From Gammaproteobacteria bacterium (GTDB lineage Bacteria > Pseudomonadota > Gammaproteobacteria > JADZEE01), in the NCBI GenBank assembly GCA_020850735.1, contig JADZEE010000051.1, positions 1-64,000 of the forward strand: a DNA stretch of 64,000 nucleotides. Reading direction: 5' to 3'. The notes beneath the pieces are model-generated. The model was given only the letters and a program-made list of their open reading frames with translations. It had not been told where the DNA came from and did no database searches. Within the stretch, counting starts at the first letter, position 1, and each line of letters starts with the position of its first letter. Of this stretch, positions 1 through 64,000 are shown piece by piece. Made by a program: the position numbers and the translations under genes.

Positions 1-414
1 AATCCATCGCGTGCGCTGCTCGTCGAGGCCGCATGGTTCGCCACGCCGTGCCTGCGGCCCGGCTCGCGAAGACGTGCACGCGGAGCGGGACGTGAGCATC
101 CGACCCGCAGTAGCACCGTCCTTGCGAGGTGCCGCAGTGCGGATTTCGTCGTTGCCCGGCGTTGCAGAGCCTGCGCCGTCTTTGCGCGGCGCCGCAGGCG
201 CCGTGGCAATCCATCGCGTGCGCCGTTCGTCGAGGCCGCATGGTTCGCCACGCCGTGCCTGCGGCCCGGCTCGCGAAGACGCGCACGCGGAGCGGGACGT
301 GAGCATCCGACCCGCAGTAGCACCGTCTTTGCGAGGTGTCGCAGTGCGGACTTCGTCGTTGCCGGGCGCTGCAGAGCCTGCGCCGTCCTTGCGCGGCGCC
401 GCAGGCGCCGTGGC
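1..414. repeat. Tandem pair of 207-bp intergenic repeats
   Basis: Two consecutive copies of a 207-bp unit (1-207 and 208-414) differ at only a handful of positions, and the window edge may cut further copies. Each unit holds sub-repeats of the form TTGCG(A/C)GG...GCCGTGGCAATCC, which resembles the widespread proteobacterial intergenic family TTGCGAG...GCAATCC. Because 207 is divisible by three, an open frame (11-505) reads through both copies and gives a pseudo-repetitive Arg/Ala/Pro-rich peptide. I regard that frame as fortuitous: it has no credible start region and runs into the signal-peptide gene at 451. Confidence 0.8.
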
Positions 415-450
415 AAGCCGTCCCGGCCAATCGTCCACAGGAGAAGTACG

Positions 451-1116
451 ATGCCCCGAACCCGATCCCTGCGTCTGGCAGCCGCCCTCGCCACCGTCGT
501 CTTAGCCCTGACGGCCCGGGCTCAGACCACCATCGAAGAGCTCCCCGCTTACAGCCAGCCGCTGCCCGGCGAGACGGTCCTGTCCTTCCATGCCAGCATG
601 GCCAAGCATGGTATTTCGATCACCCACGGCGGGACCGTGGGCCTCGGCACCTTTCCGCCCGGCATTCCGCCACTGTCCGAACCGGCGATCAAGAACGGCC
701 TGATCGCCGACCTGAAGTTCGCCGACGCCGACGGCAACGTCATCGGTTTCGGCAGCGAACTCGAAGTCTTCCCCGAGGGTCAGTCACCCGCGGTCGATGA
801 AGACGTGCGCTGGCAGACCGGCTGGGCGGTGGTGATCCCCGGCCGCGGCATGATTTTCCTCGATCAGATCGAGCACTCCGGTGGGCTCGGCCCGCAGGTC
901 ATCCAGAAGACGAAGGAAACCGGCACGGACTGGGTCGGCGACTGGTGGATCACGACCACGGTCGGCCCGCTCGAGAACGGCCGTGGCCGCATCATCGGCG
1001 GGACCGGCGAGTTCGTGGCCATCCGCGGCGAGTTCGTCGAGATCGATCACCTCACGCGCTTCACGGTCGACGGCCGCATGGAGATCGACGTCGAGCTGCG
1101 CCTGTTCGTGAAGTGA
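451..1116 (+). CDS. Secreted protein, possible allene-oxide-cyclase/dirigent-like barrel
   Basis: This 221-residue protein begins with a clear Sec signal peptide (Arg-rich start, hydrophobic core, cleavage after TARAQ near residue 25). The C-terminal third contains GRGRIIGGTGEFVAIRGEF (about 178-196), which resembles the GGTG-F-x-GxxG strand pattern of allene oxide cyclase/dirigent barrel proteins. That fold assignment is inference from this motif. There are no cysteines and no recognisable catalytic motif. An AGGAGAA ribosome-binding site sits just upstream of the ATG. The SDR gene follows after 26 bp, so the two may be co-transcribed. The function is unknown. Confidence 0.75.
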   Translation: MPRTRSLRLAAALATVVLALTARAQTTIEELPAYSQPLPGETVLSFHASMAKHGISITHGGTVGLGTFPPGIPPLSEPAIKNGLIADLKFADADGNVIGFGSELEVFPEGQSPAVDEDVRWQTGWAVVIPGRGMIFLDQIEHSGGLGPQVIQKTKETGTDWVGDWWITTTVGPLENGRGRIIGGTGEFVAIRGEFVEIDHLTRFTVDGRMEIDVELRLFVK

Positions 1117-1142
1117 GCGCAACCGGGGCGGGGACGACGAAC

Positions 1143-1988
1143 ATGTTTGCGGACCAGGTGGCGATTGTGACCGGTGCGGCCTCCGGCATGGGGCGGGAGG
1201 TGGCGCGCGAGCTCGCCCGCCGGGGCGCCGTGGTGGTGCTCGCTGACCGGGACGCCGACGGCGTTGCCGAGAGCGCGCGGGCGATTACCGCGGCCGGCGG
1301 TCGTGCGCATGCCGAGCAGGTCGACGTTGCCGACGCCGCGCGCGTGCAGGCGCTCGTCGACGGTACGGTCACCCGCCACGGGCGCCTCGATTACATGTTC
1401 AACAACGCCGGCATCGGCATCGCCGGCGAGGTGCGCGATCTGAGCCTCGGGCACTGGCGCCGGATCATCGAGATCAATCTGATGGGTGTGGTGCACGGCA
1501 CCATCGCTGCCTATCGGGTGATGCTGCACCAGGGCCGCGGCCACATCGTCAACACCGCCTCGCTGGCCGGCCTCACGCCGACACCCGTCAACGCGCCGTA
1601 CTGCGCAGCCAAGCACGCCGTGGTGGGGTTGAGCACTGCGCTGCGCCAGGAAGCGGCGGCGCTCGGGGTGAAGGTCAGCGTCGTGTGTCCCGGTGTGATC
1701 GGCACCGCCATCTTCAGAACCAGCGAGCTGGTCAACCTGGCACCGAGCCTGTTCGAGAGCATGCCGTTCAAAATGATGGACCCGGCCGCGGCCGCGCAGG
1801 CCATTCTGGCCGGCGTCGAGCGTAACCGCGAGTACATCCTGTTTCCCCTGCACGCGCACATCCTGTGGCGCCTGCACCGGCTGTGGCCGGGCCTGCTCGC
1901 GCACCTCGGCCGCGGTTTTCTCGCGCGGGCCCGCAGCCTGCGCGGTACGGCGCAGTCCCCGCACGAGGACGCCAAAACCCAGGGCTGA
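1143..1988 (+). CDS. Short-chain dehydrogenase/reductase (SDR)
   Basis: This 281-residue classical SDR is probably an NAD(P)-dependent oxidoreductase with unknown substrate. It has the dinucleotide-binding TGAASGMG motif at residues 10-17, NNAGI near 83, the catalytic serine in NTASLAG, and YCAAK, the YxxxK catalytic pair, near 156. An aspartate-containing strand end (VVLADRD) suggests NAD preference. The C-terminal extension (LFPLHAHILWRLHRLWPGLL) is hydrophobic and amphipathic, as in SDRs of lipid metabolism, and could contact membrane. I chose the ATG at 1143 because the homologous N-terminus starts there and the upstream open frame overlaps the preceding gene. Confidence 0.9.
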   Translation: MFADQVAIVTGAASGMGREVARELARRGAVVVLADRDADGVAESARAITAAGGRAHAEQVDVADAARVQALVDGTVTRHGRLDYMFNNAGIGIAGEVRDLSLGHWRRIIEINLMGVVHGTIAAYRVMLHQGRGHIVNTASLAGLTPTPVNAPYCAAKHAVVGLSTALRQEAAALGVKVSVVCPGVIGTAIFRTSELVNLAPSLFESMPFKMMDPAAAAQAILAGVERNREYILFPLHAHILWRLHRLWPGLLAHLGRGFLARARSLRGTAQSPHEDAKTQG

Positions 1989-1994
1989 AGCACG

Positions 1995-2013
1995 CCGCCG
2001 GTCCCTCCGGCGG
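1995..2013. terminator. Possible weak terminator hairpin after the SDR gene
   Basis: A perfect 7-bp GC stem (CCGCCGG / CCGGCGG) with a 5-nt loop begins 7 bp after the SDR stop codon. There is no U-run, so it could equally be a simple mRNA 3' end stabiliser. Confidence 0.3.
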
Positions 2014-2165
2014 TTGACCGCCCGGTATGCCCGCGATATCCGCCCGGCGCGTCCCGGGCGTTTGTCCCGCTTGCGGGCGGGCATGATCCATCCCGCAATG
2101 ACCCGGTACCGATTAAGATCACTGCTTCGCGCACGCACCGCGCGCGCCATCCCGGGAGAAAACCC

Positions 2166-2825
2166 ATGGCCCTGACAGTGTACTGGGGCAGCGGCAGCGC
2201 CTTTGCCTGGCGCGTATTGCTCGCCCTCGAAGTCAAGAACCTCGCCTACGACTCGAAGCTCATCAGCTTCGAGGCCAAGGACAACCGCGCCCCCGGGTTT
2301 CTCGCGCTCAACCCGCGCGGCAAGGTGCCGGTGCTGGTCGACGGGGATTACGTGCTGTATGAATCCGAGGCGATCCTGTACTACCTCGACCGCAAGCACC
2401 CGCAACCGCCCCTGTACGGGACGAGCGCCGAGCAGGCGGGCGCCGTCATGCGTTCGATCTGCGAACAGAACGCTTACCTGGAGACGCCCCTGTACGACGT
2501 CGTAAGACCTCTGTATTTCGGCAGGATCCCCGACCAGGCGGACCGGGTCAGCGCGGCCGTGCCGCTCGTGGCACAGGAACTCGCCACGATCGAGACACGT
2601 CTCGGTGCGCAGGCGTGGCTGGCGACCGAGACGCTGAGCGCCGCGGATCTGTGTCTGTTCCCCAATGTCCAGACGCTGCGGCGCGCGCTCGGCAAGGACA
2701 CGGCGGCACCCCTGGCCGCCGCGTTGCTGCCCTTCGAGGAACGCTTTCCGGCGATCGTGCGCTGGACACGAAGTATCGAGAGCCTGCCTGGTTACGAGCG
2801 TACCTACCCGCCGCACTGGCGCTAG
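2166..2825 (+). CDS. Glutathione S-transferase family protein
   Basis: This 219-residue cytosolic-type GST has an N-terminal thioredoxin-fold domain (about 1-80) with the likely catalytic serine in GSGSAFAWRV. It carries the cis-proline of KVPVLV and the ESEAI glutathione-binding loop near residue 66. An all-helical C-terminal domain follows, with the conserved SAADLCLFP N-cap motif near 158. The length matches the family. Physiological substrates cannot be predicted. GGGAGAAAACCC precedes the ATG. It appears to be a single-gene unit, and the 177 bp upstream show no gene. Confidence 0.92.
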   Translation: MALTVYWGSGSAFAWRVLLALEVKNLAYDSKLISFEAKDNRAPGFLALNPRGKVPVLVDGDYVLYESEAILYYLDRKHPQPPLYGTSAEQAGAVMRSICEQNAYLETPLYDVVRPLYFGRIPDQADRVSAAVPLVAQELATIETRLGAQAWLATETLSAADLCLFPNVQTLRRALGKDTAAPLAAALLPFEERFPAIVRWTRSIESLPGYERTYPPHWR

Positions 2826-2906
2826 CGTACATCGCGGTGGCATTGCCCGCGCCATGCCCGGATAATCGGAGCGGCTCGCTGAGCGATAAATCGCGGGGTG
2901 ATTGTG

Positions 2907-3365
2907 ATGACGACGACGGATGACTTCTCGGTTGTGCGCGTACGCACGAGGATCCTGGCGGTGCGCGCCGTTCTCGTTGCCGCGGTAATCACCGTTGCGT
3001 TCGTGCCGGGCGCTTTCGCCGACGATGGTCCCGCGGCAGTCGTGGCGAGCGGTGCCAAGCGCTTCGAGCGCCACTGCGCGCTGTGTCACGGCAAGGACGC
3101 CAAGGGTTTCGGGCTGTACCTGAGCACCCTGAAGACCAAGCCGTCGAACCTGACACTGCTGGCGAAGAAAAACGACGGCTGTTTTCCGTTCGCCGAGCTG
3201 TATCGGATCATCGAAGGCCGTGACATGTCCAGCTCGCACGGCACGCGCGAGATGCCGATCTGGGGCGAGGAGTTCAAGGCGATGGTGCCCGGTGAATCCG
3301 AAACCCTGGTCCAGGGCCGGATCCTCGAGATCCTCATGTTCCTGGATTCGATCCAGGAACGTTGA
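2907..3365 (+). CDS. Periplasmic c-type cytochrome, monoheme
   Basis: A signal peptide or anchor (hydrophobic stretch AVLVAAVITVAFVPGAFA) precedes a single heme-binding CALCH motif in a short cytochrome c class I domain. A distal methionine ligand is available in the EMPIWG segment, which resembles the MP-W-G pattern of many cytochrome c domains. The protein is about 152 residues. A GTG at 2898 is an alternative start, but GGGGTG lies at good spacing from the ATG at 2907. It probably carries electrons in the periplasm; the partner is unknown. The RidA-like gene follows after 28 bp on the same strand. Confidence 0.85.
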   Translation: MTTTDDFSVVRVRTRILAVRAVLVAAVITVAFVPGAFADDGPAAVVASGAKRFERHCALCHGKDAKGFGLYLSTLKTKPSNLTLLAKKNDGCFPFAELYRIIEGRDMSSSHGTREMPIWGEEFKAMVPGESETLVQGRILEILMFLDSIQER

Positions 3366-3393
3366 GCCGACCGCGGGCGCCGGCGCGCGGATC

Positions 3394-3780
3394 ATGGCCG
3401 TGAAAAGGATCTCGATCGCGCCCCTGGGCCGGCTGAAGGCTTTCTGTCACGCCACCGTCGCCGGTGACTTCATCTTCGTGTCCGGGACCCTGGGCACCGC
3501 GCCGGGCTCGCTCGATCTGGTCGCCGGGGGCACCGGCCCCGAGACCACGCAGACGCTGCGCAACATCGAGCAGATCCTCACCGCTTGCGGCGCCACGCTC
3601 GCGGACGTCGTGAAGATGAACGTGTTTCTCGCCGACATGGACACGTTCGCCGCCATGAACGCCGCCTACGTGGCGGTCATGGGCGAGGATCCGCCGGCGC
3701 GCATCACCGTCGGTCGTGCCGGGCTCGCACTCGGTGCCGCGGTCGAGATCGACTGTGTCGCCCACAAGACGCAAGGCTGA
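3394..3780 (+). CDS. RidA/YjgF family protein (enamine/imine deaminase-like)
   Basis: This 128-residue protein spans the whole family length. RidA proteins form trimers that hydrolyse reactive enamine/imine intermediates, such as 2-aminoacrylate from PLP enzymes, although many paralogues have other roles. Visible family features are VSGTLG near the start, the QTLRNIEQIL helix, VVKMNVFLADM, and the PPARITVG strand, in which the arginine normally binds the substrate carboxylate. The terminal EIDCVAHK is typical. It is adjacent to the cytochrome c gene. Confidence 0.9.
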   Translation: MAVKRISIAPLGRLKAFCHATVAGDFIFVSGTLGTAPGSLDLVAGGTGPETTQTLRNIEQILTACGATLADVVKMNVFLADMDTFAAMNAAYVAVMGEDPPARITVGRAGLALGAAVEIDCVAHKTQG

Positions 3781-3790
3781 ACCTGCCCGG

Positions 3791-4018
3791 ATGCCCGAAG
3801 GCGAAGGTCGCCGGCTCGCCGAGTCCGTGCGCCGCGCCTGCGTCGACGCCGCAGTACGGGCCTGGGAAGACGGCGGCGTCAGTGGTCTTTGCATCGAGGG
3901 CCGCTGGGATCTCGCCGTCGATGCGATGCGTCACGTCGATCTCGGTCCGCTGCTGCACGCTCCCGGTGACGACCCGCCGGTCGCCGGCGGGCCCGACGCA
4001 GGCAGCGGTACCGCCTGA
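3791..4018 (+). CDS. Small conserved-looking protein of unknown function
   Basis: This 75-residue reading frame begins 10 bp after the RidA gene. The N-terminal half is helical and charged, with WEDGGVSGLCIEGRWDLAVDAMRHVD, which reads like a real protein rather than noncoding translation. Similar short proteins with a G(L/V)CxEGRWE(L)AVxAMR pattern occur in proteobacteria, some mislabelled as acetyltransferases; that recollection is not verified. The C-terminal 20 residues are Gly/Pro/Ala-rich and probably disordered. No function can be assigned. Confidence 0.55.
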   Translation: MPEGEGRRLAESVRRACVDAAVRAWEDGGVSGLCIEGRWDLAVDAMRHVDLGPLLHAPGDDPPVAGGPDAGSGTA

Positions 4019-4095
4019 CGCCGGGTTGCCGGGACCGGGCGCCGTCGGCGTCCCGGTGACGGACCCGACACTGCCGATGGCCGAGAACTTCGGGA

Positions 4096-4226
4096 CTTCG
4101 GGACAGCCAGGTATTCGCCGGCGGAACCTCGGAACACCCATGAACTTCGGGACAGCCATGGATACGCCCGCTGCAAGATATTGATTGTTATATTATTTCA
4201 CTCCGCCATTGCATGGCTGTCCCGAA
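4096..4226. repeat. Cluster of CTTCGGGACAGCCA repeats with a 15-bp inverted copy
   Basis: Direct copies of CTTCGGGACAGCCA occur at 4096-4109 and 4145-4158. A perfect 15-bp inverted copy of the second (4146-4160 TTCGGGACAGCCATG) lies at 4212-4226, separated by an AT-rich 51-bp loop. The right arm lies inside the 3' end of the phosphodiesterase gene. The structure could act as an mRNA 3' end for that minus-strand gene or be a small palindromic mobile repeat. Confidence 0.65.
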
Positions 4227-5143
4227 TCGCATGCCTGCGTGCAGTCGTCCACGCCGATCACGCGCCCGTCCAGACCCCAGTGCGCTTGCGCGGGCACACC
4301 CATGTGCGCCAGCGCCGTCACCGCGACGTCGACGATATCCGGTGCCGGTTCGATGCGGCCGTGGCACACCTGCGGGCCGGCGAGGATGACGAACGTGGTG
4401 CGTTCCTGCGGGGTGTTCAGAAAACCGTGACCGCTGCGGATGCCGCCGTGATCGGTGGCGACGACGACGAGCCAGTTCTCGCGCAGGTAGTGCCGCCGCT
4501 CGCGCAGCGATTCGAGCAGGTGACCGAGGCGCTGATCCGAGCGCTCGATGGCGGCGCGGTAATTCAGGTTGTCGGGTTCGAAGCAGCAGCGGTGGCCGGC
4601 CAGATCGACTTCGTTGAAATGCACGAACACCGCATCCGCATTGCCGGTCTGCAGCAGCTCGCCGGCAGTGCGCTCCACCTCCTCGTCACTCAGCCCGGCG
4701 CGCGCGAAGTCCGGGCGCATCGGTAAGTATTGGTTGAGCGGTGCCCAGGCCACGATCGAGGCGACGAAAACGTCCGGGCGCCGTGATTTCAGGCGTGCGA
4801 ACAGGGAGGGGTAGGCATCGAAGCGGGCGCCAATGAATTCGTTGTCGCTGACACCGTGTTTCGCGCGCCACACGCCCGTCAGCAGGCTCGACCAGGCCGG
4901 ACCGCTGGTCGCGATGTCGGTCGTCTGCGCGCTCAGGCTGTAGGCGCCCTCCCGCATCAAGCGGTCGAGCGCCGGTGTATGCGCCGGCGCGATCGCGTCC
5001 GGCCGCAGGCCATCGATACCGATGATCAGCAGCCGCGGCCCGTCCGTTGCCCCCGCCGCCGCCGCCACATACAGCGCGAGCACAGCGACGGCCATGCGGC
5101 CGGCAGACCGTGCGGGTTCACGCGGCGCCAACACGCAGTTCAC
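4193..5143 (-). CDS. Exported type I phosphodiesterase/nucleotide pyrophosphatase (alkaline phosphatase superfamily)
   Basis: About 316 residues from the GTG at 5143, which has AAGGCGGGA upstream and yields a plausible signal peptide (hydrophobic MAVAVLALYVAAAAG). An ATG at 5095 is the alternative start. The mature protein opens with LLIIGIDGLRPDAI (metal-binding Asp). A probable nucleophile Thr/Ser lies in ATSGPAWSSLLTG, FVHFNEVDLAGH supplies metal ligands, and ATDHGGIRSGHG carries the conserved D-H-G-G metal site. These match the type I phosphodiesterase/nucleotide pyrophosphatase family. The substrate is unknown. The gene is flanked on both sides by GGGACA-type inverted repeats. Confidence 0.85.
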   Translation of the reverse strand: MNCVLAPREPARSAGRMAVAVLALYVAAAAGATDGPRLLIIGIDGLRPDAIAPAHTPALDRLMREGAYSLSAQTTDIATSGPAWSSLLTGVWRAKHGVSDNEFIGARFDAYPSLFARLKSRRPDVFVASIVAWAPLNQYLPMRPDFARAGLSDEEVERTAGELLQTGNADAVFVHFNEVDLAGHRCCFEPDNLNYRAAIERSDQRLGHLLESLRERRHYLRENWLVVVATDHGGIRSGHGFLNTPQERTTFVILAGPQVCHGRIEPAPDIVDVAVTALAHMGVPAQAHWGLDGRVIGVDDCTQACDSGQPCNGGVK

Positions 5144-5191
5144 GTGATCCCGCCTTGCCTGCGGACGGCATGCGCCGGTGTCGGACGATTT

Positions 5192-5268
5192 CGGGACACC
5201 CACGGACCTGCGGGCAGCAATGCATCGGTTTCTCTCTGATCGCTGTTCGCCGGTGTGTGGGTGTCCCG
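5192..5268. repeat. GGGACACCCAC inverted repeat
   Basis: CGGGACACCCAC at 5192-5203 is matched by its perfect reverse complement at 5257-5268, separated by 53 bp. The motif is a variant of the GGGACAGCCA repeat at 4096-4226, and the loop length is nearly the same. The pair therefore brackets the phosphodiesterase gene. Confidence 0.6.
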
Positions 5269-5333
5269 CTATGCGCGCGCAGGCGCTGCACGATGAACTG
5301 GCCGAAACATGATTGCCGCCTCTTGACCAGTCG

Positions 5334-6590
5334 TCAGACGTCCTCACACTCGAAGTACCACCGGGCGGTGTCGAGGCGGCACAGCGAACGACCACCCATC
5401 CACAGGCTCATGATCTTCGAATCGCGCCAGATCTTTTCCAGGTCGTATTCGTGCGCATAGCCGGCGGCACCCATCAGGTCCATGGCCTGATTACAAACCG
5501 TGGTCAGTGCGTCGCTGGCGAACAATTTCGTCGACCGCGTCTTCGCGAGCATTTCCCTGGAATGGCCCGGGCCGTACAAATCGGGCCGGTCGAGCATACG
5601 CGCCTTGCAGTACGTGTCGGACTTGACGACCTCGATCAAGGTCATGATTTCACCCAGGTGGCCGGCAATGATGCTGTGCTCCTTCAATGTCTTGCCGGCA
5701 ACGACGCGGTTGTTGACCCACGCGACCAGGATTTCGTAGACGCGGTTCATGCTCCCGAGTGCGTAGCCGCCGGTCATGACATTGCCCCAGCTGATCATCT
5801 CGCGCGCATATTGCGCATCCAGTCCCGGGCCCTGGGCCCGGTTCTCGGCCGGTACCCGGACGTTCTCGAACCAGATATCACCGTTGAAGTCCGCGCTCAT
5901 CCCGGCCTTCCTGTACGGCTTGCCCTGGGTGACGCCCGGCGTGTCGGCGGGCACATAGATCAGGGCAAACGCCTCGTCGTCCTCGACTCCGGGTCTGGTC
6001 GTGCAAAACACGCCGAATATGTCCGCCAGACCGCCGCTGTTGGTACACCACAGCTTGTGTCCGTTGATTATCCAGTCGCCGCCGTCACGCTCCGCGCGGG
6101 TTTGTATGTATTGCCCGTGGGTCGCGTCGATGTTTTCGACGTCGGAGCCACTGCGTGCGTCCGTGATTGCCGGGCATCCCATTACCATCTCGTCGGTATC
6201 ACAGAACATCGGACCGAATTTCTCGACCAGCCTGTCGTTACGGTGCCATGGCAGCGCAATGTGCATGAACGGCCAGCCACAACAGTTGGCGGCAGTACAC
6301 ATGCCGGAGTCCCCGCGCGCGATTTCTTCGCAGCACACGACGAAGCCGACGCACGAACTGGCGCCCAGACCGCCGATCTGCTCCGGCCAGATACCCCGTT
6401 GATAGCCGATGTCGACCATGAGTTTTTTCATGATCGGCTTGACGATCTCATGGCCCCGCCAGTCGTCGTCGATCTTGTGACGATTCGGCCAGACATCCTC
6501 GTCGACCCATTTGCGGATGGCGGCGGCGACCTGACGATCGGTGTCCGTGATCCATTCTTCCGGGCGGGCAATGTTCTCGTAGGTAGGCAT
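5334..6590 (-). CDS. Acyl-CoA dehydrogenase family protein
   Basis: This 418-residue FAD-dependent flavoenzyme catalyses alpha,beta-dehydrogenation of an acyl-CoA. The ACAD fold is visible: an N-terminal helical domain with GGLGASSCVGFVVCCEEIARGDSG, a beta domain with ITDARSGSDVENI (FAD/substrate loop) and KLWCTNSGGLADIFGVF, and a C-terminal helical domain ending in MDLMGAAGYAHEYDLEKIWRDSKIMSL (FAD-binding and dimer contact). I chose the ATG at 6590 because GGGGAGA precedes it and the longer frame upstream is non-homologous. A truncated TetR-like reading frame diverges from its promoter region. Chain length and substrate cannot be inferred. Confidence 0.92.
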   Translation of the reverse strand: MPTYENIARPEEWITDTDRQVAAAIRKWVDEDVWPNRHKIDDDWRGHEIVKPIMKKLMVDIGYQRGIWPEQIGGLGASSCVGFVVCCEEIARGDSGMCTAANCCGWPFMHIALPWHRNDRLVEKFGPMFCDTDEMVMGCPAITDARSGSDVENIDATHGQYIQTRAERDGGDWIINGHKLWCTNSGGLADIFGVFCTTRPGVEDDEAFALIYVPADTPGVTQGKPYRKAGMSADFNGDIWFENVRVPAENRAQGPGLDAQYAREMISWGNVMTGGYALGSMNRVYEILVAWVNNRVVAGKTLKEHSIIAGHLGEIMTLIEVVKSDTYCKARMLDRPDLYGPGHSREMLAKTRSTKLFASDALTTVCNQAMDLMGAAGYAHEYDLEKIWRDSKIMSLWMGGRSLCRLDTARWYFECEDV

Positions 6591-6746
6591 CGGTGCGAAT
6601 CTCCCCGGTCGGTCCTGCAAAGCACACGAAGTGAACGCTTTCGGCGGCTTCCGTGCGTCGATCCGCCTGCGATATTCTCGGCGCAGCGCAAATTTCGTGT
6701 CAATGACTCGTGCCGTCACTTCGTGGCCGAAGCAAAGATTGAACGC

Positions 6747-6842
6747 ATGGCAGACGACCAAACACGGATCCTTGAAATCGCGGCGGAGATGTTCGTCCGC
6801 TCGGGGCCCGAACGATTCGTTGTGCGCGGGACCGCGAGCTGA
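6747..6842 (+). pseudogene. Truncated TetR-family regulator remnant
   Basis: A 31-codon frame reads MADDQTRILEIAAEMFVRSG... and then PERFVVRGTAS before a TGA. This matches the first helices of a TetR DNA-binding domain (RIL-AA-ELF---G---T-V/R-IA), but it stops before the recognition helix is complete. It sits divergently upstream of the acyl-CoA dehydrogenase, the usual place for a local TetR repressor. Nothing TetR-like continues after the stop. The rest of 6591-6940 holds only the promoter region and the ribosome-binding site of the next gene. Confidence 0.45.
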
Positions 6843-6940
6843 AGTGTCCGCCATCGAGGCGGGCGCGGTTGTGGATCCGGGTGCGAGCGGTCAAGCTATG
6901 CGGGCCGGGATACCGCGGTAGCCCTCGAAGGAGGAGGTTC

Positions 6941-7477
6941 ATGGAACGCGAAGGTCACATCAAACCAGGCATGGCGGGGAAGCAGATGCGCAGGCGAGAC
7001 GTGCTGGCCGGCGTCACGCTGCTCGCCGGCGCCACACTGGCTGGGGCCGGACGCGCGGCTGTCGAAGAGCACTCGGGCCATCACGTGACGGGCGCGGCGG
7101 GGGCCGCCGACGCCAGGCACCAGTACACCGAGGCCAGCGCGTATAAGAAGCGCCAATCGGCGGTGAATATCGCGAACGAGTGTATCGCGACGGGTCAGGC
7201 TTGTCTCAGTCACTGTATGGAGACCTTCGTCGCCGGCGATACCACCATGGCCGAGTGCGCGCGCTCGGTGCAGGAGATGATCGTCACCTGCCAGGCATTC
7301 GCGCAGCTCGCCGCCAACGACTCGGTGGTGCTGCGCCCCATGGCGCAGGCGTGCATTGCCGTCTGTGATGAATGCGAGAAGCAGTGTCGCGTACACGAGG
7401 AACACCAGGCCGAGTGCCGCGCGTGCGCCGACGCCTGCGCCGCTCTCGTCGTCGAGGCGGGAAAGATCGTCGCATAG
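6941..7477 (+). CDS. csp1: Tat-exported four-helix-bundle copper-storage protein (Csp1-like, DUF326)
   Basis: The protein has 178 residues and a very strong AAGGAGGAGG ribosome-binding site. A twin-arginine signal (MRRRDVLAGVTLLAGATLAG) would export a folded protein. The mature part contains twelve cysteines in CxxxC and CxxC pairs along predicted helices: NECIATGQACLSHC, VTC, QACIAVCDECEKQC, AECRACADAC. This is the signature of Csp copper-storage tetramers, which line the helix-bundle core with thiolates to bind many Cu(I) ions. A His-rich segment (EEHSGHHVTG) follows the signal. No copper exporter is adjacent, so copper supply or detoxification is inferred from the family. Confidence 0.9.
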   Translation: MEREGHIKPGMAGKQMRRRDVLAGVTLLAGATLAGAGRAAVEEHSGHHVTGAAGAADARHQYTEASAYKKRQSAVNIANECIATGQACLSHCMETFVAGDTTMAECARSVQEMIVTCQAFAQLAANDSVVLRPMAQACIAVCDECEKQCRVHEEHQAECRACADACAALVVEAGKIVA

Positions 7478-7695
7478 ATCCGGGCTCTCGAGCGGCCGGC
7501 GGGCATTGGTCTTCGCTGCACTCAGCCGCGCGCCGCCCGAGCTCGCCCGCAGATCCGCGGGCACACCGACCGCGAAGCGCCGGGCATCGATCCGTGCTCC
7601 CTGCGGGTGCCGGCCGGTGCCATTCGCAGCAGCGCTGCAATGAGCGCCGAAGCGGTGTTCAATGCCGGGGCCGACGGTATGGAAGGTCACACATC

Positions 7696-8397
7696 GTGAA
7701 TCGGCTGCGCGGGTGCGTAAGCACCGTGCTCACCGGCCGCGCGCGGCCCTACACCCGACCGGGCAGCCGCAGCGCCATCGCCAAGCGGCCGGTCGAGGGG
7801 CCGGTCAGCGTGCATCGTGAAGGCCTCCTGGGCGACGAGCAGGGTGATCGGCGCGTGCACGGTGGCCCGGACAAGGCGGTGCATCTTTATGCCACGGAGC
7901 ACTACCCCGCGTGGCGCGACGAGCTTGGTGCGCGGCCGGTACTCGGCGCTCCGGGCGCCTTCGGCGAGAATCTCAGCACACAGGGCGTCACCGAGGCTGA
8001 CGTGTGCCTTGGCGATCGCCTGCGCATCGGCAGTGCGTTGCTGGAGGTATCGCAGTCACGCCAGCCCTGCTGGAAGCTCAATGACCGCTTCGGCGTGCCG
8101 GACATGGCGCTGCGAGTGCAACAGACCTCGCGCGCCGGCTGGTATTGTCGCGTGCTGGAGCCGGGCAGCTTGCAGGCGGGCGATGCGATCACCTTGATTG
8201 CCCGCCCGCACCCCGACTGGCCGCTGCTGCGTCTGATGGAGCTTCTCTACCACCGGCCGCTCGATCACGATTTATTGATGCTGGCGCGTGATTTGCCGCT
8301 GGTGCCGTCGTGGCGGCGGCTGATCGAAACCCGCCTGGCGTGCGGTGTGGTCGAGAGCTGGGCGGCACGCGTCGATGGGCCGGCGCGTGAGGCATGA
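7696..8397 (+). CDS. yiiM: MOSC domain protein (YiiM-like)
   Basis: This 233-residue protein starts at a GTG preceded by GGAAGG. The MOSC core includes GDEQGDRRVHGGPDKAVHLY, the GENLSTQGVTEADVCLGDRLRIG segment and the conserved cysteine in QPCWKL (residue 125), thought to carry sulfur or the molybdenum cofactor ligand. The C-terminal helical part (WPLLRLMELLYHRPLDHDLL) matches the 3-alpha domain of YiiM. YiiM-type proteins are Moco-dependent and linked to N-hydroxylated-compound reduction in E. coli. The 218 bp upstream (7478-7695) show no gene. Confidence 0.88.
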   Translation: MNRLRGCVSTVLTGRARPYTRPGSRSAIAKRPVEGPVSVHREGLLGDEQGDRRVHGGPDKAVHLYATEHYPAWRDELGARPVLGAPGAFGENLSTQGVTEADVCLGDRLRIGSALLEVSQSRQPCWKLNDRFGVPDMALRVQQTSRAGWYCRVLEPGSLQAGDAITLIARPHPDWPLLRLMELLYHRPLDHDLLMLARDLPLVPSWRRLIETRLACGVVESWAARVDGPAREA

Positions 8398-8584
8398 GCG
8401 GCGATCACCGGGTAACGGCCCGCCGCCTTCACGGCGGTGTATCCACAAGCGCCGCTGCGCGCGCATGCCACGTTGCCGCGACGCGCGGGAATCCTGTCGC
8501 GCCGCGGCGTGCGGACTCCGTCTCGTAACCCCGCCACGGCTCGCACGAGGTGCACATCTGCCGCGTTTGCTGATCCACGGCAAT

Positions 8585-8613
8585 TTGTGGATCCGATATC
8601 GGCTGACTATGCT
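8585..8613 (+). promoter_or_regulatory. Candidate sigma70 promoter for the lipoprotein gene
   Basis: TTGTGG (8585-8590) and TATGCT (8608-8613) are separated by exactly 17 bp and lie about 115 bp upstream of the ATG at 8728. The rest of the 330-bp gap 8398-8727 shows no gene, repeat or RNA I can recognise. Confidence 0.35.
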
Positions 8614-8727
8614 GGCTCGGAGATCCGAATGGGAATGCATTGCCTTGACCAGGACGTGCCCGGATCCGTCAGCCATGCGGACCGGGCTGGAGTCTAGTCG
8701 GGGACACCAAACATGGAGCGAACTGTC

Positions 8728-9243
8728 ATGACATCGAATCGGGTGCGGGTGATGTTGATCCGGAGCGTGATCGCCGGCATGGCCATTGCCGCGTTCGGCT
8801 GCGGCAAGGACGAGGGCGAGGTCGTCCATAAACAGGGCGACGCGCAGGTCACCGTCCGGGAGGGCAGCGATACCGTCGACATCACCGTCAAGGGCGAGCA
8901 GGGGACGGCCACGTTTTCCTCCGGTGCCGGCGCCGAGCTTCCCGCGGATTTTCCCGAGGACGTCCCGACCTACCCGGACATGAAGCTGGAGTTCTCAGGC
9001 ACCCAGGGCAGCATGTACACCATCAATGGCCGCACCGCCGATGCGCTGGGGAAGGTGACGGAGGCGCTGCAGGCGAAGGCCGCCGATGCGGGCTGGTCGG
9101 AGGTGATGACGATGAGTCATCCGGGCGCGCAGGGCAAACCGGGGATGATGATGAGCTATACCAAGGCCGACCGCGTGCTCAATCTGATGCTCGCCGCGGA
9201 GGACGACGGGACGACGATCAGCATCATGACCGGCACGCAGTAG
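8728..9243 (+). CDS. Putative lipoprotein of unknown function
   Basis: The protein has 171 residues. The ATG at 8728 is favoured over 8713 because GGAG lies 9 nt upstream. The N-terminus (RVMLIRSVIAGMAIAAFGC) ends in a lipobox-like AFGC, so the mature protein probably starts with a lipidated cysteine followed by an acidic linker. The body is beta-rich with VTVREGSDTVDITVKGEQG, then PADFPEDVPTYPDM and a conserved-looking helix (ADALGKVTEALQAKAADAGW). The PEDVPxYP segment is common in small exported proteins of unknown function. No partner genes are nearby. Confidence 0.75.
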   Translation: MTSNRVRVMLIRSVIAGMAIAAFGCGKDEGEVVHKQGDAQVTVREGSDTVDITVKGEQGTATFSSGAGAELPADFPEDVPTYPDMKLEFSGTQGSMYTINGRTADALGKVTEALQAKAADAGWSEVMTMSHPGAQGKPGMMMSYTKADRVLNLMLAAEDDGTTISIMTGTQ

Positions 9244-9495
9244 CGGCCGGCGACTCCCATTAGCCGGCGCTTGTCAACGGCACGAGTCTGCTGTTCATGG
9301 TCGTACCATGATGTTCAAGTCGATACTGCACCGGACATCGTCCGAGCTTGCACCCGTTTCTTCGTTTCATTGGCTGCGACGTGTTCATCGCAGAATGACC
9401 TCGCGGTTCGGTTTGGATAGCACCCTTGTCGCGGGGGCGGGAGATCACATTGTGAACCCGGCAGGTCTTGGCTTATTCCTCTGCGTAGTGGCTTC

Positions 9496-9588
9496 GCCCA
9501 ACAAGTCGTTGAACCGGACGCTTTTCCCCGTCCCTTCGCTTCCGCTCCGGTCGGTCGCCGTCAAGCGGCGGTTAACTCTGCGTTATGC
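9496..9588. other. attC-like integron recombination site (left of the defence operon)
   Basis: The 93-bp element starts with GCCCAAC (RYYYAAC core, 9496-9502) and ends with GTTATGC (GTT core, 9582-9588). Folding the arms pairs the two cores at five of seven positions. It leaves an unpaired spacer (AAGTC opposite TCTGC) and then pairs GTTGAACCG with CGGTTAAC, with one extra G on the 5' arm. An unpaired spacer plus an extrahelical base is the hallmark of attC sites. The loop is GC-rich. No integrase gene is in the window. The rest of the gap 9244-9639 holds no credible gene. Confidence 0.6.
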
Positions 9589-9639
9589 GCATCTGCTTTT
9601 TCGGAGCCATTGCCATAGCTAACAAGAAATGACTGCCGA

Positions 9640-11208
9640 GTGATCAAGGTTATCGACATTTTCGCAGGCCCTGGCGGCCTCAGCGAGGGCTTTGCTGCCG
9701 TCACCGACGCCAAGAGCAACCTAGTCTTCGATGTGGCGCTCTCGGTTGAGAAGGACGAGCGGGCGCACGCTACACTCCTTCTGCGTACGTTCTTCCGACA
9801 ATTTCCCGATTCGGCGCCTGACGATTACTACAGGCTGCTTCGAGCTGAGATCACCCGAGAAAGCCTGTTCGAGGCGCACCCGTCCGAGGCGAAGCTCGCG
9901 GAGAAGCGTGCGTGGCGCGCCACGCTTGGCGAGGAAGGCGAGGCCCGTTCAACCGTACGTGCTCGCATCAGGAAAGCGCTCGGCAGCGACACGAGCTGGG
10001 TACTTATCGGCGGCCCCCCGTGCCAAGCGTATTCGATTGCCGGCCGTTCGCGCAATCGCGGCAAGCGGAACTATGACCCAGCTAAAGACGAACGACAGCG
10101 ACTCTATGTCGAGTACCTGCAGATTCTGGCCGAACACCGGCCGGCCGTGTTCATCATGGAGAACGTCAAGGGTTTGCTCTCCGCCACGCTCGACAACGAG
10201 CGCGTGTTTCACAGAATACTGGAAGACCTTCGCGATCCCGCGAAAGCGATTCAACGAGAGGGCCGAGGCGGTATGAATGTCCGTCCGGGTGGCTACCGCA
10301 TCCATTCGTTGACGGAAGCTCACGTCCTTGAGAACGCAACCCTGCGCGGCGCAGTCATCGAAGCAGAGAAGTACGGTGTCCCTCAGGCCCGGCACCGCGT
10401 CTTCCTACTTGGAGTCCGCGACGACATCAACGACGTGAAGTCGCTTGTACTTACTGAACAGGAGCCCGTCCCCGCATCGTCGGTTATTGGGTCCCTACCC
10501 CGGCTGAGGGGCGGTTTATCGCCGCGGAAGAAGGATTCCCCTACCGCTTGGAAGTCGTACCTGCAGTCCCAGGGAACCAGCCGATGGGCGAACGCTGGAA
10601 CCCGAAGGGTGGCTGGTGACACGCTTGGGCGGTTCATTCGTGATAAGCTCAGCGAAATCTCGCTTCCACGGACGGACCGCGGTGCCGAGTTCCTTGCGGC
10701 CGATGCGGCAGCGGTGTACGCGTCGAACTGGTTCATGGACAGCCGCATCCAAGGCGTCTGCAATCACACCAGCCGTTCTCATATGCCCAAGGATCTGTGC
10801 CGCTATTTCTACGCCGCGTGCTACGCGAAACTTCACGGCCGCACGCCAGTCCTGAAGAACTTTCCGGCGGACCTTCTCCCGGATCACGTCAGCGCCAATA
10901 AGGCCGTCCAGAATGGCGGTCATTTCTCCGATCGCTTCCGGGTACAGATCGGGTCCCGTCCGAGTACAACGATTGTCTCGCACATCAGCAAGGACGGTCA
11001 CTACTACATCCACCCCGATCCGCTTCAATGCCGCAGCCTCACTGTGCGCGAAGCAGCGCGACTCCAGACATTTCCCGACAACTACTTCTTTTGCGGGAAT
11101 CGGACGGCCCAGTACGTCCAAGTCGGCAACGCTGTGCCTCCGCTGCTGGCACGTCAGATCGGTGAGATCGTGCGTGACCTGCTAAAAGCTGCCGGAGCTA
11201 ACAGCTGA
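9640..11208 (+). CDS. dcm: C5-cytosine DNA methyltransferase
   Basis: The 522-residue enzyme transfers methyl from SAM to the C5 of cytosine in a specific DNA sequence. Canonical motifs are present in order: motif I FAGPGGLSEGF (residues 8-18), motif IV GGPPCQAYS with the catalytic Cys128, motif VI ENVKG (174-178), motif VIII QARHR (249-253), a target-recognition region of about 220 residues, and motif X GNAVPPLLA near the C-terminus. The start is GTG. It opens the defence operon: vsr overlaps its stop codon, and four more genes follow with tiny gaps or overlaps. It probably marks host DNA as self for the downstream effectors. Confidence 0.95.
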   Translation: MIKVIDIFAGPGGLSEGFAAVTDAKSNLVFDVALSVEKDERAHATLLLRTFFRQFPDSAPDDYYRLLRAEITRESLFEAHPSEAKLAEKRAWRATLGEEGEARSTVRARIRKALGSDTSWVLIGGPPCQAYSIAGRSRNRGKRNYDPAKDERQRLYVEYLQILAEHRPAVFIMENVKGLLSATLDNERVFHRILEDLRDPAKAIQREGRGGMNVRPGGYRIHSLTEAHVLENATLRGAVIEAEKYGVPQARHRVFLLGVRDDINDVKSLVLTEQEPVPASSVIGSLPRLRGGLSPRKKDSPTAWKSYLQSQGTSRWANAGTRRVAGDTLGRFIRDKLSEISLPRTDRGAEFLAADAAAVYASNWFMDSRIQGVCNHTSRSHMPKDLCRYFYAACYAKLHGRTPVLKNFPADLLPDHVSANKAVQNGGHFSDRFRVQIGSRPSTTIVSHISKDGHYYIHPDPLQCRSLTVREAARLQTFPDNYFFCGNRTAQYVQVGNAVPPLLARQIGEIVRDLLKAAGANS

Positions 11209-11648
11209 TGGACCGTCTTACCCGTGAGCACCGGAGCTGGAACATGTCTCGCATCCGCGGGCGTGACACGCAGCCCGAACTCGTCGTCCGATCGGTTCTC
11301 CACCGCCTTGGGTTTCGGTTCAGAGTGCACGAACAGGAATTGCCGGGCTGCCCTGATGTGGTGCTTCCGCGACATCGCGTGGTTGTCTTCGTACACGGGT
11401 GCTTCTGGCACAGGCACCGAGGTTGCCGGTTCGCCTACACACCCAAAAGCAATGGCGCTTTCTGGTCGGACAAGTTCGAGCAAAACGTCGGGCGCGATTC
11501 CCGGAATAGGAAGGAGCTGCGACGCCTCGGTTGGCGCGTCGTCGTTATCTGGGAATGTCAGGCAGCCGACCGCACAGCGTTGACTCAACGGCTCGCTGCT
11601 GCTTTCAAGGCTGTCGATGGACCGCCTACAGGGGTGGCAACAGAATGA
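11208..11648 (+). CDS. vsr: Very short patch repair endonuclease (Vsr)
   Basis: This 146-residue enzyme nicks 5' of the T in T:G mismatches formed when 5-methylcytosine deaminates, which protects methylated sites from mutation. Typical Vsr features are WNMSRIRGRDTQPEL at the N-terminus (catalytic Asp and helix), RVHEQELPGCPDVVLPRHR with the PD-(D/E)XK-like aspartate, VFVHGCFWHRH (zinc and catalytic His), and WSDKFEQNVGRDSRNRKEL. The start overlaps the methyltransferase stop (TGATG) and the stop overlaps the next start (ATGA), so translation is coupled. Confidence 0.95.
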   Translation: MDRLTREHRSWNMSRIRGRDTQPELVVRSVLHRLGFRFRVHEQELPGCPDVVLPRHRVVVFVHGCFWHRHRGCRFAYTPKSNGAFWSDKFEQNVGRDSRNRKELRRLGWRVVVIWECQAADRTALTQRLAAAFKAVDGPPTGVATE

Positions 11649-13123
11649 ATGCCTCACTGCATCCGGGCGAGGACATAGCACCGATTCCGGGCGATCTCGT
11701 CGAATCGTTGCGCGACTTCGGCTATACGCTGCCTTCGGCACTGGCTGATCTCGTCGACAATAGCCTGACCGCTAAAGCAACAGAAATCGAGGCCTATCTC
11801 GAGGCCGACGGGCCCGACTCCTATGTCGCCGTGGTCGACAACGGGAGAGGAATGGACCAGAAGACGCTGGTTGAAGCCATGCGCATGGGTACCAAAGGCC
11901 CGCTCGCAGCCAGAAGCGACAACGACCTAGGCCGCTTTGGCTTGGGGATGAAGACCGCGTCCCTCTCTCAGGGGACGCGACTCACCGTGATCACCAAGGC
12001 TTCCGATAGACCGACGCTCGTGCGCCGCTGGGACGTGGGCCACATCCGTAAGAGCGCCAAGTGGGAGCTTCTTACTGACCCGACTGCAATCGCCGCGCCG
12101 TTTGTCGATAAGATCGACGGCATGTGCTCGGGCACGGCCGTGATTGTCGAGGACCTTGATCGCGCGACATATCTGAAGGTCGCTGCGAGCGAGGTAAAGC
12201 AGCATTTCGGAAGAAGCCTCGATAGCGTCCGGCGTCATCTGGCAATGGTGTTCCATCGCTTTATTGAAGACGGCGTCACGATCTGTCTGGGTTCTACCGC
12301 CCTGCCCGCGTGGGACCCGTTTCTGAAGAAGCAGTCGACGAAGCTGGCGACGGAGCACTTTGCGCTTCTGGGCAAGACGATCGACATCGTCCCCTACGTG
12401 CTTCCGCATCACAGTCATCTGACCGACGAGCAGCACGACGACGCGGCGGGACCCAATGGCTGGAATGCGCATCAAGGCTTCTACCTGTATCGCTGCAGGC
12501 GACTGATTCTCCCGGGTTCATGGCTCAATCTTCATCTGCGCAAGGAAGAGCATTTCAAGCTCGCGCGCATTCAGGTCGACCTGCCCAACAGCATGGACGC
12601 CGAATGGCACCTCAACGTCACGAAGTCACAGGTGGCTGCGCCCGCGGCGCTGCGGGATGATTTCGCCCGCGTGGCGCGCAACGTGCGCAGCCAGGCGGCC
12701 GCGGTTTACCGAATCAGGGGAGAACGTCATGCGCCTTCTAACGCGCCACCGCATCGCTTTGTATGGAAGCGGGAGGAATCAAGAGGCGCCGTGCGGTATC
12801 GCATCGACCGCACGCACCCGGTTGTCCAAGCTTTGCTTCATGGCGGATGCGAGCACGCGGGGCTGTTGGGCGAGATGCTTGAACTGATCGAGCGCACGGT
12901 GCCAATCGCCACGATGCTGCAGGATCCAGTGAAATCCCTCGAAGGCGCGGCGCTCGAGAGCGACGAAAAGGCCGCGGAGCAATTCGTCGACATGATGCTT
13001 CACGCCGAGCGTTTCCTGATCTCGGCAGGGAAGACGCCGGCAGACGCGCGACAGATCGTGATGAATGCTGAGCCCTTCGTGCACTTTCGGGAGGTTCTCT
13101 CTGACATGCTGAACAAGATCTGA
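11645..13123 (+). CDS. GHKL-type ATPase, MORC/MutL-like, of a restriction/defence operon
   Basis: This 492-residue protein has an N-terminal HATPase domain. ALADLVDNSLTAKA (Asp38/Asn39) is the Mg-ATP motif, VVDNGRGMD (65-71) is the DxGxG motif, and GRFGLGMKTASLSQG (96-110) is the ATP-lid glycine motif. The DLVDNS plus GLGMK arrangement resembles MutL/MORC ATPases that accompany R-M-type operons. By family it should dimerise on ATP binding and clamp or translocate on DNA. The C-terminal half is helical with no known motif. ATGA overlap with vsr and an 11-bp gap to the helicase show operon membership. Confidence 0.88.
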   Translation: MNASLHPGEDIAPIPGDLVESLRDFGYTLPSALADLVDNSLTAKATEIEAYLEADGPDSYVAVVDNGRGMDQKTLVEAMRMGTKGPLAARSDNDLGRFGLGMKTASLSQGTRLTVITKASDRPTLVRRWDVGHIRKSAKWELLTDPTAIAAPFVDKIDGMCSGTAVIVEDLDRATYLKVAASEVKQHFGRSLDSVRRHLAMVFHRFIEDGVTICLGSTALPAWDPFLKKQSTKLATEHFALLGKTIDIVPYVLPHHSHLTDEQHDDAAGPNGWNAHQGFYLYRCRRLILPGSWLNLHLRKEEHFKLARIQVDLPNSMDAEWHLNVTKSQVAAPAALRDDFARVARNVRSQAAAVYRIRGERHAPSNAPPHRFVWKREESRGAVRYRIDRTHPVVQALLHGGCEHAGLLGEMLELIERTVPIATMLQDPVKSLEGAALESDEKAAEQFVDMMLHAERFLISAGKTPADARQIVMNAEPFVHFREVLSDMLNKI

Positions 13124-13134
13124 CAACTTTCGAC

Positions 13135-15954
13135 GTGCCTTCTGTGAGCGACGATTCACCCTTTGGCGGATTCACAGCGGAAAACGCTGTCGATCTTCTG
13201 ATGCAGGCACTTAAGCTCGAAGTCGAACCCACGCCAGCGGAAGTCGAGGCCGAAGTCGACAAGCTGCTGACGGGGCTCTTTGCCGCGCTGAGGCCTTACC
13301 GACAGGCCATCATCGACGACGTCCTGAAGCGCATTCGCGTGCGCGTCGGCGTCGCCTCCGTGCTCTCCGACGATACCGGTCACATCGACTGGCTGCCGGG
13401 CGTTGACCGTACGCAATGGGAGTTCTGGCCACGCCTTGAGCGCTATCTGCGGCGCGCCGACGAACTGGAACCTGCGAAGGTACTTGAGCTCGATCGTTCC
13501 ACCGACAAGACACTGGAGCTTCTGGAATCACCCCTGCGCGAAGGCCGCTGGGATCGGCGCGGCCTCGTGGTCGGGCACGTGCAGTCTGGGAAGACCTCTC
13601 ATTACACGGCGCTGTCGGCCAAGGCGCTTGATGCCGGCTATCAGATCATCATCATCCTCGCCGGGGTCCATAACAGTCTGCGCGCGCAGACTCACGAGCG
13701 AATCGACGAGTATCTGATCGGGCGAGACTCTGCAGCACTGCTTGAAGCGGTGCGCCAGCAGCGCACGACGGTCGAAAGCGGCCAGCGCATCGGCGTGAGC
13801 GATTTTGACCTCAAGCGCGGCGTGCCCGACCCGCTTGTCTCCATCCTGACGTGCACGAACTCAAACGACACCGGCGATTTCAAGACGGCCGTCGCCACTC
13901 AAGTCGGCCTGCAGGTGGGAGCGGGTTCGCGACTAGTTATGGTCGTGAAGAAGAACGCGACCATCCTTCGGAACCTTGTCGATTGGATGCGGCTGCAAAA
14001 TGCGGCGCCCGGCACGGCTGGACCGGATCGGCGCGTTCTTGCACCCACGCTCGTAATCGACGACGAAGCGGATCATGCTTCCATCAACACGAAAGATCCC
14101 GATCAGGATCCAACAACAATCAACCGATTAATCCGCGAGCTCTTGATGGCTTTTGATCGCGTCTCGCTCGTCGGCTATACCGCGACGCCCTTTGCCAACA
14201 TTTTCATTCCGCTCGATGTCAATGCGGCCAATCCGGCCAAGTTTGGGGACGACCTTTTTCCCCGCTCGTTTATTGTCAATTTGAAACCGCCCTCCGACTA
14301 CATAGGGCCCGATCGCGTGTTCGGACATCCGGGGGACGAATCCATCAACATCCCCGAGCGCCCGCCGCTGCCGATGTTCGTTCCGGTGGCGGACGCGGGC
14401 ATCTGGATGCCCGACAAACACAAGAAGGACCATTATCCAGGCACCATTCCCCGTTCGCTGCAGGAAGCCGTACGGCTCTTCGTGTTGGTCTGCGCCGCGC
14501 GGGCGGCAAGGGGCAACGAGCAGGTTCACAACTCGATGCTCGTGCACGCCACGCGTTTCGTGAATGTGCAAAGCCGCGTCGCGGAGCAGATCGAGGTAGA
14601 ACTCAACGCACTTCGCAACGTCCTTAGCTTCGCCGCGCTCGGCAGCAGCCAGTCCGAGCGCCAGAAGATGAAGGACGTTTGGGACGACCAGATTTTGCAG
14701 AAGCACGAGGAATTCCGCGTCCAGCTTGGCGATGACTGTCCATCCCTGCCCGCATGGGATGACGTGTGGAAAGGCGTGGACGCTGCTTTGAGGCGCATCA
14801 CGGTCATGCGCGTCAACGGCACGTCTGCCGACGCGCTTAAGTACTCGAAGAACCCAGAAGGCGTCTACGTCATTGCCATCGGCGGCGACAAGCTCAGTCG
14901 CGGTCTCACGCTGGAAGGCCTGTCTGTCAGCTACTTCCTGCGCACGTCCAATATGTTCGACACGCTCCTGCAGATGGGACGCTGGTTCGGCTACCGGCCG
15001 GGATATTTGGATCTCTGCCGCGTGCATACAACGCCAACGCTCTACGCCGCGTTCCGGGAAATCGCCTTGGCGATGGAGGACCTGCGCGCTGATCTCGACC
15101 TCATGGCGGAGACGAAAAAGACACCGGTCGAGTTCGGCTTGCGCGTTCGCACACCGCAGGACGGGCTGGTTATCACATCCGCCAATAAGATTCGGCGCGG
15201 CGATCCCGTTCAGGTCCGCTTCGCGGATTCGATCATCCAGACGCTCGAGATTCCGCGAAAGGGCGACCAAGCCGGCGAGAACCGGGCCGCCGTCCGAACG
15301 TTGATCGAGCAGCTCGGCCGATCTGATCGCAAGGTGCGTGGCGATGCATCGCCGCATTACCTGTGGCACAACATCGGCGTCGACAAGGTGTTGGAGTTCT
15401 TAAGCCGCTATGAGGCTTTTTCGACGCCAAGCTTCTTCACGCGATGCACGGCGATCCGCAACTACATCCGCCAGCAGGTCGAAAAGGGCGAGCTGACCGG
15501 ATGGACCGTCGCCGTCGTCTCGAAGAGATCGAGCCCGCGTCAGGTCCGGCTTGGCGCTTATGACGTGAACCTGGTCGAGCGAGGAAAGGACTCGACGCCC
15601 GCACCGGAAGACCGCCTGCGCATGCGAGGCGTCGTCGGCAGCGAAGAAGAAGCGCTTGACCTCTCGCCTGCAGAATATGCGGTGGCCGATCGTGCGCGTG
15701 CGTCCAAGGGGGACGACGCTCCGAAATTCCGCGAGACCGTCCGAAATCAGCGGCCCGCCGCGCGCGGGCTCTTGTTGATCTATCCGGTGAAAGTGCGTGG
15801 AGAAGATCTGCAACTTGGAGAAGAGTTTATTCCGGCAGTCGCCATCAGCTTCCCGGCATCCCAGACGGCGCAGCCGCTCTCCTACACGGTCAACGACGTG
15901 TGGAAGAAGCAGTACGGTCTCATTGACGATCCCGATGACTACACCGCTGCGTGA
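13135..15954 (+). CDS. Z1-domain superfamily 2 helicase/endonuclease-like protein
   Basis: The protein has 939 residues; the start is uncertain (GTG 13135 or 13144, neither with a good ribosome-binding site). SF2 motifs are clear: Walker A GHVQSGKT at 147-154, Walker B-like LVIDDEADH at about 307-314, motif III-like VGYTATPFAN at 346-355, and the second RecA domain with GGDKLSRGLTLEGL and QMGRWFGYR (613-621) supplying the arginine finger. The QSGKT and QMGRWFGYR combination is diagnostic of Z1 proteins found in R-M-like operons. It is probably the DNA-translocating motor of the system. Its 3' end overlaps the next gene by 20 bp. Confidence 0.93.
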   Translation: MPSVSDDSPFGGFTAENAVDLLMQALKLEVEPTPAEVEAEVDKLLTGLFAALRPYRQAIIDDVLKRIRVRVGVASVLSDDTGHIDWLPGVDRTQWEFWPRLERYLRRADELEPAKVLELDRSTDKTLELLESPLREGRWDRRGLVVGHVQSGKTSHYTALSAKALDAGYQIIIILAGVHNSLRAQTHERIDEYLIGRDSAALLEAVRQQRTTVESGQRIGVSDFDLKRGVPDPLVSILTCTNSNDTGDFKTAVATQVGLQVGAGSRLVMVVKKNATILRNLVDWMRLQNAAPGTAGPDRRVLAPTLVIDDEADHASINTKDPDQDPTTINRLIRELLMAFDRVSLVGYTATPFANIFIPLDVNAANPAKFGDDLFPRSFIVNLKPPSDYIGPDRVFGHPGDESINIPERPPLPMFVPVADAGIWMPDKHKKDHYPGTIPRSLQEAVRLFVLVCAARAARGNEQVHNSMLVHATRFVNVQSRVAEQIEVELNALRNVLSFAALGSSQSERQKMKDVWDDQILQKHEEFRVQLGDDCPSLPAWDDVWKGVDAALRRITVMRVNGTSADALKYSKNPEGVYVIAIGGDKLSRGLTLEGLSVSYFLRTSNMFDTLLQMGRWFGYRPGYLDLCRVHTTPTLYAAFREIALAMEDLRADLDLMAETKKTPVEFGLRVRTPQDGLVITSANKIRRGDPVQVRFADSIIQTLEIPRKGDQAGENRAAVRTLIEQLGRSDRKVRGDASPHYLWHNIGVDKVLEFLSRYEAFSTPSFFTRCTAIRNYIRQQVEKGELTGWTVAVVSKRSSPRQVRLGAYDVNLVERGKDSTPAPEDRLRMRGVVGSEEEALDLSPAEYAVADRARASKGDDAPKFRETVRNQRPAARGLLLIYPVKVRGEDLQLGEEFIPAVAISFPASQTAQPLSYTVNDVWKKQYGLIDDPDDYTAA

Positions 15955-16948
15955 TACCTGGTCGGAACTGATTGGCGAAACCGGTCCAGCCCCGGTAGAT
16001 ATTCGCCTGCGTCTTGTTTTCAGCGGCGCGGACGTGCGCGCCTTTGCGGCGGTCACTGCGAAAGAGGGCCTGCCAGCCGTCCTTCTGGAGCTGCCGGACG
16101 CTGTACGTCCGCGCAACTTCAAGACACTTATCACGCGGGCTTTCCAGATGTCTGCGCCTTCCGTGAAGGGTCTGCCTTCCGGTCGTTGGGCGCTCTTAAT
16201 CGAGCTGAAGGACCGCACCTTTCAAGATCTGTTTGAGGTGCTGGTGGGCGATGTTCTGATCGCAATCCATTGCGACTCTGGAAACCAAGCGACGCTGCGA
16301 GCCGTTCTGCTTTGCATTGATCGCTGGCGCCGTTTTGTCGAGCGCAAGGGAGAGCCGTTGTCCGATGAAGAGGTGCAGGGGTTGATCGGGGAACTCGTTG
16401 TGCTTAGCCGCTGCGCTCGGTGTTTTGGTGCGGATGTGGCCCTTGCCGCGTGGACCGGGCCCGATCGTGCGTTGCGGGACTTCGAACTGCCTGACACTTC
16501 GGTCGAGGTGAAAACGTATCAGGGCGGCGACGCGGCGACGGTATTGATTTCTTCACCCGCCCAGTTGGACGCTGTTGCCATGCGGCCCGTCTATCTGGCA
16601 GCCGTCCGGCTCACGCTGTCGGACGCGCAAGGGCTCACGCTTTCTGAATTCGTCGGACGCGCGTTAAGCGTCATCGGCCCAGGTACGGCCAGCGATGGAG
16701 TTCTCGAAGAGCGCCTCGTGGCAGCCGGGTATCTTGCGGCCCACGCGCCTCTCTACGTCAAACGATTTATCGCCGGGCCTGTGATGACCTATGCCGTCAC
16801 CCCGGGCTTCCCCCGCATCCGCTCCATCGACGTGCCGCAGGGGGTCTCGGGCGTGCGCTTTGCGCTCAGCATCCCGGCGCTTGCTCCCTTTCAGGCCGCC
16901 GCTGTAGCCGTGATCGGCGGTCGCATCCCGGAATTAGAGAGCTTATGA
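15935..16948 (+). CDS. PD-(D/E)XK motif protein (DUF4420-like), putative nuclease
   Basis: The 337-residue protein overlaps the helicase gene by 20 bp. The middle region contains a candidate nuclease core: a helix with IGELVVLSRC (Glu153), RDFELPDTSVEVKT (Asp182/Asp187 and the E191-V-K193 pair), and a following strand with Gln/Ser residues. This matches the E...D...ExK layout of PD-(D/E)XK proteins encoded beside Z1 helicases. I infer that it is the DNA-cleaving subunit. The N-terminal third (LSRLRLVFSG-type strands) is a separate domain of unknown role. Confidence 0.85.
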   Translation: MTTPLRDTWSELIGETGPAPVDIRLRLVFSGADVRAFAAVTAKEGLPAVLLELPDAVRPRNFKTLITRAFQMSAPSVKGLPSGRWALLIELKDRTFQDLFEVLVGDVLIAIHCDSGNQATLRAVLLCIDRWRRFVERKGEPLSDEEVQGLIGELVVLSRCARCFGADVALAAWTGPDRALRDFELPDTSVEVKTYQGGDAATVLISSPAQLDAVAMRPVYLAAVRLTLSDAQGLTLSEFVGRALSVIGPGTASDGVLEERLVAAGYLAAHAPLYVKRFIAGPVMTYAVTPGFPRIRSIDVPQGVSGVRFALSIPALAPFQAAAVAVIGGRIPELESL

Positions 16949-16949
16949 C

Positions 16950-19034
16950 GTGATCGAACTTCAACGTTTCCTTGAGCAGCTGCGAAGCGACGCATTTGAT
17001 ACCGCCCACGACCCGGAAATCGGCGGGCTGCGCGTCCCGGCACTCGCCCGTGCCGTTCTCGACCGGCTGGAAGACGCGGGCGTCTCCGCCGACAGCCAGA
17101 TCGCGTACTACCGGCATGAGCGAACGAACGTCCATGCGGAGGTCCATGCGTATTCATGCGATGCGGAAGATGACATCATTTCGCTCTATTATCTTGTCGA
17201 TGGCAACGAGGATGTGCCGCTCGGAGAATCCGCGTCCGCCTTGGGCATAGCTAAGGATCAGATCGATCGCGCCTTCCGCCGCCTTGAAGCGTTTGTGAAG
17301 CTGGCGCAGGCGGACCGCGCACCTGACCTTGATCAGTCGCAGCCCGCCTCCGAACTCTTCGAACTCGTCAGCGCGTCTGCTGAAGCCGGACTGAAGGTCG
17401 TTCTCAACGTGCTGGTTCTCGGGATCGTGTCGGAACGGGCCGCCACCAGCGAGCAGAGAAAGGGCCTTGAGAGGGAAGTCTGGGACCTTGATCGTCTCGT
17501 CAAGACCTGCGGCGGAGACGGCGACGAACGGCCGTCCATCGACTTCGTCGATGAGTTCGGCGTGTCGCTCCCTTGCCTCGTGACGTCGAAGACGGATGAC
17601 GGCCTGCAGGTCTTCATGACCTGGATTCGCGGTGACGTTCTCGCGCAGATCTACAACACTTACAGAAGCCGTCTGCTCGAGCGAAACGTGCGCTCGTTTC
17701 TGCAGTTCACAGGGAGGGTAAACAAAGGCATTCGCGAAACTGTTCTCGATCGTCCCGCCAGATTTCTTTCCTACAACAACGGTCTTTCCGCAACCGCGTC
17801 CATTGTGAGCTTGGAGGACGTCGGCACCGGCCTCGCGCGCATTAGGGCGGTCAAGGACTTCCAGATCGTCAATGGAGGGCAGACAACCGCCTCGATTGCA
17901 AGCAGCGCCCGCCGCGACGGGATTGACGTGAGCAGCGTGTCCGTGGCCATGAAGTTGACGGTCGTTCCGTCGGACAAGCTCGACGAATTCGTGCCGCTGA
18001 TCTCGAAGTATGCGAACACCCAAAACCGAATCCAGGAGGCGGACTTCAGCGCTAACCATCCTTGGCACATCGAGCTCGAGCGCCTCTCGAGGAGTATCTG
18101 GACTAAGCCCACTGCGGACGCTCCGCGGGGTACGCGCTGGTTTTACGAACGCTCGCGGGGGCAGTATGCCGACGAGCTGGCCAGTCAGAACACGCCGGCG
18201 GGTCGGCGGCAGTTCAGAACCGCGAATCCTACATCGCAAAAGTTCACGAAAACCGATCTTGCAAAATACGTGCTGACCTGGGACCAGCAGCCGGCCGTCG
18301 TCAGCCGCGGCGCGCAGAAGTGCTTCGTCGATTTCATGAACAGGATTCAGCGGGAACGTCGGCCGGTGCCCGATACAAAGGAGTTTGAACGCATCGTCGG
18401 CCTTGCGATGCTCTTTCGCCGCGCGGAGAAACTATATGGCGAGATGGGGTACCAAGGCTATCGCGCGCAGGTCGTGACGTACAGCATCGCCAGGTTATCA
18501 AACGCGATGGCTCGCCGGCTGCCCTTTGACGCCATCTGGAAAGAGCAGGAGGTTCCTGAGGGCATCAAGGCGCCTCTCGCTAAAGTAATCATCGGCGTTC
18601 GCGACGTCATCGTACAGCCACCCGGGAATCGCAACATCACCGAGTGGTGCAAACGTGACGACTGCTGGGCTAGGATTCGCGCCCTCCCGGTCGAAGTCGA
18701 TGGCGCCGACGAGAGCACTTGGTCACCGAATCCCAGCCGTTCCGACCAGTTGGCGAACGCCGATGGAACCGTCATCGCGGTTGCAGCTGTGCCGTCGGAT
18801 GTATGGTTCGCGGCCTCAAAGTGGGCCAGAGATACGAGGACTCTTCTTCCTTGGCAGCGCAGCTTGGCATATTCACTCGGTGGTCGCCGAGGTCGCGGCT
18901 CAGCACCCACAGCTAAACAGGCGATTCAAGGTCGGAAGCTGTTGCTAGAAGCGGTCCGTCTCGGCTTCGGCCACGAGTATCTCACGAACGATGTTGTCCA
19001 TGCTCTTGCTGCGTCCGAAGCGCCTGACATCTGA
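16950..19034 (+). CDS. AIPR (abortive phage infection) family protein
   Basis: The 694-residue protein starts at a GTG one base after the preceding stop. The central block around residues 270-380 is typical of AIPR proteins: FLSYNNGLSATAS, then VKDFQIVNGGQTTASI and LISKYANTQNRIQEADFSAN. These occur in phage-exclusion loci and as terminal genes in Z1/MORC-type restriction operons. FQIVNGGQTT is strongly conserved, with Asn and Gln likely functional. It probably senses or executes the abortive response; the mechanism is unknown. It is the last gene of the operon; 19035-19297 contains no further gene of this system. Confidence 0.92.
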   Translation: MIELQRFLEQLRSDAFDTAHDPEIGGLRVPALARAVLDRLEDAGVSADSQIAYYRHERTNVHAEVHAYSCDAEDDIISLYYLVDGNEDVPLGESASALGIAKDQIDRAFRRLEAFVKLAQADRAPDLDQSQPASELFELVSASAEAGLKVVLNVLVLGIVSERAATSEQRKGLEREVWDLDRLVKTCGGDGDERPSIDFVDEFGVSLPCLVTSKTDDGLQVFMTWIRGDVLAQIYNTYRSRLLERNVRSFLQFTGRVNKGIRETVLDRPARFLSYNNGLSATASIVSLEDVGTGLARIRAVKDFQIVNGGQTTASIASSARRDGIDVSSVSVAMKLTVVPSDKLDEFVPLISKYANTQNRIQEADFSANHPWHIELERLSRSIWTKPTADAPRGTRWFYERSRGQYADELASQNTPAGRRQFRTANPTSQKFTKTDLAKYVLTWDQQPAVVSRGAQKCFVDFMNRIQRERRPVPDTKEFERIVGLAMLFRRAEKLYGEMGYQGYRAQVVTYSIARLSNAMARRLPFDAIWKEQEVPEGIKAPLAKVIIGVRDVIVQPPGNRNITEWCKRDDCWARIRALPVEVDGADESTWSPNPSRSDQLANADGTVIAVAAVPSDVWFAASKWARDTRTLLPWQRSLAYSLGGRRGRGSAPTAKQAIQGRKLLLEAVRLGFGHEYLTNDVVHALAASEAPDI

Positions 19035-19253
19035 CAATGCCTGTACCACAAATATGGTGCCGGCGCAGAAACGCATACGTTTGCACTTGACGGCCTATTC
19101 GTCGGGATACGCCGCAGGTGAAACGTTGCGTTGATATGACTTCCGCCGTCAAGATGCCGACTGAGTGTGAGCGACAGTTGCTCGTCGTCATCGGGGGCGC
19201 CCGAGCGATCGGAAGAGACGGAGCCTGTAACTGCGCCGGTATGCTGTTTGCTA

Positions 19254-19281
19254 TTGGCTATTGGCTGTTGGCTGTTGGCTG
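19254..19281. repeat. Short heptamer tandem repeat (TTGGCTR)4
   Basis: Four consecutive heptamers (TTGGCTA, then three TTGGCTG) occupy 19254-19281, with a degenerate fifth copy before them. They lie directly upstream of the ribosome-binding site of the gene at 19298, in a spot prone to slippage. The last G (19281) followed by TTAAGG could be the left crossover point of a gene cassette. Confidence 0.7.
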
Positions 19282-19297
19282 TTAAGGGGAGATCAGC

Positions 19298-19861
19298 ATG
19301 GGTTTACATGTTCATAATTTGGGTAACCTTCCTGCTGATGCAGAAAGGGGGTATTTCATTTATATGCTCGATTACGGCTGGCATGAGCCGTTATCAGAAG
19401 CGATGCGGGCGAACTTCACTAATATGGCTAGACTAGCATCCAAATCTAAGTCTGTCGTGATAGCCGGTGTAGAGCCGATCCATTTTGAAAACGAAGTGTT
19501 TTCCTATCATGGAATTAATGGCGAGCATGGAGAAGAAGTACTCCCAGCATTAATGATTACTACTTTGCACCCGAGATACTTTAAAGAAAATAATCATGCG
19601 TGGCGAGAAAGTGGTGAGATAGACGATAAACTACTTCTTATCCCACTAAAGAAATGCTGTAAAACTACGAGTGACGTAGTAGCACTGATTCATAAGATCT
19701 TTAAGGACATCGAAGAAAAGAAGGAGCTTGCAAATTTTTCAATCCAGAAAGAAATAAGGAAAAAAAGTGGGTGGCGCGCGGCAGCAGATGCGTTCATTTT
19801 GCAACCAAATATCAGCGGTATCGGCGTTGATTTTAGGAAGTTACTCGGGTTCGGCAGCTAA
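19298..19861 (+). CDS. AT-rich orphan gene, cassette-like, unknown function
   Basis: The protein has 187 residues and I do not recognise a family. Base composition (about 40% GC) and use of AAA/AAT/ATT codons differ sharply from every neighbour, so recent transfer is likely. The N-terminal part looks like an alpha/beta fold (GYFIYMLDYGW, then SKSVVIAGVEPIHF). ALMITTLHPRYF follows, and the C-terminus is lysine-rich and helical (KIFKDIEEKKELANFSIQK). There is no signal peptide. AAGGGGA precedes the ATG. The TAA stop lies inside the 5' core of an attC-like site, as is usual for integron cassette genes. Confidence 0.75.
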   Translation: MGLHVHNLGNLPADAERGYFIYMLDYGWHEPLSEAMRANFTNMARLASKSKSVVIAGVEPIHFENEVFSYHGINGEHGEEVLPALMITTLHPRYFKENNHAWRESGEIDDKLLLIPLKKCCKTTSDVVALIHKIFKDIEEKKELANFSIQKEIRKKSGWRAAADAFILQPNISGIGVDFRKLLGFGS

Positions 19862-19927
19862 CAAGCGCATGTTGTCGGGCTGGTTTTTCGCTTCGCTTCA
19901 AACCAGCCGCAAATGCGGGCGATATCT
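19856..19927. other. attC-like site following the orphan gene
   Basis: The 72-bp element begins AGCTAAC (19856-19862) and ends GATATCT (19921-19927), with cores pairing at five of seven positions. The arms CGCATGTTGTCGGGCTGGTTT and AAACCAGCCGCAAATGCG pair along their whole length if three single bases (G, T, G) of the 5' arm are extrahelical. That is the asymmetric bulge pattern that defines attC strand choice. The outer right core lacks GTT and starts G-A-T, as expected if the cassette was inserted at a secondary (GWT) site or the core has decayed. Confidence 0.55.
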
Positions 19928-20003
19928 GTGGGTTGGTTGCCACCGTACTTGTGTCCGTCGGTCGTTGGCTTCGATCTAGGGACGACGGTCCAGCGTGGGC
20001 TCG

Positions 20004-20108
20004 ATGCGCAAGACTAAGGTCTGGGGGTTGAAGCGGGTCGAGTTCCAAACGGTGCTGACGATGCCCGGGTACACCCTGGTGCGGTCGCGCCGGTTGCTGG
20101 TGACTTGA
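20004..20108 (+). pseudogene. Transposase C-terminal remnant (IS4/IS5/IS1182-like)
   Basis: A 34-codon frame, ending VLTMPGYTLVRSRRLLVT before a TGA, resembles the end of DDE transposases (R-GL-RVE...FT-AAYNLVRM-RLL). No upstream part of the transposase remains in frame. It lies between the attC-like site and the IS66 remnant, so this is a region of decayed mobile elements. The sequence 19928-20003 shows nothing else. Confidence 0.4.
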
Positions 20109-20160
20109 GATGCGTACGGCGTAACCGGCCAAACGGAGCCGGTGTTTCGCAGCGCAGCGT

Positions 20161-20880
20161 TTACTGCGTAGCGAGATAGAGATCAGAACGCGGTGGATTA
20201 TCGGCGAACAGTGTCTTCCAGCGCCGCGGTGTCAATGTCTCGATGTCCTTGTCAGGGTGAATAGCGATCGGCTGCAGGACATCGACCAAGTAGGTGTAGG
20301 GATTGAGGCCGTGCAGCCTGCAGGTCCTCATCAAGCTCTGGATGACGCCGACGTATTCGGCACCGACCTCGATCCAGCAGAACAGCCAAGCCTTGCGACC
20401 CATCGGTATGGGACGCAGTGCACGCTCGAGATGTTTCGCGGCGACGGCTGGGTCGCCGAGGTAAACACGGAGCGCTCCTTCGCGTTCACGGACATACGCC
20501 AACGCCTTGGCTAACTGGCTGCTCGGGATCAGGCCGAGATGATGGCACTGCCTATCGACCCAGGCGAAAAAGCATCCATTGCCGGCAAGGCGTCACGCTG
20601 GGGGAGTTCGAGGATCGCCGTGGCGCCGAGTTGCTTCTCACGGAACGCCGCTTCCACATACAGCCGCCTAATCAACGTGAGTTCCGCAGCCACCACCGTC
20701 GGCTCATCGGCCTCGGCCTTGACGAACATCCGCCGCGTATGGCTCCAGCATTGTGCATAGACGAGCTCGGGTCGCTTTTGCGCAAAGCTCGCATAAGCAG
20801 CCGTGTCATCGTTGAGCAAGGTCCCGGCGACGTCGGCGAGGACGGTGTCGACGTGCTTAGGACACAGATCCAAATTAGCT
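20161..20880 (-). pseudogene. IS66-family transposase, C-terminal half, frameshifted
   Basis: On the minus strand one frame (about 20880-20570) carries VDTVLADVAGTLLNDDTAAY, then AQCWSHTRRMFVKAEADEP and LTLIRRLYVEAAFREK. The frame then breaks near 20570. A second frame continues with LAKALAYVREREGALRVYL, HLERALRPIPMGRKAWLF and TCRLHGLNPYTYLVDVLQ to the stop at 20161. This is the catalytic and C-terminal part of an IS66 TnpC. The N-terminal helix-turn-helix and zinc-finger part, the terminal inverted repeats and the accessory genes are not detectable. A deletion also seems to have removed residues before HLERALRP. Confidence 0.8.
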
Positions 20881-21347
20881 TTCAGGTCGGTCACGATGCG
20901 CGCGGCAATCGCCGCAGCCGTGCCGGTGTAGGTGGCGCAGCGCTCGCCGAGGCGCTGGTCGCGGAACGTGGCTTGATCGGCGGCGGTGTCGAGATCACAG
21001 CCCGGGAGCGCGTGGCCGTCGCGGGCGTCGAACGCCTGCGCGAACGCCCGAATGAGGCGCTGCGTCGCGGTGTAGCACGGTTGCACGGACTCGCTGGCCC
21101 GGGAGCGCCCCGGCGCGAGACTGATCCCCAAGATGGCGCCGGTGATCGCCGGAATGTATCGTTCCGGCCGCGTATTACAACTGCAATCCCGCCCGCTGGC
21201 GCGCTCGTGGTTCTTCGCCGGGCCGGCCGCAAGCCGGAATGTGGCATCATGGTCCACGACGCTGCGCGCGGTTGCGTACTTTCGCACCGCGCGGCCGCCG
21301 CCGGCAATGACCGAAAACGATCGATGAACCGAGTGGGGAGAAACGTC
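20881..21347. other. Gene-free stretch next to the IS66 remnant
   Basis: No supportable gene is seen. Minus-strand translation has weak Arg/Ala-rich open frames that could be highly decayed transposase sequence, but I cannot align them to anything. The last 30 bp carry the GGGGAG ribosome-binding site of the following membrane-protein gene. Confidence 0.4.
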
Positions 21348-21746
21348 ATGGAACAGGCGCAGAAAATCAAGTACCTGACGCTCGCACTGTATGTCTTCGG
21401 CGCCATCTTCATCGCGGGCGTGCCGCTGATGATGATGTGGGTATTTCCGTCCGGCTGGAGCTGGATGCCCCGCCAGCCCGAGTACGAGCAGATGATCATG
21501 GGGGTGTACGCGACGCTGGGGGTGTTCCTGATCCTGGCGGCAAAGGATCCACTGGCCCACCTCAGTCTCATCTGGTTCACCGTCTGGTCGAGCGTCGTCC
21601 ACGGCGGCATCATGCTGGCGCAGGCATTGGCCGACGCGAGCGAGCATGCGAATCTGGTCGGTGATATCCCGGCGCTGTTGCTGGTGGCGGCAGTACTGGC
21701 GTACCTGACGCCGCGCGCGTCGTCGCGAACGGCGGCCGGAGGCTAG
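21348..21746 (+). CDS. Small integral membrane protein of unknown function
   Basis: The 132-residue protein has four predicted membrane segments: LTLALYVFGAIFIAGVPLMM, MIMGVYATLGVFLILAA, LSLIWFTVWSSVVHGGIML and IPALLLVAAVLAYLT. The VHGG motif and the W-F-P segment in loop 1 look conserved, as in small DUF-type membrane proteins of proteobacteria. The ATG at 21348 is supported by GGGGAG at 8-nt spacing; an in-frame ATG at 21324 lacks one. Its stop codon overlaps, on the opposite strand, the end of a decayed gene. Confidence 0.75.
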   Translation: MEQAQKIKYLTLALYVFGAIFIAGVPLMMMWVFPSGWSWMPRQPEYEQMIMGVYATLGVFLILAAKDPLAHLSLIWFTVWSSVVHGGIMLAQALADASEHANLVGDIPALLLVAAVLAYLTPRASSRTAAGG

Positions 21747-22041
21747 CCGTAAGCTACATTGCCGGGCGCTGGTGCGCGGGCGGATCGCGCACCACCGTTC
21801 GCGGTTTCGATCGCCTGGAATTCGAGGCCCGGCAGATGCACCCGCGCCACCGTTTCCACGCCGGGCAGTGTATTGACGTTCGTTTCCTCGATCGCCTCGA
21901 CGGCGGCTCGGAAAACACGGGGAGCGCGAGCGTATAGCAGCCGTTGCCGGCACTGCTGACGCCGAGGGTGGCGACGAGCACATTGAAGCCGCCGGCGATG
22001 CGCGCGCCGACCTCAGCCTGCAGCGCCGCCGCCGTCCGCAT
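21743..22041 (-). pseudogene. Frameshifted small gene downstream of the iminopeptidase gene
   Basis: An ATG at 22041 overlaps the end of the iminopeptidase gene and opens a frame with LQAEVGARIAGGFNVLVATL, then GVSSAGNGCYTLALP. Near 21925 coherent coding moves to another frame: AAVEAIEETNVNTLPGVETV, ARVHLPGLEFQAIETANGG, stop at 21743. Joined, the two give a plausible protein of about 98 residues with good coding character on both sides of the break. I do not recognise the family. A sequencing or assembly indel is as likely as a real mutation. Confidence 0.35.
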
Positions 22042-22903
22042 GGCGCAGGAACCGCTCCAGCACCTGGCGGTAGCGCTGCGGCTCCTCCAGGTGCGCCATG
22101 TGCGCGCTGTGCTCGAAAACGACGAGCTGCGAACTGCGGATCCCGGCGTGCAGGGTCCGGGCGCAGGCGGGCGTGATCTCGTCGTGGCGGCCCACGGTGA
22201 TCAACGTCGGGACATCGATCTCGCCGAGGCGCGCGGTCCGGTCCCAGTCCTTGAGATTGCCGATCACGGTGAACTCGTTCGGTCCGTTCATGGTCTCGTA
22301 CACGGGATTGCCGTCGAGGTTGGCCAGCGTGCGCATGACGCAGTCGGGCCATTGCGGCAGCCGGCAGACGTGCCGCCGGTAGAACGCCATCGTCGCCTGG
22401 GCGTAGTGCGGATGGTGGTAATCGTGCGCGGCCTCGTAGCGCTGCAGGGTCGCCTGCACGTCGGCGGGCAGGCCGCGCTTCAGGCCCTCGGCCTCGCGCA
22501 CGAACTGCGCGATGCTGGCCGAGGTGCTGGCGAGCACCAGGCCGGCGATGCCGGCGGGCCGGCCGAGCAGGTACTCGATCGCGAGCCACCCGCCCCAGGA
22601 CTGGCCGAGCAGGTGCACCCGCTCGAGCCCGAGCGCGGCACGCAGCTCGTCGATCTCCCGGCAGTAGCGCTCGATGCGCCACAAACTGGTGTCATCGGGG
22701 CAGTCCGAGCGGCCGCAACCGAGCTGGTCGTAGAACACCACCGGTCGCACGCCGGCGAGCGCCGCGAGCGGTTCGAGGTAGTCGTGGCCCGCGCCCGGGC
22801 CACCGTGCAGCAGCAACAGCGGTATCGCGGGGGCATCACCGACGCGCCGGTACCAGACGCGCTGCCCCGATTGCAGGTGTACGTAGCCTTCTTCGCTGGT
22901 CAT
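22013..22903 (-). CDS. pip: Proline iminopeptidase-like alpha/beta hydrolase
   Basis: The 296-residue protein belongs to the proline iminopeptidase / tricorn-interacting-factor F1 branch of serine peptidase family S33, which removes N-terminal proline or other residues from peptides. HGGPGAGHDYLEPL forms the oxyanion hole, VFYDQLGCGRSD is characteristic of this branch, GQSWGG carries the nucleophile Ser, GRHDEITP the acid residue, and FEHSAHMAHLEEP the catalytic His. The ATG at 22903 was chosen because GAGGA lies upstream; an in-frame extension to 22987 is non-homologous. Confidence 0.92.
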   Translation of the reverse strand: MTSEEGYVHLQSGQRVWYRRVGDAPAIPLLLLHGGPGAGHDYLEPLAALAGVRPVVFYDQLGCGRSDCPDDTSLWRIERYCREIDELRAALGLERVHLLGQSWGGWLAIEYLLGRPAGIAGLVLASTSASIAQFVREAEGLKRGLPADVQATLQRYEAAHDYHHPHYAQATMAFYRRHVCRLPQWPDCVMRTLANLDGNPVYETMNGPNEFTVIGNLKDWDRTARLGEIDVPTLITVGRHDEITPACARTLHAGIRSSQLVVFEHSAHMAHLEEPQRYRQVLERFLRHADGGGAAG

Positions 22904-23068
22904 CGGCCGGGTTCCTCGCACGCTGGCGGCAGCCCAGCCTACCCGAGTGCACCGTCGTCCCGAAGCGGGGCCGGTATCGCCGAACAAAGCACTGGCCAGC
23001 CATTATGTTCCGGTAGGAAAATCGACGTTGCCGGGATAGTCGTAATCAATCCACGGGAGGATGCGGCG

Positions 23069-23476
23069 ATGCCAAACAACCGACTCTTATGGATCCTGGT
23101 GGCGGTGCCTGCTTTCGGCTACGGTGCGGGCGTGGTGGCGGCGTGCACGCGGGCGGATGGCGGCGGGACCTGGCGGGTTTACTCGAACTCGGTCGATAGC
23201 GGCGGCTATACGTGGGTACGCTGTTCGCTCGTGGTGGCCAGTACCGGCAAGATCAATGGCACCTCGTCGCTGTGCCGGGATCCGGGCGGATCCTCTGCGC
23301 GCATCACGAGCGGCTCGTTGAAGGTCGCGAACTCCTGCCAGGTGACCGCCTCGTTCGTGCTGAACGGCCGCACGTTTACGATCGTCGAATCCTGGCTCAC
23401 GCGCGACAAGCTGGCGCTGGCGGGCGTCGGCCGCTTCCCGGGCGGTCTGTTTCAGTTCACGGCGATCCGGCAATGA
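23069..23476 (+). CDS. Secreted protein of unknown function
   Basis: The 135-residue protein has a signal peptide (LLWILVAVPAFGYGAGVVAA) and GGGAGG 8 nt before the ATG. The mature domain is beta-rich with a repeated pattern of strands (WRVYSNSVDSGGYTWVRCSL, GSLKVANSCQVTASFVLNGR, TIVESWLTRDKLALAGVGR) and three cysteines, two of which could form a disulfide. It resembles small lipocalin- or immunoglobulin-like exported proteins, but I can name no family. It stands alone between the iminopeptidase and dinB genes. Confidence 0.7.
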   Translation: MPNNRLLWILVAVPAFGYGAGVVAACTRADGGGTWRVYSNSVDSGGYTWVRCSLVVASTGKINGTSSLCRDPGGSSARITSGSLKVANSCQVTASFVLNGRTFTIVESWLTRDKLALAGVGRFPGGLFQFTAIRQ

Positions 23477-23632
23477 TGGCCGCCGTGGTCAGGTATTGAT
23501 GCCGTTGCGCGCAGCGGTCTGCGTGCCGGCGTACCGGGATGACGGGGACCGGCAGATGGTCGTGGGCGGCATCGAGCTCAGCCGCGTGCCCTAGCCGGTC
23601 GCGGCACCGGTTGAGCCAGGATCACGCGCTGG

Positions 23633-24754
23633 ATGCACGCCGACGCCGCGCCACCTGCCCGCAAGATCGTCCACGTCGACATGGACGCTTTCTACGCGTC
23701 CGTGGAGCAGCGCGACCGGCCCGAGCTGCGCGGTCGCCCGGTCGTGGTCGCCTGGCTCGGACGGCGCTCGGTGGTGTGCGCGGCGTCCTACGAAGCGCGC
23801 CGCTTCGGCATTCATTCGGCCATGCCCGCGCTGCGTGCCGAGCGGCTTTGCCCGCAGGCCGTGTTCGTCAAACCCGATTTTGCGCGCTACCGCGCCGTGT
23901 CGCGCCGGGTGCGCGAGATTTTCCTGCGCCACACACCCCTGGTCGAGCCGCTGTCGCTGGACGAGGCTTACCTCGACGTCACGGTCAACCGCACGGGTCT
24001 GGCGACGGCGACCGAAGTGGCGCGCACCGTCCGCGCCCAGATCCGTGCCGAGACCGGGCTGACCGCGTCGGCGGGGGTTGCGGCGAACAAGTTCCTCGCC
24101 AAGATCGCCTCTGACTGGCGCAAGCCCGACGGCCTGTTCGTGATCCGCCCGCAGGACGCGGAAGCGTTTCTCGCGCCGTTGCCGGTAGTGCGATTGCCGG
24201 GTGTGGGACGGGCGACCGAGGCGGTATTGCGCGGCCTCGGGATCGGCACGGTGGCCGAGCTGCGCGGCGTCGAGCGTGCCGTGCTCGAACGGCATTTCGG
24301 CCGCTTCGGTACGCGGTTGCATGATCTGGCGCGCGGTATCGATCATCGCCCGGTCGATCCCGAACAGCCGGTGCGATCGATCTCCGCCGAGGAGACCTTC
24401 GAGCGCGATCTGCCGCTGGCCGGGCTCGTGCCGGCCGTGCAACAGGCTGCGCAGCGCGTGTGGCAGTCGCTGCGCAAGACCGAACGCGTGCCGCGCACGG
24501 TGGTCCTCAAGCTCAAGACCAGCGATTTTCGCATCATCACGCGCAGCCACACACCGGCCGAAGCGATCGCGTCGTACGAGCAGCTGCGCCGGATCGCGGT
24601 GGCGCTGCTCGATCGGGTCGATCTGACGCCGGCGACCCGCTACCGCCTCGCCGGCGTCGGCCTGTCGAATTTTCGCGATCCGGACGCGGATGACGCCGTC
24701 CAGCCCGTGCTGTTCGACGACCCGGACTCCGATCAGGTCGCGGTGCGTGCCTGA
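23633..24754 (+). CDS. dinB: DNA polymerase IV (Y-family translesion polymerase)
   Basis: The 373-residue protein is an error-prone polymerase for lesion bypass. Catalytic motifs are HVDMDAFYASVEQRD (metal-binding Asp near residue 16) and EPLSLDEAYLDVT (Asp and Glu near 105). The palm/fingers residues SYEARRFGIHSAMP and the helix-hairpin-helix VRLPGVGRATEAVLRGLGI follow. The C-terminal little finger includes SISAEETFERDL and VVLKLKTSDFRIITRS. The very C-terminus (VQPVLFDD) resembles a beta-clamp-binding peptide. No LexA box was identified in the upstream 156 bp. Confidence 0.95.
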   Translation: MHADAAPPARKIVHVDMDAFYASVEQRDRPELRGRPVVVAWLGRRSVVCAASYEARRFGIHSAMPALRAERLCPQAVFVKPDFARYRAVSRRVREIFLRHTPLVEPLSLDEAYLDVTVNRTGLATATEVARTVRAQIRAETGLTASAGVAANKFLAKIASDWRKPDGLFVIRPQDAEAFLAPLPVVRLPGVGRATEAVLRGLGIGTVAELRGVERAVLERHFGRFGTRLHDLARGIDHRPVDPEQPVRSISAEETFERDLPLAGLVPAVQQAAQRVWQSLRKTERVPRTVVLKLKTSDFRIITRSHTPAEAIASYEQLRRIAVALLDRVDLTPATRYRLAGVGLSNFRDPDADDAVQPVLFDDPDSDQVAVRA

Positions 24755-24767
24755 TGCGCGGCGTCGA

Positions 24768-25199
24768 TCAGCTCGCCAGCAGGCAGTCGCCGGTTGGGGC
24801 GTCGACGTCGTAATAACGCGCCTCGACGCGGTTGCCTTCCGGATCGTCGAAATAGATCGATGTGCCCGTGCCGCGCGCACCCCAGCGCGGGCCGGGACCG
24901 TCGTTGACAGGGACGCGGGCGCCGTCCAGACGCGCACACAAGGCGTTCCAGTCGCTGCGGGGCAGCGCCAGGCACAGGTGGTTCAGGTTGGGTGTGCCCG
25001 TGGCCGCGCCCTCACGGCGCCAGAGCGCGAGCGGAAAGAGATCGATCACGGTCGCCGGGTCGATGCGCACCGACGGAAACGGCACGTTCCCGGCGCGAAA
25101 CGCATCGACGCGCTCGGGCGCCATGCCGAGCACTCCGACGTAGAAGGACAGCATGCGCTCGACGTCGATGACGTTGAGCACGATGTGATCGAGGTGCAT
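24768..25199 (-). CDS. VOC/glyoxalase-fold protein
   Basis: The 143-residue protein holds one vicinal-oxygen-chelate unit with two beta-alpha-beta-beta-beta motifs: LDHIVLNVIDVERMLSFYVG and, later, TSIYFDDPEGNRVEARYYD. Metal ligands are likely His3 or His5, His in LNHLCLAL, and Glu in NRVEARY. The DPEGNRVE signature is typical of fosfomycin-resistance/dioxygenase-like VOC proteins, but the reaction is unknown. I chose the ATG at 25199, two bases before the next gene's stop codon, because homology begins with it. Confidence 0.85.
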   Translation of the reverse strand: MHLDHIVLNVIDVERMLSFYVGVLGMAPERVDAFRAGNVPFPSVRIDPATVIDLFPLALWRREGAATGTPNLNHLCLALPRSDWNALCARLDGARVPVNDGPGPRWGARGTGTSIYFDDPEGNRVEARYYDVDAPTGDCLLAS

Positions 25200-25201
25200 G
25201 C

Positions 25202-27397
25202 TCAGGCGACCTGCGGCGCGCAGGCTTTGCAGCCCAGCTTCCAGCCGGCGAGCGGCAGCGAGCGCACGCGCGTCCCGGTGAGCGCGAACACCGCGTTGCA
25301 CACGGCCGCTGCGATCGGTGGCGTGCCCGGCTCACCGGCGCCGCCGAGGGCGGCGCCGCTGTCGATGATGGCCACCTCGATCGCGGGCATCTGCGCCGGC
25401 GTGAGGATCGGGTAGTCGTCGAAGTTGCTTTGCCCGACGCGCCCGCCCTCAATCGTGATGCGTTCGCCGAGCGTGGCCGACAGACCGAAGGCGATGCCGC
25501 TTTCCATCTGCATGATGACGTGCGCCGGATTCACCACGCGGCCGCAGTCGACGGCGCACCAGACCTTGTGTACGCGTACCCGGTCCGCATCGATGGCGAT
25601 CTCGGCGATCTCTGCGACCACCGAGCCGAACGACTCGTGCAGGGCGACGCCGTGTGCGCGCCGGCTGCCGTCCTCGTGCAGCCAGGCCTGCCCGCGCCAG
25701 CCGCTCATCTGCACGGCCTGGTCGAGCACCCGGCGAAAGCGTGGCGCCGCACCGAGCAATGCACGCCGGTACTCGACCGGATCACGGCGGGCGGCGTGCG
25801 CCAGCTCGTCGATGAAGCATTCCTTGAAGAAGGCGTTGAGGGAATTGCCCACGGAACGCCAGAAGCCGATCTGCACGGGCAGCGGCTCGTACACGTAGTC
25901 CACCCGCGCCGCCGGTATCGCATAGGGTTGTCCCACCAGCCCTTCGATCACCGACTCGTCGAGCGCGGGATCTTCCATGAACATGGCGAAATGCCGGCGC
26001 ATGGGACCGTCGCCGACGGCCGTGATGTGGATCGCGGCCGGCATGCCGTCGCCGTCGAGCGCGGCGCGCAGCCGTGCCGTGCCGAGCGGGCGGAAATGAT
26101 CGCGGCGGATGTCCTCCTCCCGCGACCACAGCACCTGTACCGGCCGGCCGCGGTAGCGGTTCGCCAGCGTGACGGCCTGGACGACGTAATCGAGCGTCGA
26201 GCGCCGGCCGAAGCCGCCGCCGAGGAAGGGCGTGAGCACCTCGATCGACTCGATCGGCAGCCCCGTGATCTGGGCGGCGATCTCGGCGACGAAATCCGCG
26301 CCCTGGTTCGGCGCCCAGACGGTGCAGCGACGCTCGCGCACGAGCGCGGTGCAGTTCATCGGCTCGAGCGTCGCGTGGGCGAGCAGGGGCGCGTCGTAAT
26401 CGGCACGCACGACGCGTTCCGCCGCGGCGACCACCGCGGCCGCGTCGGCGCCGCGCATTTCAGCCACTTTGCCGGGATCGTCCAGGCGCGCGCGCATGCG
26501 CGCCAGCCACGCCTCGCTGTCGAAGGTCTCGCCATCCGGGCCGTCGATCTCCACCGGCAACTGCTCGAGCGCCTGGCGGGCACGCCAGTGGCCGTCGGCG
26601 AGGACCGCAACGCCGTTCGGGATCGGTTCGACCGCAATGACGCCCGGCAGGCCGAGCACGGCATCGGCGGCGAAGGACTTGATCGCGCCGCCGACGACGG
26701 CTGACTGGCGTACCGCGGCGTACAGCATGTCTGCCGCGCGCACGTCGATGCCGAACACGGCGCTGCCATCGACTTTTTCGGCACTGTCGAGGCGCCGTAC
26801 CGGCTGGCCGATGAGGCGAAAGTCCCGCGGATCCTTCAGTGTGACCTCGGCCGGCGTGCTCAGCTGAGCCGCCACCGCGGCCAGCTCGCCGTAGCCGCGG
26901 CGCCGGCCGCTCGGTGCATGGACCACGTCGCCGCGGTCGGTGGTGCACTCGCTTGCCGGCACGTTCCAGCCCTGCGCCGCGGCCTGCACGAGCATCGCCC
27001 GGGCGGTCGCGCCGGCCCGGCGCAGCGGATCCCAGGACGAGCGCACGCTGAGCGAACCGCCGGTGAAGCGCACCGAGTTGCCGAACATGATCTTGTACGC
27101 GGGACCGTGCGGCGCCTGCACGCAGCGCATCGCGCTCATGGGCACGTCGAGCTCCTCGGCGACGAGCATCGGGATCGAGGTATAGACCGCCTGGCCCATC
27201 TCGACGAACGGGCTCTGCACGGTCACCGTGCCGTCGGCGGCAATGGCGACGAAGGCGTTGACCGTCGCCGGGGAAGCCGAGCCCGCACGCGCCGGGCGCA
27301 CGGGCAGCGACAGACCGAGCACGAGCACGCCCGCGCCTGCGCTCACGCCGGCGAGCAGGCGCCGGCGTGACAGGGACAGGTTGACGATGCCGCTCAC
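25202..27397 (-). CDS. Molybdenum hydroxylase large subunit (isoquinoline 1-oxidoreductase beta-like)
   Basis: The 731-residue molybdopterin cytosine dinucleotide-binding subunit of the xanthine oxidase family probably hydroxylates an N-heteroaromatic compound or oxidises an aldehyde. A twin-arginine signal ([19 protein letters not shown]) implies periplasmic location. Characteristic segments are [20 protein letters not shown], the GGGFGRR cofactor loop, [20 protein letters not shown], and the C-terminal [19 protein letters not shown] containing the catalytic Glu. This is the IorB/single-large-subunit branch. The GTG start overlaps the stop of the upstream iron-sulfur gene (GTGA). Confidence 0.9.
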
Positions 27398-27858
27398 GAC
27401 GCCGTGCCGCCCCGCGCCGCGCGCCGGATCGCGCGTTCGATGCGCAGGTAGGTGCCGCAGCGGCACAGGTTGGTCATGGACGCGCGCACCTGCTCGTCGC
27501 TCGGGGACGGGTTGCTCGCCAGGAATGCGGCCGCGGCCATGATCTGGCCGGGCTGACAATAGCCGCACTGGGGCACGTCCTCGTCGATCCAGGCCTGCTG
27601 CACGGGATGCAACCGGCCGCCGACCGACAGGCCCTCGATGGTCGTCACCGCCCGCGTGCCGACGGCCTGCACGGGCAGGACGCACGAACGCACCGCCTGG
27701 CCGTCGAGGTGCACCGTGCACGTCCCGCACAGGCCCTTGCCGCAGCCGAACTTGGTGCCGGTGAGACCGAGCGTATCGCGCAGCACCCACAGCAGCGGCG
27801 TATCGTCCTCGACGTCCGCTTCGTACGTGGCGCCGTTGATGCTGAGTTTGTAGATCAC
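27394..27858 (-). CDS. (2Fe-2S)-binding small subunit of the molybdenum hydroxylase (IorA-like)
   Basis: The 154-residue electron-transfer subunit contains two [2Fe-2S] sites. The plant-ferredoxin-like N-terminus has CGKGLCGTC plus a fourth Cys in VRSCVLP. The C-terminal helical domain has CGYCQPGQ and CRCGTY. The order and spacing are exactly those of xanthine-oxidase-family small subunits. It precedes the large subunit with a 4-bp overlap, so the two are translated together. It would pass electrons from the molybdenum site to a periplasmic acceptor, perhaps a cytochrome. Confidence 0.95.
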
Positions 27859-27901
27859 GGGGAGATCTCCGCCGGGGACCGTGCCGGGTGAGCGCGCCCG
27901 G

Positions 27902-28522
27902 TTACTTGCGTACGCCGCGGCTGTCGTCTCCGGCCGCCTCGCCGGGTTGCTGCGTCCAGCCGAAGCCGATCCGGCGCCACAAGTCGCGGTAGTCGTAATC
28001 GGTCTGCAGGGCCAGGTTGAGCCGGTTGTAGGCGGCGAAGTCGCTGACCACGTGCACGAGCTGAACGATGCCTTTGTCGGTCAGGCCGACGCCGCGCAGT
28101 GCCTGCACCTGCGCGTCGGTGACGCCGCGCGCATCCGCGTTCACCTCGAGCGCGAATTCGAGGATGGCACGCAGGCGCTTTTCCTCCACCGCGGACAGTC
28201 CATCCCGCAGGAAGCTCTGCACGTAGTCCTCGTCCTCGCCGAGACCGTAGTTGAGGATGGTGCAGAACGCCGCTGTGCAGTACGGGCAGCCGTTCGCTTT
28301 GGACACCGCGATGCCCACGTGCTGGATCTCCTCCATCGACAGCTCGCCGGTCTCCCACAGCACCTTGCTCGCGCCGAGCTTGGCCTTCATGAATTCGGGG
28401 AAGTTGAGTTCGATCTTGAAGTGATTCGGGACGGCGCCCTCGACCTCCGTGACCCAGTCGCAGATCGCTCGCACCGCGGGGTCGTCGACGGTTTCGGGTT
28501 CGATGATACGGACGCGGGCCAT
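27902..28522 (-). CDS. Carboxymuconolactone decarboxylase/AhpD-like protein
   Basis: The 206-residue all-helical protein has the AhpD-type active site in [13 protein letters not shown] (CxxC) with preceding Glu ([12 protein letters not shown]), as in alkylhydroperoxidase-like and carboxymuconolactone decarboxylase-family proteins. The CPYC and following H/F pattern suggest thiol-peroxidase or disulfide-relay activity rather than decarboxylation. The C-terminal half ([18 protein letters not shown]) is an extra helix seen in the longer members. It lies in the same direction as the molybdenum hydroxylase and OsmC-hydrolase genes. Confidence 0.85.
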
Positions 28523-28540
28523 TGGTATTCCTCCTCGGTA

Positions 28541-29767
28541 CTATTCGCTTCGGGTAACGATGCTGATTTCGCTTTTCAGGGTCCGGTTCACCGGGCAGCG
28601 CTCGGCGATCTCGAGCAGGCGGGCCCGCTCGGCGGGCGAGAGCGCGCCCGCCAGATGAATGCGCTTGACGATGCGATCGACCATGCCCTCCCGGGTCTCG
28701 CACTCGTCGCAGTCCTCGGCGTGGATGCGGTCGTGGGCAAGGTGCACGCGGACGTCCTCGAGCGCAAGCCCCTTGCGCTCGGCATACATGCGGATGGTCA
28801 TCGAGGTGCAGGCGCCCAGCGCCGCGAGCAGCAGCTCGTAGGGGTTCGGGCCGCGATCGGCGCCGCCCGCGCTGGCGGGTTCGTCGGCGAGTAGCTGGTG
28901 CGACGCGGTCTGGATGCTGCGGGTGAAGGCGTGATTGAGCTCGCGCACCCGCACCTCGCCGGGCGCGATGGTGTCGGCCTGCCCGCCGGCCGCGGGCTGC
29001 GTCGCGGTGCCGCCGACATAGCGCGACGCCCAGGCGGCGATCAGGGCGCCGGCGTACTCGGCATCCGAGGCACGGCCGAGCAGGTGATCGGCGCCGTCGA
29101 GGCACACGAAGCTCTTGGGATGGCGCGCGGCCATGTAGATGCGCGCGGCCTCCTCGATCGGTACGACGGTGTCGCCCGGCGCGTGCAGGATCAGCAGCGC
29201 CCGTCCCAGCCGGCCAATGTGATCGGTGGTGTTGTGGCGGCGGATGTCCTCGAGGAACTGGCGGCGCAGCCGGAACGCCCGGCCGCCCATTTCGACGCGG
29301 GCCTCGCCCGTGGCGATCAACTCGGCCTGCGCATCGCGCAGCAGGTGGGTGAGGTGGTCGGCCGTGGCGGGCGCGCCGATGGTCGCGACCGCGCGCACGG
29401 CAGGCAGTTGATGCGCCGCAGCGAGCACCGCCGCGCCCCCGAGGCTGTGGCCGATCAGCAGCGTCGGCGGTTCATGGGTGGTTTCGAGATGGCGCGCGGC
29501 CGCGACGAGATCCTCGAGGTTGGTGGAAAAGCTGGTGTTGGCGAAGTCGCCCTCGCTGGCGCCCAGACCGGTGAAGTCGAAACGCAGCACGGCGATGCCG
29601 CCGGCTGCGAGCGCGCGGCTGACGCGCGTCGCCGTGTGCAGGTCCTTGGAGCAGCTGAAGCAGTGCGCGAACAAGGCGTAGGCGGTCGTTTCGCCGTCCG
29701 GCAGCTCGAGCGCGGCGGCGAGACTCTCGCCGCGGTCGTTGGCGAAATTCATTCGGATACGTGACAT
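28541..29767 (-). CDS. Fused alpha/beta hydrolase-OsmC protein
   Basis: The 408-residue protein has two domains. Residues 1-250 form a serine alpha/beta hydrolase with [18 protein letters not shown], the nucleophile elbow GHSLGG (Ser108), APGDTVVP (acid) and DGADHLLG (His). From about 265 the protein is OsmC/Ohr-like: [20 protein letters not shown] and [10 protein letters not shown] hold the two redox cysteines of organic hydroperoxide reductases. The combination is a known bifunctional architecture, thought to hydrolyse and reduce lipid-derived hydroperoxides. It is adjacent to the AhpD-like gene, so a peroxide-defence pair is plausible. Confidence 0.9.
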
Positions 29768-29907
29768 GCGCGTCGGCAGCGGGCAGCGGGAGCGGATGGT
29801 GCGACGGTAATACAGACCGGGCCCGTGCGGAAGTGGCCGCTATCCCGTCGCAGCCGCCGGAAGCTTTCCCGTATACTCGGCCGTCGGACTACGCAGAGGG
29901 CGCGCTC

Positions 29908-30933
29908 GTGCCGATCACTCACCCCAGGTTCAAGGCCGCCGCAGTGCAGGCGGCGCCGGTGTTCCTCGATCTCGATGCGACCGTGGACAAGGCCATCGGC
30001 CTCATCGAGGAGGCGGCCGCACGGGGCGCGTCGCTCATCGCGTTCCCCGAGACGTGGATCCCAGGCTACCCGTTCTGGGTCTGGCTCGGGGCGCCGGCCT
30101 GGGGCATGCAGTTCGTGCAGCGCTACCACGACAACTCGCTGGTCGTGGGCTCCGGGCAGTACGAGCGCCTGCGCGCCGCAGCGCTCGACAACGGCATCCA
30201 CGTGATGCTCGGTTACAGCGAACGGGAGGCCGGGAGCCTGTATCTGGCGCAAACCCTGTTCGACTCCGCGGGACAGGTGCTGTTCGATCGCCGCAAGCTC
30301 AAACCCACGCACGTCGAGCGCACCCTGTTCGGTGAAGGCGGTGGCAGCGATCTGGCGGTGGTCGACACGGCGATCGGGCGGATTGGCGCGCTGTGTTGCT
30401 GGGAACATCTGCAACCGTTGACCAAGTACGCCATGTATTCCCTGCACGAGCAGGTACACGTCGCCGCCTGGCCGAGCTTCAGCCTCTATCCGGGGCTCGC
30501 CTACGCGCTCGGCCCGGATCTCAATACCTCGGCGAGCCAGCTGTACGCTGCCGAGGGGCAGTGCTTCGTGCTGGCACCGTGCGCCGTGATCAGCCCGGAG
30601 ATGATCGAGATGATGTGCGATAGCGACGATAAGCGCGCCCTCATCCGCGCCGGCGGCGGGCACGCGCGCATCTTCGGGCCGGACGGCGCACCGCTTTGCG
30701 AAGCGCTGCCCGAGAACGCCGAAGGATTGGTTTACGCCGACATCGATCTCGGACTCATCACGCTCGCCAAGGTGGCGGCGGATCCGGTCGGCCACTACGC
30801 CCGTCCGGACGTCACCCAGCTGCTCCTCAACCGCGCGCCGCGCCGGCCGGTGCAGGCGATGCGGCCGCGTTACGAGGCGGTGGTCCCCGAGGACGAAGTG
30901 GTCCCCGAAGTGCTGCCGCACGCCGAGCGCTGA
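29908..30933 (+). CDS. Nitrilase (carbon-nitrogen hydrolase)
   Basis: The 341-residue enzyme hydrolyses nitriles to carboxylates and ammonia. The catalytic triad is visible: Glu48 in [11 protein letters not shown], Lys130 in DRRKLKPTH, and Cys164 in [15 protein letters not shown] with the PGYPFW segment is characteristic of aliphatic/arylacetonitrilase-type nitrilases rather than amidases. The start is GTG at 29908 with CAGAGGG upstream. A longer frame to 29761 overlaps the promoter region of the divergent hydrolase gene. gshA follows after 43 bp. Confidence 0.93.
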
Positions 30934-30976
30934 GCGCGGCGACGTTTTTCCCCGCGGATCGTAGCGCCCGTCGTTC

Positions 30977-32548
30977 ATGCACGCTCGCACCGAGCAGCGT
31001 TTGCGGCGCATCGTCGACGCCGGCGGTACAGCGCTGCTCGGCCGCAGTCGCAAGGGCATCGAGAAGGAAAGCCTGCGCGTCGCCCGTGACGGCAGCATCG
31101 CGCAGACGCCACACCCGGTCGGACTCGGCTCGGCGCTGACCCATCCTTACATCACGACCGACTATTCCGAGGCGCTGATCGAGCTCATCACACCACCGTT
31201 CGCGGACGTGCGCGAGACGCTCGGTTTCCTCGACCGCGTGCACCAGTTCGTGTACGCGACGCTCGACAACGAGCTGCTGTGGGCGACGTCGATGCCCTGC
31301 GCCGTGGGCGACGACCGCCAGATCCCGATCGCGCAGTACGGGAGCTCCAACATCGGCCGCATGAAGCACGTATACCGTGTCGGCCTGGACTGGCGTTACG
31401 GACGGCGCATGCAGGCGATATCGGGCGTGCACTTCAATTTCTCCTTCGCCGACGATCTGTGGCGTCTGCTCCAGGAAGAGGAGGAGGACGCCGGCACCCT
31501 GCAGGATTTCGTGTCCGAGAACTATTTCGCCATCATTCGCAACTTCCAGCGCCTCGCCTGGGTGGTGCCCTACCTGTTCGGCGCTTCGCCCGCGGTGTGC
31601 AAGTCGTTCCTGAGCGGACGCGCCAGCCGCTTCGAGGAACTGGACCCGAGCACCTGGTACATGCCCTACGCGACCTCACTGCGCATGAGCGACATCGGCT
31701 ACCAGAACAAGAACCAGACCGCGCTCGGCGTGTCCTACGACTCGCTGGACAGCTACGTCACCAGCCTCGGTCACGCCATCCGCACGCCCTACCCGGAGTA
31801 CGAGGCCATCGGCGTGCGCGAGGACGGCGAATACCGGCAGCTCAACACCAACGTGCTGCAGATCGAGAACGAGTACTACAGCTACGTACGCCCCAAACAG
31901 ACCACGCGTTCGGGCGAGAAGCCCACGCACGCGCTCAGGGCGCGCGGCGTGGAGTACGTCGAGGTACGCGCCCTCGACGTCAATGTGTTCGAGCCGTCCG
32001 GCGTCGGCGAAACGGAGCTGCGATTCATCGAGGCGCTGCTGCTGTACTGCCTGATCCTGGACAGCCCGCCCGTCACCGCCCAGGCGCTGCGCGTCATCAA
32101 CTACAACGAGCTGACGGTGGCGCTGCGCGGCCGCGAACCGGGACTGAAGCTCCAGCAGGACGGCCGCTGGCGGCCGCTGACGGAATGGCTCGCCGAGATC
32201 TGCCTTGATCTGGAGGCGATCGCCGCGATCCTGGACGGCAACGTTGAGGGTCGTCCCTACGCCGGGGCCGTTCGTGCGCAGCTCGACAAGCTCGCCGCGC
32301 CCGAAACGTTACCCTCGGCCCGCATCCTGGCGCGTATGCGCGAGCGCGGCCATTCGTTCTCGGAGTTCGGTATGGTGATGTCGCGTCGCCACGAGTCCTG
32401 GTTTCGCGGCCGCGGCCTCGATCCGGCAGTGCGCACCGAGTTCGAGGCCCTGGCGCGCCGGTCGATCGAGGAGCAGCGCGCCATCGAGGCGGCCGATGAC
32501 GTCACCTTCGAGGAATATCTCGCGCGCTACTTTGCGTCGAGCGCGTGA
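30977..32548 (+). CDS. gshA: Glutamate-cysteine ligase (E. coli-type)
   Basis: The 523-residue protein catalyses ATP-dependent formation of gamma-glutamylcysteine, the first step of glutathione synthesis. The E. coli-type family is evident from GRSRKGIEKESLRV (glutamate/Mg site), TTDYSEALIELITPP, QYGSSNIGRMKHVYRVGL and AISGVHFNFSFAD. Also present are SLRMSDIGYQNKNQ and EYVEVRALDVNVF. This class is typical of gammaproteobacteria and supports that placement of the organism. No gshB is in the window. The ATG is 43 bp after nitrilase, with no strong ribosome-binding site. Confidence 0.97.
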   Translation: MHARTEQRLRRIVDAGGTALLGRSRKGIEKESLRVARDGSIAQTPHPVGLGSALTHPYITTDYSEALIELITPPFADVRETLGFLDRVHQFVYATLDNELLWATSMPCAVGDDRQIPIAQYGSSNIGRMKHVYRVGLDWRYGRRMQAISGVHFNFSFADDLWRLLQEEEEDAGTLQDFVSENYFAIIRNFQRLAWVVPYLFGASPAVCKSFLSGRASRFEELDPSTWYMPYATSLRMSDIGYQNKNQTALGVSYDSLDSYVTSLGHAIRTPYPEYEAIGVREDGEYRQLNTNVLQIENEYYSYVRPKQTTRSGEKPTHALRARGVEYVEVRALDVNVFEPSGVGETELRFIEALLLYCLILDSPPVTAQALRVINYNELTVALRGREPGLKLQQDGRWRPLTEWLAEICLDLEAIAAILDGNVEGRPYAGAVRAQLDKLAAPETLPSARILARMRERGHSFSEFGMVMSRRHESWFRGRGLDPAVRTEFEALARRSIEEQRAIEAADDVTFEEYLARYFASSA

Positions 32549-32672
32549 ACCGGCCGCAGCGGCCGTATCCGCCGTGGCGCGGATCGCCGATCGACACCCT
32601 GGCACTCGCGGGTCACGGGCGGTGCGGCCGGTCCCGCGTGCGCGGTCCGACCGGACTCCCGCCAGGCGGCTG

Positions 32673-32696
32673 GAAATGCGACTCTGACCCCGGTTT
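32673..32696 (+). repeat. 24-bp dispersed motif, copy 1
   Basis: GAAATGCGACTCTGACCCCG plus GTTT occurs between the convergent ends of gshA and the SDR gene. A copy in the opposite orientation with one mismatch lies at 57487-57510. The core TCTGACCCCGGTTT is reminiscent of short repeats scattered beside REP-associated transposases; that association is from memory. Confidence 0.65.
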
Positions 32697-32712
32697 TGGC
32701 GGCCGGCGGCGC

Positions 32713-33528
32713 TCAGGCCGCGGGGTGCCAGCCGGCGTCGGCGAACAGCTCGCCGCTGACTGCGGAGTTCGACACCATGAAGCAGATCGCGTCGGCGATC
32801 TCGGCCGGGCGGATCAGGCGGCCGAGCTGGGTCGCCGGCAGCACGTGTTTGGCGATGTAGTCCTCGCCGAGCGCGCGCACCATCGGCGTGTCGGTGAAGC
32901 CGGGGTGGATCACGCCACAGCGCACGCCGTGGTAGATGGCTTCCTTGCGCAGCGTCGCGGCCGCGCCCTCGAGACCGGCCTTGGAAGTCGCGTAAGCGAG
33001 CTGGCCGCGGTTGCCCTGCGAGGACACCGAGCCGATGAAGATGATCGCGCCCTGCACGCCTTCTCTCGGATCCCATCGCTGCAGGTCCCTGCCGACCCGG
33101 TAGTCGGCCATGCGCGCGACCATCTCGAGCGCCCAGTAGATGGGCGCGATGAGATCGACCTCGGTGACCAGGCGGAAGGTTTCGACCGGATAGATCTCGG
33201 CCTTGCCGGTGGATCGGTTCATCTTCACCGACAGCGCGTCGCGGGTGATGCCGGCCGCGGGAATGCAGATATTGACCACGCCGTGGCGCGTGCACAGTTC
33301 GTCGTAGACGCGGGTACGGAAGGCATCGTCGGAGACGTTGCCCCGGAAGGGGACGGCGACGTCACGCCCGCTCGCGGTGTTGATCGCGGTGGCGCTGGCG
33401 TCGACTTCGGCCGTCAGGTCCACCAGCGCGACGGTCTTGGCGCCACGGCGGGCGATGTCGGCGGCGACGGCCTGACCGATACCGCTCGCGGCACCCGTGA
33501 TCACTGCTACCTTGTCCTTGATATCCAA
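32713..33528 (-). CDS. Short-chain dehydrogenase/reductase
   Basis: The 271-residue classical SDR has ITGAASGIGQAVAADIARRG as its dinucleotide-binding site, the strand-end Asp in VALVDL (NAD preference), IPAAGITRD in place of NNAG, GSVSSQGN with the catalytic Ser, and YATSK (YxxxK). The tail GELFADAGWHPAA is the usual SDR C-terminus. It is unusual in a long insertion (SVKMNRSTGKAEIYPVETFR) between NAG and the catalytic Ser. AAGGAGAGG lies just upstream of the ATG. Two 13-bp direct repeats occur in its upstream region. The substrate is unknown. Confidence 0.9.
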   Translation of the reverse strand: MDIKDKVAVITGAASGIGQAVAADIARRGAKTVALVDLTAEVDASATAINTASGRDVAVPFRGNVSDDAFRTRVYDELCTRHGVVNICIPAAGITRDALSVKMNRSTGKAEIYPVETFRLVTEVDLIAPIYWALEMVARMADYRVGRDLQRWDPREGVQGAIIFIGSVSSQGNRGQLAYATSKAGLEGAAATLRKEAIYHGVRCGVIHPGFTDTPMVRALGEDYIAKHVLPATQLGRLIRPAEIADAICFMVSNSAVSGELFADAGWHPAA

Positions 33529-33565
33529 ACGCCTCTCCTTAAGGTTGTCCGTACGAAACCGTTAC

Positions 33566-33614
33566 TGCGCTGCAATATAACGCATTCTACCGCGGAGTTG
33601 ATGCGCTGCAATAT
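33566..33614 (-). promoter_or_regulatory. Pair of 13-bp direct repeats upstream of the SDR gene
   Basis: TGCGCTGCAATAT occurs at 33566-33578 and 33602-33614, with start points 36 bp apart, between the divergent SDR and msrA genes and within the AT-richest part of the gap. The arrangement suggests an operator bound by a regulator; the regulator is unknown. Confidence 0.4.
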
Positions 33615-33788
33615 CGAACCCGCCCGGCGGGAATCTCCGCAGCCCCGGGCGGTCACAGGGAGGGTAGGGCCGGTCCCCGCCCCGCGTGCGGCGCCGGGGG
33701 CGGGCACGTGCCGCGGGTCGGACCCGATATGCTGGCCGTGACGATGTCACCCGGAACGGGCCCGGGATCGCCCGCAGGAGGTTGAACG

Positions 33789-34439
33789 ATGCGGTTGCAC
33801 ACACTCCATGAGCTGCCGGACGCCGGACGGGCGCTGCCGGGGCGTGCTGAGCGTATGCCGGTGCCGGAGCGCCATTACGTCCATGGTCATTCGCTGGTGC
33901 CGCCGTTTCCCGCCGATCTGGAGCTCGCGCAATTGGGACTCGGCTGTTTCTGGGGCGCCGAGCGCAAGCTCTGGCAGTGCCCGGGCGTTTACACCACTGC
34001 GGTCGGCTACGCCGGCGGGCAGACGCCGAACCCGATCTACGAGGAGGTGTGCAGCGGCATGACCGGTCACGCCGAAGTCGTGCTGGTGGTTTTCGATCCG
34101 CGGGTGACGAGCTACGCGGCGCTGCTCAAGACCTTCTGGGAGGCGCACGATCCAACTCAGGGCATGCGCCAGGGCAACGACGTGGGGACTCAGTACCGCT
34201 CGGCTATCTACGTCTATTCGCCGGCGCAACGCGCCACGGCGCTGGCGTCGCGCGACGCGTACCAGAAGGCGCTCGCGGCGGCGCGCATGGGCGCGATCAC
34301 GACCGAGATCCGCGACGCGCCGGAGTTCTATTACGCCGAGCCATATCACCAGCAGTACCTGGCGAAGAATCCCGGCGGTTATTGCGGACTGGGCGGTACC
34401 GGTGTCGCCTGTCCGGCCGGCGCGGGCGTGGCGGCCTGA
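33789..34439 (+). CDS. msrA: Peptide methionine sulfoxide reductase A
   Basis: The 216-residue enzyme reduces methionine-S-sulfoxide in proteins and free methionine. The catalytic motif GLGCFWGAE is at about 52-60. [33 protein letters not shown] and [14 protein letters not shown] are characteristic. Resolving cysteines are in [14 protein letters not shown] at the C-terminus. It is the E. coli-like long form with an N-terminal extension of about 45 residues. GCAGGAGG precedes the ATG. The gap 34440-34679 shows no gene. Confidence 0.96.
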
Positions 34440-34679
34440 TCGCTTGCGACATTCGACGGCGCGGCGGCCACCGCCGCCCGCGGCAGTGTCGCGACGTGCC
34501 GATCCGGTGGCGCCATCGGGACCGGCGCCGGCGCGGTGCGCCGTGGCGCCGATCGTGCGACCGGCCTCCTGCAGTCGCGCCGTCGGGCCGCGGGCAGCGG
34601 ACGACAGGGCCACAAGTGCTTGATTTCGAGGCCCTGGGCGAGGCCCCGGGCGGCAGCGACCGTGCCGGCGCGGCGACGA

Positions 34680-34925
34680 TCAGTCCGCTTCTTCCTCGAC
34701 GCAGATGCCCCACATGACGATGTATTCGTGCACGGTGGTGCGTTGCACGGACCACAGCAGCTCGTCGGACTCGCGGAACAGGCCGTTGCCGCGCCAAGCT
34801 TCGTGGCGGCCCGGAAACATGTCGCGGGTCGCCAGTCCGGCGTTGATGAGCTGGTCCCGCGTGCCGCGGTAACAGACTCCGTGCTCGTTGCGAAACACGC
34901 GGATCTGCTTCATGCGGCTGATCAT
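34680..34925 (-). CDS. Small hypothetical protein
   Basis: The protein has at most 81 residues; the start could be ATG 34925 or 34913 (MKQIRVFRNE), neither with a convincing ribosome-binding site. The sequence is balanced and well folded in appearance, with VCYRGTRDQLINAGLATRDM, FPGRHEAWRGNGLF and an acidic tail (EEEAD). No signal peptide or membrane segment is present. Codon use fits the genome, so I consider it a real gene of unknown function. It is upstream of the diguanylate cyclase 3' end in the same orientation. Confidence 0.6.
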   Translation of the reverse strand: MISRMKQIRVFRNEHGVCYRGTRDQLINAGLATRDMFPGRHEAWRGNGLFRESDELLWSVQRTTVHEYIVMWGICVEEEAD

Positions 34926-34975
34926 AACGCAGGAGGATTGCGCCCTGTTAAGCCAGACACGTGCGCCCGGCGACG

Positions 34976-36766
34976 CTAGGTCGCGCCGCGCGTGAGCTCG
35001 GTTTCGTCCATCGTGCAGTTGCGTCCGAGCGACTTCGCGCGGTACAGGGCACGGTCCGCGCGCTCGATGAGCGACGTGACGCCGTCGCCGGCGCGAATTT
35101 CCGCGAGCCCCGCGGATACCGTGACCGGCACGGGTGTGCCACGGTAATGGAAATGACAGCCCGCGATCTCCACCCGCAGCGCTTCGATGGCGCTGCGCGC
35201 GGCTTGCAGCGGCGTTTGCGGCAGCAGTACGACGAACTCCTCGCCGCCGTATCGGCCGAGAAAATCCGAACCGCGAATGCGCGCGCGCACGAGCTCGGCG
35301 ATGCTGGTGAGCACCTTGTCGCCGGCTCTGTGACCGAACTCGTCGTTCACACGCTTGAAGTGGTCGATGTCGATGATTGCGATCGACAGCGAGCCCCCGT
35401 AGCGACGCCAGCGCTCGTGCTCCTCGGCGAGGCGCCGATCGAGCGCGCGGCGGTTCGCGATGCCGGTGAGACCATCGGTGAGCGCGTTGCGCCGCTCGCT
35501 GGCGAGTGCGCTCTGGAGCTGCAAGGCACGCGCGTCGAGATCCTTGAGCTGGGAAGTGAGCGTGCTGACTCGTGATTGCGCCTCGCTGTGGCGCCGCTGC
35601 TGGCGCTCCACGAACATGCCGAACGAACGGTCGATGCGCGCGAATCGCTCCTTGACCTGCTTGCGCAGCTCCGCGATGTCCTCGGCGCCGGTGTCCTCCT
35701 GCGCCTGCATGGCCGCCAGCTCCGCGTGCAGCTCCTCGCGCAGGCTCCGGCCGTCCGCCACGCTCTGTTCATGCGTCCCGAGCGCCTCGAGGAGCTGAAC
35801 GTCGAAATCGGCGATGCGGTCCACGATCTCGCGCAGGAAAGCCTCGATGGTTGCAAGCTCACCTTCGAGATCTGCACGCAGATCCGCCACCAGTCCGGCG
35901 ATGTCCTTGAGCACGGCGGTGATGTCGGTCGCAACGAGATCGCCCGCCAGCCGGGTCCGAATGCGTTCGGCGCGTTCGGCGACGGTGCGCGGCAGACACA
36001 TCCAGTCGAGCAGTTGTCCGAGGACCAGCGCCACCTCGGCGACCGTGACCGCTTCCGTGTCGAGCACGCCGCCACGGCGGGTCTCGATCGCCTCGGTGAG
36101 CAGGGTGACGGCGTCATCGACCAGCGCGAGCCGTGCGTCATGATCCTGCGCCCCCGCGGCGCGCCGGCGCAGGTCGACGAGCCGCAGCCCGAAATCCCCG
36201 TTGAGCCGCAGGCGTTCCAGGAACGTGCCGAAGGCGTCGTGCGGTGCGCCTCCCGACGCGACAGACTCCGATGCACCGGCGCAGGCTTCGCCGAGTAGCT
36301 CGGCAATCCGTCGCACCAGCGCCGCGGGATCGTCGGCGCGGCTCGTGTCGCTCAGGCGGGCGCGCAGCTGGCGGATCTCGACCACACAGGCGTCGGGTAC
36401 GTTGATCTGATCGAGCAGCGCCACGAGCAGGCTGGCGGCGGTGACCTGCCCGGCGCCAGCCGGCGCCGGGGCGGTCCTGCGGATACCCAGGGCAGCCAGC
36501 GAGCGCAGCACCTCGTCGATGGCCGTGCGCCGGGTCTGGTCGTCGGCGCCCCGGCGCAGGGTGTCGCGCAGGCTCGTCAGCAGACCATCGAAGTCGGGGT
36601 CGACGCCGGTGTAGCTGACCGCCAGACGCAGGATCTCGCGCTGAACGTGATGCTCCTGCCGGGTCCACTGGCGCTTGCGTTCCTCGAGCTCGTCGTGCAC
36701 GCGCACGTAGCGCGCGCGCCAGTCCTCGCGGGTGGCGGGAGTGCGGGGGGCGACGGTCCTGCGCAT
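34976..36766 (-). CDS. Diguanylate cyclase (GGDEF) with long coiled-coil sensory part
   Basis: The 596-residue protein ends in a GGDEF domain (about 430-590) with RYGGEEFVVLLP as the active site and IDHFKRVNDEFGHRAGD as the metal/substrate region. It should convert GTP to c-di-GMP. The inhibitory-site RxxD is not obvious. The first 430 residues contain no membrane segment and are helix-rich, with heptad-like stretches (EELHAELAAMQAQEDTGAED, SRVSTLTSQLKDLDARALQL) that look like a coiled-coil dimerisation and signalling region. The ATG at 36766 follows a MITE-like repeat. Confidence 0.9.
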   Translation of the reverse strand: MRRTVAPRTPATREDWRARYVRVHDELEERKRQWTRQEHHVQREILRLAVSYTGVDPDFDGLLTSLRDTLRRGADDQTRRTAIDEVLRSLAALGIRRTAPAPAGAGQVTAASLLVALLDQINVPDACVVEIRQLRARLSDTSRADDPAALVRRIAELLGEACAGASESVASGGAPHDAFGTFLERLRLNGDFGLRLVDLRRRAAGAQDHDARLALVDDAVTLLTEAIETRRGGVLDTEAVTVAEVALVLGQLLDWMCLPRTVAERAERIRTRLAGDLVATDITAVLKDIAGLVADLRADLEGELATIEAFLREIVDRIADFDVQLLEALGTHEQSVADGRSLREELHAELAAMQAQEDTGAEDIAELRKQVKERFARIDRSFGMFVERQQRRHSEAQSRVSTLTSQLKDLDARALQLQSALASERRNALTDGLTGIANRRALDRRLAEEHERWRRYGGSLSIAIIDIDHFKRVNDEFGHRAGDKVLTSIAELVRARIRGSDFLGRYGGEEFVVLLPQTPLQAARSAIEALRVEIAGCHFHYRGTPVPVTVSAGLAEIRAGDGVTSLIERADRALYRAKSLGRNCTMDETELTRGAT

Positions 36767-36846
36767 GGCTTTCGGGTGATCGGGATCGGCCGGCTGACCC
36801 CTGCGATAGCGGCCTGACGGGCCGCGACTTGACCGCTGACGGCGCA

Positions 36847-37024
36847 GAGCTTGTGAAACATTCGCCCGCCGTCGCGAGACGGTTCCCGGGCGTTCCTGGC
36901 CAGGCGCGGGGGTGCGCGAAATCGCGCGCAGCGGGCCTGCGGAAACGATTTCGGGGGTCCCCGCAACGCCGCCAGGGGCGTCCAGGGGCCGTCGCAGCAG
37001 GCGCGGTGATGGTTTCACGAGCTC
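36847..37024. repeat. MITE-like dispersed element, copy 1
   Basis: About 180 bp with terminal inverted repeats: GAGCTTGTGAAACAT at 36847-36861 and ATGGTTTCACGAGCTC at 37009-37024. It is around 90% identical by eye to a second copy at 53269-53446 in the same orientation. Both sit between the 5' end of one minus-strand gene and the 3' end of the next. There is no coding capacity. Terminal repeats plus small size suggest a nonautonomous mobile element or a structured RNA 3' end. Confidence 0.7.
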
Positions 37025-38275
37025 TCAGCGGGCCGCGCTCAGCTCGTGACGCCACTGGATGAGGTGGGCACGTATCCCGGCGCCGGTCGCGATCTGGGGC
37101 AGCGAGTGCTCCAGACCGTCGGCGTCCTCGCGCTCGCGCACGAAGCGTCGAGCCCGGTCGAAAGCGTCCTCGAAGGAGGCGCTCCCGGGCAGGGCGCGCT
37201 CGAAAAAGGCGCGGCCGAAGTAGGTCAGATCATCGTCGTCGCCGCAGCCGAAGGACACGCGGTCGGTCCGGGCGGCGGTGATGACCAGCGTGTCGGCGGA
37301 GGCGAGCGGCTCGATGAAGCCGCCGGAGTAGCACGCCGACAGCACCACGACCTTGTAGCGAATGCCCGAGGCCTCGAGCAGGTGTGCGAGGCGGGCTGCG
37401 CCCAGGTCGTGGATCGGCACCTCACCGAGTTGCACCTCGAGGGCATGTTGCTCGGAGCCATGGCTGGACATGAACAGGAAAAGGATGTCCTTTACGGGAT
37501 CCATGCGCGTCGCCAGGCGCGTGAGCGCGTACTCGAGATTGGTGGCGGTCGCGAGGGGCCGCGTGTCGATGGTGGCGCGATTGTTGACCAGCAGCAGCGA
37601 GCGCCCGGCGGTGGCGTAGCGTTCGGAGAACGTGCGTTCGGCGTACAGCACCTCCTTCATGAACACGTCGCTGTCGCCGTCACCCGCGAAGCCGAGGAAG
37701 TACAGATCAATCAGGCCGGCGCGCGAAGGCGCGACGGCATCGATCGCGGCATCCAGGCGTTCGCGCTGGCTGAACAGCAGCCGCTCGCCGTCGAGACCCG
37801 CCAGCGCATCGGCCGGCATGGCCGCAGCGGTATCCGCGGGGACGTAATCGCCATCTTCCCAGCGGCCGGTGAGGGTGGCGGCGCGGCCGTCCTCATCGCG
37901 ATAGTGGAGCGTCCCGCTGCCTTCGAACACGCCGTCCACGAACCCGCCTTCGTAGTGGTCGCCGTTCGCGTAGTAGTAGCTGCCCTGGCCGTGCATGACG
38001 CCCGCTCGGAACTCGCCCTCGTATTGGAGGCCGTCGCGGTCACGCAGTGCACCGTGTCCGTGCATGAGACCGGCGTGGAACTCGCCGTCGTAGCGGCTGC
38101 CGTCGTGCCACAGCAGTGAGCCGAGACCCTCGAAGTGGCCGTCCTCGAACCAGCCGCGGTACAAGCTGGCGTCCGGCAGCCGGAACGCTCCGAAGTGGCG
38201 GTCGGTCCCGGCGGCGGTGCCGGTGCCGGCGCACGACAGCAGGACGAGGAACAGGGTGATTTGGGCAGGCAACAT
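37025..38275 (-). CDS. MORN-repeat lipoprotein with C13-type peptidase domain
   Basis: About 416 residues starting at MLPAQITLFLVLLSCAGTG, a lipoprotein signal with lipobox LLSC. Residues 40-140 contain four to five MORN repeats (YRGWFEDGHFEGLGSLLW, YDGEFHAGLMHGHGAL, YEGEFRAGVMHGQGSYYY, YEGGFVDGVFEGSGTL). The C-terminal half is a caspase-like fold of the legumain (C13) type: LFLFMSSHGSEQ (catalytic His) and VVVLSACYSGGFIEPL (catalytic Cys), with VITAARTDRVSFGCGDDDD after it. It is probably anchored to the outer membrane. The longer upstream frame lacks homology and is excluded. The stop codon lies at the edge of the MITE-like repeat. Confidence 0.88.
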   Translation of the reverse strand: MLPAQITLFLVLLSCAGTGTAAGTDRHFGAFRLPDASLYRGWFEDGHFEGLGSLLWHDGSRYDGEFHAGLMHGHGALRDRDGLQYEGEFRAGVMHGQGSYYYANGDHYEGGFVDGVFEGSGTLHYRDEDGRAATLTGRWEDGDYVPADTAAAMPADALAGLDGERLLFSQRERLDAAIDAVAPSRAGLIDLYFLGFAGDGDSDVFMKEVLYAERTFSERYATAGRSLLLVNNRATIDTRPLATATNLEYALTRLATRMDPVKDILFLFMSSHGSEQHALEVQLGEVPIHDLGAARLAHLLEASGIRYKVVVLSACYSGGFIEPLASADTLVITAARTDRVSFGCGDDDDLTYFGRAFFERALPGSASFEDAFDRARRFVREREDADGLEHSLPQIATGAGIRAHLIQWRHELSAAR

Positions 38276-38526
38276 GCAGGCCGGGCGCGTGCGTTGACGG
38301 TCGGCCAAGTATAAAGAGATCCACGGGCGTAGAATGGGCGCGCACCGTGGTCGATGCGTCGCGGCGCGGCCGGCACCCGGGTGCTCGATGGCGCAACGGT
38401 GCGCTGCTCCGCGCACGCGCAGGGCGCAGCGACGGTGCTGGCGCTGCGGGCCGCCTGGTGCCCGAATTGCCGGGCGTGCATGCCGCCGCCGCCCGCCGCT
38501 ACGCCGCCCGGCGGCAGGAGGTGTGC

Positions 38527-39147
38527 ATGTTCCACCCGAACCGCAGCCCGACACTGCTCGCGCTCGTATTCGCTGCCGCCTTGCCGGCGCATGCCGTCGA
38601 CTTCGAGACGGCGATGCGCTATCACCAGTACAAGGACTACGGTCAGGCGTTCCAGGCCTTCATGGAGCTCGCCCAGGAGGGTAACGCGGCCGCACAGGCC
38701 AACGTAGCCTTCTACTACGACAACGGCCTAGCCGTGGCCCGCGATCCCGAGGAGGCCGCGCGCTGGTACCGGCTCGCGGCCGACAACGGCAGCGTCGACG
38801 CGCAATACAATCTCGGCGCCATGTACGAGTCCGGCGAAGGCGTCGAGAAGGACTACGGCGAGGCATTCAAGTGGTTCAGCCTAGCCGCGCAGCAAGGCGA
38901 TGCGCAGGCGGCCATGTACCTGGGCCTGTTCTATGAAGAGGGTCTCGGCCGCGCGAGCGACGATGTGCAGGCCTATGCCTGGTTCCACGCCGCCGCAGGG
39001 CGCGGCGAGCGTGCGGGTACGCAAAAGTGCCAGGAGGTGGCGCCGCGGCTGTCACCCGAGCAGCTCGAACAGGCGCAAGGGCTCGGCGACCGCATCCTCG
39101 AGGAGCTGCGCACCCGCGCGGCACGCAAGCTCGACCTGCCGACTTGA
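38527..39147 (+). CDS. Exported Sel1-repeat protein
   Basis: The 206-residue protein has a signal peptide (LLALVFAAALPAHA) and an AGGAGG ribosome-binding site before the ATG at 38527. Three to four Sel1-type TPR-like repeats follow: AAQANVAFYYDNGLAVARDP, AQYNLGAMYESGEGVEKDY and AAMYLGLFYEEGLG, each containing the A-x2-LG-x-Y-x-G-x-G core. The C-terminal helix (LSPEQLEQAQGLGDRILEEL) is charged. Sel1 proteins scaffold protein-protein interactions in the cell envelope. It is divergent from the MORN-peptidase lipoprotein. Confidence 0.88.
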   Translation: MFHPNRSPTLLALVFAAALPAHAVDFETAMRYHQYKDYGQAFQAFMELAQEGNAAAQANVAFYYDNGLAVARDPEEAARWYRLAADNGSVDAQYNLGAMYESGEGVEKDYGEAFKWFSLAAQQGDAQAAMYLGLFYEEGLGRASDDVQAYAWFHAAAGRGERAGTQKCQEVAPRLSPEQLEQAQGLGDRILEELRTRAARKLDLPT

Positions 39148-39241
39148 GCAAACGTGAACCGGGCGGCGTGCCGCCGGCGGTGGTCCGGGCGTGCGACCGG
39201 TGGCACCGCGCTGCGCGCCGGTGCGGCGGGCCGTCCGGGTG

Positions 39242-40066
39242 TCAGACGAGCGCGCGCAGGTGGCGCAGCAGCGCCTCGTTGAACTGCGCCGCGGCTTCGA
39301 TATTGGCCAGGTGCAGGGCGCGGGGCAACACGCTCAGCGTGGCGCCCGCGATGGCGTGCGCCATGACTTCGGCGGCGGCCACGGGCGTGCCCGGATCGTG
39401 CTCGCCCACGAGCACGAGCGTCGGTGCGTCGATGGCGCCGAGCCGAGCGGTCAGGTCGAGGTGCATGATGGCGTGGCAGCAGCCCACGTAGCCCGGCACG
39501 GGCGTCGCGCGGATCATGGCGCGGATGCGATCCACCGTCGGCGCCTGCGCCCGGCGGAACTCCGGCGAGAACCAGCGTTCGATCGTGGGTTCGACGAGCG
39601 GCTCCATCCCGTCGCGCTCGGCGAGCGCGATGCGGTCCTCCCACGCCGGCCGCGCCTCGGCGGGTACCCGGCTCGCCGTGTCGGCGAGCGTCAGGCTCGC
39701 AATCCGTCCGGGGTGCTCGAGCGCCAGGGTCTGGCCGATCATCCCGCCCATGGAAATACCGACCCAGTGCACGCGCTCGATCGCCAGCGCATCGAGCAGC
39801 GCGCAGGCATCGTTGCCGAGCTGTGACAGGGTATAGCCCCCGCCAGGGGCGGTGGTCCGTCCGTGACCACGCGTGTCGTAGCGCAGCACGCGGAAATCGT
39901 CCCGCAGCGCCGGCAGCTGCGACTGCCACATCCGCAGGTCGGTCGCGAGGGACGTGCTCAGCATGACCACCGGGGCGTGGTCGGGCCCGGTGAGCTCGCA
40001 GTGCATGTCGATACCGTTGGCGTTGATCTGCATGACGTTCGGTCGCTGGTTGCTGGCACGCGGCAT
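39242..40066 (-). CDS. Alpha/beta hydrolase resembling 3-oxoadipate enol-lactonase
   Basis: The 274-residue protein resembles PcaD: STSLATDLRMWQSQLPAL, RYDTRGHGRTTAP, nucleophile GISMGGMIGQ, GEHDPGTPVA (acid) and ALHLANIEAAAQFNEALL (His and lid). PcaD opens 3-oxoadipate enol-lactone in the beta-ketoadipate pathway, but no other pca gene is in the window, so related carboxylester hydrolase activity is equally possible. The ATG at 40066 was kept; a downstream ATG (MQINANGIDMH) is an alternative start. Confidence 0.8.
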   Translation of the reverse strand: MPRASNQRPNVMQINANGIDMHCELTGPDHAPVVMLSTSLATDLRMWQSQLPALRDDFRVLRYDTRGHGRTTAPGGGYTLSQLGNDACALLDALAIERVHWVGISMGGMIGQTLALEHPGRIASLTLADTASRVPAEARPAWEDRIALAERDGMEPLVEPTIERWFSPEFRRAQAPTVDRIRAMIRATPVPGYVGCCHAIMHLDLTARLGAIDAPTLVLVGEHDPGTPVAAAEVMAHAIAGATLSVLPRALHLANIEAAAQFNEALLRHLRALV

Positions 40067-40105
40067 CGGCTGCTCCGCCCCGCCGGGCCGATTACGCCGG
40101 TCACT

Positions 40106-42340
40106 TTACCACTCTGACAGACGCCGGATCTCCGCCGTGGACCAGCGTTGATGCGCGACCTGTTCGCCGCCGAGGGCGAGCAGCACGGCGATCGCGGTGT
40201 GCGGGTGGGCATCGGCAAGGCGGTCGAAGGCGGCGCGATCGAAAATGAGCAGCTCGGCGGGGGTGATCGCGATGGCGGCGGCCGCACGCGGTCCCGGCTC
40301 GATGAACGCCAGCTCGCCGAAAAAAGTGCCGGGACCGCACTTGGCCAGGCGCTTGTGATGGTGCGCGGTGGTCGGCAGCAGGATGTCGACCTCACCCTGC
40401 AGGACGGCGTAGAGCTGGTCGCCGTGCTCGCCGACCGCGAACACCGTCTCGCCCGCCGCGACGCTGCGCGCCGTGCACACAGCGGCGAGATGTTCGAGGC
40501 GCGCGGGCGTCAGGCTGCGGCCGAGCTCGTTCGCCGCGAGCTCGAGGCGGCGACTGACGACGGTCGGTTTGGCGCCGACCTCGTCGAGCAGTGCATCCTC
40601 GGCGTGCTCCAGCGCCTCGTCGAGGCCGTTGAACGTCTGCACGACGAAGCGCGCGGTCGGACTCACCGTGCGCAGGGTCTCCTCGACCCGGTGGCCGAGA
40701 CCGATGCCCCAGTGCACGTTGCAGAACAGCAACTGCCCCCCGTTGCGGTCGATCTGCACCGCCATCTGCTGGAGGATCTTGACGCCCGTGAGGTCCACCT
40801 GGCTGACGCGCCGCAGGTGCAGGATCACCCAGGCCGGCCGGCACAGATCGGGCATGAGCTCTTCATAGAGCCGGTCGGCGGTGGCGAAGAACAGGTTCCC
40901 GCGCAGTTCGTAGAGCACGATGCGGTCGCCGTGCGCGGCGAGCAGCTCCCGTTCGGCCTGGGTGCGGGCGCGCACCGAGCGCAGGTCGATGCCGGTCGAG
41001 CGCCGGTGCACCACCGGTGCGCGGATCTGCGCACGCATGAACAGAATGATCGCGATGGCGACTCCGACCGCGATGGCGGCGACGAGATCGTAAGCGACGG
41101 TGACGGTGGTCACCACCAGGGTGATGATCCCGTCCATGCGTGTGCGCCGGCGTTTTAGCCAGGCGGGCAGATCCCGCTCGAGCATGTGCACGGCGACCGA
41201 GACGATGATGCCGGACAGTACCGCGATCGGCAGTGCTCGGCCGATGCCACCGCCGACCAACACCATGACGACGAAGGCGAGACCACACACCAGCGCGGCC
41301 CAGCGTCGCCCGCCCGCGCGCAGCGCCACCAGCGTGGCGCCGGTCGTTGCGGAGCCGCCCATACCACCGGCGCAGCCGGTCGCGAGCATGCCCACGCCCT
41401 GCGCGAACAGCTCGCGCGCCGAGTTGTGCCGGGTCTCCGTGGTGACGTCCGAGATGACTGCCACCAGCAGCGTGTTGATCGAGGTGAGCAGGGCGAAAGC
41501 GAGCGCGGAGATCGCGATCACCTGCCATGGCAGCGCGCCGAGCGTGTTCAGGTCGAGGCCGAGATCGCCGACGGCTAACCGCGGCAGGCCGCCGATGAGC
41601 CACTGCGCGGGCGGCTCGCCGGGACCGAACATCGTCGCCACGTGGAACAGCACGGTGCCGCCGACGAGGCCCGCGATGACACCGGGTACGGCCGGGATCA
41701 GTCTGGGGCCGTAATGCACGAGCAGCAGCGTGGCGAACGCGACGCAGGCCGGCAGCCAGCGCCAGTCTTCCCAGACGTCGTCGACGCCGCGGCCCGACAG
41801 CGGGCCGAACTGCGATTTGAACATCAGCAGCGCCGAGCCGGTCATGAAACCGGCGACGACCGGATAGGGAATGAACTTCACCAGGGTCCCGCCGCCCGAC
41901 AGTCCGATCAGCATCTGCATGATGCCGGCGAGGATGGTGACGGCAGCGAGTGCCGGCAGCAGCGCGGCTCCCTGCAGACCGGATGCCATCAACGCAGTGG
42001 TGGTGCCCGACAGGAGCACCAGCGCGGGTCCGGTCGGTGCGCTGATGAGACCGTTGGCGCAGCCGATGACGCCGGCCGAGGTACTGAGGATGGCCGCACC
42101 GATGAGGCCCATCATCGCGCCCTGCGCCGCGGGCAGCCCGGCCAGGGTGGCCAGCGCGACCCCGAAGGCCATGGCCTGCGGCAGCACCACCGCCGCCGCG
42201 GCCATGCCGCCCCACGCATCGCCCGCGCCTGGTTTTTGCATGGGGGCGGCCGTCCGGGGCGAGTCCGCCGGTCCTGACGCGCTCAAGACGGGCTTACCCC
42301 GGTGCGCGCGCGTGGTGGCGCGAGCGCCGATGATCCGCAC
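40106..42340 (-). CDS. SulP/SLC26-type anion transporter fused to STAS and cyclic-nucleotide-binding domains
   Basis: This protein of up to 744 residues starts at GTG 42340 or possibly ATG 42241 (MQKPGAGDAWGG), since no good ribosome-binding site decides it. The membrane part (about 35-430) has SulP signatures: PQAMAFGVALATLAGLPAAQ, VKFIPYPVVAGFMTGSALL and SATTGATLVALRAGG. A STAS domain follows (about 455-570; VILHLRRVSQVDLTGVKILQ). A cNMP-binding domain comes last (about 615-730; GPGTFFGELAFIEPGPRAAA, the phosphate-binding cassette). Bicarbonate, sulfate or another anion may be the substrate; regulation by cAMP or c-di-GMP is inferred. Confidence 0.88.
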   Translation of the reverse strand: MRIIGARATTRAHRGKPVLSASGPADSPRTAAPMQKPGAGDAWGGMAAAAVVLPQAMAFGVALATLAGLPAAQGAMMGLIGAAILSTSAGVIGCANGLISAPTGPALVLLSGTTTALMASGLQGAALLPALAAVTILAGIMQMLIGLSGGGTLVKFIPYPVVAGFMTGSALLMFKSQFGPLSGRGVDDVWEDWRWLPACVAFATLLLVHYGPRLIPAVPGVIAGLVGGTVLFHVATMFGPGEPPAQWLIGGLPRLAVGDLGLDLNTLGALPWQVIAISALAFALLTSINTLLVAVISDVTTETRHNSARELFAQGVGMLATGCAGGMGGSATTGATLVALRAGGRRWAALVCGLAFVVMVLVGGGIGRALPIAVLSGIIVSVAVHMLERDLPAWLKRRRTRMDGIITLVVTTVTVAYDLVAAIAVGVAIAIILFMRAQIRAPVVHRRSTGIDLRSVRARTQAERELLAAHGDRIVLYELRGNLFFATADRLYEELMPDLCRPAWVILHLRRVSQVDLTGVKILQQMAVQIDRNGGQLLFCNVHWGIGLGHRVEETLRTVSPTARFVVQTFNGLDEALEHAEDALLDEVGAKPTVVSRRLELAANELGRSLTPARLEHLAAVCTARSVAAGETVFAVGEHGDQLYAVLQGEVDILLPTTAHHHKRLAKCGPGTFFGELAFIEPGPRAAAAIAITPAELLIFDRAAFDRLADAHPHTAIAVLLALGGEQVAHQRWSTAEIRRLSEW

Positions 42341-42524
42341 CGGCCGGCAGCGGAACGGGCATCTCGATTCGACAAGTTGGTGAGCATCGCGGGAAGCTAT
42401 ACACCGGTGCCCGGCGCCGGCAGTTGATGCAGGTCATCGAGCGCCGTGCCAGGCTGTCACTAAATATAGCACCGGCGCCCGACCACGCGGGTGCGTCCGT
42501 CAGCGTCAGGTAGGGAGAAGCAAC

Positions 42525-44000
42525 ATGTTCGAAACAGCGGAGCTCGGCCGCAAGGTCGACAAGAAAACGTTCGCCGCCGAGGAACCGAAGCTGCACACGG
42601 CGCTGCTCGAAGTGCAGCGCACACTGCGCGAGGCGACCTTTCCGGTCATCGTCATCGTCTCCGGGGTGGAAGGGGCCGGCAAGGGCGAGGTCGTCAATCT
42701 CCTCAACAAGTGGCTCGATGCGCGCGGGATCCAGACCTACGCGTTCTGGGACGAGAGCGAGGAAGAACGCGAGCGGCCACGCTACTGGCGCTTCTGGCGC
42801 GCACTGCCGCCGCGCGGCACGGTCGGTATCATGTTCGGGTCCTGGTATACCCAGCCGATCGTGCGCAACGTGTTCGAGCAAATCGACGCCGATGCCTACG
42901 AGCGCGAACTGCACCGCATCGTCGAATTCGAGCAGCTCCTCATCGACGACGGCGCGCTGATCGTCAAGTTCTGGTTTCATCTGACCAAGAAGGATCAGCG
43001 GAAGCGTCTCGAGGAGGAACTCGGCGGCAAGGCCGCGTCGCCGCAGCTGAAGAAGTTTTCCAAGCATTACAAGCGTTTCGCCGCGGTGTCCGAGCGTGCG
43101 ATCCGGGTCACCGACACCGGCCCGTCGCCCTGGTACGTCATCGAGGCCGCAGACCGGCGTTACCGCGATCTCACCGTCGGGCGCACGTTGCTCGCGGCCA
43201 TCGAGCGCCGCCTGCAGCGGGCGCAGGCGGCGCACGAGCCGCCCGGGTCCAAACCGCCGCCGGCGCCGCTGTCCAAAGAGAGCGCGCTGACGGTGCTCGA
43301 CCAGGTCGATCTGGCGCGCACGCTGTCCACCAGGAACTACGCCAAGCAACTCGCCCGCTACCAGGCACGCCTGCGGCAGCTGGCGTGGAAAGCCAAGCAG
43401 CAGAAGCGCAACACCGTGCTCGTGTTCGAGGGCTGGGACGCGGCCGGCAAGGGGGGCGCGATCCGCCGCGTGACGGCGGCGATGGACGCACGGCTGTTCC
43501 GGGTGATCTCGGTGGCGGCACCGACCGACGAAGAAAAGGCGCAGCACTACCTGTGGCGTTTCTGGCGCCACCTGCCGCGCGCCGGCTATGTGACGATCTA
43601 CGATCGCTCGTGGTACGGCCGCGTGCTGGTCGAGCGGGTCGAGGGTTTCGCGCGCGAGGACGAGTGGCTGCGTGCCTACCAGGAGATCAACGACTTCGAG
43701 GAACAACTCGCCGAGCATGGGGTCGTGCTGGCGAAGTTCTGGCTCCATATCAGTACGGAGGAACAGCTCCGGCGCTTCAAGGAGCGCGAGATGATCGAAT
43801 GGAAGCAGCACAAGATCACCGCCGAGGACTGGCGCAATCGCGAGAAGTGGGAGCCCTATGAGGCGGCGGTCAACGACATGGTCGCCCGCACCAGCACGGA
43901 CTACGCGCCATGGTCGCTCATCGGCGGCAACGACAAGCGCTGTGCGCGCGTGGACGTGGTGAGGACGGTGTGTGAACGGCTGGAGGCGGCGCTGGACTGA
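42525..44000 (+). CDS. pap: Polyphosphate:AMP phosphotransferase (two-domain PPK2)
   Basis: The 491-residue protein has two tandem PPK2 domains. Walker A-like motifs are GVEGAGKG (47-54) and GWDAAGKGG (about 306-314). The second domain has YDRSWYGRVLVERVEGF, the lid/phosphate motif, while in the first it is FGSWYTQPIVRNV, with the Arg replaced or shifted, so the first copy may be inactive. Polyphosphate serves as phosphate donor to make ADP from AMP. Two-domain members are the PAP subclass. The ATG follows GGGAGAAGC. It lies divergent from the SulP transporter. Confidence 0.93.
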   Translation: MFETAELGRKVDKKTFAAEEPKLHTALLEVQRTLREATFPVIVIVSGVEGAGKGEVVNLLNKWLDARGIQTYAFWDESEEERERPRYWRFWRALPPRGTVGIMFGSWYTQPIVRNVFEQIDADAYERELHRIVEFEQLLIDDGALIVKFWFHLTKKDQRKRLEEELGGKAASPQLKKFSKHYKRFAAVSERAIRVTDTGPSPWYVIEAADRRYRDLTVGRTLLAAIERRLQRAQAAHEPPGSKPPPAPLSKESALTVLDQVDLARTLSTRNYAKQLARYQARLRQLAWKAKQQKRNTVLVFEGWDAAGKGGAIRRVTAAMDARLFRVISVAAPTDEEKAQHYLWRFWRHLPRAGYVTIYDRSWYGRVLVERVEGFAREDEWLRAYQEINDFEEQLAEHGVVLAKFWLHISTEEQLRRFKEREMIEWKQHKITAEDWRNREKWEPYEAAVNDMVARTSTDYAPWSLIGGNDKRCARVDVVRTVCERLEAALD

Positions 44001-44018
44001 GAGCTTTAGAATGCCCAC

Positions 44019-44462
44019 ATGCGAGCCGGGATCGGGGCTGACCACGGCGGGGCGCGACGGCGGCGATGCGGCGGCAGGGTCACCGTGCTCGTCCTGTTCG
44101 TGCTCGTGCTGGGCGCGATCGTCTACTGGCGCAGCTCCTCGCCGCCTGCCGCCGCGGTGTATTGCAGTGAGCACACGCCGCCGCCTGCCGGCACGGTGGT
44201 CATGCTGAGCACCACCTGGTGTCCCTACTGTGCCCGCGCGCGCGCGTTTTTTTCCGAGCACGCAATCGCCTTCTGCGAATACGACACCGAGCACTCCGCG
44301 CGCGGGGCCGCGCTGTACACGCATTTCAACGGCCGCGGCGTACCGGTCATCATCGCCGGCGGCGAGGTGATGCACGGCTTCAACCCCGGGCGGATCGAGG
44401 ACGTCGTTCGCGGGCGCGCCAGCGTGCCGCTGCAGGACTGGCCGGGGATGCGGGGGCAATGA
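44019..44462 (+). CDS. Membrane-anchored glutaredoxin-like protein
   Basis: The 147-residue protein has an N-terminal anchor or signal (VTVLVLFVLVLGAIVYW) followed by a thioredoxin-fold glutaredoxin domain. STTWCPYCARARAFF is the CPYC redox site, FCEYDTEHSARGAALY follows, and GRGVPVIIAGGEVMHGF has the cis-Pro and GSH-binding motif. Location in the membrane or periplasm is predicted. Starts further downstream are possible. It lies 18 bp after pap and 40 bp before the Nudix gene, so the three may form an operon. Confidence 0.88.
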   Translation: MRAGIGADHGGARRRRCGGRVTVLVLFVLVLGAIVYWRSSSPPAAAVYCSEHTPPPAGTVVMLSTTWCPYCARARAFFSEHAIAFCEYDTEHSARGAALYTHFNGRGVPVIIAGGEVMHGFNPGRIEDVVRGRASVPLQDWPGMRGQ

Positions 44463-44502
44463 CCGCGGGCCGTGTCGCGAGCGTGCGCAGCGGCCGGGCG
44501 CG

Positions 44503-45078
44503 ATGACCGACGTGCCAACGGGGACGGGCGTGCGCGCGGTGTACCGCGGCCGGGTCATCGACGTGGACGTGGAAACGGTGCGTCTGCCGGCGGGCCGGGA
44601 TGTCGCGCTCGAGATCGTGCGCCATCCGGGCGGCGCCGCCGCGGTGGCCTGTGCGCAGGACGGCCGGGTCTGCCTGCTGCGCCAATACCGGCATGCGGTG
44701 GGCGAGTGGCTTTGGGAGATCCCGGCCGGTCGCATCGATCCGGGTGAAACACCGCTGGCGACCGCGCAGCGCGAGCTCGCAGAAGAATCGGGCGTGCGCG
44801 GGACGCGCTGGCGCAGCCTCGGCACCACTGTCCCGGCGCCGGGTTTCTGTGCCGAGATCATCCACTTGTTCTACACCGAGGATCTCCAACACGTGGCGCC
44901 GCGTCCCGAGGCCGACGAGCTGTTCGAGGTGCACTGGATCGCGCTCGGCGAGGCCGTCGCGCGGGTATTCGACGGCCGCATCAGCGACGCCAAGACCGCC
45001 CTCGCGCTGCTGCGCGCGGCACACCTGCGTGGCGTGCTCGCCGCCGGCACGGGCGCGGCGGGCACGCCGGGATTTTGA
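44503..45078 (+). CDS. Nudix hydrolase, ADP-ribose pyrophosphatase-like
   Basis: The 191-residue protein contains the complete Nudix box: GRIDPGETPLATAQRELAEE, followed by SG (GX5EX7REUXEEXGU), at residues 78-100. Preceding strands VCLLRQYRHAVGEWLWEIPA include the E-x-PAG signature of ADP-ribose/ADP-sugar pyrophosphatases (NudF-like), which convert ADP-ribose to AMP and ribose 5-phosphate. The C-terminal helix (SDAKTALALLRAAHLRG) fits. The gene ends before a strong terminator hairpin shared with the convergent TonB receptor gene. Confidence 0.92.
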   Translation: MTDVPTGTGVRAVYRGRVIDVDVETVRLPAGRDVALEIVRHPGGAAAVACAQDGRVCLLRQYRHAVGEWLWEIPAGRIDPGETPLATAQRELAEESGVRGTRWRSLGTTVPAPGFCAEIIHLFYTEDLQHVAPRPEADELFEVHWIALGEAVARVFDGRISDAKTALALLRAAHLRGVLAAGTGAAGTPGF

Positions 45079-45127
45079 GTCCGTGTGACGGGTGCGGGAG
45101 GGCGAGGATCGACGGCGACCGGGGGGA

Positions 45128-45160
45128 TCGCAGGCATCACGTTCCCTGTGATGCCTGCGA
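45128..45160. terminator. Bidirectional terminator hairpin
   Basis: A perfect 13-bp inverted repeat (TCGCAGGCATCAC / GTGATGCCTGCGA) with a 7-nt loop lies between the convergent Nudix and TonB-receptor genes. No long U-run follows on either strand, but the stem is unusually stable and the position fits transcription termination for both genes. Confidence 0.7.
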
Positions 45161-45184
45161 CGCTTGCCAGGCCGCAGCCGGGCT

Positions 45185-47821
45185 TCAATCGTAATTCAAG
45201 GTCACGGTCAGGCCATAGGTGCGCGGCGCACCGAACAGCGCGAAGGCGATCTCGCCGCCGCGCTGCGTGAACACGTGCGTGCGGTATTCCTGGTCGAACA
45301 TGTTCCTGGCCCACACGGCGACTTCGATCAGACCGCCCGGAGTCGTGTAGGCGAGCCGGCTGTCCCACACGTCGTACCCCGGCGTGAACGCGGCCTTGTT
45401 GTTGTCCGGGTCGAAGAAGATGTCGTCCTGATAGCGACCATCGACACGCAGCACCATCTGCGCGCCCGAGGTGAAGCGCCAGGCGTAGCGGCCCCAGATG
45501 CTCGCGCTCCATTCCGGCGCCTGGCGCAGGTGGTTGCCGGCGAACGCCGGGATCAGCGGGCCGCCCGAACCATCGTCACGGGGCACGGTGGGCGAGAAAT
45601 CCGTGAATCTCGCGTCCAGATAGGCGGCGGTGGCACCGATCTCGAGCCCCTCGAACGGTACGGCGAGCAGTTCCAGCTCCACGCCCTTGGTCTCGGCGGT
45701 GCCGGCGTTCTGGGTGATGAATTCACCGAACAGCCCGCCGACCGGGAGGAAGAACTCGGTGACCTGCAGGTCCTCGTAGTCGGTCCAGAACGCCGTGGCG
45801 TTGGCCTGCAGATGCTGATCGAACAGGCGGGACTTGAAACCGACCTCGTAGTTGGTCGCCTGTTCGGGGTCGAAGGGCGTGGTCGCGCGCGCGGCGGTGG
45901 ACGGCGAACCCGTGAAGCCGCCGCTCTTGAAGCCCTCGGCAATGCTCGCGTACAGCAGCACGTCCTCGGTCAGATCGAAATCCAGCGCGAAGCGGCTGCT
46001 GAAGTTGGTCCAGGTGTCCTCGGCGCCGACCTGAGTGAAGTTCTGGATCAACGCGGGCACGCCGCTTTCGAGCTGACCGGCCGCCTTGAAGTCCTTCGTC
46101 TCATAGGAGTAGCGGCCGCCGGCCGTGAAGCGGATGCGGTCGGTGACGTCGTAAGTGGCCTGGCCGTAGATCGCCCAGGCGATCGTCTCGTTCTTCTGGA
46201 TGGAGTTCATCAGCGAGCCGCCGGCGATGGCCGGGAAGAAGAAAGTCTCGGTGCGGTTGATGCGCTCCAGAGTGGCGAATACGCCGGTGACCCAGTCCAT
46301 GCGGTCGAAGGCCCGCGACGAGAGCCGCAGCTCCTGGGTGAACTGGGTGGCGTTTTCCTGCGCGATGTCGTTGACGTCGAGGAAAAAGCCGTCGCTGGCC
46401 GGGCCGCCGGGCGCGCCGCTGGCCGCTGGCGGCAGGCCTTCGGAGTCCTCCAGCCAGTCGAACTCGCTGCGGCGCACGGCGGTGATGGAAGTCAGCGTGA
46501 CCGGATCGAGCTCGTGCGTGATCTTGGCGCTCACGCCGTAGACGTCGCGGTTCATGTAGCCTTCGCTCTCGGCCAGCGAGTTGAACGGGTCGCCGGCACC
46601 GCCGAAGGCGACGTTGACGGCAATCGGGTCGAGATTGTTGCCGTTGCCGGAGCGGCCGGTGCCGGATACCGGCTCGCGGTTGGTCGGACCCACGTCGTCG
46701 TGGCCGCCGTCGAAGGTGACGAGCGCTTCGGTGCGCTCGCTGGCCTCCCACAGGAACTGGGCGCGCCAGTAGATGCTGTCCGCGTCGTGCGCGTCTGCGA
46801 CGCCCGGCATGAGGGACTTGGTGTAGCCGTCGGCGATCCGGCGGCTGAACGAAAGCTTGCCGAACAGATTGTCCGTAATCGCGCCGTTGATCAGGCCGCG
46901 CGTGTCGTAGCGGTCGTAGCGGGCGACGGTCTGTTCGAGGCGGATCTTGAAATCATCACTCGGTTTCATCGTGACCAGGTTGATGGACCCGCCGATCGAG
47001 TTGCGGCCGTACAGAGTGCCCTGGGGACCGCGCAGGACCTCGATCCGCTCGAGGTCGAAGATGTCGAAGATCTGCGCCGTGCGCGCGGCGATGTAGACAT
47101 CGTCGACGGACACGACGGTGGAGTCGTTGGCGCCGGCGCCGTCCTCCTTGGTGCTGATGCCGCGCACGGAGATCTCCGGTTGGCCGGTGCTGAAGTTGCT
47201 GATCTGCAGGCCCGGTGTGTGTCCCTGCACGTCGAGAAGATCCGAAAAACCCTGCTCGCGGATCGTCTCGGCGGTGAAGGCGGAAATCGCCATCGGTACT
47301 TCCTGCAGGCTCTGCTCGCGCTTCTGGGCGGTGACCACCACCTCTTCGATGGAGCCGCCCGAACGCCCGGTCGGGGCTGCGGTGGCTGCGGCCTGCATCG
47401 CGACGATGTGGCCGGCGGTCTGGCCGACGCCGTGCGTCGCGCCGGTGCGGATCATCGGCGCGCTCGGTGGCGCATGGCCGTCGCTGACCATCGTCGCCGG
47501 CCGGATGACGATGACGTCGGCGCCGTCGCTGTCGTGCTCCAGGCCCGTGCCCCGGAGCATGCGGTCGATAGCCCGTTCGATCGGGTAACGCCCCTGCAGC
47601 GCCGGGCTGTTGAAACCCTGTACCTGCCCGGGCGCGTACATGATCTGCACGTCGGCCTGCTCGGCGAAGGTCTTGAGCGCCTCGTCCAGGGGCTGCGCGG
47701 TGATGTGGAAATCGCGGGCCACGTCGGTCGCGAACGCACCGACGGGTGCGAGGAAACCGGCAACGGCAAGGCAGCTGATCCGGGCCATGCGGCGAGCGCG
47801 CCGCGCGAACGATCTGTCCAT
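45185..47821 (-). CDS. TonB-dependent receptor with N-terminal STN signalling domain
   Basis: The 878-residue outer-membrane transducer begins with a signal peptide (RMARISCLAVAGFLAPVGAFA), followed by an STN domain (DFHITAQPLDEALKTFAEQA) that talks to FecR-type anti-sigma factors. A TonB box-like EEVVVTAQKREQ, the plug (VPMAISAFTAETIREQGF, RIEVLRGPQGTLYGRNSIGG) and a long barrel come next, ending GLTVTLNYD. It lies divergent from the ECF sigma factor, so it probably detects its ligand and induces its own expression. The ligand is unknown; the VLRGPQGTLYGRNSIGGSIN class is often for siderophores or carbohydrates. GGGGAG precedes the ATG. Confidence 0.94.
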   Translation of the reverse strand: MDRSFARRARRMARISCLAVAGFLAPVGAFATDVARDFHITAQPLDEALKTFAEQADVQIMYAPGQVQGFNSPALQGRYPIERAIDRMLRGTGLEHDSDGADVIVIRPATMVSDGHAPPSAPMIRTGATHGVGQTAGHIVAMQAAATAAPTGRSGGSIEEVVVTAQKREQSLQEVPMAISAFTAETIREQGFSDLLDVQGHTPGLQISNFSTGQPEISVRGISTKEDGAGANDSTVVSVDDVYIAARTAQIFDIFDLERIEVLRGPQGTLYGRNSIGGSINLVTMKPSDDFKIRLEQTVARYDRYDTRGLINGAITDNLFGKLSFSRRIADGYTKSLMPGVADAHDADSIYWRAQFLWEASERTEALVTFDGGHDDVGPTNREPVSGTGRSGNGNNLDPIAVNVAFGGAGDPFNSLAESEGYMNRDVYGVSAKITHELDPVTLTSITAVRRSEFDWLEDSEGLPPAASGAPGGPASDGFFLDVNDIAQENATQFTQELRLSSRAFDRMDWVTGVFATLERINRTETFFFPAIAGGSLMNSIQKNETIAWAIYGQATYDVTDRIRFTAGGRYSYETKDFKAAGQLESGVPALIQNFTQVGAEDTWTNFSSRFALDFDLTEDVLLYASIAEGFKSGGFTGSPSTAARATTPFDPEQATNYEVGFKSRLFDQHLQANATAFWTDYEDLQVTEFFLPVGGLFGEFITQNAGTAETKGVELELLAVPFEGLEIGATAAYLDARFTDFSPTVPRDDGSGGPLIPAFAGNHLRQAPEWSASIWGRYAWRFTSGAQMVLRVDGRYQDDIFFDPDNNKAAFTPGYDVWDSRLAYTTPGGLIEVAVWARNMFDQEYRTHVFTQRGGEIAFALFGAPRTYGLTVTLNYD

Positions 47822-48158
47822 GGTTCTCCCCCTTCTGTGCAAATCGCGAGTGACTGTCACGACCGTGCACTGGCGCTGACGGCACACTGCCGCCCTGGCC
47901 CCCCCAATGCCTGTCGCTTGATACGTACGCAGCAGTCGGGTGATTGCGACAAATTCGATCCTGGCGACCGCCGCGCCTCATCCGCGTGCCTTTTTTGCAA
48001 CAAATGGGGTGCCGCACCGGCGCTGCCGTGGCGACTTCGGGATTCCACGATGGCGGGGTCGCGACCGTGGTGCGTACCATCCTTAACAGACGTACATGGC
48101 GCGCGGCTGCGGCCGCGCGGCGGATCCGCCGCCACGCCATGGCACTGGGGGGAACAGC
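47822..48158. other. Divergent control region between receptor and sigma factor
   Basis: This 337-bp stretch contains the start of the receptor gene's mRNA leader and the sigma factor promoter region. It is GC-rich on the right and holds AT-richer sequence near 47935-48010 (CTTTTTTGCAACAAATGGGG). I see no gene, RNA or repeat, and no firm ECF promoter consensus can be called by eye. Confidence 0.4.
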
Positions 48159-48752
48159 ATGGGGCGTCCAGACCCCGGGAATCACCTGCGGCTGGTGGCG
48201 ACGCCGGCGGTGCCGGACGGCGCCGACGCGGCGGTCCGGCTGCCGTGCGCGGACCGCGACTTCCTCGACATCGTCTTCCTCAAGAACCGGGGCGCGCTGC
48301 GGCGCCACCTGCATCGCTTCGTTGCCAATCGCGACGATGCCGAGGAGATCCTGCAGGAGGCGTACGTACGTTTCGCCGGGCGCGAGAACCTCGACGCCAT
48401 CGAGGCCAACGCGCGTGCCTACCTGTTTCGCATCGCGACCAACCTGGTCAACGATCACCTGCGCCGGCGGCGCGTGCAGGCGGCCGTGTGCGTGAGCCCG
48501 GTCGAGGACATCGAGGAACTCGCCGGCACGGTCTGCACCGCCACGCAGGTCGACGGCGAGCGGGCGGTGGAGTCCGTCTACCATAGCCTCATGGAGCTCG
48601 CACCGCGGGATCGCGCGATATTCGTCATGCACCGGTTCCAGGACATGAGCTGCCCGGAAATCGCGCGCGAGATCGGCGTCAGCGCGCGCACCGTCGAGCG
48701 CAGCATCGGCACGACCCTGGAATACTGCCGGGTCCGACTGGGACGTCGATGA
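48159..48752 (+). CDS. ECF-type RNA polymerase sigma factor (FecI-like)
   Basis: The 197-residue protein starts at the ATG with GGGGGGAA just upstream. Region 2 is RDFLDIVFLKNRGALRRHLH and NRDDAEEILQEAYVRF plus YLFRIATNLVNDHLRRRR (core and -10 binding). Region 4 is LAPRDRAIFVMHRFQDMSCP followed by EIAREIGVSARTVERSI (-35-binding helix-turn-helix). The FecI subfamily is implied by the partner genes. It overlaps the FecR gene by ATGA, so sigma and anti-sigma are translationally coupled. Confidence 0.95.
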   Translation: MGRPDPGNHLRLVATPAVPDGADAAVRLPCADRDFLDIVFLKNRGALRRHLHRFVANRDDAEEILQEAYVRFAGRENLDAIEANARAYLFRIATNLVNDHLRRRRVQAAVCVSPVEDIEELAGTVCTATQVDGERAVESVYHSLMELAPRDRAIFVMHRFQDMSCPEIAREIGVSARTVERSIGTTLEYCRVRLGRR

Positions 48753-49804
48753 GCCACACCCGGGAGAGTCGCGACGATTTGCGGCCGGGATCCATGGCAT
48801 CGCGCTGGTTCGTCCGCCGGCGCGTGGCACTGGACGGCAACGCCGGCGAGCGCCTGTACCAGCGCTGGATCGACACCGATCCGCGCAACCGCGAGGACTA
48901 CGCGGGCTGCGAGCGCGTCTGGCAGCTCGCCGGCGCGCTCGAAGACGATCCGCGCTACCGGGCGCTGTTCGATTCGGTTGCCGCGCACCTGCGTGTGCGC
49001 CGTCACCGCGCACGCGGTTGGCTGCTCGCCGCCGCGGTCGCGCTGCTGGCCGTCGGTTTATTCGTGTCCTGGCGGCTGCCCGGTCCGCAGATCTATGCCA
49101 CCGGCAACGACGAGCAGCGCGTGGTCACGCTCGCGGATGCATCCAGCGTCACGCTCGAGACCGACACCAGCGTCATCGTGCGTTATTCGAGCGAGCGCCG
49201 GCGTCTGGACCTCGCCCGGGGTGTAGCGGCGTTCGACGTCACCCCGGACCGCGACCGCCCGTTCGAGGTGGCCGCCGGTGCGGGCATGGTACGGGCGCTC
49301 GGTACCCGCTTCGACGTCGCGTTGCATGACGGGCGCGTGCAGGTCGCCGTGAGCGAGGGCACCGTCAGCGTCGAAACGCGCACGCAGGCCGGCGAGGTCG
49401 TTTCCGTGTCGATGCTCGGTGCAGGCGAAACACTCGCCTACCGCGCCGACGGTTCGGTGGACGACGTGCCCGATGCCGGCGCCGGCCGGCGCGACACGCA
49501 GGTCGCCGGTGCGCGCGATGGGCGCGAGGGCAAGCTCGACTTCGATGCCGACCGGCTGGCCGACGTGCTGGCGGAGTTCAACCGCCATGCGCGGACCAAG
49601 CTCGTCGTCGGCAGCAGCGGGCTCGCCGATCTGCGGGTGAGCGGCGTGTTCCGGGTCGGCGACACCGACGCGCTCGTCTACGCGCTGGAACAGGTATTCG
49701 CCATCCGGGCGATCCGCAAGGATGATGTCATCGTGCTGGTACGCGAGCGGGGTGCGCGCGTCGCCGCCGGCATCGATGATCCGGCTGCGGCGCGCCCGCG
49801 CTAG
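48749..49804 (+). CDS. FecR-family anti-sigma factor with C-terminal STN-like domain
   Basis: The 351-residue protein has a cytoplasmic N-terminus with an anti-sigma DUF4880-like segment (ERLYQRWIDTDPRNREDYAG), one membrane segment (GWLLAAAVALLAVGLFVSW) and a periplasmic FecR domain (VVTLADASSVTLETDTSVIV, RPFEVAAGAGMVRALGTRFD). The C-terminal segment (LADVLAEFNRHARTKLVVGS to KDDVIVLV) resembles the STN domain that contacts the receptor. It should hold the ECF factor inactive until the receptor STN signals. Confidence 0.93.
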   Translation: MSHTRESRDDLRPGSMASRWFVRRRVALDGNAGERLYQRWIDTDPRNREDYAGCERVWQLAGALEDDPRYRALFDSVAAHLRVRRHRARGWLLAAAVALLAVGLFVSWRLPGPQIYATGNDEQRVVTLADASSVTLETDTSVIVRYSSERRRLDLARGVAAFDVTPDRDRPFEVAAGAGMVRALGTRFDVALHDGRVQVAVSEGTVSVETRTQAGEVVSVSMLGAGETLAYRADGSVDDVPDAGAGRRDTQVAGARDGREGKLDFDADRLADVLAEFNRHARTKLVVGSSGLADLRVSGVFRVGDTDALVYALEQVFAIRAIRKDDVIVLVRERGARVAAGIDDPAAARPR

Positions 49805-49833
49805 CGGGCGCCGCGCCGCACGACTGCGTCAGC

Positions 49834-51138
49834 TCAGCAGGTGAGCTCGACCCGCAATGCCGTGCCGTCGGGCGTGACGGCCCGGGCGTGCGCGCGGCGG
49901 ATCGTGTTTCGCAACGCCAGATCCGCCGGCGCGTCGACGACGCAACGCAGGTAAGCCGGTGTGTAGCCGTGATACCGCACCAGGCCATCGGCCGAACCGA
50001 CTGCGCCGCGTTCCCACAGTACCGCCAGCTCGCAGCCGACGCAGGCTCGCAGGTACTCGCGTTGCATGCGGGCCGCGAGCTCGTGCAGCGCGCGGACGCG
50101 GTCGCGGCGGCTCGCGGCGCCGACCGGATCCGGGAACGTCGCTGCCGCCGTGCCCGCACGCGCCGAGTAGGGAAAGATGTGCACGCGGCCGAAACCGATC
50201 CGCTCGATGAACTCGAGGCTCTGCCGCCATTCGCAATCGGTTTCGCCGGGAAAACCGACGATGACGTCGGTGGTGACGTTGAAACCTGCCACCACGGCGC
50301 GCGCCGCGTCGACCAGGCGGGCGTAGTCCTGTCGCCGGCAACGTCGCCCCATGCGCCGCAGGGTCGCATCGCAACCGCTTTGCAGCGGCAGATGCAGATG
50401 CGGCATGAGGCGCGGATCGGCGAAGAGCTCGAAAAACCGCGCCGGCAGATCCCAGGGCTCCACCGAGGCGAGGCGCAGCCTCTCGACGTCGGTGCCGGTG
50501 AGTATGGCGCCGAGCAACGCGGCGAGCGAGGTGCCGAGATCGGCGCCGTAGCCGCCCACGTGCACGCCGGTCAGCACCACCTCGCGCACTCCGCTGGCGA
50601 CGAGCCGGTTCACTTCGGCGACGATGCCGGCAATCGCCCGGCTGCGCTCGGTACCACGGGCGATCGTGACGATGCAGAAGGTGCAGCGGTGGCGACAACC
50701 ATCCTGCACCTTGACGAATGCACGGCTGCGTCCGCGCGCATACAGCGGTGCCGCGGCCGGCGCATGTACCGCGCCGGGCATCACCCCGGGCATGAGCGCG
50801 CGCGTCACCAGCTCGGGAAGGCGGTCCTTGTCGGCGTTGCCGACCAGCAGATCGATTCCCCCGGCGGCCGTCAGCTGCGCCGGCGCAAGGGTCGCATCGC
50901 AGCCGCTCACCACCAGCCTGGCGTGCGGATTGTCGCGCTGGCTGCGGCGCAGGAGCTGGCGCGATTTGCGTACAGCTTCGGCGGTCACCGCGCAGGTATT
51001 GACGACGATGAGATCGGCTGCCTCGGGTCGCGTGCTGATGACGTAGCCCCGGGCGCTGAAATCGCGCGCCCAGCATTCGAGCTCCGCCTCGTTCAGGCGA
51101 CAGCCGAGCGCGCGCAGATGAACCCGCGGCGGGGTCAT
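49834..51138 (-). CDS. mtaB: tRNA N6-threonylcarbamoyladenosine methylthiotransferase (MtaB)
   Basis: The 434-residue radical-SAM methylthiotransferase converts t6A37 to ms2t6A37 in tRNAs for ANN codons. N-terminal UPF0004 cysteines are Cys13 (ALGCRLNEAE), Cys49 (VVNTCAVTAEAV) and Cys80 (VSGCDAT). The radical-SAM CxxxCxxC is DGCRHRCTFC (148-155). Family markers are LTGVHVGGYG, HLPLQSGCD, RMGRRCRRQDY and TDVIVGFPGETD. The C-terminal part is a TRAM-like domain without a clear motif. The MtaB branch (ALGCRLN) separates it from MiaB. Confidence 0.95.
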   Translation of the reverse strand: MTPPRVHLRALGCRLNEAELECWARDFSARGYVISTRPEAADLIVVNTCAVTAEAVRKSRQLLRRSQRDNPHARLVVSGCDATLAPAQLTAAGGIDLLVGNADKDRLPELVTRALMPGVMPGAVHAPAAAPLYARGRSRAFVKVQDGCRHRCTFCIVTIARGTERSRAIAGIVAEVNRLVASGVREVVLTGVHVGGYGADLGTSLAALLGAILTGTDVERLRLASVEPWDLPARFFELFADPRLMPHLHLPLQSGCDATLRRMGRRCRRQDYARLVDAARAVVAGFNVTTDVIVGFPGETDCEWRQSLEFIERIGFGRVHIFPYSARAGTAAATFPDPVGAASRRDRVRALHELAARMQREYLRACVGCELAVLWERGAVGSADGLVRYHGYTPAYLRCVVDAPADLALRNTIRRAHARAVTPDGTALRVELTC

Positions 51139-51325
51139 GGTGGCAGCCGGCGCGGGTCGGACCGGGCCACACGGTGACGGCAGCCGCGGGTCATGGATCG
51201 GTCACGCCGGCAACTCGTGCCGGCCACCGCGCCCCGGCGCCACGGCCGGTACGGGCATGACGCCGGCGCTTGCGCCTGCGAATAAAGTCCGCCGTCGACA
51301 GCCCCGTGTTCCTGCCATCGTCTCG

Positions 51326-53245
51326 TCAGCGTCGCAAGGACTTCAACCGCTCGCGCGCGGCCTTGACGCCGGCGCGGGCGGCGCCGTCGAGCCACTGGCG
51401 CGATTCGTCCTGATCGGCGCCGCTCGCACCGCGGCGCGCGAGCAGCATGTCGAGGTTGTGCTGTGCTTCGGGATGGCCTTGTGCGGCCGCGAGGCGGAAC
51501 CATCTCGTTGCCAAGCCATAGTCCTGCGACACGCCCCGCCCGAGTGCATACAGCACGCCGAGCTGGTACTGCGCCTCGGCGTCGCCGTTCTCGGCGAGCG
51601 GTGTCAGCCGTTGCGCTGCGGCGAAATGATCTCCGCTGCGCAGCGCGGCGCGTGTGATGCGCAGCGTCGCATCGCCCGGGGCCGTAGCGGGTTGCCGAGT
51701 GGCCGCCGGCACGTCAGCACTCATGGCTTGCAGCTGCGCGCGCGCGTCGGCGATGCGCGCGTCCCCGGGCGCTGCGCGGTACGCCCGATCCAGGTAGTCG
51801 GTCGCCTTGTCGATATCACCGCGACCGGCCGCCTGATGCGCCATGCGCAGGTAGCGCGCAACGATGTCGTCGATACCGTCGCGTGCGGGGGTGTTGTCCG
51901 GTTCGAGAGCGAGCACGGCGCGATACTTTTCGAGCGCATTGTCGCCGGGCGGCCGGGTCAGCCGGGTGGCCGCGACATCCGCGCGCGCAGCTTCGAGCAG
52001 CCCGGCGATGCGCAGGCGGACAGCCGCCGCGTCTGGTTCAATCGCGGTGGATGCCGCCACGGTTTGTGCGCCAGTCGGTGTGAGTGCCGGATCGGCGGGC
52101 GCTGGCGTGCGATCCGTACGGCGCAATGGCTCGAGGAACCCGAACAGCACGGCGATCAGCGCCAGGCCCGTGAGGATCTGCAGCCGTCGCTTGCGCCTCG
52201 CGGCGGCGGGTAACGTCGCGCGGGGCGCGGGACTCGCGGTCACCGGCAACGGGATGGTCGCCGCGGTGACCGGCCCGGGCGATTGCCGTGCGACGGTCGC
52301 GGCGACGGCGGTGGGCGACCCGGGTGTCCGCGCAACGGTCACAGCAGTGATCGCTGTCGCGGCGTCGAGCTCGCAGCGCCAGTCCGACAGGCTCTGCGGC
52401 CGTTCCGACTCCCGGAAAGCGAGCGCGTGATCCACGGCGCACAGGAATCGTTCCGAGTAACGTCCGGCGCCGATCTCGCGTGCCGTCACCAGCGCGTCGC
52501 CCTTGCCGGCGAGGATGGTCTTGCTGCGATCGACCGCGGCGAGCGGCGAACGACCCGCGATTGCGCGGTACATGGTTGCGCCGAGCGCGTAGATGTCGGT
52601 CCAGGGCCCCTGCGGTGCGGCGTCGGAGTAGTACTGTTCGAACGGCGCATAGCCGGGCGAGACCACGGTCGTCAGGGTTTGCGTGTGCGTGCCGAGCGCC
52701 TGGCGGGCCGAGCCGAAGTCGAGCAGCACCGGACTGCCGTCGGCGCGAATGTAGATGTTGGCCGGTTTGATGTCGCGGTGGATGTAACCGGTGGCGTGTA
52801 CCTGCTCGAGTCCGTCCATGATGCGCAGCAGGATTGCGGTCAGCGCGGTCTCGTCGAGCAAGCGCTCGCGCTCGAGGACGCTGGCGAGCGATTCGCCGCG
52901 TTCGTAACGCATCACCAGATAAGCGGTACCGTTGGCCTCGAACACCGAATGCACGCGCACGATCGACGGATGATCGAACTGCGCCAGCGTGCGCCCTTCG
53001 GCGACGAATCGCGATAATCCCCAGGCAAAATCCTCGCGATGTCGTTCCGACAGCGGCACGACCGAGGAATCCCCGGCGCGGGTTGCGAAGGCCGCGACCA
53101 TGTACTCCTTGAGAGCGACCGGCTGCGCGAGGTTGGTGTCCTCGGCGAGGTAGGTGATGCCGAAGCCCCCCTGGCCGAGCACCGTGCGGATCTCGTACCA
53201 GTGCAGTCGGTAGCCGACGGGCAGGCAGTGCGGTGGGGTGCTCAT
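51326..53245 (-). CDS. Serine/threonine protein kinase with C-terminal Sel1 repeats
   Basis: The 639-residue protein has a Hanks-type kinase domain (about 15-275) with the complete set: GQGGFGITYLAE (P-loop), VALKEY (Lys), IHRDIKPANIYI (catalytic loop), LLDFGSARQ (DFG), SPGYAPFEQY (APE equivalent) and DIYALGATMYRA. A Thr/Pro/Ala-rich linker leads to a membrane segment (LQILTGLALIAVLFGFLEPL, about 355). The C-terminal part has two to three Sel1 repeats (AEAQYQLGVLYALGRGVSQD, HPEAQHNLDMLLAR). It may phosphorylate proteins docked to the repeats. The 187 bp to mtaB (51139-51325) hold no gene. Confidence 0.93.
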   Translation of the reverse strand: MSTPPHCLPVGYRLHWYEIRTVLGQGGFGITYLAEDTNLAQPVALKEYMVAAFATRAGDSSVVPLSERHREDFAWGLSRFVAEGRTLAQFDHPSIVRVHSVFEANGTAYLVMRYERGESLASVLERERLLDETALTAILLRIMDGLEQVHATGYIHRDIKPANIYIRADGSPVLLDFGSARQALGTHTQTLTTVVSPGYAPFEQYYSDAAPQGPWTDIYALGATMYRAIAGRSPLAAVDRSKTILAGKGDALVTAREIGAGRYSERFLCAVDHALAFRESERPQSLSDWRCELDAATAITAVTVARTPGSPTAVAATVARQSPGPVTAATIPLPVTASPAPRATLPAAARRKRRLQILTGLALIAVLFGFLEPLRRTDRTPAPADPALTPTGAQTVAASTAIEPDAAAVRLRIAGLLEAARADVAATRLTRPPGDNALEKYRAVLALEPDNTPARDGIDDIVARYLRMAHQAAGRGDIDKATDYLDRAYRAAPGDARIADARAQLQAMSADVPAATRQPATAPGDATLRITRAALRSGDHFAAAQRLTPLAENGDAEAQYQLGVLYALGRGVSQDYGLATRWFRLAAAQGHPEAQHNLDMLLARRGASGADQDESRQWLDGAARAGVKAARERLKSLRR

Positions 53246-53268
53246 CGTGCGCGGCGGACGATGCCTCA

Positions 53269-53446
53269 GAGCTCGTGAAACATTCGCCCGCCGCAGCGAG
53301 ACGGTTCCCGGGCGTTCAGGCGCGGGGGTGCACGAAATCGCGCGCGCAGCGGGCCTGGGGAAACGATTCCGGGGGTCCCCGCAACGCGGCCAGGGGCGTC
53401 CAGGGGCCGTCGCAGCAGGCGCGGTGATGGTTTCACAAACGCTCAG
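53269..53446. repeat. MITE-like dispersed element, copy 2
   Basis: The second copy of the element at 36847-37024, in the same orientation, starts GAGCTCGTGAAACATTCGCC (53269) and ends GATGGTTTCACAAACGCTCAG (about 53446). Again it lies between the start of a minus-strand gene (kinase) and the end of another (CigR-like), whose stop codon overlaps the repeat edge. Internal segments such as GGGGGTCCCCGCAACG and CAGGGGCCGTCGCAGCAGGC are shared exactly. Confidence 0.7.
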
Positions 53447-53919
53447 CGGGCGACGTCATACAGGATGTCACGGATGACGCCGGTGGCGACGTCGACGAGG
53501 ATGACGTCGCCGCCGACCAGGACCCGCTCGGTGCCTGCAGGCGGCGCGCCGAGCTGCTCTTCGAGCGCGGGCGGGAGCTCGCGTTGTTCGAGTCCGGGTG
53601 GAAGCCGGCCTTTTTTCTGCAAGTGCCGGCTCAAGCCCGGCGGCAGATCTGCGCGGCGGGCGAGCCCGGGCGGCATCTGCTTGTGCTTGCCGCTCGCTTT
53701 TTCCTTTCCGTCCTGGCGGTGTTGGTCGGCACCCGGCGCCGCTGCATCGTCGGGCTGCGGGTGATCGGCATACCAGCGTGCGATGCCCTGGCGTTCCAGC
53801 TCCGTAAAGCCGGCATCGACCGCGGCGCGTACGGCGGCGCCCACTGCCGAGTCGGCCGCGGCCGCGCCGCGCGCGGTCGCGAGCACCAGCAGGGTGATGA
53901 CGAGGATCGACGTGCGCAT
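53443..53919 (-). CDS. Exported CigR-family-like protein
   Basis: The 158-residue protein has a signal peptide (SILVITLLVLATARGAAA) and AGGAG before the ATG. The C-terminal half has repeated PPGL motifs (MPPGLARRADLPPGLSRHL, GRLPPGLEQRELPPALEEQL) and ends VLVGGDVILVDVATGVIRDI plus LYDVAR. This is the pattern of CigR/RcnB-like periplasmic proteins (named for a Salmonella anti-virulence regulator). The role is unknown. It follows the SCO1-MauG fusion gene by 34 bp and is probably in the same operon. Confidence 0.8.
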   Translation of the reverse strand: MRTSILVITLLVLATARGAAAADSAVGAAVRAAVDAGFTELERQGIARWYADHPQPDDAAAPGADQHRQDGKEKASGKHKQMPPGLARRADLPPGLSRHLQKKGRLPPGLEQRELPPALEEQLGAPPAGTERVLVGGDVILVDVATGVIRDILYDVAR

Positions 53920-53953
53920 GGGGATTCTCCTGCGTGGATGGCGCCGCGAGCGT

Positions 53954-55930
53954 TCAGTCGCGGTCGCCGACGGGCGCGGCGAAGGCGTCGGCGACGAGCG
54001 TGTCGATATTGTCACCCGTCAGGTTTTCGAGAAACGCGACGAGATCGTCTTTTTCCTGCGCCGTGAGACCGAGCGCACGGATACGTGGATCGAGCAGTTC
54101 GTTGGCGACACCGCCCCGATCGTAGAACTCGATCACGGCGCGCAAAGTGGTGATAGATCCGTCGTGCATGTAGGGCGCCGTCAGGGCCACGTTGCGCAGG
54201 CTCGGCGTGCGGTAGCGCCAGCGATCGGCCGGGTCCAGGGTGATCTCGTAGGCACCGAGATCGGCCGGCACCGGTGAGGTCGCAGCGGCGACCACCTGCG
54301 GGTCCAGCGTCAGCCAGGTGCCGGGCGCGACCAGTACGCGTCTGTCGGTCGTGTTCGCGCCCATGCTGCGGGCGTAGCCGATCCCGGTGTTGTGCAGGTC
54401 GTCATCGGTGAACAAGGCGTAGTCGGGTCCGATCAGATGGCAGGCGCTGCATCCGCCCTTGCCGGTAAATACGTCGTAGCCGCGCCGGGCCGCCGCCGGC
54501 ATGGCCGCCTCGTCCTTGCCGTAGTACCAGCGATCGAAGGGGCTGCCGCCCGACACCAGCGTGCGCTCGTAGCTGGCAATCGCGGCGCCGACCGTGGCCA
54601 TGCTCGGCCCCGCCCCGTCGAACGCGGCGGCGAACAATTCCGCGTAGTCCGCCAATGCCGCGATCTTGTCGAGCAGGTAGCCGACCGCGGGATTGCCCAT
54701 CTCGTTGGCAGCGAGCAGCGGACCCCAGATCTGCTGCTCCAGCCGGCGTTCGCGACCGTCGTGGAACAGCCGCGTCCGGTAGCCGACGTTGTAGAGCGTG
54801 GGCGCATTGCGGCGCACGCTGCGACCCTCGATGCCGATGGCCGTGGATAGCTCGTTGCTGGTGAATCCCTGCTCGGGGATGTGACACATGGCGCAGGAAA
54901 TCGTGTCGTTGTGCGACAGTCGGCGGTCGTAAAAAAGCCTGCGCCCGAGCGCGATCCTGGCGGCGGTCGGCGGGTTGTCGTCCGGGGCCGTCAACGGCGG
55001 CAAGCCCGCTGGCGGCCTGGTGAGCGCGGCGCCGAGATCGGCGGCCCGGCCGCGGCGATGACCGAGCGCCTGCGAACGGGTGCGGTAACTGTCCTGCTCG
55101 TAGCCGCGTTTGTCGTCGCCGGCGCCATCCACGCGCGCGGAGCTGCGCTCGGGCACTGTTCGCGCCGCTTCGGTGTCGGCGAACAGCACCGTGCGGACGT
55201 CGTTGACGAGCGTGTCCACGTGCAGGAACGAGGTGCTGTAAATGTTGCGGATTCGGCGGGCGTCGTCGATGAGGAAAACGCGCAGGATGTGTGAGATGGA
55301 GCCGAGCGATGCGCCGTCGGGGCCGACATCGTTGACCAGTGACTGGCCATAGGCCGCCAGGATCGGAGCCAGCGCCCGCGCCGAGGCGCCGGTGAGGAAT
55401 TGCCAGTCGCCCGCGCGTCGGTAGGCGCGGGCATAAGCGGCCATGACGGCCGGGGTGTCGCGGCCGGGATCGAAGGACAGGCTGAGCAGCCGGACCCGGT
55501 CGCGCAATTCGGGCAGGGCGGCGATGCGGTCCTGCACCTGGCCGAGGACGTAGGAAGCGAGCGGACAACCGTCGGCGTCCGCGCAGTGGGTGTAGATGAA
55601 CGACAGCAGCACGAGGCGGCCGTCGAACAACTCGTGCAGGCGTCGCGTCCGGCCCAGTTCGTCGAGCACCGTGCCGTCCGCGGCGGCACCCAGCACGGGC
55701 AGGGTGTAGGTACCGGCTGGCGGAGCGGTGAACGCAGCCGGGGCGTAACCCGGCGGCGCGACCACTGCGGGGTGATCGCTGCCGTCGGAACCGCCGTGTG
55801 CGTATGCGCCGGCGACCACGGCCAGCACGAGCGCGGTGACGCACGCCGGCGCCGCGACCGCACGTGCACCGGTCCTGGCCACGGCCGATTGCCCGGGGGT
55901 GCGCCTCAACCCGAGCGCGGCCGCATCCAT
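53954..55930 (-). CDS. SCO1/SenC - di-heme cytochrome c peroxidase (MauG-like) fusion
   Basis: The 658-residue protein carries a signal peptide (CVTALVLAVVAGAYA). Residues 65-255 form a SCO1/SenC thioredoxin-fold copper-chaperone domain with FIYTHCADADGCPLA, Cys116 and Cys122 (a CX5C spacing, wider than the classical CX3C), and His214. Residues 300-650 are a bacterial di-heme cytochrome c peroxidase/MauG domain with heme motifs SCAMCH (346-350) and CSACHL (494-498), and EQGFTSNELSTAIGIEGR. The neighbours, a methanethiol-oxidase-like gene upstream and a CigR-like gene downstream, suggest maturation of MtoX. The ATG at 55930 has only a weak ribosome-binding site. Confidence 0.87.
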   Translation of the reverse strand: MDAAALGLRRTPGQSAVARTGARAVAAPACVTALVLAVVAGAYAHGGSDGSDHPAVVAPPGYAPAAFTAPPAGTYTLPVLGAAADGTVLDELGRTRRLHELFDGRLVLLSFIYTHCADADGCPLASYVLGQVQDRIAALPELRDRVRLLSLSFDPGRDTPAVMAAYARAYRRAGDWQFLTGASARALAPILAAYGQSLVNDVGPDGASLGSISHILRVFLIDDARRIRNIYSTSFLHVDTLVNDVRTVLFADTEAARTVPERSSARVDGAGDDKRGYEQDSYRTRSQALGHRRGRAADLGAALTRPPAGLPPLTAPDDNPPTAARIALGRRLFYDRRLSHNDTISCAMCHIPEQGFTSNELSTAIGIEGRSVRRNAPTLYNVGYRTRLFHDGRERRLEQQIWGPLLAANEMGNPAVGYLLDKIAALADYAELFAAAFDGAGPSMATVGAAIASYERTLVSGGSPFDRWYYGKDEAAMPAAARRGYDVFTGKGGCSACHLIGPDYALFTDDDLHNTGIGYARSMGANTTDRRVLVAPGTWLTLDPQVVAAATSPVPADLGAYEITLDPADRWRYRTPSLRNVALTAPYMHDGSITTLRAVIEFYDRGGVANELLDPRIRALGLTAQEKDDLVAFLENLTGDNIDTLVADAFAAPVGDRD

Positions 55931-56036
55931 ACGCCAGCCGGAACCCGGTGGTGCTTGTGACGGCACTGCGCTACACGCGCGCCCGTCCGGGCCGGTCCGC
56001 ACGAACCGATCCGCGGCAATACGGTACCGGGACCGT

Positions 56037-57407
56037 TCAGCGCAACGCGGCAACCGCGTCTGGCTGCTGCCCGGTCGCGTACAGGGCACGCGCACCGAAG
56101 CGCATCTGGTGTGGTCTGCCGAGCTTCGCCGCGGTGAAGTCGATGCTGAACGCCGGCGTGAGTTTGCCGCCCACCCAGTTGTAGGCCTTGAAATATTGCA
56201 GATCGCCTTCTTGCGCCGCCGCCTGGGTCTTGTCCCAGTTGCCGAGCAGCGAGGAGGTGAAGTACACGCGCTTGCCATCCCAGCTCTGCGACACCATGTT
56301 GACCTGCGCGCCGATCTTCTCCGTATAGATCTCCTTGGGCTGGAACGGATCGGAGACGTCGAAAAGACGCGCCGTACCGTCGTTCCAGGTGTCCACCCAC
56401 AGCAGCCGGTCATCGGCCGAGATGGAGATGTCCACCGGCAGCGGGATCTTGCTGGCGTCGCCGATGTCGGCCACGGCCTGCGCCTGCCACTGGCCGGTGT
56501 CGGTGCGGTGGATCAGCCAGATCTTCGACGTCAGCGCCGTGGTCGTGAAGCAGTAGTCGTGCTGGGCGCCCCATGCGCAACGCACTTCCAGTGGTGCGCC
56601 GGGCACATCGAGCACCTGTCTGGGCTTGCGGCTGTGCAGATCCCAGATCGCCACCGTGTTGCCGAAGCGCTTCATCGCTTCCGGATCGGCCATCATCTTG
56701 CCGAGGTCCATCATGTAGTTGTTCCAGCCGGTGAACGAGGAGGTCACCATGACGTTCAGGCGCGGCTGCGCGCGCACGTCGTAGCCGTAACCGTCCGCAT
56801 AGGCGCCGCTCTTGACCGCGCCCTGGAGGTTGTCGTCGGTCGGCATCCAGTAGGTCGCGACATACTCGCCGTCATTGGTGTATTCGACCATGGCCGTGCG
56901 GCCACCGTGATCCTTGTTGTTCGACAGTCCGGTGATCAGCATGCGCCCCGGCAGGGCGTAATGCGTGTGCGGACCCACCACGCCACCGCTCCTGGCGGTG
57001 AAGTCCGCGACGGTTTTCGCGAGCCTGGGTGCCGCCGGATCGCTGTGAATGTCGAAGACGAAAATCTTGTTGGTGTCCAGCCCCCCCGCCCACAGGTAGC
57101 GGCGGTCGTCGGTGAGCCCGGAATGGTGCGCCTCGTTGCGGCCGCCGACGGACAGCGTGTGGATCACCTGGCCGTAGCTGGCGGAAGCCGGGTTCACGTC
57201 GATCGTCACGAGCTTGTCCTGCTCGTCGCCGAGGCCGCTCTGGCCCAGCGTCCACACGTAGACGTAGTCCTCCTGGCCGACGATCTTGGCCATATAGGGT
57301 GACAGGCAGGTTTCATCGGCGGCGGCAGGCAGCCCCGCCGCGAGCACCAGGACCGCGCCGATCGCGGCAGTCCCCCGGCGAATGAACGTGATCGTGCTGG
57401 TATCCAT
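56037..57407 (-). CDS. mtoX: Methanethiol oxidase / selenium-binding-protein family
   Basis: The 456-residue protein of the SBP56 family has a signal peptide (GTAAIGAVLVLAAGLPAAA) and a GGGAGGGG ribosome-binding site before the ATG at 57407. Beta-propeller segments are GRNEAHHSGLTDDRRYLWAG, GPHTHYALPGRMLITGLSNN, MVTSSFTGWNNYMMDL and PVDISISADDRLLWVDTWND. Conserved His residues (HH, HTH) fit copper binding. MtoX oxidises methanethiol to formaldehyde, sulfide and peroxide, and its known genes neighbour SCO1 and MauG genes, exactly as here. The activity is inferred from the family and context. Confidence 0.85.
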   Translation of the reverse strand: MDTSTITFIRRGTAAIGAVLVLAAGLPAAADETCLSPYMAKIVGQEDYVYVWTLGQSGLGDEQDKLVTIDVNPASASYGQVIHTLSVGGRNEAHHSGLTDDRRYLWAGGLDTNKIFVFDIHSDPAAPRLAKTVADFTARSGGVVGPHTHYALPGRMLITGLSNNKDHGGRTAMVEYTNDGEYVATYWMPTDDNLQGAVKSGAYADGYGYDVRAQPRLNVMVTSSFTGWNNYMMDLGKMMADPEAMKRFGNTVAIWDLHSRKPRQVLDVPGAPLEVRCAWGAQHDYCFTTTALTSKIWLIHRTDTGQWQAQAVADIGDASKIPLPVDISISADDRLLWVDTWNDGTARLFDVSDPFQPKEIYTEKIGAQVNMVSQSWDGKRVYFTSSLLGNWDKTQAAAQEGDLQYFKAYNWVGGKLTPAFSIDFTAAKLGRPHQMRFGARALYATGQQPDAVAALR

Positions 57408-57486
57408 GTTGCCCCTCCCGCGCCCCGGGCGCTGTCTGGATAAGTACGTGGCCATTGTACGGTCGCCGCCCCCCGATCCAAACCCG

Positions 57487-57510
57487 AAACCGGGGTCAGA
57501 CTCGCATTTC
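57487..57510 (-). repeat. 24-bp dispersed motif, copy 2
   Basis: The inverse-oriented copy of the motif at 32673-32696, with one mismatch (GAAATGCGAGTCTGACCCCG plus GTTT on the minus strand). It lies in the 201-bp gap (57408-57608) between the mtoX start and the membrane-protein 3' end; nothing else stands out there. Confidence 0.65.
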
Positions 57511-57608
57511 GCCCGCTGGTCGGGGCGGATCGGAATTGGCGAGCCAGGCGCGCCCGTGGCACGGATCGCACGCCGGGACCGCCGGACGACCGCGGATGGT
57601 GCGGCGCG

Positions 57609-58904
57609 TCAGGTTTGTGCGCGCGGGGAGGGTCGCGGCCCGGCGCGCCGGTAGCGGCCGTAACGGACTGCGCCGAGGGCGAGATTGAAGCCGAGCAGAA
57701 CGTTCGCGGCGGCATAGACGCCCGCCGCCACGCGAACCAGGACGGGCCACGCCAGCGCGCCCAGCAGCAGGACCAGTGCGGCCAGGTGCAAGCCGAGCTG
57801 CGCGCGCGCGTAGCCGTCGTCGATGAATTCGTGCATGTGCCGGCCGCGGATGCCGGCACGTTGCAGATGCAGCCAGGCGAGGAACGGTACGATCTTGTAG
57901 AGCATGCCGTTGATGACCGACTGCGCGAAGCCGATCAGTACGAGGATCCCGATCGCGATATCGGTCGCCGGCGCGGCCGCGACGCCGCCCGCAGCGCGCG
58001 CCGACCACAAGCCGATTGCCGCCAGCAGGCACACCATAGCCGCGCGCCAGTAGCTGAAGGTGACGTCGGCGATGCGCCGCCGGCGGCGACTCTGGAGCAC
58101 GAGGGTAGTCAGCGCGAAAGCGGCGAAGCCGATGCCGATCGCGGCCTCGGCGAGGTCGACGAGCACGTCGGGCAACCGACTGAGCGCGTGCGCCGACCAC
58201 ACGACGAGCAGCGCGAACAACGTGATGCCCAGGACACGCTGGAGAATGCGCGGATACGATGGTGTCACCTGGAACATGGGCACGACCTGGTAGGCGACAC
58301 CGGTCACCAGCAGACCGATCCAGCCGAGCAACCCCCAGCCGGCATGCAGCGAAATCAGATCGACAGGCAGGCCTGGCAGCGCGAAGCCGCTGCGCCGGGT
58401 GGCGAGGGTGACGCCCAGCGTCAGGGTCACGAGCAGGGCGACGAGCGCCAGTGCAATCGTCGTGCTGCTCGGTCCGCGTGCCGGGGAGCGCAGCAGCGCA
58501 ATCGTTGCCGCGAGCAGGAACACCACGAATCCGGCGGCGAGCAACGCCGCGGCGTGGACCGACGCCACGGGTGCGCCCGCGAATGCGGCCGCGAGGGCGG
58601 CGCAGCCGCCGGCGAGCGCAACGTGCACGAATGCGGCCACCATGCGCGGGCGCGGGAAGGTGCCGCCGCACAACACGGGGATGATCTGGAACAGCACGCC
58701 CAGCATGACCATGGCGGCGAATCCGAGCGTGAGCAGATGGGTGACGGCGAGCAGCCACGGCGATGCGGAGTGGCTGAGGGCGGCCGGGCCCGCCGCGGCG
58801 AGCACGAGGCCGGCGGCGATGGCGAATACCGGCGCAGTGAGCAGGAACCGCAGCGGTACCGACAACGTTGGCGTGTAATCGAACGACAGGTTGGCGTTGT
58901 GCAC
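57609..58904 (-). CDS. Polytopic membrane protein, heme-copper-oxidase-subunit-I-like / NnrS-like
   Basis: The 431-residue protein has about twelve hydrophobic segments, such as FLLTAPVFAIAAGLVLAAAG, THLLTLGFAAMVMLGVLFQI and LHAGWGLLGWIGLLVTGVAY. Single histidines lie within or at the ends of segments (VTHLLTLG, SLHAGWG, YKIVPFLAWLHLQ), which could bind heme or metal. It resembles the membrane proteins often seen beside hemerythrin and DUF2249 genes and is loosely related to NnrS/NorB-like proteins. It is the last gene of a module with DUF2249, hemerythrin and ferritin-like genes, suggesting a role in NO or low-oxygen physiology. Confidence 0.75.
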   Translation of the reverse strand: MHNANLSFDYTPTLSVPLRFLLTAPVFAIAAGLVLAAAGPAALSHSASPWLLAVTHLLTLGFAAMVMLGVLFQIIPVLCGGTFPRPRMVAAFVHVALAGGCAALAAAFAGAPVASVHAAALLAAGFVVFLLAATIALLRSPARGPSSTTIALALVALLVTLTLGVTLATRRSGFALPGLPVDLISLHAGWGLLGWIGLLVTGVAYQVVPMFQVTPSYPRILQRVLGITLFALLVVWSAHALSRLPDVLVDLAEAAIGIGFAAFALTTLVLQSRRRRRIADVTFSYWRAAMVCLLAAIGLWSARAAGGVAAAPATDIAIGILVLIGFAQSVINGMLYKIVPFLAWLHLQRAGIRGRHMHEFIDDGYARAQLGLHLAALVLLLGALAWPVLVRVAAGVYAAANVLLGFNLALGAVRYGRYRRAGPRPSPRAQT

Positions 58905-58928
58905 GGCGGGCGCGTCGCGGTCTGTGTA

Positions 58929-59192
58929 TCAGCGCGCGCGCGCGTTCGCGCCGGTGTCCGCGTCCGCATCGCCCGCACGCCAGATCAGGATCTCGAAGCC
59001 TGGCGGATCCCGGTCCTGCATCCGCCAGGCGTAACCGAGCGCCTCGAGCTCCGGCAGCAGCGGCCACGGCTGGCGATGGATCAACACGCACAGCCAGTCG
59101 CCCGGGGACAAGGACTCCAGGGCCGTCAGGATGCGTTCCATCGGCTCCGGCGGCGGCAGATCGCTGACGTCGAGCAGGATCTCCCCGGACAT
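58929..59192 (-). CDS. DUF2249 protein
   Basis: The 87-residue protein is a small alpha/beta domain: LLDVSDLPPPEPMERILTAL, LSPGDWLCVLIHRQPWPLLP, ELEALGYAWRM and FEILIWRAG, the pattern of DUF2249/TusA-like folds without the TusA catalytic Cys (the Cys in DWLCV is not in that position). DUF2249 genes commonly accompany hemerythrins and nitrite/NO-related genes. It lies 17 bp after the hemerythrin gene and 24 bp before the membrane protein gene. Confidence 0.85.
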   Translation of the reverse strand: MSGEILLDVSDLPPPEPMERILTALESLSPGDWLCVLIHRQPWPLLPELEALGYAWRMQDRDPPGFEILIWRAGDADADTGANARAR

Positions 59193-59209
59193 CCCCTGCC
59201 GTTCCTCGA

Positions 59210-59644
59210 TCAGGCTTCGATGCGGGCGCGGGCGTCGGCCGCGTGCGCCTCGTCCATGAGCTCGTCGGCGAGGGCGTACACGATCTGCTCCTCCTTCATG
59301 TTGTGCTGCTGCATGAGCACGAGCAGGGTCTCGGCAACGCCGAGGAAGGTGCGCTCGTCGCCGGTGTCGGCCGCCTGCGCGAGCTCTTCGATCAGCTGAC
59401 GCATCTCCTCGTGCTCCATGCGCATGACTTCGGTGGGGCCGCTCGAGCCGCCGGTGCGGGCTTCGATTCCGGGGAACATCGATTCCTCCTCGGCGAGCAT
59501 GTGCCGCTCGAGCGCCTGCCGGAACTCGCCGAGCAGGCGCCCGGTTTCACTCCAGTCCCCCTTTGCGGCGGCGGCTTCGAGCTCGGCAAAGCGATGGTCG
59601 CACTGGCGGTGGTCGGCGGTAAACGCTTCGGTGATGGTGCTCAT
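59210..59644 (-). CDS. Hemerythrin-domain protein
   Basis: The 144-residue four-helix bundle has diiron ligands visible as DHRQCDHRF, ALERHMLAEEESMFP, VMRMEHEEMRQL and MQQHNMKEEQIVYA, the H...HxxxE...H...HxxxE/D pattern. It could bind O2 or NO, or serve as an iron-repair (YtfE-like) protein; the short length argues for a stand-alone sensing or binding domain. It is part of a four-gene same-strand module. Confidence 0.9.
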   Translation of the reverse strand: MSTITEAFTADHRQCDHRFAELEAAAAKGDWSETGRLLGEFRQALERHMLAEEESMFPGIEARTGGSSGPTEVMRMEHEEMRQLIEELAQAADTGDERTFLGVAETLLVLMQQHNMKEEQIVYALADELMDEAHAADARARIEA

Positions 59645-59666
59645 GTCGGTATCCTCTCAAAGCCTC

Positions 59667-60164
59667 TCAGTCCTGGATGTTCGGCGGGTCCATGTCGGAC
59701 GCTGCGGTGGCTGCCGAACAGCGCTCGATTTCCAATGCGACCAGTCGTATGTGCTCACGTTCGTCGTCGGCGAATTCCATGGCCAGCGCGCGCATGGCCT
59801 CGTCGCCCGCACGCAGCGCCGCGTTCTCGAAGAACGCGCAGGCGCGCTGTTCGTTCAGCCTTGCGAGCTCCAGCGCCTCGCGCGGGGTCAGCAGGTAATG
59901 TACTGCGCCGTAGTCGACCGCCTCGGGCGATTCCGGATCCTGCCACGCATAGTCACCGGGCGCGATCGCCGGCAGCGCCGGTGCGCGCGGATGCGCGCGC
60001 AGCTTGTCCAGATGCAGCGCCTCGATGCGCGCCATGCGCTTGAAGAAGCTCGCGACCGCGGGATTGTTGTGAGTCTGCATCTGCTCGGCGAGCTCGGTAT
60101 AACGAGCCGTCGCCTCGGCTTCGATGGCGATGGCGTGGGCGAGCAGTTCCTCGAGTGTGTCCAT
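59667..60164 (-). CDS. Ferritin-like/rubrerythrin-type diiron protein
   Basis: The 165-residue protein resembles rubrerythrin without the rubredoxin part. IAIEAEATARYTELAEQM (Glu) and SFFKRMARIEALHLDKLRAH (E-x2-H) form helix pair 1 of the diiron site. LARLNEQRACAFFENAAL and FADDEREHIRLVALEIERC (E-x2-H) form the second pair. The start at 60164 is an ATG; the longer frame upstream overlaps the korB 3' end region and is not homologous. It is the first gene of the hemerythrin module and lies 11 bp from korB. Confidence 0.85.
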   Translation of the reverse strand: MDTLEELLAHAIAIEAEATARYTELAEQMQTHNNPAVASFFKRMARIEALHLDKLRAHPRAPALPAIAPGDYAWQDPESPEAVDYGAVHYLLTPREALELARLNEQRACAFFENAALRAGDEAMRALAMEFADDEREHIRLVALEIERCSAATAASDMDPPNIQD

Positions 60165-60175
60165 GCTCCGATCCT

Positions 60176-61012
60176 CTAGAGGCGGAATTGCGCCTCGACG
60201 TCCACGCCCGCGGCGCTCGTGGCACCGACGCTGTATCGGTAGGGTTCGCGTGCGCCCTTGTACAGTACTCCTATGTTGAAGCCATCGTCGGTCATCAGCC
60301 TGCGTGCCGCACGCGCGGCATCGTCGGTAGCCGTCACCGGGGCCGGACGCACGGTGGTCTTCCAGGCCTTCTGGTCCGGACGGAAGGTCACGCACGGGCT
60401 GAGCACCTGGACGAAGGAAAATCCCGGATGCAGCACCGCGTCGACGATGATACGCGTCGTCTGGTTCGGATCACCCGAGAAGGCGCGGGCGACGAAGTTC
60501 GCGCCGGAGGCCAGCGCGATCACCAGCGGGTGAAACGGCGATATGCCGGTTCCACCCGGTGTGAGGGCGCTGTCCCAGTGCGGATCGGTGGTCGGGGAGG
60601 GCTGGCCCTTGGTCATGCCGTAGACCTCGTTGTCCATGACCACGTAGGTGATGTCCGCGTTACGGCGGCAGGCGTGCAGAAAGTGGTTGCCGCCGATGGA
60701 AAAGCCGTCGCCGTCGCCACCCGTGCAGATGACCGTCAGATCCGGGCGCGCGACCTTGACCCCGGTCGCGAGCGCGAGCGCACGGCCGTGCACGCCGTGG
60801 AAGCCGTAGCAGTTCGTATACGCCGGAAAGCGCGACGAGCAACCGATGCCGGAGATGATTGCGACGCGCTCGGGGGGCACGCCGAGCTCGGCCAGCGCAC
60901 GGGTGGCGGCGAGCAGGACGTGGTAGTCGCCGCAGCCGGGACACCAAACCGGCGCGAGCGAGGACTTGAAATCGCTGGCTTTATACGCTTTCGCAGTCGC
61001 AGGGTTGTTCAT
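60176..61012 (-). CDS. korB: 2-oxoacid:ferredoxin oxidoreductase beta subunit (KorB-like)
   Basis: The 278-residue TPP-binding subunit has VWCPGCGDYHVLLAATRAL, ISGIGCSSRFPAYTNCYGFH, HGRALALATGVK, TGGDGDGFSIGGNHFLHACR (GDG-x24-N TPP site) and NEVYGMTKGQPSPTTD, the standard KorB/OorB set. The CPGC, GCSS and LSPCVTF cysteines are consistent with the [4Fe-4S] cluster. The ATG at 61012 is preferred because GGAG precedes it; ATG 61024 would overlap the alpha gene. In an aromatic-degrading context it would regenerate reduced ferredoxin for benzoyl-CoA reductase. Confidence 0.92.
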   Translation of the reverse strand: MNNPATAKAYKASDFKSSLAPVWCPGCGDYHVLLAATRALAELGVPPERVAIISGIGCSSRFPAYTNCYGFHGVHGRALALATGVKVARPDLTVICTGGDGDGFSIGGNHFLHACRRNADITYVVMDNEVYGMTKGQPSPTTDPHWDSALTPGGTGISPFHPLVIALASGANFVARAFSGDPNQTTRIIVDAVLHPGFSFVQVLSPCVTFRPDQKAWKTTVRPAPVTATDDAARAARRLMTDDGFNIGVLYKGAREPYRYSVGATSAAGVDVEAQFRL

Positions 61013-61014
61013 TG

Positions 61015-62745
61015 TCAACTCCATCGTTCGACGGCATCCACGATTTCGCCCGGGCGAATACCGAGCGGGCCGGGACGGTGAAACGCGCGCACGTCGGCCG
61101 GCAGATCGTAGTGGGCGCGCAGGAAGCGCAGAAACTGTCCCGTGTGGCTTTGCTCGACGACCAGTACGCGTGTGACCCCGGCGAGCGCGGCGGCGAATGC
61201 GGCCGGTCGCGACGGTGCCAGCAGGCGCAGGGCGAACAGGCGCACCTCACGCCCGGCCGCGCGCAGCCGCGCACAGGCCTCGCGCGCGGCCGCGCTGGTG
61301 GAGCCCCAGGTCAGGATCGCGAGCTCGCCGTCGCCATCCACGTCCGCCCAGTGCAGACCGTAGTCGTAGCCCTCGACCTTGCGCGCGCGCTTGTCGAGCT
61401 GGGCGATGTGATCCTCGGCCTTGCTCGAGGGTGTTCCGCTCGCCGTGTGCTCGAGGCCGTCGGCGGTGTACTGGCCGCCGGTTGTGCCCGGCAGGCTCAT
61501 CGGCGAGACGCCGTCCGCGGTGAGGGCGTAGCGTTCGTAGCCCGGCGCCGGCGCGGCGGCAACTCGACGGCGGGCGAGGAGCTCCAGCGCCGGCGGTTCG
61601 TCGATCACGCAGTTCGCCTGCCCGAGGAACTGGTCCGAGAGCACGATCGCCGGGATCTGCATCGCCTCGGCGAGATGAACCGCCCACTGGGTCGTAAACA
61701 GGCAGTCGGCGATCGACAGCGGCGCGACGACCACGTGCGGCGCGTCGCCGTGCACACCGTAGACGGCGAGATTCAGATCGGTCTGCTCGGACTTGGTCGG
61801 GATCCCGGTGGACGGACCGCCGCGCATGACGTTGACGACGACCAGCGGTACCTCGGCCGCGACCGCCAGGCCGAGGCTTTCGGCCATGAGGGACAGGCCG
61901 GGCCCGCTGGTCGCGGTGAGGGCGGGGATGCCGCCCCAGGACGCGCCGATGATCATACTCATGGACGCGAGTTCGTCCTCGGCCTGCACCAGCGTGCCGC
62001 CGAGACGGGTGAGCTCGGGCGCCAGCCACTCGAGGATCTCGGTCGCTGGCGTGATCGGGTAGCCCGCCACGAAGCGTACGCCGCCCCGCAGCGCGCCCAG
62101 CCCGGCGGCCTGGTTGCCGGTGATGAGCCAGCGCTGCGCCACGTGGTTGGCGGCGGCGGCGGGTGGCAGCGTCAGTCCGGCGCCGGCGGCCGCCGCGAAG
62201 CCGGCGTCGACGCACTGACGGCCGGCCGCCAGTGAGCCCGGTCCCTTGGCTTCGAGGTACGCTGCGAGTACGGTATCGAGCGCCGCGCGGGGAATGCCGC
62301 ACAGGACCGCGGCGATGCCGAGCGCCACCATGTTCACGCGGCCGTCCGGCACCACATCGGCCAGCGCCTTCAGCGGCAGCGCCAGTACGCGGGCGCCGCT
62401 GCCGGTGATGGCGGGCGGGATTTCGCCGGCCACCGGATCGGCGACGATCAGGCTTGCCGGTCCGAGCAGGATCTCGGCCGCGAAGCGCGCAATATTGTTC
62501 CAGTCCACCGCGACGAGGGCGTCGAAGCGGTCGGCCAGGCAGCCGACCGGGTGTGTGCCGATGCGCAGCAGGGCCGCCGACTCGCCACCCCGGATCTGCG
62601 GTCCGACCGAACGGGTCATCAGGCCATAGCGACCGCTGCGGGCGGCGGCCTCCAAAAGCATCTGTCCGGCGGTCATGACGCCGGCGCCGCCGCTGCCGAC
62701 GAGCGCGACGGACTGATCGGAGGTTGCCGGATGTGCTGTGGCCAT
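61015..62745 (-). CDS. korA: 2-oxoacid:ferredoxin oxidoreductase alpha subunit with fused gamma domain (KorA-like)
   Basis: The 576-residue protein has an N-terminal gamma domain (about 8-185) with LVGSGGAGVMTAGQMLLEAA and SVGPQIRGGESAALLRIG, then an alpha domain with RFVAGYPITPATEILEWLAP, AEDELASMSMIIGASWGGIP, TATSGPGLSLMAESLGLAVA and MRGGPSTGIPTKSEQTDLNL. This gamma-alpha fusion is typical of KorA, which oxidises 2-oxoglutarate using CoA and ferredoxin. The ATG at 62745 is used (AGGGGCGAC upstream); the extra 63 codons in frame are not homologous. It overlaps the start region of korB. Confidence 0.93.
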   Translation of the reverse strand: MATAHPATSDQSVALVGSGGAGVMTAGQMLLEAAARSGRYGLMTRSVGPQIRGGESAALLRIGTHPVGCLADRFDALVAVDWNNIARFAAEILLGPASLIVADPVAGEIPPAITGSGARVLALPLKALADVVPDGRVNMVALGIAAVLCGIPRAALDTVLAAYLEAKGPGSLAAGRQCVDAGFAAAAGAGLTLPPAAAANHVAQRWLITGNQAAGLGALRGGVRFVAGYPITPATEILEWLAPELTRLGGTLVQAEDELASMSMIIGASWGGIPALTATSGPGLSLMAESLGLAVAAEVPLVVVNVMRGGPSTGIPTKSEQTDLNLAVYGVHGDAPHVVVAPLSIADCLFTTQWAVHLAEAMQIPAIVLSDQFLGQANCVIDEPPALELLARRRVAAAPAPGYERYALTADGVSPMSLPGTTGGQYTADGLEHTASGTPSSKAEDHIAQLDKRARKVEGYDYGLHWADVDGDGELAILTWGSTSAAAREACARLRAAGREVRLFALRLLAPSRPAAFAAALAGVTRVLVVEQSHTGQFLRFLRAHYDLPADVRAFHRPGPLGIRPGEIVDAVERWS

Positions 62746-62824
62746 GTTGCTGTCGCCCCTGGATGTTCGCGCCGCGGCTCGTGCTCCGGCCGCTGCCGCG
62801 CAAGCGTAACTGCTTGACCGGCAG

Positions 62825-62860
62825 AGCATAAAAACGTAAATTGGTACTGCAATACCAGTA
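62825..62860 (-). promoter_or_regulatory. Candidate korAB promoter and palindromic operator
   Basis: On the minus strand TTGCAG (62852-62847) and TATGCT (62830-62825) are 16 bp apart, a good sigma70-like promoter for korA. The -35 box overlaps an interrupted palindrome TTGGTACTGCAATACCAG (62841-62858, TGGTA...TACCA). This is the only AT-rich stretch of the 203-bp gap between korA and the divergent had-like gene, so one regulator could control both genes. Confidence 0.45.
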
Positions 62861-62948
62861 TTCCTTTCGAAACGCGGCCTGTCAACCTCGCCTGCACCCG
62901 CTCCGGGCGGCTGGCGAGCATACCCGGTCGCCATGGAGGAGTGGAGCG

Positions 62949-64000
62949 ATGTCGCAGCAGCCTTATCGCTGGGTGATGACTGGCGCGGGTGCGCCGCTGG
63001 AACGGATCGGCTTCGATCCGGCGCCGCGCGATCCCGGCGAGGTCGTGGTCGAGGTCGCGGGCTGTGGTGTGTGTCACACCGATCTCGGTTTTTATTACGA
63101 TGGCGTCAAGACCCGTCATGAGCTGCCGCTGGCGCTCGGCCACGAGGTGAGCGGCCGGATCGTGTCGACCGGAGAGCAGGCGCGCGAATGGCTCGGGCGC
63201 GCGGTCATCGTGCCGGCGGTGATCCCGTGCGGCGACTGCGACTGGTGCCGTCGCGGCAAGAGCTCGATCTGCCCCGCGCAGAAAATGCCGGGCAACGATC
63301 TGCACGGCGGTTTCGCCAGCCACCTCGTCGTGCCCGCGCACGGCTTGTGCACCGTTGACGAACAGCGGCTCGCCCGTGCCGGGCTCACCCTCGCCGACGT
63401 GGCGGTGGTCGCCGATGCGGCCACCACGCCGTACCAGGCGGTCCATCGCTCGGGTCTGGTCGCGGGCGATCTGGCCATCGTCATCGGTGCCGGTGGCGTC
63501 GGTGGCTATACCGTGCAGATTGCCCGTGCACGCGGTGCGACCGTCGTCGCGATCGACGTCGATCCCGGCCGCCTGCAGTCCATTGCCGAGCACGGTGCGG
63601 CGCTCACGCTCAACGCGCGCGAGCACGACGCGCGCGCGATCAAGCAGGCCGTCGTCGCGTTCGCGAAAGAGCACGACCTGCGGCGCACCGAATGGCTGAT
63701 ATTCGAATGCTCGGGTACGGCGGCGGGCCAGAGCACGGCGTGGAGCCTGCTCACCCACGGTGCGACCCTGAGCGTGGTCGGCTACACCATGGACAAGATC
63801 GAGCTGCGCTTGTCGAATCTGATGGCATTCGATGCCCGCGCGATAGGCAACTGGGGTTGTCCGCCCGAGTTGTATCCGCCCACGCTGGATCTCGTCCTGG
63901 AGGGCAAGGTCGAGCTATTGCCGTTCATCGAGCGCCGCCCGCTCGAGGACATCAACGCCGTATTCGCCGACGTGCACGCCGGCCGGCTGCGCCGGCGCGT
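62949..64000 (+). CDS. had: 6-hydroxycyclohex-1-ene-1-carbonyl-CoA dehydrogenase-like alcohol dehydrogenase (3' end beyond the window)
   Basis: At least 350 residues, open at the window edge. This zinc alcohol dehydrogenase has [20 protein letters not shown], catalytic zinc ligands CGVCHTDLG and GHEV, a structural zinc site [16 protein letters not shown], and NAD-binding [19 protein letters not shown]. The N-terminus and [15 protein letters not shown] match Had of the Thauera-type benzoyl-CoA pathway (oxidation of the 6-hydroxy intermediate). GGAGGAG and TGGAGCG lie upstream of the ATG. The korAB neighbours agree with known bcr-had-oah-dch-korAB clusters. General zinc alcohol dehydrogenase activity cannot be excluded. 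Confidence 0.8.

Follow-up and report, generated by a model that had tools for sequence, protein, structure and literature searches.

A six-gene MZA-like defence operon in a detached integron cassette-array fragment, perhaps carried there as one giant cassette

In a gammaproteobacterial genome, a six-gene operon resembling the MZA anti-phage system lies inside a fragment of an integron cassette array. This is shown by the identities of the attC sites, the gene content of the locus, the integrase encoded in the same genome and the neighbouring orphan gene, which is a cassette elsewhere. The most likely reading, to which we give a probability of about 60%, is that the whole operon forms a single giant cassette. 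The stretch of DNA analysed here (64,000 nucleotides; hereafter the window) is part of the 97-kb contig C51.

A scan of the window and of the array-bearing contigs against Rfam gave no match. Therefore, a covariance model (R1) was built from collected attC sites. For training, we aligned 42 attC sites, which came from integrons adjoining intI in ten related genomes and from contigs C82 and C65 of the same genome; C51 was excluded. Standard pairs occupy 88.1% of the cells of this alignment, compared to 30–40% when one side is slid. Applied to array DNA (99 kb), R1 detected 102 sites with E no greater than 0.01, every one of them on the expected strand, and bona fide array attC sites scored 20.8–58 bits. 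As controls, we used the remaining 39 kb of the window, where the top score was 8.3 bits, and 86 kb of foreign DNA, where it was 11.4 bits, which is also the maximum over all 125 kb of non-array DNA (filters off). A second model (R2), in which the core boxes were left out and only the arms were kept, turned out to be far less specific (56 matches in 20 kb at E of at most 10), and it was used only for ranking. A pattern scanner, the first to be used, found the left of the two sites listed below, yet it produced about ten false matches per 64 kb of shuffled DNA and was dropped for the covariance models. The two sites are as follows:

9496–9588, plus strand: attC1, complete (R'' GCCCAAC, R' GTTATGC; crossover after G9582)
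19856–19927, plus strand: attC2, with an altered crossover triplet (R'' AGCTAAC, R' GATATCT)

A sequence-only reading of this DNA had claimed attC architecture at both places, with the core boxes paired at five of seven positions. Both sites are real. The covariance model recovered them at exactly these coordinates with 41.4 and 20.0 bits, compared to at most 11.4 bits in the 125 kb of controls, and our pairing counts are the same. For attC1, which has R''/R' core boxes and L''/L' arms with extrahelical bases, this score corresponds to E 5e-8 over 101 kb and to E 2.5e-6 across the 5-Mb genome. For attC2, E is 0.0027 over 20 kb (filters off). When the same 20 kb was ranked with R2, attC2 was the top match (20.4 bits) and attC1 the second. 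The sequence-only reading had also held that only the second site is immediately cassette-like. It is true that a stop codon lies inside R'' of attC2, which is usual for cassettes. However, the crossover triplet of attC2 is GAT and not the canonical GTT, whereas attC1 scores much higher, and its R' box is followed after 51 bp by the GTG start of the methyltransferase gene.

We then compared attC1 with the other attC sites of the genome. It shares 77% identity with a C65 site (83 bp aligned) and 78% with a C100 site (55 bp aligned), and this likeness ties it to the integron pool of its own genome. On the left, attC1 is bordered by a repeat:

9363–9495, no strand assigned: repeat of about 130 bp, an IS-like end that abuts R'' of attC1 and is truncated here (87–88% identity to the starts of C100 and C65)

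The genome contains three copies of this repeat, the other two being at 49–178 of C100 (L012) and at 3–127 of C65 (L011). For each copy, the boundary coincides with the R'' box of an attC, a different one in each case. Judging by this arrangement, the repeat looks like the end of an attC-targeting mobile element, and it may belong to an insertion element that targets attC without being a member of the IS1111-attC group. On C100, the reverse strand of the repeat opens a frame, MNTSAKKRFERNYAAHVQHLKLKG, which we take to resemble the start of the integrases accompanying IS91-type elements. Searches of plasmids, viral contigs and 369 genomes gave no match to the IS-like end. Cassettes on C65 (L011, about 2450–3125) and C100 (L012, about 300–860) apparently carry HigBA-type toxin–antitoxin pairs, as read from the sequence. 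Such pairs are common in chromosomal integrons.

There is no integrase gene in the window, as had been said before; the integrase of the genome, IntI, is encoded on C82 (TIGR02249, 471 bits; cut-off 265). A genome-wide search with R1 found attC sites on C82, C65, C100 and C18, and searches of the 97 kb of C51 found them at this locus alone. In a complete integron, intI with attI stands beside the array; C51 carries no intI. Since the integrase and the arrays are on other contigs and the attC sites of C51 are found only here, the locus is a detached cassette-array fragment of the CALIN type, bounded on the left by the IS-like remnant. With CALINs it shares attC sites in the same orientation without an adjoining intI, the intI gene being elsewhere in the genome. 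The CALIN rule calls for less than 4 kb between attC sites (PMC9668308). In contrast, attC1 and attC2 are 10.3 kb apart, and the distance from attC1 to a candidate third site at 19066–19136 is still 9.5 kb. Thus, standard surveys that use the 4-kb joining rule would miss this locus. On C82 (L010), a lexA-like gene adjoins intI (about 7000–7470 and 7520–8520). When lexA lies beside intI, SOS control of the integrase is expected.

The operon between the two sites consists of six genes:

9640–11208, plus strand: DNA cytosine-5 methyltransferase, GTG start (Pfam PF00145, 1.9e-45; TIGR00675 above cut-off)
11208–11648, plus strand: Vsr very-short-patch endonuclease (TIGR00632, 7e-42)
11645–13123, plus strand: MzaB-like GHKL/MORC-type ATPase (PADLOC MzaB, 1.5e-85; NCBIfam MzaB, 372 bits, cut-off 850)
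13135–15954, plus strand: MzaC-like Z1-domain helicase-type protein (Pfam Z1, 3.6e-76; MzaC, 642 bits, cut-off 1500)
15935–16948, plus strand: MzaD-like PD-(D/E)XK protein, DUF4420 (Pfam PF14390, 2.3e-51; PADLOC MzaD, 1.1e-26; MzaD, 139 bits, cut-off 420)
16950–19034, plus strand: MzaE-like AIPR protein (Pfam AIPR, 4e-90; MzaE, 328 bits, cut-off 1050)

All six genes are intact and read in the attC orientation. They overlap or are at most 11 bp apart, and therefore one leader serves all of them. The order of the MzaB-, MzaC-, MzaD- and MzaE-like genes is that of MzaABCDE. However, the operon differs from that system by the absence of the MzaA sigma factor and by the added Vsr. Because MzaA is absent and all NCBIfam Mza scores are under the equivalog cut-offs, the operon is not MZA in the strict sense. 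With the "type II" Z1 systems of Miller et al. 2022 (PMC9523054) it shares the Z1, PD-(D/E)XK, cytosine C5-methyltransferase and AIPR proteins, all four being present, whereas Vsr is an addition. A GHKL ATPase, a helicase, a restriction-fold nuclease, a cytosine methylase, Vsr and AIPR also occur together in the MORC/paraMORC operons of Iyer et al. 2008 (PMC2292703), which, in the parts of that paper used here, are presented without an integron context, unlike the operon in the window. Going by the protein families, protection by the operon would be a methyl-guided restriction. The methyltransferase would mark self DNA, and Vsr would limit C-to-T mutation at the methylated sites. The MzaB- and MzaC-like proteins may load and move on unmarked DNA, and the MzaD-like protein may cut it. 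The AIPR protein could be an abortive effector.

The core of the operon (MzaB-MzaC-MzaD-MzaE and the cytosine methyltransferase) is also present on plasmids of Agrobacterium, with Vsr, and of Thalassospira, with a sigma factor. None of twelve further MZA-type loci (those of Agrobacterium, Thalassospira and ten more) yielded an attC. Since the core occurs without attC in such distant and unrelated bacteria, the integron did not assemble the operon, and the idea that integron recombination had helped to do so was rejected.

Between the operon and attC2 there is one more gene:

19298–19861, plus strand: AT-rich orphan cassette gene, 187 aa, 42% GC (stop codon inside R'' of attC2)

The protein has no significant match in Pfam, PADLOC, NCBIfam or PDB. 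Homologues with 64–65% identity are found in two other genomes (G169 and G200). In G169, the homologue has the same GCAGCTAAC end with the stop inside R'', and it is followed directly by a different attC (40.7 bits). The orphan gene thus has an attC directly at its 3' side and recurs elsewhere with a different attC, which makes it a cassette gene in its own right. The GC content is 60–61.5% in the operon genes, 42% in the orphan gene and 65–68% in the flanks. Because the orphan is a cassette in G169 and differs in GC from the operon, attC2 is to be assigned to the orphan cassette, which leaves the operon between attC1 and this cassette. The operon had been described as bracketed by two attC sites. 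This description holds in that both sites are real and the operon is between them, but the right-hand one belongs to another cassette.

Relatives of attC2 with 80–94% identity are present in other gammaproteobacterial genomes, and similar sites (80–91% identity) are present on plasmids of Pseudoalteromonas, Catenovulum, Salinivibrio and Alteromonas. The plasmid sites of this family are directly 3' of defence-type genes, namely an HD-CE/GHKL-ATPase gene, a two-gene SIR2-HerA operon and a caspase-like gene. Sites of the family that follow defence-type genes were seen in three marine Gammaproteobacteria (L112, 3004–3075; L113, 2999–3070; L114, 2998–3068). Most relatives have GTT at the crossover. 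In an alignment of ten sites of the family, R' ends in GGGCGTTA in seven of the nine others, compared to GGGCGATA in the window, and one relative has GTTATGTGTG where the window has GATATCTGTG. The remainder of R' in attC2 is still paired with R'', and so the difference is most simply explained by one change in the crossover triplet; the aligned sites suggest that it was a single T-to-A change. The GAT triplet has probably crippled attC2. Just 3' of attC2, broken remnants of IS66-family transposases lie on the minus strand (20161–22682 of the window).

Since the orphan is a separate cassette in G169, an attC is expected between the MzaE-like gene and the orphan. The gap between them contains a candidate:

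19066–19136, plus strand: candidate third attC, a degenerate hairpin (AAC/GTT ends, R boxes paired at four of seven positions)

This candidate lies 31 bp past the stop of the MzaE-like gene (19034) and is the sole attC-like structure before the orphan gene (19298). It has a long arm with single extrahelical bases on one side only, and the two inner extrahelical bases are separated by six pairs, a spacing also seen in the training set. Its L-box match was equalled in 0.2% of shuffles of the gap, its DNA fold has a z of -4.5 versus shuffles, and R1 gave it 9.7 bits, with E 0.016 within the 263-bp gap and no significance in 20 kb or genome-wide; the site was noticed after the first scan, and these statistics are not fully independent. 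Only the arms match: R2 gave 15.7 bits, yet false R2 matches are equal or better (16.7–17.7 bits). Among plasmids and 369 genomes, the search for relatives of this site returned only short, chance-like matches. Local alignment of the 263-bp gap to the attC sites of the same genome was weak, and the best result over all sites was matched in 3% of shuffles. Apparently, this is a probable decayed attC.

If the operon is one giant cassette, the locus would comprise two tandem cassettes: that of the operon, about 9.5 kb (9583 to about 19130), and then that of the orphan, about 0.8 kb (19131–19921). The cassettes would have entered next to attC1 as circles, through folded bottom-strand attC sites and the action of IntI, whether from this genome or from a previous host. 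The subsequent decay of the site at the 3' end of the operon and the mutation of the triplet in the last site would have left the segment probably immobile now. The cassette is 9,548 bp long if it is closed by 19066–19136, and 10,339 bp long if it is closed by attC2. Among 92 intervals measured in the arrays of relatives, the longest is 2,555 bp and the median length is 539 bp, and the earlier remark that such a cassette would be far larger than a normal one is borne out. The operon interval is about four times the largest of the 92, and its size counts against the operon being a cassette. The predicted bottom-strand fold of attC1 counts against it as well; it is not the recombinogenic form and has a z of -0.30 versus shuffles. 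Excision is still detected for synthetic cassettes of up to about 3 kb, and the limits on length are not stringent (PMC5371416). With the integron phage-defence cassettes described recently (Darracq 2025, Getz 2025, Kieffer 2025; via PMC12409362 and PMC12444791), the locus shares the placement of defence genes on cassettes. These typically hold one ORF and occasionally more (PMC12409362), whereas the operon in the window holds six genes in 9.5 kb. No description of a cassette of such size was found in the literature searched; this search was limited and is no proof of absence.

The main alternative, which we consider less likely, is that the operon was never a cassette and that illegitimate or homologous recombination or an IS placed it between attC1 and the orphan gene, for example into the leader of the orphan cassette. 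The attC sites would then mark only an older array. The weakness of the third site is consistent with this, and so is the length of the gap before the orphan, 263 bp compared to leaders of about 25–45 bp in G169 and G200. The region also has IS-like DNA and remnants of IS66 at its flanks, and other MZA-type loci are found on plasmids or islands without attC. However, no convincing target duplication or inverted ends were found at the operon, only 9–10-bp matches at chance level. In addition, such an insertion would need to have fallen just beyond an intact R' box and in the attC orientation.

The core of attG is GWT, and the GAT triplet at the right border fits it. We consider it improbable that this border is the scar of an insertion at a non-canonical attG, with G|ATATC as the original chromosomal sequence. 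The location of the array away from intI would agree with such a scar. On the other hand, the remaining R' still pairs with R'', and GTTATGTGTG in the relative versus GATATCTGTG in the window suggests one T-to-A change of the triplet. Any related strain bearing GTTATCTG at the right border would also be at odds with a scar. A scar of this kind and transport of the operon as one giant cassette can both be true, and our estimates for the alternatives are thus not exclusive.

A mis-assembly, in which reads of an array and reads of an MZA island were joined at a repeat, is very unlikely. The genome is a draft of 170 contigs with 5.9% contamination, and C65 and C100 begin in the repeat that is also present at 9363–9495. 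However, the copy on C51 is just 87–88% identical to the other copies, the site is internal to a contig of 97 kb, and nothing on the right side is repeated in the genome. Finally, the fold of attC1 alone is indistinct from shuffles, but the R1 scores of both sites and their homologues in this genome and in other species in practice refute the explanation that attC1 and attC2 are chance hairpins and that the operon is unconnected with integrons.

Transport of the operon as one giant cassette remains the reading that we prefer for this locus. In a more general form, integrons would move entire defence operons, with several genes and a length of about 10 kb, each as a single cassette; the 4-kb cut would hide these, and this locus would be one of them, fixed by the decay of its sites. 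We regard the chances of this general form as evenly balanced. Integron cassettes have been seen as mostly one short gene, and defence cassettes joined this picture in 2025. If the general form is true, the known capacity of cassettes would be several-fold higher, and large defence operons would have a further route by which they spread. The 4-kb spacing rule in integron surveys would then be hiding such loci.

Follow-up and report, generated by a model that had tools for sequence, protein, structure and literature searches.

A surplus of one base on one arm is a mark of attC sites, and the consensus of attG sites, which Loot et al. are said to have described in 2024, is GWT. According to Souque et al. 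(2023, mBio, PMC10127599), the sites used by IntI1 share a GNT triplet, and cleavage between the G and the A of GAT is possible, especially at secondary sites. Ghaly et al. (2021, PMC8352920) show that members of a taxon have a conserved attC structure and that these structures also group by environment, one clade being marine. In the IntegronFinder 2.0 paper (PMC9024848), attC sites without a neighbouring integrase are termed CALIN.

Here we describe a 187-aa gene in a 64,000-nt stretch of DNA (the window, meaning the whole stretch that was analysed). Our analysis indicates that this gene, its short leader and its own attC almost certainly constitute an integron gene cassette. The coordinates of the features are collected in the table; in the table and the text, a slash within a site marks the crossover.

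Features of the locus, with positions in the window
Feature	Position	Strand	Basis and remarks
Second attC, canonical	9496-9588	+	Covariance model; GCCCAAC ... GTTATGC; L boxes GTTGAACCG and CGGTTAAC
Mza-type defence operon	9640-19034	+	Pfam, PADLOC
Dcm-like methylase	9640-11208	+	Pfam/PADLOC
Vsr	11208-11648	+	Pfam/PADLOC
MzaB	11531-13123	+	PADLOC
MzaC (Z1)	13135-15954	+	PADLOC/Pfam
MzaD (DUF4420)	15797-16948	+	PADLOC/Pfam
MzaE (AIPR)	16950-19034	+	PADLOC/Pfam
Hairpin, 35 bp after MzaE	19069-19133	+	Fold z -3.5; 12.4 bits, E 0.57
Heptamer repeat (GGCTATT or GGCTGTT), left flank of the putative insertion	19247-19281	+	Not found elsewhere in the host genome
Integron gene cassette (almost certain), 640 bp	19282-19921	+	From T19282 (after G19281/TTAAGG) to G19921 (before /ATATCT)
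187-aa gene, accessory family	19298-19861	+	Open frame, ATG start; six homologues
attC, apparently of marine (Alteromonadales/Vibrionales plasmid) type	19856-19927	+	Covariance model; R'' AGCTAAC at 19856-19862; R' position 19921-19927 reads GATATCT, not GTTRRRY
Remnant of an IS66 transposase (C-terminal part), downstream of the cassette	20161-20502	-	Pfam

Cassette boundaries and attC

A reading made from the sequence alone had described an AT-rich gene in high-GC surroundings whose stop codon lies in an attC core, and our measurements agree on both counts. The open reading frame has a GC content of 0.420 and a GC3 of 0.415 (42% and 41%), against 0.60-0.615 and 0.67-0.74 (60-61.5% and 67-74%) in the four operon genes measured upstream, and most of the remaining window has approximately 65-72% GC. 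The TAA of the 187-codon frame (19859-19861) falls within AGCTAAC, which matches RYYYAAC at six of seven positions and forms the R'' box of a complete attC. The composition break was dropped as a marker of the junctions; the best two-state split, 19239-19843, is close to them but off.

To identify the attC, we used a covariance model of ten similar sites, all taken from other records, with the window's own site left out. In a search of the 64-kb window, the whole 72-nt hairpin scored 86.9 bits (E 4.7e-25), and its fold beat 194 of 200 shuffles. The left arm of the stem has 9 nt, CGCATGTTG, and the right arm 8 nt, CAAATGCG, a surplus of one base. Thus the R'' and R' boxes, the L'' and L' arms, the unpaired base and the hairpin are all present, with a deviation in the R' box (GATATCT), and there is a single open reading frame with a short leader that begins at the crossover. 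The stem-pattern scan was insensitive, finding one of at least six attCs in the homologue-bearing locus L040 described below, and covariance models were therefore used instead. Alignments A3, A5 and A6 mixed attC types and were left out of the models, and an Rfam search returned nothing meaningful.

At the left junction, G19281/TTAAGGGGAGATCAGC is followed by the ATG; TTAAGG begins 16 nt 5' of the start codon, with a GGGGAG ribosome site between them. At the local composition, a GTTA would be expected 15-25 nt ahead of a start codon by chance with a probability of approximately 0.011. The alignment with the closest homologue (L003) spans TTAA to GCTAAC, with identities of 13/18 (72%) in the leader and 380/568 (67%) in the gene; outside the cassette, identity is 16/50 (32%) upstream and 21/62 (34%) downstream. 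The right junction reads G/ATATCT (19921-19927), not G/TTRRRY. Nineteen similar sites other than the window's own were read. All 12 with a complete right arm (L012, L013, L019, L021, L022, L024-L027 and L035-L037, of which L024-L027 are four of 26 plasmid records) have G/TTA at the crossover, and only the window has G/ATA. The right ends of L014, L015 and L020 have diverged with TTA still present, and the right end of the site was not reached in L016, L017, L018 and L023.

A blastn search of plasmids with the 71-bp attC matched these 26 records, the best four matches being from Pseudoalteromonas (two), Catenovulum and Salinivibrio with 86.6-91% identity. Similar attCs were also present in 12 genomes besides the host in a scan of 369 genomes of its class, and in three viral contigs in a pattern scan, while the ten-site model detected no second site of this type elsewhere in the host genome. 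The plasmid matches suggest that the attC belongs to a marine type, best known from such plasmids. Sites of the same type lie directly behind SIR2 and ATP-binding genes on a Catenovulum plasmid (L025, 1216-4067) and directly behind a caspase-family gene on a Salinivibrio plasmid (L026, 2494-4066); SIR2, ATP-binding and caspase-family genes are kinds often linked to defence.

Contig C82 of the host encodes a complete IntI (471 bits; cut-off, 265). The attCs of the host array are of the GC-rich GCCCAACCAGCCGCTCAACCCGACGC...GCGTTAGGC type, unlike the attC of the cassette, and more copies of the host type were found on contigs C18 and C100 in a search that scored 150 of 4750 first-look candidates. 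The host intI is located just upstream of lexA and of a gene with a weak SulA/RecA match, all on one strand (L006, 101-2469). We read the latter gene as ImuA-like; the host integrase adjoins an SOS regulator.

The encoded protein and its relatives

The 187-aa protein had been called unrecognised, and the profile searches left it so: Pfam gave nothing above the cut-off (its one sub-threshold match, E 0.028, is eukaryotic), NCBIfam and PHROGs gave no match at all, and no solved structure matched by sequence. For the antiphage or toxin-type role that the sequence-only reading called conceivable, no defence profile matched above threshold (PADLOC best, 11.6 bits, E 0.027). Mean pLDDT was 68.5 and 68.2 in two AlphaFold2 models made with 5 and 7 sequences, and the last 30 residues scored below 50. 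The structure search that had been asked for, with Foldseek, found nothing in the PDB at E <= 0.001; its best matches were PDI-related and thioredoxin domains, from E 5.9e-3. Nearly all matches from VIA-align were thioredoxins (Z up to 8.8, rmsd 2.7, 102 residues). By VIA-align's own note, models that lack a clear match usually reach a best Z of 7-8, so the thioredoxin likeness is only a lead.

The order of strands and helices in the low-confidence model fits the thioredoxin fold (beta-alpha-beta-alpha-beta-beta-alpha core), and a thioredoxin-like fold is weakly suggested. P83 in the invariant LPA could be the cis-proline of that fold, and W28-x-x-P31 stands at what we take to be the place of the thioredoxin WCGPC; a CxxC motif is absent from all seven aligned proteins. 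Thioredoxin-like proteins (thioredoxins, ERp27 and PDI b' domains) are thus the best structural matches of the model, but the 187-aa protein differs from them in lacking CxxC, in its low-confidence model (mean pLDDT 68) and in having no sequence match to a solved structure. If the fold is right, the protein falls outside the usual redox enzymes. The product would then probably be a soluble accessory protein with a thioredoxin fold and no redox activity. That it acts by binding or regulation in defence or stress is a doubtful guess from the genomic company.

Six homologues besides the window protein were found, with 47-68% identity over the alignment. Three (L003, L004 and L005) are in metagenome-assembled genomes titled Pseudohongiella, Sedimentisphaerales and Epsilonproteobacteria, respectively. 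One is in genome G709, out of 397 other genomes of the phylum; 150 genomes of its family contained no further homologue. Two are in viral contigs (L054 and L055), where an alignment scan detected them and a single-protein scan detected none. Neither the 72,556 plasmid records nor the 50,697 phage records searched yielded a homologue.

The G709 copy (L040, 7557-8213, with a GTG start at 8123) is flanked by attCs just before (8199-8141) and just after it (7551-7492), with several more in a row, and an IntI-like tyrosine recombinase (L040, 11543-12532) lies 3.3 kb away. This homologue is an ordinary integron cassette. The search for cassette homologues with attC sites, which the sequence-only reading had proposed, therefore yielded one inside a real integron array of another genome, providing independent support for the cassette identity of the gene in the window. 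With the attC model R1, none of the loci L003, L004, L005, L054 and L055 gave a site; the stem-pattern scan came up empty at four of the five and at L005 gave only an AT-rich match inside the gene.

In L055 (4257-5591), the homologue lies behind tail-fibre genes at the provirus edge, a usual place for cargo genes. In L054 (5001-6828), it overlaps by 14 nt with the gene of a 416-aa protein without a Pfam match, beside a phage-type integrase, and the two may form a two-gene module; the phage-gene names at both loci are our reading of the translations. Homologues thus come from one integron, from proviral contigs and from fragments of genomes, indicating a protein family of the mobile gene pool for which integrons are one vehicle, and which is undescribed in the libraries searched.

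The neighbouring Mza operon

The 187-aa gene is located 263 bp behind MzaE on the same strand. Promoter and terminator searches in 18950-20050 gave one match of each kind, as many as in shuffled sequences. Since no convincing promoter was found and the gene follows MzaE in the same orientation, read-through from the Mza operon is plausible, and the cassette gene is likely expressed in this way. The MzaA sigma factor was not seen in the window operon; a Dcm-type methylase and Vsr are in the place where the operon of another locus, L050, has MzaA.

The attC upstream of the operon was scored with a model of six sites from another genome and two from the host's own array, giving 32.1 bits (E 6.6e-6; next best match, E 1.9). 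The strict attC pattern is expected 0.115 times in the island. The crossover of this site is 58 bp 5' of the methylase gene, the first in the operon, and the site is of a type like that of the host's own integron. The hairpin behind MzaE is long and has three single-base bulges on one arm, an attC-like shape, and is possibly a decayed attC. It was not significant with either covariance model and so was not counted as a third attC.

At L050, which is in another genome, the MzaABCDE operon is complete and directly follows an attC-like site (12051-12139, minus strand), itself preceded by a 181-aa gene; the score of this site is weak (14.7 bits, E 0.049 in 15.9 kb). We compared 21 Mza-type loci, namely the window, five others including L050 and thus four more MzaC loci, and 15 MzaB loci. 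An attC-like site was present only in the window and at L050. None was found at the four more MzaC loci or at the 15 MzaB loci, the latter scanned under default filters that may lose long sites and with several loci cut at contig ends, and the attC model R2 found no site in 20 Mza loci. With attC-like sites in only two of 21 loci, Mza is not usually cassette-borne. The canonical attC ending before the first gene, the possible decayed attC after the last and the likeness to L050 may nevertheless point to a giant cassette. That the 9.4-kb Dcm-Vsr-MzaBCDE operon is such a cassette, and that a cluster of two or three cassettes spanning 9583-19921 arose at an off-target site in the chromosome, is an unlikely proposal; if upheld, attC sites tied to a multi-gene defence operon would stretch the known cassette size.

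Placement of the cassette and comparison with known systems

The sequence-only reading regarded the locus as the standard layout of integron cassette genes. The cassette identity holds, given the attC score, the 12 complete relatives that are ordinary attCs and the homologue in a real integron. In contrast, the layout is not quite standard: an integrase and a canonical array are both missing, the R' box deviates from the canonical form, and the closest other secure attC lies approximately 10.3 kb upstream. The IntI gene is on contig C82 and the window on C51, so the cassette does not adjoin intI or attI.

On balance, we favor the view that the cassette was placed in the chromosome by off-target insertion at a non-standard site. 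The event, the integrase and the direction that we infer are as follows. A circular cassette with the attC ...GGGCG/TTAAGG... would have been recombined by an IntI, that of the host or of a former neighbour, with a secondary attG-like (GWT) site in the chromosome, ...GGCTG/ATATCTG.... The intact target would have read ...GGCTG/ATATCTGTGG..., with the target site GGCTGATATCTG. The left junction would have gained the TTAAGG half of the cassette, and the right junction would have kept the ATATCT of the target. At the locus, a putative GWT target is split by the cassette, with G/TTAAGG on the left and G/ATATCT on the right; the TTAA half at the 5' junction and ATATCT at the 3' junction are what a circular cassette inserted at GGCTG/ATATC would leave. 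In the search for an empty site, which found none, the downstream flank matched short fragments only across 369 genomes of the class, none of them a useful homologue, and the flanks matched in plasmids only the attC and the heptamer repeat; the taxonomic order of the host is represented by this one genome. Heptamer repeats similar to that of the left flank occur on Thiothrix and Mycetohabitans plasmids.

This view is weakened by the single substitution that separates GATATCT from a normal R' box, GTTATCT. A mutated terminal attC would look alike, so the right junction alone is no proof. Furthermore, the left-flank repeat has GGCTGTT units, which partly explain the GTT of the junction, and the second attC, 10.3 kb upstream, leaves room for a decayed cluster of cassettes. 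The cassette might then be the last of such a cluster (a CALIN) that includes the upstream attC and reached the chromosome in another way, its R' box GTTATCT having undergone a T-to-A point change. We regard this as a lesser but serious possibility: the upstream site is canonical and in the same orientation, and the hairpin after MzaE (z -3.5) could be a decayed attC. However, the changed base is at the crossover and is kept in all 12 complete relatives; the left end G/TTAA has no preceding attC, the nearest hairpin ending approximately 150 bp upstream and not being significant with either model; and the two secure attCs, far apart as they are, differ in type.

Two further explanations concern the ends and the identity of the feature. 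A later deletion or IS-associated rearrangement may have cut the right end of the cassette with a breakpoint at the crossover by chance, and the IS66 remnant 240 bp downstream would suit such an event; yet the attC is complete up to the exact crossover base, which is rarely expected of a random breakpoint, and this explanation is very improbable. It is more improbable still, to the point of being negligible, that the likeness to attC arose by chance and the gene is just an ordinary accessory gene of the chromosome or of a provirus. The sequence-only reading had named chromosomal homologues without attC sites as the result that would count against it, and in part this was seen, since five of the six homologues are in stretches where no convincing attC was detected, two of them proviral; but none was shown to be a conserved chromosomal gene, and both the E-value of the attC (4.7e-25) and the homologue located in an integron array argue for a cassette.

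If the off-target insertion is true, the locus is a natural case of a cassette that settled outside an integron, beside a defence operon, in a genome that retains an IntI and whose native attCs are of another type.

Our study allows comparison with three kinds of described system. Like cassettes at non-classical attG or secondary sites, the cassette has its right junction at a GWT triplet and its TTR half at the left junction; the difference is that we infer the event here from a single natural locus. With cassettes bearing Alteromonadales/Vibrionales attCs it shares a 72-nt attC that is 86.6-91% identical to the plasmid sites, a short leader with a ribosome site and a stop codon in R'', whereas here R' is GATATCT, there is no array and the host integron has another attC type. 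As in a CALIN, the attC sites have no adjoining integrase, but here only two are secure, 10.3 kb apart with the defence operon between them. The feature is therefore an ordinary integron cassette in identity, and its unusual address may record off-target integrase activity.

Follow-up and report, generated by a model that had tools for sequence, protein, structure and literature searches.

Described SCO1 and MauG partners of methanethiol oxidase

A single gene joining SCO1 and MauG domains beside mtoX, which encodes methanethiol oxidase, was already described in Methylophaga thiooxydans in two reports, from 2017 and 2019 (PMC5739008, PMC6548844). PMC6548844 places this fusion in both mto clusters of the organism, shows that cells growing on dimethylsulfide induce it together with MtoX, and proposes a role in MtoX maturation. 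PMC5739008 reports the presence of copper in MtoX and, for Hyphomicrobium sp. VS and Ruegeria pomeroyi, a neighborhood of mtoX in which SCO1/senC and mauG are distinct, so that the same proteins with the same partner are encoded by two genes instead of one. When its gene, mtoX, is supplied alone on a plasmid to E. coli BL21, RpMTO is produced in a form that still degrades methanethiol, so the maturation partners may not be strictly needed, and Cys28 of this enzyme, within the motif TCQSPYM, reacts with methanethiol (PMC10936201). As regards the di-heme component, MauG of methylamine dehydrogenase is characterized by Tyr ligation and by an inter-heme Trp, and the Tyr-ligated protein BthA, despite a Ser at the inter-heme Trp position, combines peroxide turnover with the ability to form the bis-Fe(IV) state (PMC6405878).

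A SCO1-MauG fusion gene adjoins mtoX in a gammaproteobacterial contig

The window analyzed here is a stretch of 64,000 nucleotides from a Gammaproteobacteria bacterium (contig JADZEE010000051.1). It contains a SCO1-MauG fusion gene (53954..55930, reverse strand), a single open frame that runs from ATG to TGA without internal stop, encodes 658 amino acids and matches both the SCO1-SenC and CCP_MauG Pfam models. The start codon is ambiguous between the ATG at 55930 and a GTG at residue 17 (~55882). Directly upstream and on the same strand lies mtoX (56037..57455), the stop codon of which precedes the fusion ATG by 106 bases. Its 472-aa product belongs to the SBP56 family (PF05694) and passes the MtoX model NF052453 with 741.8 bits against a curated cut-off of 650.

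These results bear out the original prediction in its description of the locus, namely a single frame that combines a SCO1 domain (with CX5C and His214) and two heme motifs next to mtoX, and the role in MtoX maturation that it put forward coincides with the published hypothesis (PMC5739008, PMC6548844). Its premise that described loci encode SCO1 and MauG separately is incorrect, since the same two papers report the fusion in Methylophaga thiooxydans. The two fusions are alike in the SCO1-then-MauG order within one gene, in the adjacency to mtoX and in a predicted signal peptide, and nothing different in kind was found between them; at the present locus, no pdo, sqrB or sulP was seen among the neighboring genes examined. 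The gene reported here is thus a further example of the SCO1/MauG fusion published for mto clusters, which is common in related bacteria.

The remaining neighbors are all encoded on the reverse strand. A small protein gene directly downstream of the fusion (53446-53919) has an RcnB-like C-terminus that scores 25.4 bits against a Pfam cut-off of 25.9. Upstream of mtoX, the gene at 57612-58904 encodes a 431-aa protein that appears hydrophobic by eye and has no Pfam match, and it is preceded by DUF2249 and hemerythrin genes in a row (58932-59644).

MtoX co-occurs with an MtoX-type MauG

The relationship between the fusion and MtoX was examined across 369 genomes of the class by reading two match lists side by side, with MtoX-type MauG defined as matches of about 48% identity or more. 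MtoX exceeded the cut-off in 31 genomes, and all 31 encode an MtoX-type MauG. Two further genomes (G417 and G637) present an MtoX-type MauG together with MtoX fragments below the cut-off, and the remaining 336 lack the MauG, yielding a Fisher p value of 4e-43, uncorrected for relatedness. Among these 336 genomes, G532 and G466 carry MtoX pieces with no MauG match, the piece in G532 being located at a contig end. In a sample of the phylum, with flanks of about 1.5 kb considered, SCO and MauG neighbors were found for 5/5 SBP56 proteins over the MtoX cut-off and for 0/20 under it.

The original prediction had raised the question of whether the fusion recurs in other genomes with mtoX always adjacent. 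The fusion is indeed widespread, but in a few genomes it is unlinked to mtoX: four fused genes have no mtoX nearby (L009, L011, L012 and L015), two of which (L009 and L012) are near contig ends. Since mtoX is located elsewhere in all four of these genomes, a wide occurrence of the fusion without mtoX, which the prediction had regarded as contrary evidence, was not seen, and every fusion genome that was checked has mtoX or an mtoX fragment. In one of the four (G301), the fusion (L012) is apart from an mtoX (L114) that has its own separate MauG, and it adjoins genes that by eye resemble those for persulfide dioxygenase and a SulP transporter.

Four histidines of MtoX, H110, H111, H163 and H449, are each shared by 44-45 of the 45 MtoX sequences and are putative counterparts of the published copper ligands, to which they were matched by spacing and not by direct alignment. 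Another set of residues (C50, W68, W122, Y247, W295, W353, W392 and W427) is found in true MtoX and absent from other SBP56 proteins. C50, present in 41/45 sequences, falls within the motif TCLSPYM and matches the cysteine of the RpMTO motif (Cys28). The TTQ pair proposed for RpMTO, W223/W386, probably corresponds by residue offsets to W244/W407 in the MtoX studied here. Both positions are also kept in SBP56 proteins that have no MauG neighbors (20/20 and 16/20, respectively), which weakens, without excluding, the tie between the MauG partner and the TTQ pair. The candidate MauG substrate is narrowed by two observations: the SCO/MauG pair is restricted to SBP56 proteins over the MtoX cut-off, and these carry Trp and Tyr residues absent from the rest of the family.

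The fusion product is a likely maturation factor for MtoX

We consider it likely that the fusion product matures MtoX by supplying it with copper and by oxidizing one or more of its aromatic side chains. It would be a two-domain protein, predicted to be exported to the periplasm and acting on the product of the adjacent upstream mtoX. Copper would pass from the SCO domain, through C116, C122 and H214, to H110, H111, H163 and H449 of MtoX, and the di-heme domain, which resembles MauG in the His/Tyr ligation of its second heme, may carry out the peroxide-driven oxidation of one or several aromatic side chains of MtoX. The observations behind this reading are the single open frame, its two domains, the conservation of the ligands for metal and heme, and the near-perfect co-occurrence with MtoX. 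Copper delivery, the putative first half, draws on the ligand conservation and on the presence of copper in MtoX, and the putative oxidation half on kinship with MauG and MbnH. The original prediction went further in taking the fusion as support for direct cooperation of both activities on MtoX, which can be read neither from the joining of the domains nor from the order of the genes. Structural modeling of the fusion was poor in the heme region (pLDDT <50 at residues 340-415 and 551-591), and the model therefore provides no geometry in favor of the maturation scheme.

The di-heme domain departs from MauG at the inter-heme position

The C-terminal portion of the fusion is a MauG/MbnH-type di-heme domain (residues 316-642; 54005..54985, reverse strand). 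Its membership in the CCP_MauG superfamily follows from the match to PF03150 over residues 324-473, which scores 167.6 bits against a cut-off of 25.6, and from two CXXCH motifs, CAMCH (C346-H350; 54881..54895) and CSACH (C494-H498; 54437..54451), both on the reverse strand. Within the superfamily, the fusion scores under the cut-offs of both TIGR04039, the model for the MbnH family (239.7 against 362.85), and TIGR03791, the model for MauG of TTQ biosynthesis (205.4 against 443.85). The substrate of MbnH is MbnP and not MtoX. The closest solved structure to the di-heme domain is that of MbnH (6e1c), the title of which links this protein to copper homeostasis.

Inspection of the alignment singled out positions His390, Tyr603, W402 and W571, and p-values computed for them are therefore post hoc and take no account of relatedness. 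Tyr603 (54122..54124, reverse strand) lies where the classical cytochrome c peroxidases of bacteria (1iqc and 3o5c) have their axial Met, a position that is also Tyr in MbnH, and in the alignment a Tyr is found there in 58/58 MtoX-type MauG domains. Y603 and both CXXCH motifs, in their Cys and His residues, are invariant in fused relatives, as are C116, C122 and H214 of the SCO domain, and the heme motifs and the Tyr603 position are conserved also in the separate MtoX-type MauG forms. By alignment, His390 (54761..54763, reverse strand) corresponds to MauG Trp93, the residue between the two hemes. This position is His in 49 of the 58 MtoX-type MauG domains and Trp in only one, whereas Trp is found in 56/62 of the other relatives, and MbnH keeps Trp as well. 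We found no prior description of a His in place of Trp93 in MtoX-type MauG. W402 and W571 are invariant in fused forms and atypical of other relatives.

No TTQ mauG over the cut-off was found in four genomes searched, and the comparison with MauG of methylamine dehydrogenase hence draws on the literature and on HMMER scores instead of a residue alignment of our own. Both proteins have the di-heme fold and the Tyr ligand, and the distal-pocket Gln and Pro of MauG appear to be retained as Q400 and P404, a correspondence based on alignment and literature. The fusion differs in its His for Trp93, in its partner and in its score under the TIGR03791 cut-off. Given that BthA, with Ser at this position, still forms bis-Fe(IV), the loss of Trp alone does not exclude high-valent chemistry.

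On a different reading of these features, the di-heme domain would be a peroxidase clearing the hydrogen peroxide that MtoX generates, and maturation would be left to the SCO domain only. Methanethiol degradation is described as peroxide-producing in PMC6548844, and BthA, which turns over peroxide, resembles MtoX-type MauG in lacking the inter-heme Trp (PMC6405878). We nonetheless regard this reading as unlikely: the closest solved relative and the best NCBIfam model both belong to the MbnH family and not to the classical peroxidases, a Rhodobacteraceae MtoX showed no detectable peroxide production (PMC10936201), and both the fusion to a copper chaperone and the exclusive pairing with MtoX are better suited to maturation.

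A CX5C motif marks the SCO proteins linked to MtoX

The SCO1/SenC domain spans residues 85-255 (55166..55678, reverse strand) and matches PF02630 over residues 99-226 with 54.8 bits against a gathering cut-off of 22.8. Sco1 structures are among its closest folds, with TM-scores by target of at most 0.87. The conserved distal His ligand of the family is present as H214 (55289..55291, reverse strand), the expected third copper ligand, and the canonical CX3C copper-binding motif is replaced by CX5C (C116-ADADG-C122; 55565..55585, reverse strand), with both Cys residues and His214 invariant across 24 fused relatives.

The CX5C spacing, which the original prediction deemed unusual, is so with respect to SCO proteins in general and is the rule for those linked to MtoX. 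It was found in 60/60 MtoX-linked SCO rows, fused or separate, a count restricted to readable motifs in which some genomes are represented more than once. Conversely, CX3C is present in all 40 SCO proteins of the class that are not linked to MtoX and whose motif was readable, a set that includes the two other readable SCO proteins of the fusion's own genome and leaves aside four unreadable ones. The separate-gene relatives identified here likewise encode a SCO protein with CX5C. The motif is hence no evidence of anything special to this locus, and its candidacy as a hallmark of the fusion was rejected, as separate SCO forms have it too. As judged from sequence comparison, CX5C characterizes the SCO proteins linked to MtoX as a group. 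Nothing relevant to CX5C together with SCO1 turned up among the papers listed in a literature search.

The departure from the CX3C of ordinary SCO proteins could also be read as a sign that the domain is a thiol-disulfide reductase, acting on an MtoX cysteine or in heme attachment, and not a copper chaperone, and the family-specific C50 of MtoX, as the counterpart of RpMTO Cys28, would offer a suitable cysteine. We judge this reading improbable, because H214, invariant and expected for copper binding, and the copper contained in MtoX according to PMC5739008 both argue for a chaperone. The copper-loading function of the SCO domain in MtoX maturation is therefore the reading that we retain.

Joining or splitting of the two domains is recurrent

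A search of GTDB contigs returned 25 loci at the level of the fusion protein (L006-L030), 14 of which present a single open frame, one of them truncated where its contig ends; in the others, the SCO and MauG genes are separate or partly absent. With whole-genome searches added, the set of distinct MtoX-type MauG domains comprises 35 that are fused and 23 that are separate. The maximum-likelihood tree inferred from the di-heme domain shows that the MtoX type forms one group (support 99/98), apart from the outgroup sample. The label of fused or separate changes nine times on this tree, with at least six of these changes forced by well supported branches, indicating that joining or splitting is recurrent. 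Four genomes of the class have a tandem second MtoX-type MauG gene without SCO domain after the fusion (L131, G355:C63:12370-15523; L140, G306:C6:18288-21119; L138, G538:C6:663028-665408; and L145, G621:C72:162455-164802), and the extra copies of L138 and L145 form a basal branch of the di-heme tree.

Separate MauG proteins align to the fusion from query residue 263-270 onward, which places the join between the two domains at residues ~255-264 (55139..55168, reverse strand). Just past the join, Y282, R292, G294 and L299 are near-invariant across 24 fused relatives, and these residues, together with the alignment start of the separate proteins, provide homology support for the frame over 55100-55300. 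First-position GC is the highest across the linker too, like in both flanking domains. The fused gene of one relative in a draft assembly (L202, G329:C230) has a frame break within the MauG domain. Even though many relatives encode the two domains as separate neighboring genes and the G329 frame is broken, we reject as highly improbable the notion that two adjacent genes were joined artificially in sequencing or assembly, given that about 35 distinct proteins of many genera share this single frame and that the fusion is reported for a cultured organism in PMC5739008 and PMC6548844.

Implications for MtoX maturation

The oxidation of methanethiol forms one step in the global sulfur cycle. The fusion locus adds no new kind of gene to what is known of it, and what remains of interest is the set of MtoX-specific features that its two domains display. 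Tentatively, and as a possibility to which we give modest credence, the MtoX-linked SCO and MauG proteins may constitute a coevolved pair of their own, made up of a CX5C chaperone and a di-heme oxidase with an inter-heme His, which would modify one of the MtoX-only residues W68, W122, W295, W353, W392, W427 or Y247 instead of the TTQ pair.
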